Assembly: GCA_025963615.1 (NCBI GenBank)
Contig: JAOQAL010000017.1
Span: forward strand, 1-15,301
Reading direction: 5' to 3'
DNA length: 15,301 bases
Origin: Chitinophagaceae bacterium
GTDB taxonomy: Bacteria > Bacteroidota > Bacteroidia > Chitinophagales > Chitinophagaceae
The notes under the pieces were generated by a model, which was not told the origin of the DNA, ran no database searches, and saw only the letters and a program-made list of their open reading frames with translations. Shown here piece after piece: positions 1 to 15,301 of the stretch. The first letter of the stretch is position 1, and every line of letters starts with the position of its first letter. The position numbers and the translations under genes are program-made.

Positions 1-170
1 TAAAAAATGAAAATTCCGGGAAATTGCATAATTCATTTGGGGGTGGCCTATACTATACGCCGTACAATATGGTAGTTATATCCGCAACTACTGCATTCTC
101 CGGCGAAGAATCATTATTCAATTTTACGATCGGATCCAAAATCAACTTAACCTTCTAAAACAGAGCCATT

Positions 171-1421
171 ATGAGCGATAACATCTATAAGCGTACCGCC
201 AGTTATGTTACCGGATTGTTTGAGAAGAATCCACATCCGAATCTGCAATTTCATAATCTCGACCATACAAAAAAAGTAGTAGAACGGACGCAGGAAATTG
301 CCGCGCATTATCAACTTAACGAAGCGGATACATTGATCATATATATTGCAGCATGGTTTCATGATACGGGTCACTTGTTTACAGAAATTGAAAAGCATGA
401 GAAAAAAAGTGTTGAACTGATGACTTCGTTTGCAAGCAACGAGAAAGAGATAACTGACGAATCTATAGAAAAGATCGCAAGCTGTATTTTGGCTACAAAG
501 CTGCCTCATGATCCAAAAAACCTGCTGGAAGAAATCATTTGCGATGCAGACACTTATCATTTTGGCACTAAAGAGTTTAAGACCACTAATAAACTTGTAA
601 AAAAAGAATTCCAATTACGGGGTTATCCAATTTTATTAAACGATTGGACGAAAAATACTATTGAGCTTCTCGAATCACATACCTTTTTTACTACTTATTG
701 TAAAGTTTTATTAGATCAGAAAAAGAAAAAAAATATAGAGTGGTTGAAGCGAAAGGATCGGGAGACTTCAGCTGACAATATACATCATAATTTGTTTGAA
801 TCGGGTTCTGATAACAAACAAAATTCAAAGCAAAAGGGTAATCTTTTGATAAAGGGATTACAAACGATAATGCGCGTCACGTCAGCAAACCACTTGCGGT
901 TGAGTGAAATGGCTGATCGGAAAGCAAACATTCTTATTTCGGTAAATGCTATTATTATCTCGGTTATTTTATCACTGCTTGGCGAGAAATTGGCTGACGA
1001 TCCCTATCTGACAATACCTGTGATACTGTTTCTGATATCATCATTGTCCACCATCATAGTTGCCATATTGTCCACATTGCCAAAAGTAACTGAAGGCGTT
1101 TTCACAAGAGACGATATTCTAAGCAAAAGAACCAATTTATTGTTTTTTGGAAACTTTTATAAATCGTCTTTAGAGGAATATCAATGGGCAATGGCCACAT
1201 TAATGAAGGATACCGAATACGTATATACCGTATTGGTTAAAGATATACACCAGATAGGAGTGGTACTGGGAAGGAAATACAAACTGGTAAGGTTGGCCTA
1301 CAATATCTTTATGGTTGGGCTTATCGTAACTGTAGCGGCATTTTTTGTAGCAATAATTGTTAACTATGGACATACAGCTGAGCGCTCTACGATTACGAGT
1401 GGCTCGGGCTCCCCATTATAA
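171..1421 (+). CDS. HD-domain phosphohydrolase fused to a PycTM (DUF5706) membrane domain
   Basis: This 416-residue protein has two parts. Residues 1 to about 190 form an HD hydrolase domain with the full metal-binding set: H32 in LDHTKK, H64-D65 in WFHDTGH, and D125/D127 in ICDADTYH. HD enzymes of this kind cleave phosphate esters of nucleotides, including cyclic nucleotides or (p)ppGpp; the substrate cannot be read here. A charged linker (about 183-225) leads to a C-terminal domain that I recognise as the Pycsar-effector membrane domain. It has the characteristic ADRKANILISVNA segment (248-260) and hydrophobic stretches at about 254-270, 281-302 and 378-398, so the protein should sit in the inner membrane with its HD domain in the cytoplasm. 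In Pycsar systems PycTM proteins respond to cCMP or cUMP and disrupt the membrane. It is the first gene of an apparent operon with ppk1 and a cyclase. The ATG at 171 lacks a clear ribosome binding site, which is usual in Bacteroidota. Family assignment is confident; a defence role is inference. Confidence 0.88.
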   Translation: MSDNIYKRTASYVTGLFEKNPHPNLQFHNLDHTKKVVERTQEIAAHYQLNEADTLIIYIAAWFHDTGHLFTEIEKHEKKSVELMTSFASNEKEITDESIEKIASCILATKLPHDPKNLLEEIICDADTYHFGTKEFKTTNKLVKKEFQLRGYPILLNDWTKNTIELLESHTFFTTYCKVLLDQKKKKNIEWLKRKDRETSADNIHHNLFESGSDNKQNSKQKGNLLIKGLQTIMRVTSANHLRLSEMADRKANILISVNAIIISVILSLLGEKLADDPYLTIPVILFLISSLSTIIVAILSTLPKVTEGVFTRDDILSKRTNLLFFGNFYKSSLEEYQWAMATLMKDTEYVYTVLVKDIHQIGVVLGRKYKLVRLAYNIFMVGLIVTVAAFFVAIIVNYGHTAERSTITSGSGSPL

Positions 1422-1433
1422 TTTGTGTTCGTG

Positions 1434-3473
1434 ATGTATTATAACAGGGATTTAAGTTGGCTTGAATTTAATCATCGTGTGCTCAACGAAGCAGCGTGTA
1501 AAATGGTGCCGCTATATGATCGTATCAAATTTCTTTCTATTTTTTCTTCAAATCTAGATGAATTTTTCAGTATTCGATATCCCGTTATTCTTGCTATTTC
1601 AAATCTTAAGACAAAGACACAACGAAAAATTGAGAATGATCCGCATCCGGATGTTGCAGGCAGTATTCGAAAGGAAATTGAAGAACAGTTAGACGAATTC
1701 AATAACATTCTCACTAATGAAATTTTACCGGAGCTGGCAGCAAATAATATTATTCTTTACTACCACAAGGCAGTTATAGCAGAACACAAATACGAGGTGC
1801 GTGAGATATTTCTATCAAACGTTTTATCGTTTTTGCAACCAATATTTCTAAGGAGCGATATTATGGAGCGCTTTGAACCGGAAGCCAATAAGCTATACAT
1901 GATAATCTCCCTAAAAAAAATAGATGCTGATATTATTGATCATGCTATTATAAAAATCCCATCCGATCATTTGCAGCGATTCTATTGCCTGTCCCAGGTA
2001 AATGGACAAAATTACGTGATCTTTATTGACGATATTATCAGGGAAAACAGCAAGTATATTTTTCCGGGTTTTGAAATTGTGGGTGTGTACAGTATAAAAT
2101 TCAATAGAAACGAGGACATTGATTTTGAAGGCGACTATAAAGGAGACATCGTAAAAAAAATTGAACGAAAGCTTGTGAAGCGGGCTCATGGTTTTCCCTC
2201 CCGTTTTTTATTCGAATCAACTATGCCGCGAAATGTACAGCTGTATATTGCTTCAATTTTTGAGATAGAACATGAAGAGTTATTTGAGGATGGCAGATAC
2301 CACAATCTTTCAGATCTGAGTTCATTACCTCACTTTGGCAAACAACTGACAAACGAGGCCTGGGCTCCTTTGCATCTGTCGGTTTTTTCAGATAAAGAGG
2401 ATATTTTCAAGATATTGGAACGAAGAGATATACTGCTTCATTTTCCATACCAATCGTATAATCCGATCTTGTCATTTTTTAACCAGGCCGCTATTGATCC
2501 GGAAGTTGAGGAAATTTATATAACACTCTATCGTGTAGCTGCCGATTCCCTGATCGCAAATGCACTGATCAGCGCCGCCCGCAACGGGAAAAAAGTAGTC
2601 GCTTTCATTGAATTAAAAGCAAGATTTGATGAAGCAAATAATATTGCCTGGAGTAAGAAAATGAAAAAGGCAGGAATAACAATTATTTACAGCATTCCCG
2701 GAATAAAAGTTCATACCAAGATAGCGCTTATCGTAAAACGGACAGATGGTGTAAAGAAAACATATTCGATAATTGGTACGGGTAATTTCAATGAAGTTAC
2801 TGCAAGTCAATATACCGATCATATATTATTAACAACCAGGGAGGATATAAATAGTGAATTGATGGCCCTCTTCCGTTTTATTGAGAAGAGAGAAAAACCG
2901 TACCCCGGAAACACCCAGTTGTTTAAAAAAATTTTGGTTTCACAGTTCAATATGAACGAAAAATTTGAAAAGTTAATATTCAATGAAATTAAACAAGTTC
3001 AAAAAACCGGTTATGGCCTGATACGAATAAAGCTAAATAACCTTGAGGAACCGGGCATGATCAACCTTTTATATAAAGCGTCTGCTGCGGGCGTCAAGAT
3101 ACAATTGATCGTTCGGAGTATTTGCTGTTTGATTCCACAGGTTAGCGGGCTAAGTATGAACATTGAAGTTAAGCGGATAGTAGATCGATACCTTGAGCAC
3201 ACCCGGATTTTTATATTTGGTAAGGATGCTGACGCTAAGGTGATTATTGGTTCGGCAGACTGGATGACAAGAAACCTTTATCACAGGATCGAAGTATGTG
3301 CTCAGGTTACGGATGCCGGTTGCAAAAAAGAACTGCTTGACTACTTCAACCTTCAATGGCGTGGTACTGAAAAATTAGCGTACATTAATAAGCTAAAAAA
3401 CGGGAGTGAGCCGGAGAATGTGTCATACAATGCACAAGAGTCTATTTATGAGTATCTAAGAGAAAATTCATGA
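1434..3473 (+). CDS. ppk1: Polyphosphate kinase 1
   Basis: This protein of 679 residues is close to the roughly 690 typical of PPK1, which reversibly transfers the terminal phosphate of ATP to a growing polyphosphate chain. The N-terminus carries the family signature NRDLSWLEFN followed by FSSNLDEFFSIR. The autophosphorylated histidine is H427 in GIKVHTKIAL, matching E. coli His435. The second catalytic histidine is H589 in RYLEHTRIFIF, matching E. coli His592. The nearby SADWMTRNLYHRIEV is the usual C-terminal domain motif. All key residues are present, so it should be active. I chose the ATG at 1434 over an in-frame GTG at 1425 because MYYNRDLSW fits the usual PPK1 N-terminus. The gene starts 12 bases after the HD-PycTM stop, and its own stop overlaps the next start by four bases (ATGA), so translation of the cyclase is probably coupled to it. 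Its place between a PycTM protein and a cyclase is unusual; this may be an accessory copy. Confidence 0.95.
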   Translation: MYYNRDLSWLEFNHRVLNEAACKMVPLYDRIKFLSIFSSNLDEFFSIRYPVILAISNLKTKTQRKIENDPHPDVAGSIRKEIEEQLDEFNNILTNEILPELAANNIILYYHKAVIAEHKYEVREIFLSNVLSFLQPIFLRSDIMERFEPEANKLYMIISLKKIDADIIDHAIIKIPSDHLQRFYCLSQVNGQNYVIFIDDIIRENSKYIFPGFEIVGVYSIKFNRNEDIDFEGDYKGDIVKKIERKLVKRAHGFPSRFLFESTMPRNVQLYIASIFEIEHEELFEDGRYHNLSDLSSLPHFGKQLTNEAWAPLHLSVFSDKEDIFKILERRDILLHFPYQSYNPILSFFNQAAIDPEVEEIYITLYRVAADSLIANALISAARNGKKVVAFIELKARFDEANNIAWSKKMKKAGITIIYSIPGIKVHTKIALIVKRTDGVKKTYSIIGTGNFNEVTASQYTDHILLTTREDINSELMALFRFIEKREKPYPGNTQLFKKILVSQFNMNEKFEKLIFNEIKQVQKTGYGLIRIKLNNLEEPGMINLLYKASAAGVKIQLIVRSICCLIPQVSGLSMNIEVKRIVDRYLEHTRIFIFGKDADAKVIIGSADWMTRNLYHRIEVCAQVTDAGCKKELLDYFNLQWRGTEKLAYINKLKNGSEPENVSYNAQESIYEYLRENS

Positions 3474-4567
3474 AGATATCCAGGATAATAATATCTCGTT
3501 TTCCTGTAGCACTGAAATACAACTTTCGGAGAGTGCTTGTTATTGCAATTTGCTGGACGGTTATCGACATCATATGGACTCGATATTTTCATTTTTTGCC
3601 CAACCTGAATAACGAACATTTAATTCATTTTACTTCTATCAAAGCAATCCTGCTGCGTGGCGTGATCGTTTTTTTTATGAGCTACCTGATGGGATGGCTG
3701 CTTTTTTTCGGGATGAGGCATACACTTCGCAATTCATCGTTGCTGATGACTCTTGTAGCAAAGACAGGTATTATACTCCTCGCAGCATTAGCTATGAATT
3801 TTTTATTGCATTTTACGCAATTGGCATTTGTTTCAAACTTATCATTTTCAACATCCTGGCAAATTTTCTTTAGCGATGCTTCGTCCGTATTGTGGTTGTT
3901 ACACCATAGTGTAGGGTGGATTGCTTTATTTCTCATCACTCAATTGGGTGTGGAATTTCAGGAGAAATATTCACCTGGAGTTTTTTGGGAGATACTGATC
4001 GGCAAATACATTCAACCTAAAGTTGAAAAAAGAATCATCATGTTTTTAGATCTCAATGATTCTACAACAATAGCTGAAGGTCTGGATAGCAAAAAGTACT
4101 TTAGCTTTTTGCGGGATTTTATTTATTTCGTTTCGATCGCATTAATTGAGTATGATGGGCATATTTACCAATATATTGGCGATGAAATAGTTGTGTCATG
4201 GAGCAACACTTCATATAATAAACTTAATTGCCTTGACGCGGTAGGAATAGCATCCAGGCTACTTCAGAAAAATAGTAACTACTTTCAGAAGCGTTACGGA
4301 GTAGTACCTAAATTCAGCACCGGTCTCCATGTGGGAGAAGTAACGGTAGGTGAAATAGGGATCATTAAAAAAGACATTGTAATGAGTGGTGATACTATGA
4401 ATACCGCATCACGAATTTGTGATTATGGAAAATCAGTTAATGCCATGTGTGTTGCATCAGCTGAATTTATTAGTGATATAACTATCAGTTGGGAAACTAC
4501 GAATTTTGGTCCTGTTGACCTAAAAGGAAAAAACGAAAGTGTTGAGCTGTTTGCAGTGAATATGTAA
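3470..4567 (+). CDS. Membrane-bound class III nucleotide cyclase
   Basis: This 365-residue protein has an N-terminal membrane domain with four predicted helices (about 21-39, 58-82, 91-120 and 136-160). A short linker (about 161-187) joins it to a C-terminal class III cyclase domain (about 188-365). Both metal-binding aspartates are present, D194 in MFLDLNDST and D238 in YIGDE. The transition-state pair N311 and R315 lies in MNTASRI, so the domain looks catalytic. The two positions that select the base are not those of a standard adenylate cyclase: the usual lysine is Q234 (YQYIGD) and the usual Asp/Thr aligns with V304. The product could be cAMP, cGMP or a pyrimidine cyclic nucleotide. I recall the same Gln-type motif in many Bacteroidota cyclases, so it need not be specific to this locus. 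The ATG overlaps the ppk1 stop, and the last eight bases before the next convergent gene leave no room for a clear terminator. The operon partner with a PycTM domain is a plausible receiver of its product. Confidence 0.88.
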   Translation: MKISRIIISRFPVALKYNFRRVLVIAICWTVIDIIWTRYFHFLPNLNNEHLIHFTSIKAILLRGVIVFFMSYLMGWLLFFGMRHTLRNSSLLMTLVAKTGIILLAALAMNFLLHFTQLAFVSNLSFSTSWQIFFSDASSVLWLLHHSVGWIALFLITQLGVEFQEKYSPGVFWEILIGKYIQPKVEKRIIMFLDLNDSTTIAEGLDSKKYFSFLRDFIYFVSIALIEYDGHIYQYIGDEIVVSWSNTSYNKLNCLDAVGIASRLLQKNSNYFQKRYGVVPKFSTGLHVGEVTVGEIGIIKKDIVMSGDTMNTASRICDYGKSVNAMCVASAEFISDITISWETTNFGPVDLKGKNESVELFAVNM

Positions 4568-4575
4568 GTTGAACA

Positions 4576-5502
4576 CTAATCAATATCCCAATTAAGTTTT
4601 ACCCCCTGTCCATAAGGCGTTGGCGTCATCCCTACTGACAGCTTATGATTTTTAAATCGATGAACCTCAGGTACGAGAATACCGCATGCTGCTCCGATGA
4701 CAACCCCGATCATCACATCTGATGGGAAATGAAGCATTGCCTTTACCCTGAAATACCCTTCGGCCAGGGGCGGCAAAGTAGCTAAACCATACAGCAGGTA
4801 TTTTTTATTGCCAATCTCAGGGTGATAATCGCAATATACTTTTACCATAAAATAAGTGGAAGCGATAGCAGTAGCTGTATGTCCGCTATACATCGAGTTT
4901 CGGTTATTACCACCTTTCTTTTCGTCAATGGATAGCTGTTCATAATAAACGAGCGGACGAAATTTGTTCTGAAATTCAGGACCGAAAGGGCTATAATTAT
5001 ATATACTAAAAGTGATGGAATGCATTTCATAATACATCACCAATATCCTAAACCAATCTTTCTTTATATTTTTGTCCATGGCAAGAAACGCGGGCAAGAC
5101 GATCAGGCCAGGTAGTGTATAATCTGACGCCAGGGCATAGTCATGTCGTTTAGCGGGATCCTGGTTGAACGCTATTTGATCAAAGCTTGAGTAGACGTTC
5201 CTGTTCAACCCTCGAAATTCCTGATCGTTGATAGTTATCTTGTTTTTTATTACATAGGGAATGGCGTATATGTCGGTGGCAGTCGCAACAACACATATTG
5301 TGCTGCTCACCCAGTAATTGACTCTGTAAAGATGCGTCGTGTCTTTTTTCTTACCCGATTCTCCGGCAATGGGCGGTTGAGGATCAGTATTTTCAATTGA
5401 GCGAACTGAATCTGTAATCACTGTTTGTGCATTCACGATCGTCGGCGGAGTTGCAATGCCGATTGCAGACAGTAAAATGAGAAAATAGGATCGACACCTC
5501 AT
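4576..5502 (-). CDS. Exported PAP2-family phosphatase (paralogue A)
   Basis: This 308-residue protein begins with a signal peptide (about 1-25, ending in NAQ), so it works outside the cytoplasm. The PAP2 core lies in the C-terminal half: RP at 182-183 (motif 1), S206-G207-H208 (motif 2, YSGH instead of PSGH) and R252/H258/D262 in FRVKAMLHFPSD (motif 3). PAP2 enzymes remove phosphate from lipid phosphates such as undecaprenyl diphosphate or phosphatidic acid through a phospho-histidine, here probably H258. The lysine that normally sits seven residues before the Arg of RP is replaced by Pro, so activity or specificity may differ. Hydrophobic segments at about 66-86, 130-142 and 263-278 suggest membrane insertion. 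The last 25 residues after the PAP2 core (LSVGMTPTPYGQG...) look like a soluble or strand-like tail. It runs convergent with the cyclase gene and divergent from a related PAP2 gene. Confidence 0.82.
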   Translation of the reverse strand: MRCRSYFLILLSAIGIATPPTIVNAQTVITDSVRSIENTDPQPPIAGESGKKKDTTHLYRVNYWVSSTICVVATATDIYAIPYVIKNKITINDQEFRGLNRNVYSSFDQIAFNQDPAKRHDYALASDYTLPGLIVLPAFLAMDKNIKKDWFRILVMYYEMHSITFSIYNYSPFGPEFQNKFRPLVYYEQLSIDEKKGGNNRNSMYSGHTATAIASTYFMVKVYCDYHPEIGNKKYLLYGLATLPPLAEGYFRVKAMLHFPSDVMIGVVIGAACGILVPEVHRFKNHKLSVGMTPTPYGQGVKLNWDID

Positions 5503-5663
5503 AAATTTATTTTGTTTAATAAAATAAAATTCATGCCATGTACTACTTTCGCAGATAGCCTTTCCATGGTGTCGTAGATTGATTTTGAAATGATGTTTTT
5601 TAGGATGATTTTCATTTCATGGCACAATAATATTGTATGTATCAGGATCATTTATTAGTGTTT
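5503..5663. promoter_or_regulatory. Divergent intergenic region between two PAP2 genes
   Basis: This AT-rich gap separates two divergent, related PAP2 genes and must hold the start signals for both if they are expressed separately. I looked for the Bacteroidota -7/-33 pair (TAnnTTTG with an upstream TTG) and found only a weak match, TGATTTTG at 5580-5587 on the + strand, with no good partner upstream. The position supports a regulatory role; the sequence alone does not define a promoter. Confidence 0.35.
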
Positions 5664-6551
5664 ATGAAACTGAAATGTATACTTCCTCTTCTTCTATTCC
5701 TGGTGTTAAGGGTCAATGCGCAGGAAGACACGGCTTCGGTGATTATAGATTCCGTAAAAATTGAAATTCCGGACTCTTTTGTCGCAAACAAAACAAGGAA
5801 ATCAGAATCAATATACCACCTGAAAAAGGGAATCGACTATCCTGTTGTCGCAGTGTTAGGTGGTACATCTATCTATTTAATGATGATTATCTATAGTAAG
5901 CCCGAAACCCCTGCATCGGTTATTCTAAATTTGAATAAAAATGCCATCCCTCCTTATGATAGGTGGAATGCCGGCTGGCATGACGCCAATCTGGACAAAG
6001 TCAGCTATTATCCTTTTTATGCTGTAATGCCTTTGCCACTTTTGTTTTTAGCTGATAGGAAAATGAAAAATGACCTTGGTAAAATTGGCGTACTGTACCT
6101 TGAATCGTTCGCTTTAGAAGGAATTATTTATTCCGGTTCTGTATATTTTGTTGACCGGTTTCGTCCAGATGTATATAACACAAACCTGGGCTTGAATTAC
6201 CGGACAAACGGCAATTTTAGAAATTCTTTTTTTGCTGGCCATGTGGCTGTTGTCGCTAATTCCACTTTTTTTATGTCTTCGGTATTTATGGCTTACCATC
6301 CTCATTCGAAATTAAAATGGGTATTGTATGGTACATCTGCCGCGGCAACGCTCGGAATGTCCTATATGAGGATCCGCGCCGGAAAACATTTTGTATCAGA
6401 TGTAGCAACGGGAATTCTTGTTGGGGTCGGATGCGGATTGCTTACTCCTGAACTGCATAAAAACAGGAACGATAAGCGACAACGTTGGTCGCTTAATCCC
6501 GATCTGTCTGAAAAAGGCGGAGGCGGATTTACTTTTACATATAAGTTATAA
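5664..6551 (+). CDS. Exported PAP2-family phosphatase (paralogue B)
   Basis: From the ATG at 5664 this is a 295-residue protein with a clear signal peptide (MKLKCILPLLLFLVLRVNAQ). An in-frame ATG at 5637 would add nine residues ahead of the signal, so I prefer the later start. PAP2 motifs are R167-P168 in DRFRP, A191-G192-H193 in FFAGH, and R236/H242/D246 in MRIRAGKHFVSD. As in the divergent neighbour, the first-motif lysine is missing (Val at that place) and PSGH is altered. The shared layout (signal peptide, about 100-residue lead-in, PAP2 core, LTPELH versus LVPEVH after motif 3) marks the two as paralogues. Likely substrates are envelope lipid phosphates, but the altered motifs make the exact reaction uncertain. 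The C-terminal tail is rich in glycine and ends in an alternating GFTFTYKL, possibly a beta strand. Confidence 0.82.
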   Translation: MKLKCILPLLLFLVLRVNAQEDTASVIIDSVKIEIPDSFVANKTRKSESIYHLKKGIDYPVVAVLGGTSIYLMMIIYSKPETPASVILNLNKNAIPPYDRWNAGWHDANLDKVSYYPFYAVMPLPLLFLADRKMKNDLGKIGVLYLESFALEGIIYSGSVYFVDRFRPDVYNTNLGLNYRTNGNFRNSFFAGHVAVVANSTFFMSSVFMAYHPHSKLKWVLYGTSAAATLGMSYMRIRAGKHFVSDVATGILVGVGCGLLTPELHKNRNDKRQRWSLNPDLSEKGGGGFTFTYKL

Positions 6552-6614
6552 CAAGCCATGCTGCGTATAGTTGCAAAAATGCACCAATTACAAGCTGGCT
6601 ACAGCGGTGGCTTG
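6552..6614 (+). repeat. Imperfect inverted repeat just after a PAP2 stop codon
   Basis: CAAGCCATGCTG (6552-6563) can pair with CAGCGGTGGCTTG (6602-6614): seven base pairs, one bulged base, one G-U pair and four further pairs, with a loop of about 38 bases. It begins right after the stop codon of the upstream PAP2 gene. It could be a transcript-end structure, but there is no U-tract directly after it, so a standard intrinsic terminator is not supported. Confidence 0.35.
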
Positions 6615-6712
6615 GCACGGCTTTTCTGGGCATTTGGTAAACAATGCAATTGCCTGTCCGGGTTGAAGATCGGGTGTTATGGCTGACTATTTGAGTTTAA
6701 GTTACTTGAGCA

Positions 6713-7456
6713 ATGACTAACAGGAAAAAAGCAATCCCGCAATTTGGAAAAGAAAGATCGCAGCGAATAAGGGAAGGCGTATTTAAGCACCTGACCTTAA
6801 AGCTTGCAGCGATAAGTGGCCTATTCGTGGCGTGTTTGTATACATTCGGTTATATTCTTGCAGAAGTTGTTTATGAAGATGAAAAGAAGATAGATAATTC
6901 GATCTTTACATTTTTCGATAAGATATCCTCCGACCGCCTTGTGGAAATAATGAAATCGTTGACCTTCTTCGGCTCGCATATTTTCCTACTGCCTGCCTAC
7001 TCCTTACTTATTTTGTATTTTATTGCCCGCAAAAAATACAGGTATGGGCTGCATATAGCAATAATAGCATTAAGCAGCACTGCGCTGCTATTTGCTTTGA
7101 AGAACATAACCCGTCGAAGTCGTCCGGACATGCCGTTTGTAAAGGACATTACTAATTTTAGCTTTCCCAGTGGCCACGCTCTTTCTGCATTTATTTTTTT
7201 CAGTATTTATATATATATCGTCTGGCATGGTCACCTCCCCCTCCAGCTAAAGTGGATTTACACTGCTTTTCTTTGCGCACTAGCTGCTGCAGTAGGTGCC
7301 AGCCGTATTGTACTAAGGGTTCACTACCCCACCGATGTGATTGCTGGTTTTTGCCTTGGTATTATCTGGGTAATGTCATCATTCTGGATCATGAAGAAGA
7401 TATCTAAGAATGATAAAGAACAATTGAAGGTTGCAGAAGCTCAGGAAACGCTTTGA
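6713..7456 (+). CDS. Integral-membrane PAP2 lipid phosphatase (PgpB/BcrC-like)
   Basis: This 247-residue protein has all three PAP2 motifs in canonical form: K130 through R137-P138 (KNITRRSRP), PSGH at 152-155, and S197-R198/H204/D208 in SRIVLRVHYPTD. H204 is the expected phospho-enzyme nucleophile and H155 the general acid. Hydrophobic segments at about 30-52, 84-105, 112-130, 156-172, 182-196 and 207-226 make it a multi-pass inner-membrane enzyme without a cleaved signal. Such enzymes dephosphorylate undecaprenyl diphosphate, phosphatidylglycerophosphate or phosphatidic acid; the sequence does not decide among these. The basic N-terminus (RKKAIPQFGKERSQR) should stay in the cytoplasm. It lies 161 bases after another PAP2 gene on the same strand but belongs to a different subfamily, without signal peptide or long lead-in. 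It is convergent with the next gene, with 31 bases between. Confidence 0.88.
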   Translation: MTNRKKAIPQFGKERSQRIREGVFKHLTLKLAAISGLFVACLYTFGYILAEVVYEDEKKIDNSIFTFFDKISSDRLVEIMKSLTFFGSHIFLLPAYSLLILYFIARKKYRYGLHIAIIALSSTALLFALKNITRRSRPDMPFVKDITNFSFPSGHALSAFIFFSIYIYIVWHGHLPLQLKWIYTAFLCALAAAVGASRIVLRVHYPTDVIAGFCLGIIWVMSSFWIMKKISKNDKEQLKVAEAQETL

Positions 7457-7487
7457 ACCAACTAATCTTTCATACATTTTTCCCAAA

Positions 7488-10400
7488 TCATTGAAATGTA
7501 ACATTGATCTTCGTTCCGAGATTTGCATGAATTAATGTGCTTTCTTCAGATGTAGCCAGCAGCAAAGATATCATCGCGGTATTAAACGGAATGAGGTATA
7601 TCCCACCGCCAAAGCCGTGATGCCATTTTCCTGATTGTTCGTTATCCATCCACACTCTTCCAAGATCATTAAATCCTACAAGGCCAAGGTCGCTTTTTAG
7701 AATATATGCGTTGAACGTACATAGTTTAACCTTCAACTCAACACTTCCATATAACATTGACGATCCGGCAAACCGTTGCGTTGAGAAGCCCCGCAAGTAA
7801 TTATTACCACCTAAAGTCAAAGCCTGAAAATATTGGAAAGATCTGCTGAAAATATGCCCACCGCCAACATGCAAGGCAGTTATTAATTTTGTGTCAGGTA
7901 TAATTCTGGCATAAATATCGGCAGCCGAGGTAACGCTGGTAATTGACGAACTTTCTTTATTGACTGCTCTCAATGCAATGCATTCAGTTTTCCAATTGAT
8001 TCCGTTTTCGGGAATAAGTTCACTGTTCAAATTATTAAAAGCAAAAACGATCTTTCCACCACCATAAATTTTAGTTGCATTCACGCTCTGTGAATCCAAA
8101 CCAACAGCTGTAGGGGATTCTAATACGGTTGATTTGCCTTGTGCTGAATTTATCCAGTAATAAAATATTGAAGGGCCAGCAGATAAGCTCATCGTACGTT
8201 CGGGTAAAAGTCTTTTTCTCAGTAATACGTCGGTTGAAGAAACGTTATATCTTGTATGATAGTATTCTATAGGGACATTGTTGCTTCGTTTTGTTTCGTT
8301 GCCAAATCCAAAAAAATAGTTCAATGTGGGAAGATCAAGTCGCGTTTCAGGAACAAGATCATAGCTTCTGCAAAGGTCAATAAATTCGCCTTTGTATTTA
8401 GTTCTATAAGATCTATTGCTAAACGTCCATTGGTTAATTAGCTCTTGTTTAGAAGCATATGGGAGTTTCCTGAATCCTTTAGTTTCATATTTCATACCCA
8501 GGCCGGCATATACAGTACCATTTTGGTTCAGGCCTGCAGAAAAAGCAGGGAACTGAAATGAGTTATAGATGTTTTCCTGGAACTGGTAATCATTCACAGT
8601 ATATTTTCGTGAAAACATTTTTGTCGTATGCTTATTGGATAGAATTGTATTGGTATCATTGGAAAGATCATAAATCCAGTTTTTCGCGTTGCCCCGTATA
8701 TTGAAAGTGTCTTGTCCTTTACCTCCAATTATTCGTAGTTTTATTTTAGATACCGCAGTTTCGTCGATGTCAAAATAATCATTCCCGTTAAAACCATACA
8801 ATCTTATCTCTTTTGTAACTGTGGGGTCAAAGTGCCTTGCGTACATTTCATTGATTTCGCCATTGTCCTCTTTTGTAAATAATCTTACTGATAGTCCGGA
8901 ATCATCTTTTGACACCTTAAATAAGTTATTATCATTGTTGCCCAGGATGTTCACCTTTTTTGAAATGAATTTATAGTATTGTGGCCATTTGAGGTAAAGC
9001 TCCTCTCGCCGGCTTATAAGTCTTGAGTTGATATCGCTACCCTGCATTGCATATATTTCAGGAGGTAACCGGCGTACGGCCGCGCTTATTACCGAGTCAG
9101 TCAGCTTTTTTTTAAATTCGCTCAATGTACTTTGCCAATCATTTTCTGATAGCTGGTTGAGGAAATACATATCCATGTACGATTCTGCAAGCCCATAATT
9201 TTTTATGTGCTTTATTTTGTTTTGAAAGTTGATCATAAAAGCAAATTTGCCGTGTATGGCCATCTTCATAATTAGTCCATCGTTTTTGTAAAAGGCCTGA
9301 TCGCGGTCCCGGGGAATTGGATGAAATATTTTTTTTCCGGAAGAATCGCTGACACCCCAACACCATTGGGCATAATGCCTGTCAAAATCAGCAATCAGGA
9401 AGTCTACCATCCTGCATTTTAAATATTCTTTTTGATCGGTGTTGTATTGGCCGTCGTCTATCATTTTATTGATCGTTTCATAGGTGCTAAACACCTTATC
9501 AAATCCGGGCTTCCGTTCTTCAAAATGGCAAACTGTATTAGCCAGCAGCGGTCTGAACTTTCCCAGTGACGTGTCATTAGGAACGAAAACGGTCTGAGTA
9601 TTTGGGTGGGTAATACTTAGTGGCTCTAACAATCCGGATACTACTGTACCACCGTAAGGTATTTGCGCAGAAAGCATATCATTAACGATATCATTTACCA
9701 CAGTTCCTTTATAACCTTCGGGCACCATTTTCTGTACATTTTTATTAACCGAACGCAATGCCCAGGTTCTTCCTTTTTTATCTTCCAGGTTTATTCCTAT
9801 AGATTCATGGCGTCCGCCCGGTCCTTTTATTTCCAGGCCATTATTCTCCCGGGCCAGGTTGAACACTCTCAATTTTACACTGGTCCCCCATATCTGCCTG
9901 TAATTATTTCCTATAAGAAATCGTTGTAGAGATGTAGTCTGTGTGAAATTCGCGTTTGCAATCGCATTAACGCTATCAGTTTTTATCATTCCTTTTGTCG
10001 CGGTATCTTCTCCCAATACTACAGGAGATGAAAAATCAGCAATATCTTTAATGAAAATTTGCTTAACAGTATCTCCCGAAACCTGGTAATAGATTACTCT
10101 TGCCTTTTTTTCTTTTAAGATCTCCAACACAGCGAATCCGACATTTGAGCTCGCATATTCCACTTTCTTTCCATGTCCCACGCGGCTGGGATATGAGGAT
10201 GCTCCGTTTATAATATGATAGTGTTTGCCGTCATTCAACAATTGAAGACTGTGCTCCTGGCCGGCAATAAATAATGTGTTAGGATGATAATCAAATTGCT
10301 TTCTTATGCCGGCCATTGAAACATCGCCGGTTTCGCTCATTTCATAATATATTTTATTGTTCATATCCTGCCTGGACTGGATCGCATTCCTGATTACCGG

Positions 10401-10541
10401 GTATAGAGAGCCTATTAGGGGTAACGGCAGATACAATTCCTTTGTTTTTCGAAAATCAGTAAAAGGAAAAAGATGTTGTTTGATAGTATATGCGCCACTA
10501 TGTGTGCCGGTATTTGCTAAGGGATGATACGTTATCACCAC
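7488..10541 (-). CDS. Metallophosphoesterase remnant, kinase-like middle and Omp85-type barrel (downstream part of a split gene)
   Basis: This 1017-residue frame continues the protein encoded at 10535-11113. It opens in the middle of a phosphoesterase domain (VVITYHPL, THSG, then GQEHSLQ near residue 95), which is the C-terminal end of the fold, so the start at GTG 10541 is probably not a natural N-terminus. Residues about 245-420 form a conserved middle section with LRSVNK (K267), EERKP (341-345), DFDRHYAQW (385-393) and PRDRDQAF (410-417); these resemble an atypical kinase lobe pair. From about 550 onward the protein is rich in alternating strands, with GGNNYLRGF near residue 920 typical of the Omp85/surface-antigen barrel, and it ends in an aromatic-containing strand (KINVTFQ). 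The full-length product would be an outer-membrane protein with a periplasmic phosphoesterase-like head. The long intact frame argues that either the frame break is recent or it is a read error. No partner gene is evident downstream. Confidence 0.75.
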   Translation of the reverse strand: MVITYHPLANTGTHSGAYTIKQHLFPFTDFRKTKELYLPLPLIGSLYPVIRNAIQSRQDMNNKIYYEMSETGDVSMAGIRKQFDYHPNTLFIAGQEHSLQLLNDGKHYHIINGASSYPSRVGHGKKVEYASSNVGFAVLEILKEKKARVIYYQVSGDTVKQIFIKDIADFSSPVVLGEDTATKGMIKTDSVNAIANANFTQTTSLQRFLIGNNYRQIWGTSVKLRVFNLARENNGLEIKGPGGRHESIGINLEDKKGRTWALRSVNKNVQKMVPEGYKGTVVNDIVNDMLSAQIPYGGTVVSGLLEPLSITHPNTQTVFVPNDTSLGKFRPLLANTVCHFEERKPGFDKVFSTYETINKMIDDGQYNTDQKEYLKCRMVDFLIADFDRHYAQWCWGVSDSSGKKIFHPIPRDRDQAFYKNDGLIMKMAIHGKFAFMINFQNKIKHIKNYGLAESYMDMYFLNQLSENDWQSTLSEFKKKLTDSVISAAVRRLPPEIYAMQGSDINSRLISRREELYLKWPQYYKFISKKVNILGNNDNNLFKVSKDDSGLSVRLFTKEDNGEINEMYARHFDPTVTKEIRLYGFNGNDYFDIDETAVSKIKLRIIGGKGQDTFNIRGNAKNWIYDLSNDTNTILSNKHTTKMFSRKYTVNDYQFQENIYNSFQFPAFSAGLNQNGTVYAGLGMKYETKGFRKLPYASKQELINQWTFSNRSYRTKYKGEFIDLCRSYDLVPETRLDLPTLNYFFGFGNETKRSNNVPIEYYHTRYNVSSTDVLLRKRLLPERTMSLSAGPSIFYYWINSAQGKSTVLESPTAVGLDSQSVNATKIYGGGKIVFAFNNLNSELIPENGINWKTECIALRAVNKESSSITSVTSAADIYARIIPDTKLITALHVGGGHIFSRSFQYFQALTLGGNNYLRGFSTQRFAGSSMLYGSVELKVKLCTFNAYILKSDLGLVGFNDLGRVWMDNEQSGKWHHGFGGGIYLIPFNTAMISLLLATSEESTLIHANLGTKINVTFQ

Positions 10542-10543
10542 AC
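10535..10543 (-). other. Frame break inside the metallophosphoesterase-barrel gene
   Basis: On the minus strand the upstream frame reads K-L-V-W-stop, and the downstream frame reads V-V-I-T-Y-H-P from a GTG that overlaps that stop. The DNA here is TTAGTGTGGTGATA; removing one GT pair gives TTAGTGGTGATA, which joins the frames as KLVVITYHP, the expected phosphoesterase motif. A GT-dinucleotide duplication (natural or a sequencing error) is the simplest reading. A single-base loss is also possible. Confidence 0.8.
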
Positions 10544-11113
10544 TAATTTATCAAACTTGCTTTTTACAATATTTTCTAACTCTGCCAGTACCTCTTGCTT
10601 TGATCTGTATTTACATCCGGATTCTATGCCGGGCTTGTCGCCATCTTGCAACCACCATTGTGTGTTTAGGAAAACGAGTTCAACATCATTAGTTAAACTA
10701 ATCGTTTTCGGTCCCGGGCACGCATCAGCCGGATAGATGTTTACATGGTTGTTATTCAGATGCTCCAAAAAAGATTGTTGTTTCAGTATTGCATTATAGC
10801 CTTCATTTTTACCACTGGCCCAATCATGATAACCCGTAATAAAAACAGCCTTTGCCTCCGATTTTTCGATAATGGCCGCTTCTTGCTTTAGCGCAGTTGT
10901 GTCCAGAGATTGCGTCGTATTATTTCCGAGGTACAATACTGTTGTATTTGAATCAAACAGTACGTTTTTTCGCACTATATTCAGAAAATGCGTATTGTCT
11001 TGTATGCTTTCGCCAACATCCCCTAATAAAATTAGTCGTTTAGTCCCCTGATCTTGTGCAAAGCAGGTAAAAGGAAGTAACCCGTATAAGATACTTTTAT
11101 AGATATTACGCAT
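10535..11113 (-). CDS. N-terminal metallophosphoesterase part of the split gene, active site degenerate
   Basis: This 192-residue frame starts with a signal peptide (MRNIYKSILYGLLPFTCFAQ) and runs through the first half of a TRAP/purple-acid-phosphatase-like metallophosphoesterase. The motifs are recognisable but altered. The first Asp is kept (D32 in LLGDVGES). GDN is GNN (63-65 in YLGNNTT). GNHDW is GYHDW (94-98). LDTQWW appears as LNTQWW (149-154). In the continuing frame GHEH is GQEH and the usual HH before Pro is YH. With four or more metal ligands changed, the domain is unlikely to be a normal phosphoesterase. The frame ends in KLVW-stop where the family would continue into VVITYHPL, so this is the front half of the gene at 7488-10541 and not a separate protein. 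Translation restart at the overlapping GTG is possible but would give a product without signal peptide. Confidence 0.78.
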   Translation of the reverse strand: MRNIYKSILYGLLPFTCFAQDQGTKRLILLGDVGESIQDNTHFLNIVRKNVLFDSNTTVLYLGNNTTQSLDTTALKQEAAIIEKSEAKAVFITGYHDWASGKNEGYNAILKQQSFLEHLNNNHVNIYPADACPGPKTISLTNDVELVFLNTQWWLQDGDKPGIESGCKYRSKQEVLAELENIVKSKFDKLVW

Positions 11114-11402
11114 TTTTAATGTCTTGAATTTATCTATACAAATATTTTGCCTTCAGAATTAACAACAGAAAATTTCAACCGTAGCATTGCTTTCACTTCT
11201 ATGCAATGCATAAGGAAAATAAACAAGCAGGTTCGGTTCGAAATTTGTCCGGTTCACATATAAGCTTCGCTCAAAAGATGTTTTTTTTGCATTTTATACG
11301 GTTATTGCACTCTCATGTACATTCTTGTATCGTAGCAAAACTCCATTTTACCTTTTCTATTTAAATCTTTCTATATTGTATCTAAATTAATAAATGCTAT
11401 GT
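11114..11402. promoter_or_regulatory. Intergenic region between divergent envelope-protein genes
   Basis: This stretch of about 290 AT-rich bases lies between the divergent metallophosphoesterase and PLC-like genes and should carry both promoters. GCATTGC (11184-11190) and GCAATGC (11203-11209) form a perfect seven-base inverted repeat with a 12-base loop, a possible operator or hairpin. A weak minus-strand -7-like element (AATATTTG, complement of 11139-11146) has a TTG 16 bases upstream, closer than the usual 19-21. I see no coding frame or RNA gene here. Confidence 0.35.
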
Positions 11403-13124
11403 ATGAATAAATACATACTCTTGGTATTATTACTGCTCATTACTGCCAGGAGCAGGGCAGGAATGTATGCCGAACACAAAAAAATTGGAGACCTGGCGTT
11501 CATATCGTTTGTGAAGGAAAACCACCTTGAATCTTTCTTCAGGAACACCTTGAAATTCGGGCAGTACGGTATTGATTATAAAACGATACCGTTTAGCAAA
11601 AATCCTTTCGTCATGAATTACTACAATGGTATGTTTGCCCTATCGGACTCACAATACCAATATTCTTATGGCGACCTGTCGGCTATGTCGGGCGATCATT
11701 CCCTTGACCCTTTTCAACTTTTCGAAGGCCTGTTCACTAAAGGCTACTATAATGGCATGACACCGGGGCTAAAGCTCAACGACCTGGTAGGCCAGTTGCA
11801 GTTGGTAAGAAACCTGCAGAACACATATATCGACAAAAACACCAGGAACACAATAGGGCAGCCAATAAATGAGTCGAACTATTCGAACCTGAAATACATA
11901 TGGCTGGCCAACGAAGACCAAAGCCACTTTTTACGCCCAGGCGAAAGTTTAGACCAGATGCTTACCACTATTGATTACTCCCTGCTGGATTCTGTCGAAG
12001 CTTTGTTAAGTATACCATATGATGATGTTGCCGCACAACATGCCAGGCTTCTTGCGCTACGTAAATCAATTGACAAAAAGATCCTTCAACTGAACAACAG
12101 CTCTAAATATGCGATACTACATGCCTATGCCCTGAACTATATGAACAACTCAGCAATAGCCTATTGCAACAAAGATGACTCTGAAGGGTTCAGGCGTAAT
12201 TTCCAGTTTGCACTCATATTCAACGCTTATGCCGATCATTATCTGCAGGACGCATTTTCCAGTGGACATATGCCGGTAAAACGCTCGATAATAAGGGGCC
12301 TTGACAATAAAGGCATACACGACTATTACAGCAGGAACGGTATAGATGTAGAAAACGAACTTGGCATGAAGTGGCGTACTTATGGCGACAATTTTTACGA
12401 CAGCATAACATTCTACAAAGCGATCAAAGCAAACTACGAATCGCTCAATGAGCTGTGGGAGTATTTCAACAAAACGGTGGAAACATACTCAAAACAGAAA
12501 CTTGCTGATCCTTTCGCCAATACACCGGAATCAATGGTAACAAAAGTATTGACCAAGAAGACCGACATCAGCACTCTGCCACAAATGATGCATAAAGAAT
12601 TCGCAGCTTACAAATACGAGCCTGTACCACTGAACAGCACCCGTTACAAACACGACATACTACTTAAGAAAGGCTCTAAGAATGGTTTTTTCTATGAGGT
12701 GGGCGCTAATTGTAACGTCTGGAACAACAATGCTTATATTGGCTGGAATATTGGAGCGGGACTGGGACTGGACCATACAAAATATGACCGCGATACGAGA
12801 AAGAATATCAACCGCTGCGGCAAGAACAAAGAAACTGTATACTGGCGGGCAATATCTGTCAATTTTTCTTCGACAATGATCAGCAATGTATCTGTGAATA
12901 CCCTGACGCTGGGGCCGCAAATTACTTACCTGGACAGGCTTACTGCCGAAATAGACCTGGGAGGTATATTGAGCAATAGCAACTATTTTTTATGCCGCCC
13001 GGTGATCGGGTACGAATTTAAAACGATACGCTGTCCTCTTGCACCCTCTGTAAAAGCATTTTACAACATAACAAACAATGCATACAGCGGGGCAGGACTA
13101 ATGCTGAATTTAAGACTATACTAA
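11403..13124 (+). CDS. Exported zinc phospholipase C/P1-nuclease-like protein with barrel-like C-terminus
   Basis: From the ATG at 11403 this is a 573-residue protein with a signal peptide (MNKYILLVLLLLITARSRAG); an ATG three codons earlier (11394) is possible. The middle carries the zinc motif of the phospholipase C/S1-P1 nuclease fold: H279, D283 and H289 in DHYLQDAFSSGHM, with exactly the H-x3-D-x5-H spacing of Bacillus cereus PLC H118/D122/H128. H25 just after the signal (AEHKKIGDLA), D98-H99 in SGDHSLDP, H240 (ILHAYAL) and H306 in GIHDYYSRNG are further candidate ligands. Residues about 425-573 change to short alternating strands with many glycines and a C-terminal tyrosine (LMLNLRLY), as in outer-membrane barrels. 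The protein may be an outer-membrane-anchored phosphodiesterase acting on phospholipids or nucleic acids; the substrate is not readable. It begins a + strand group with two small genes downstream (12 and 53 bases apart). Confidence 0.65.
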   Translation: MNKYILLVLLLLITARSRAGMYAEHKKIGDLAFISFVKENHLESFFRNTLKFGQYGIDYKTIPFSKNPFVMNYYNGMFALSDSQYQYSYGDLSAMSGDHSLDPFQLFEGLFTKGYYNGMTPGLKLNDLVGQLQLVRNLQNTYIDKNTRNTIGQPINESNYSNLKYIWLANEDQSHFLRPGESLDQMLTTIDYSLLDSVEALLSIPYDDVAAQHARLLALRKSIDKKILQLNNSSKYAILHAYALNYMNNSAIAYCNKDDSEGFRRNFQFALIFNAYADHYLQDAFSSGHMPVKRSIIRGLDNKGIHDYYSRNGIDVENELGMKWRTYGDNFYDSITFYKAIKANYESLNELWEYFNKTVETYSKQKLADPFANTPESMVTKVLTKKTDISTLPQMMHKEFAAYKYEPVPLNSTRYKHDILLKKGSKNGFFYEVGANCNVWNNNAYIGWNIGAGLGLDHTKYDRDTRKNINRCGKNKETVYWRAISVNFSSTMISNVSVNTLTLGPQITYLDRLTAEIDLGGILSNSNYFLCRPVIGYEFKTIRCPLAPSVKAFYNITNNAYSGAGLMLNLRLY

Positions 13125-13136
13125 ATTTATAAAAAC

Positions 13137-13388
13137 ATGAAACCTGTTATCGCTAAATGTAACGGACAATTTACCCCGCTTAAAATAGTTGGTGCAACCG
13201 TTACTGTAAACGACGTGATCGGCAAAATATGGTATGGTGGCATATGGAACAATCAATATAGTCCGGCAGCCGGAACTGTTGCATTTATTCTGCCGGCGAA
13301 ATCGCAGGTATTACAGAATGTAACAAAGATCTGCGACATAAACACAACTGTGCCGGCAGTTTCAACTACATCACCTGCTGTGGTGTAG
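13137..13388 (+). CDS. Small protein of unknown function
   Basis: I do not recognise this 83-residue protein. It starts at an ATG 12 bases after the PLC-like stop codon, a spacing that suggests co-transcription. It has no signal peptide or membrane helix. Residues 1-60 alternate hydrophobic and polar residues (LKIVGATVTVNDVIGKIWYG), compatible with a small beta-rich fold, with cysteines at 8 and 66. The last 15 residues are low complexity (Thr, Val, Ala, Pro, Ser). Support for it being real is its position and uninterrupted frame only. Confidence 0.5.
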   Translation: MKPVIAKCNGQFTPLKIVGATVTVNDVIGKIWYGGIWNNQYSPAAGTVAFILPAKSQVLQNVTKICDINTTVPAVSTTSPAVV

Positions 13389-13441
13389 TAATTGCTCCTG
13401 GCTTTTTGCATTTTATAATTTATGGGTATCTTGCTCATCCA

Positions 13442-14134
13442 ATGTTACAGGAAGAGGTTGTATTTGCAGGACCAATAAAAGGCGCTTTACTGGACGCCTA
13501 CCTGCTGCATGGCTGGTACAGGATGGGTTTTCTTATTTTTACCACACACTATATAAGCGTAACAGGCGATGGCAAACAGCATAGGGCCTGCTGGCTGAGG
13601 TATAAGGTAAAAGATGTAAAACCTAACAAACACAAGACAAAGCTCTTGTCTGCAAATAAGCATTTATCCATAGCCTGCGAACTATTTGTACTAACGGAGG
13701 AGATCGATGCCCTGCATAAGAAGTATGTGGCCAGCTTAAAGTTCAATACATCAAAAGACCTTGACCAACTGCTGCAGGACACCAACAATGAGATATACGA
13801 CAGTAATGTTATAACCCTCAGAGATAATGGAAAACTGGTAGGCTGCGGAATATTTGACAGAGGTGAGCACAGTATTGCAGGTATCATTAATTTTTACGAT
13901 CCCGAATATAAAAAACAGAGCCTTGGGAAATTCCTGATGTTGCAGAAATACAATTATTGCGTTCTCAATGACATCAACTACTATTACCCCGGATATTACA
14001 TGCCTGACCACCCATTATTTGACTACAAGCTCTTCCTCGACAAAGCAGCTACAGAAGTATACTTACCAGAAACAAATGAATGGGTAAGATATAATGAAGG
14101 ACAGGCAGCAACATCTGATGCCATCATTTTGTAA
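13442..14134 (+). CDS. ATE/Bpt-like aminoacyl-tRNA-protein transferase homologue
   Basis: From the ATG at 13442 this is a 230-residue protein that follows the arginyl/leucyl-tRNA-protein transferase pattern along its length. The N-terminal part has LLDAYLLHGWYRMG (16-29) and WLRYKVKDVKPNKHKTKLL (51-69), equivalent to the GWRR and RPSxSQRK segments. The C-terminal GNAT-like part has GCGIFDRG (134-141), INFYDPEYKKQSLGKF (149-164) and YYYPGYYMPDHPLFDYK (180-196). True ATE1/Bpt enzymes move Arg or Leu from tRNA onto the N-terminus of proteins marked for degradation. The paired cysteines of the ATE N-domain are missing; only isolated cysteines (50, 79, 135, 173) remain. I recall related Bacteroidota proteins annotated as arginine-tRNA-protein transferases. 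The open frame extends back to a TTG at 13406, but the ATG gives the better N-terminus. Neighbouring genes do not explain its role. Confidence 0.7.
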   Translation: MLQEEVVFAGPIKGALLDAYLLHGWYRMGFLIFTTHYISVTGDGKQHRACWLRYKVKDVKPNKHKTKLLSANKHLSIACELFVLTEEIDALHKKYVASLKFNTSKDLDQLLQDTNNEIYDSNVITLRDNGKLVGCGIFDRGEHSIAGIINFYDPEYKKQSLGKFLMLQKYNYCVLNDINYYYPGYYMPDHPLFDYKLFLDKAATEVYLPETNEWVRYNEGQAATSDAIIL

Positions 14135-14205
14135 GTTTAGTTTTTATCCGGTGAGCAAGGCAATTATTCGCTTTTACATCAATCTGCATTTCTATTTTTT
14201 GTATT

Positions 14206-15301
14206 CTATCGGATCTTTAAAATCCTCAACACTTTATTTATAGCCAACTTATAGTAGTCAGGTGCTTTAAAGCTATCATTATTAAGCGAAACGGTGATAC
14301 TATTGTACGCTTTAAACTTGTCGAATCCGGCTTCCGAACCTGTTTGCAAACGGCCATTTACAAATGTAGAGCCAAAGCCGAAATCGAATTTCAATCCAAA
14401 GTTCAGCACTTCAGAAGACATACTAATATCGAAAGGCGTTTTACTTTTCAGTACGTGTAAGCCATCTAAAAAACTGAAGCTCACAGTTAGATCATGGTCA
14501 GGCAGATAAACGACCAAAGGTTGAAGGGTCCTTAACTTCGTCTTAAAATACAGCTTACCGTATTTCCCGATCACTTTACTGCTCATTTCGTTGGCGGTGG
14601 CAGTCAATTCTTCAACTGGTATTTTTGTCGCCTTTCTTAAAACAGGCTGCATACTTAACACCCTGTCATAATCTGCCATGTACCTGTTAACAGAGTTCTG
14701 CGAATCGTGTTCTGTATTAAAGTCTAGCACTTCGCCGGGATATAAAACAATTGGTTTGGCAGAAGTCGTTTTCAGAAAATCAAATACCTTATCTATTTTA
14801 TTGACCTCATCATTCATGTAATAATTCTCTTCGTGGCTATGCCATACATAGCTGGCAAAAGGCACCACAATTGCCGGATCGAATACTTTTATCTGCACTT
14901 TATTTTCTTCAATTTTTTCCTGTGCGGCCAACTTTCTTGATGCCACATCTTCCTTATTACCATAATAGCTGGCGTAGGAGAACTGAGTAAACAACACATC
15001 GACCCTTGTATTGATAATGTTCTTTATAGAAATAGCCTGCTCTTCCGTACTCACAACACAGTCATTGATATTCAAAATAGTTTTTTCACTCGTTTTTATA
15101 AACAACCATGAGTCATCGTACAGGTATGGGCTATTCATTAGCTCAAAATCATCGCCAAGCCTGTAGTATACATTCCTGCTGAGCTCTATTACTTCTTTAA
15201 ACCCTTTTTCCCTACACCAGTTTACGACCTTTTTGTCTTTGGTCTCCTGGAAAAGAATAGTGATATTTTTTCTTACCTCAGGCTTTATCTTAGAGATATT
15301 T
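14206..15301 (-). CDS. Metallo-beta-lactamase-fold protein, C-terminal part (runs off the window)
   Basis: The frame is open without a stop from 14206 to the window edge, giving at least 365 residues. The first in-frame ATG (15138) lies inside a continuous conserved-looking sequence (LGDDFELMNS before it, YDDSWLFIKT after it), so the real start is beyond 15301. The segments DDSWLFI, ILNINDC, DVLFTQFSYASYYGN and IPFASYVWHSHEENYYMND resemble a group of MBL-fold hydrolases related to UlaG and CMP-sialate hydroxylase-like proteins, known to me mainly from surface-polysaccharide regions. The zinc motif HxHxDH would lie upstream and cannot be checked. The C-terminal part after about position 14700 is less conserved and includes a beta-rich stretch. 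It runs convergent with the ATE-like gene, with 71 bases between. Function is uncertain. Confidence 0.6.
   Translation of the reverse strand, partial: NISKIKPEVRKNITILFQETKDKKVVNWCREKGFKEVIELSRNVYYRLGDDFELMNSPYLYDDSWLFIKTSEKTILNINDCVVSTEEQAISIKNIINTRVDVLFTQFSYASYYGNKEDVASRKLAAQEKIEENKVQIKVFDPAIVVPFASYVWHSHEENYYMNDEVNKIDKVFDFLKTTSAKPIVLYPGEVLDFNTEHDSQNSVNRYMADYDRVLSMQPVLRKATKIPVEELTATANEMSSKVIGKYGKLYFKTKLRTLQPLVVYLPDHDLTVSFSFLDGLHVLKSKTPFDISMSSEVLNFGLKFDFGFGSTFVNGRLQTGSEAGFDKFKAYNSITVSLNNDSFKAPDYYKLAINKVLRILKIR

Follow-up and report, generated by a model that had tools for sequence, protein, structure and literature searches.

The window, meaning the whole stretch of DNA analysed, is 15,301 nucleotides long and is one entire contig of a Chitinophagaceae genome, so that anything further upstream is truncated by the contig end. 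Close to that end lie three genes with operon-like packing, assigned from open reading frames and Pfam matches, which encode an HD-PycTM protein, a polyphosphate kinase 1 (PPK1) and a membrane class III nucleotidyl cyclase (Table 1). PPK1 starts at the ATG at 1434, 12 bases past the HD-PycTM stop (an in-frame GTG at 1425 is an alternative), and the PPK1 stop and the cyclase start overlap as ATGA. This tight packing, pointed out in a preliminary description of the locus, was confirmed. Relatives repeat both the gene order and the short gaps, which indicates that the trio arrangement is not due to chance.

The trio is not a closed unit. Across 50 residues, the product of bases 3–158 shares 70% identity with the C-terminus of the metallophosphatase-Omp85 protein at locus L104, where the corresponding gene directly precedes HD-PycTM, and 47–67% with seven further relatives. 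In the two metallophosphatase-Omp85 proteins tested (L104 and L134), an N-terminal Metallophos domain is joined to a C-terminal Omp85 domain. The fuller gene order is propeller, metallophosphatase-Omp85, HD-PycTM, PPK1 where present, and cyclase.

Downstream of the cyclase, three different PAP2 phosphatase genes stand consecutively (4576–7456). In L105, a near relative, the first likewise adjoins the cyclase (63% identity), and the second is retained in both L104 (52%) and L105 (57%). They are followed on the minus strand by a second metallophosphatase-Omp85 gene (7488–11113), present as two overlapping open reading frames (10535–11113 and 7488–10541) where L104 and L134 have a single one of about 1200 residues; the split is a frameshift or an assembly error. 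A 576-residue protein having no Pfam match is encoded at 11394–13124 on the plus strand.

Table 1. Features at the left end of the window
Feature	Position	Strand	Basis
Metallophosphatase-Omp85 outer-membrane protein, C-terminal 51 residues	3..158	+	Translation; start lost at contig edge
HD-PycTM	171..1421	+	Pfam HD 5.6e-9, PycTM 1e-31
HD domain, about residues 5-206 of HD-PycTM	183..788	+	
PycTM membrane domain, about residues 229-397 of HD-PycTM	855..1361	+	Pfam PF18967
PPK1, paralogue linked to HD-PycTM	1434..3473	+	Pfam; TIGR03705
Membrane class III nucleotidyl cyclase	3470..4567	+	Pfam Guanylate_cyc 4e-10
PAP2 phosphatase, convergent with cyclase	4576..5502	-	Pfam
Second PAP2 phosphatase	5637..6551	+	Pfam
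Third PAP2 phosphatase	6713..7456	+	Pfam

Domains and catalytic residues of the three proteins

HD-PycTM contains an N-terminal HD domain and a C-terminal PycTM domain, the latter formerly named DUF5706. By hydropathy, the PycTM domain has three hydrophobic segments, and the PADLOC PycTM model matches residues 246–397 (9.6e-14); compared alone with PDB sequences, this region gave no match. The H...HD...D ligand arrangement of the HD phosphohydrolase superfamily is present, and its residues H28, H64, D65 and D125 are invariant in 69 aligned sequences, with losses in several distant HD-PycTM members. In an AlphaFold2 model (mean pLDDT 86, pTM 0.52), the HD fold is predicted to be like that of phosphodiesterases, but its similarity to the class I cyclic-nucleotide enzymes PDE2, PDE7, PDE9 and PDE10 (14–19% identity) is tied with that to plain HD hydrolases. 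Exopolyphosphatase and GppA structures were also among the Foldseek matches, all with E > 0.001. Class I cyclic-nucleotide phosphodiesterases carry the signature HDxxHx[AG]xx[NQ] after the HD; the HD-PycTM of the window lacks this signature and reads HDTGHLFTEI. The solved sequence relatives of the domain are YedJ, BH2835 and SE1688-type HD proteins. YpgQ, YedJ and their plant relative AtCN-PDE1, a cGMP phosphodiesterase, share the HD fold and the H...HD...D ligands with HD-PycTM but, unlike it, do not have the HD domain joined to a PycTM membrane domain. YpgQ and YedJ are reported to be Mn-dependent (d)NTP pyrophosphohydrolases (PMC6692503).

The HD-PycTM family is large, with 7014 relatives at E <= 0.001 among 7998 scored candidates. 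Both domains were found in 117 of the 120 relatives among the matches listed, three of which are labelled 'Pycsar system effector family protein' at source. At one locus (L036:6416-8476), a single 686-residue open reading frame carries HD, PycTM and SdiA-regulated domains by Pfam, a natural fusion of cluster neighbours. The genome of the window has four further PycTM-domain genes, all on short contigs (C21, C196, C422 and C581, loci L056–L059).

The description of the second gene as a complete PPK1 holds. Its N, middle, C1 and C2 domains are all present (Pfam, TIGR03705), and R367, R397, H427 and H589, which match the catalytic His and Arg residues of the E. coli enzyme, are invariant in 12 sequences. 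While these domains and catalytic residues are common to polyphosphate kinase 1, the protein belongs to a distinct group. Among the matches listed, PPK1 proteins fall into one group 40–100% identical to that of the window and a second, about 34–37% identical, which is widespread in genomes of the same family. A phylum-wide search with the PPK1 alignment did not usefully separate the paralogues. A single PPK1 copy was found in the genome of the window, whose assembly is 79% complete, so that a second copy could be missing. PPK1 acts via a phospho-histidine. The histidine phosphatase SixA adjoins HD-PycTM or lies one gene away in distant loci (L041, L045, L046, L047, L049 and L268), and in L045 and L268 it also adjoins PPK1.

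By a simple scan, the cyclase has three hydrophobic segments near its N-terminus. It carries the metal-binding Asp pair (D194, D238) and the transition-state Asn and Arg (N311, R315) of class III cyclases, which, together with Q234, are invariant in 24 sequences. Purine-selecting cyclases pair Lys with Asp or Thr, or Glu with Cys, and neither of these canonical ATP- or GTP-selecting pairs was found in this cyclase. Position 234, a Lys in the adenylate cyclase OaPAC, is Gln in all 24 aligned cyclases. At the second selecting position Ala or Val predominates, the window having Val, so that in the alignment with OaPAC the two positions change from K to Q and from T to V. Scanning 43 cyclase-labelled genes by pattern gave Gln plus Ala or Val in 38, Gln plus Thr in one, Lys with the second motif undetected in two and neither motif in two. 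For pyrimidine cyclases, the published specifying residues are F100/R142/Q144 in EaPycC and F60/K104/F109 in AnPycC (PMC11224242). When placed by spacing from the metal Asp, these published residues are absent apart from one Phe: the position of EaPycC R142 is Q234, that of EaPycC Q144 and AnPycC K104 is I236, and F192, two residues before the first metal Asp, is common with the pyrimidine cyclases. The Gln and Ala/Val pair would predict products differing from those of standard adenylate cyclases.

Recurrence of the cluster and partnership of cyclase and HD-PycTM

HD-PycTM was detected at E <= 1e-30 in 105 of 244 family genomes. Among 80 family loci, picked by score rather than randomly, 45 have PPK1 at most three same-strand genes away from HD-PycTM, 26 have the cyclase there and 16 have both. 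The order HD-PycTM, PPK1, cyclase is found in 16/80, which rules out the possibility, raised in the preliminary description, that the trio exists only in this genome. A propeller or Omp85 gene is present within five genes in 69/69 family loci having at least three genes on either side. In most family loci the propeller-like protein precedes or accompanies the Omp85 gene; it matches the Pfam SdiA-regulated family in two (L036, L037). A second set of named loci, the best 80 of 589 relatives, includes Pedobacter, Mucilaginibacter, Sphingobacterium, Chitinophaga and Niastella and overlaps the family set (L193 and L194 are from the genomes of L128 and L124). In this set PPK1 was counted in 43/80, the cyclase in 4/80, both in 3/80, and a propeller or Omp85 gene in 64/65 with full flanks. 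One locus with the trio (L193) belongs to Segetibacter sp. 3557_3, a member of the Chitinophagaceae. At the order level, the 37 usable loci, likewise picked by score and with own-genome copies included, gave PPK1 in three, cyclase in one, propeller in eight, Omp85 in 12 and SixA in four. One distant locus of the named set, from an Ignavibacteriae metagenome-assembled genome (L268), has HD-PycTM together with SixA, PPK1, Omp85 and propeller. Near the window, HD-PycTM thus travels with the envelope pair, PPK1 is frequent and the cyclase is a local addition, and the companions thin out in distant members. Where the cluster lacks the cyclase, Omp85 is followed at many loci (L289 and L290 among them) by a conserved protein of roughly 780 residues, in which a GAF domain is matched weakly and below threshold. 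DUF2652 was considered as a second cyclase type beside HD-PycTM (L041, L045) on account of its suggestive motif PDISGFT...EGDA and was rejected, the profile comparison giving a non-significant probability of 0.4%.

The proposed tie between PPK1 and HD-PycTM was borne out for the paralogue found in the window. Among the HD-PycTM and PPK1 matches listed from the 244 family genomes, 56 of 74 copies of this type lie directly behind HD-PycTM on the same strand, with 9–390 bp between matches; the count covers 74 of 75 listed module-type matches, a second fragment in G281 being left out. In the other 18 copies PPK1 does not lie behind HD-PycTM, and an Omp85 gene then follows in three (L282, L285 and L286).

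With a profile built from cluster cyclases, and hence favouring cluster members, the best 32 cyclases of the 244 genomes (at least 478 bits; the next scores 401) include 28 with HD-PycTM upstream on the same strand: 11 come immediately after it at 7–141 bp and 17 have PPK1 in between. Placement was assessed for the best 36 of 68 listed cyclases against a subset of HD-PycTM places. The four remaining top cyclases are one after PPK1 on a short contig (L297), two adjoining Omp85 and PAP2 (L291, L294) and one unlinked (L293); L291 has HD-PycTM nearby, with the cyclase in the upstream position. Two cyclases examined below the cut (L295, L296) lie outside the cluster.

These placements were compared with a tree of HD-PycTM, built by a quick method, no bootstrap, from 90 of 200 available sequences. 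A clade of 28 (SH-aLRT 100) contains the window and every family row with a cyclase neighbour, and the cyclase follows HD-PycTM in 27 of its members. The locus of the 28th (L115) stops at a contig edge inside PPK1, and PPK1 followed by a cyclase occurs on another contig of its genome; a cyclase probably follows there too. Ten of the 28, spread over several branches, have no PPK1 after HD-PycTM, and the tree needs three changes for cyclase presence and 11 for that of PPK1. Given the cyclase in 27/28 and the loss of PPK1 in 10/28, the cyclase is the firm partner in the trio clade and PPK1 is optional. The cluster cyclases diverge to 35–56% identity with that of the window while PPK1 came and went. 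This clade pattern is the strongest argument that cyclase and HD-PycTM work as a pair, and the two form an evolutionarily stable pair.

The pairing of cyclase and PycTM put forward in the preliminary description is therefore upheld by both the placement counts and the clade, while its wider form, that HD-PycTM is generally kept with a cyclase, holds inside this one clade but not outside it, where a same-strand cyclase was counted in 4/80 named and 1/37 order-level loci. Likewise, the trio as a unit stands as far as its order is conserved but not as a closed set, being open upstream at the Omp85 remnant and short of PPK1 in the 10 members noted. Outside the trio clade, some cyclases lie on the opposite strand or at a greater distance (L204, L253, L219, L254) and others upstream of HD-PycTM (L044, L291); of these, only L044 scored as a cyclase neighbour. 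Four genomes (G283, G208, G339 and G301) have two HD-PycTM loci each, one with a cyclase and without PPK1 (L117, L119, L120, L126) and the other with PPK1; the second locus, without cyclase, was mapped in G283 only (L289). A division of labour between two such loci is possible.

Comparison with Pycsar systems

Pycsar systems (PycC + PycTM), which act against phage through cCMP or cUMP, combine a class III cyclase and a PycTM membrane protein in one operon, as the window does, and PADLOC matches to PycC (8.9e-14) and PycTM (9.6e-14) in the window support this relation at the domain level. The differences are several. Pycsar effectors are PycTM or PycTIR proteins without an added enzyme domain, whereas the PycTM domain of the window is joined to an HD phosphohydrolase; the cyclase of the window is membrane-bound and has other specificity residues; and the cluster contains PPK1, metallophosphatase-Omp85 and propeller genes. 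Nor do the flanks hold an excess of matches to defence models. At E <= 1e-10, the 112 proteins flanking 20 trio-clade loci yielded 19 PADLOC model-protein pairs and 112 control proteins yielded 21, the control being 17 loci around PPK1 or cyclase copies away from HD-PycTM rather than random places, with loci pooled in both sets. The flank matches include PycTIR/TIR-effector, mads, REase_II, ShosA, MzaA and PsyrA models, and one or two trio-clade loci may lie near defence genes. No full-length HD-PycTM was found among 50,697 phage records, and among 72,556 plasmid records a single one covers 80% or more of it; this is weak evidence, since few of these records may be of Bacteroidota. Viral contigs (L299–L378, the best 80 of 155 relatives) carry the PycTM half, about residues 184–401, without HD. 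No paper on the cluster was found in the open-licence PMC literature; subscription papers could exist.

Possible roles of the cluster

The cluster is conserved in Chitinophagaceae and related bacteria and looks like a cell-envelope signalling system, not an antiviral one. We tentatively favour, at a little under even confidence, the reading that it represents, in Chitinophagaceae, a chromosomal envelope/polyphosphate module whose cyclase product is bound and/or hydrolysed by HD-PycTM and sets polyphosphate. The best reading of the cyclase is that it is a clade-specific input to this Bacteroidota module. The analysis shows the order and conservation of the genes, the cyclase/HD-PycTM pairing, the intact catalytic residues and the predicted HD fold; protein location, the identity of the ligand, the way in which control runs, the cue and the chemistry are inferred. 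The SdiA-type propeller and metallophosphatase-Omp85 would lie outside, and HD-PycTM, the PPK1 paralogue and the cyclase at the inner membrane. The cyclase would produce a cyclic nucleotide at the membrane, and HD-PycTM, as its partner, may bind the product via PycTM, hydrolyse it via HD, or both. This local signal could set PPK1 activity or polyphosphate turnover, and the outer proteins may read an envelope or phosphate cue that the module answers.

A somewhat unlikely alternative is that HD-PycTM is a YpgQ- or PPX-like membrane hydrolase of phosphoanhydrides (NTPs or polyphosphate) that balances PPK1, the cyclase being a later, separate output of one clade. The solved relatives of the HD domain, which include the pyrophosphohydrolase YedJ, agree with this proposal, as do the exopolyphosphatase and GppA structures among the Foldseek matches, SixA adjoining HD-PycTM in 4/37 order-level loci, and the linkage of PPK1, which is far wider than that of the cyclase (45/80 and 26/80 family loci, 43/80 and 4/80 named loci, respectively). 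It sits poorly with the trio clade, which lacks PPK1 in 10/28 and the cyclase only in the contig-cut member, and with the 30/90 tree rows in which HD-PycTM has neither PPK1 nor cyclase as neighbour. It is quite doubtful that the genes form a merely co-transcribed envelope-maintenance operon, in which none of cyclase, PPK1 and HD-PycTM acts on what another makes. In both the family and the named sets, no genes accompany HD-PycTM more constantly than propeller and Omp85, and in L291 and L294 the cyclase follows Omp85 with no HD-PycTM between; that one cyclase group pairs almost exclusively with one HD-PycTM clade, despite the divergence of the cyclases and the turnover of PPK1, argues against simple co-transcription. 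An anti-phage system of the Pycsar type, in which the cyclase product triggers membrane disruption by PycTM, is very improbable: its domain-level matches, the patchy occurrence of HD-PycTM (105/244) and the defence models in the pooled flanks are outweighed by flank matches at the control level, the intact HD domain, cyclase residues that differ from those published for PycC (PMC11224242) apart from one Phe, the envelope genes as usual companions and, weakly, the phage and plasmid counts. The fallback offered in the preliminary description, a conserved module unrelated to phage, is the better reading.

A more specific form of the favoured envelope/polyphosphate reading, rather doubtful as a whole, is that the cluster is a non-defence relative of the cyclase/PycTM pair, in which a non-canonical cyclase product would be sensed by PycTM and destroyed by HD in one protein, coupling envelope state to the linked PPK1. 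If so, the PycTM family as a whole would be larger and for the most part housekeeping, with the PycTM of Pycsar as a single branch. The defence name given to HD-PycTM may mislead, and the neighbourhoods near the window point to a chromosomal envelope/polyphosphate module. If the most regular companion of a cyclase is a phosphodiesterase-like membrane protein, this would suggest a cyclic-nucleotide circuit not yet charted. Overall, the cluster provides a testable handle on the roles of PycTM outside defence and on the control of polyphosphate in Bacteroidota.
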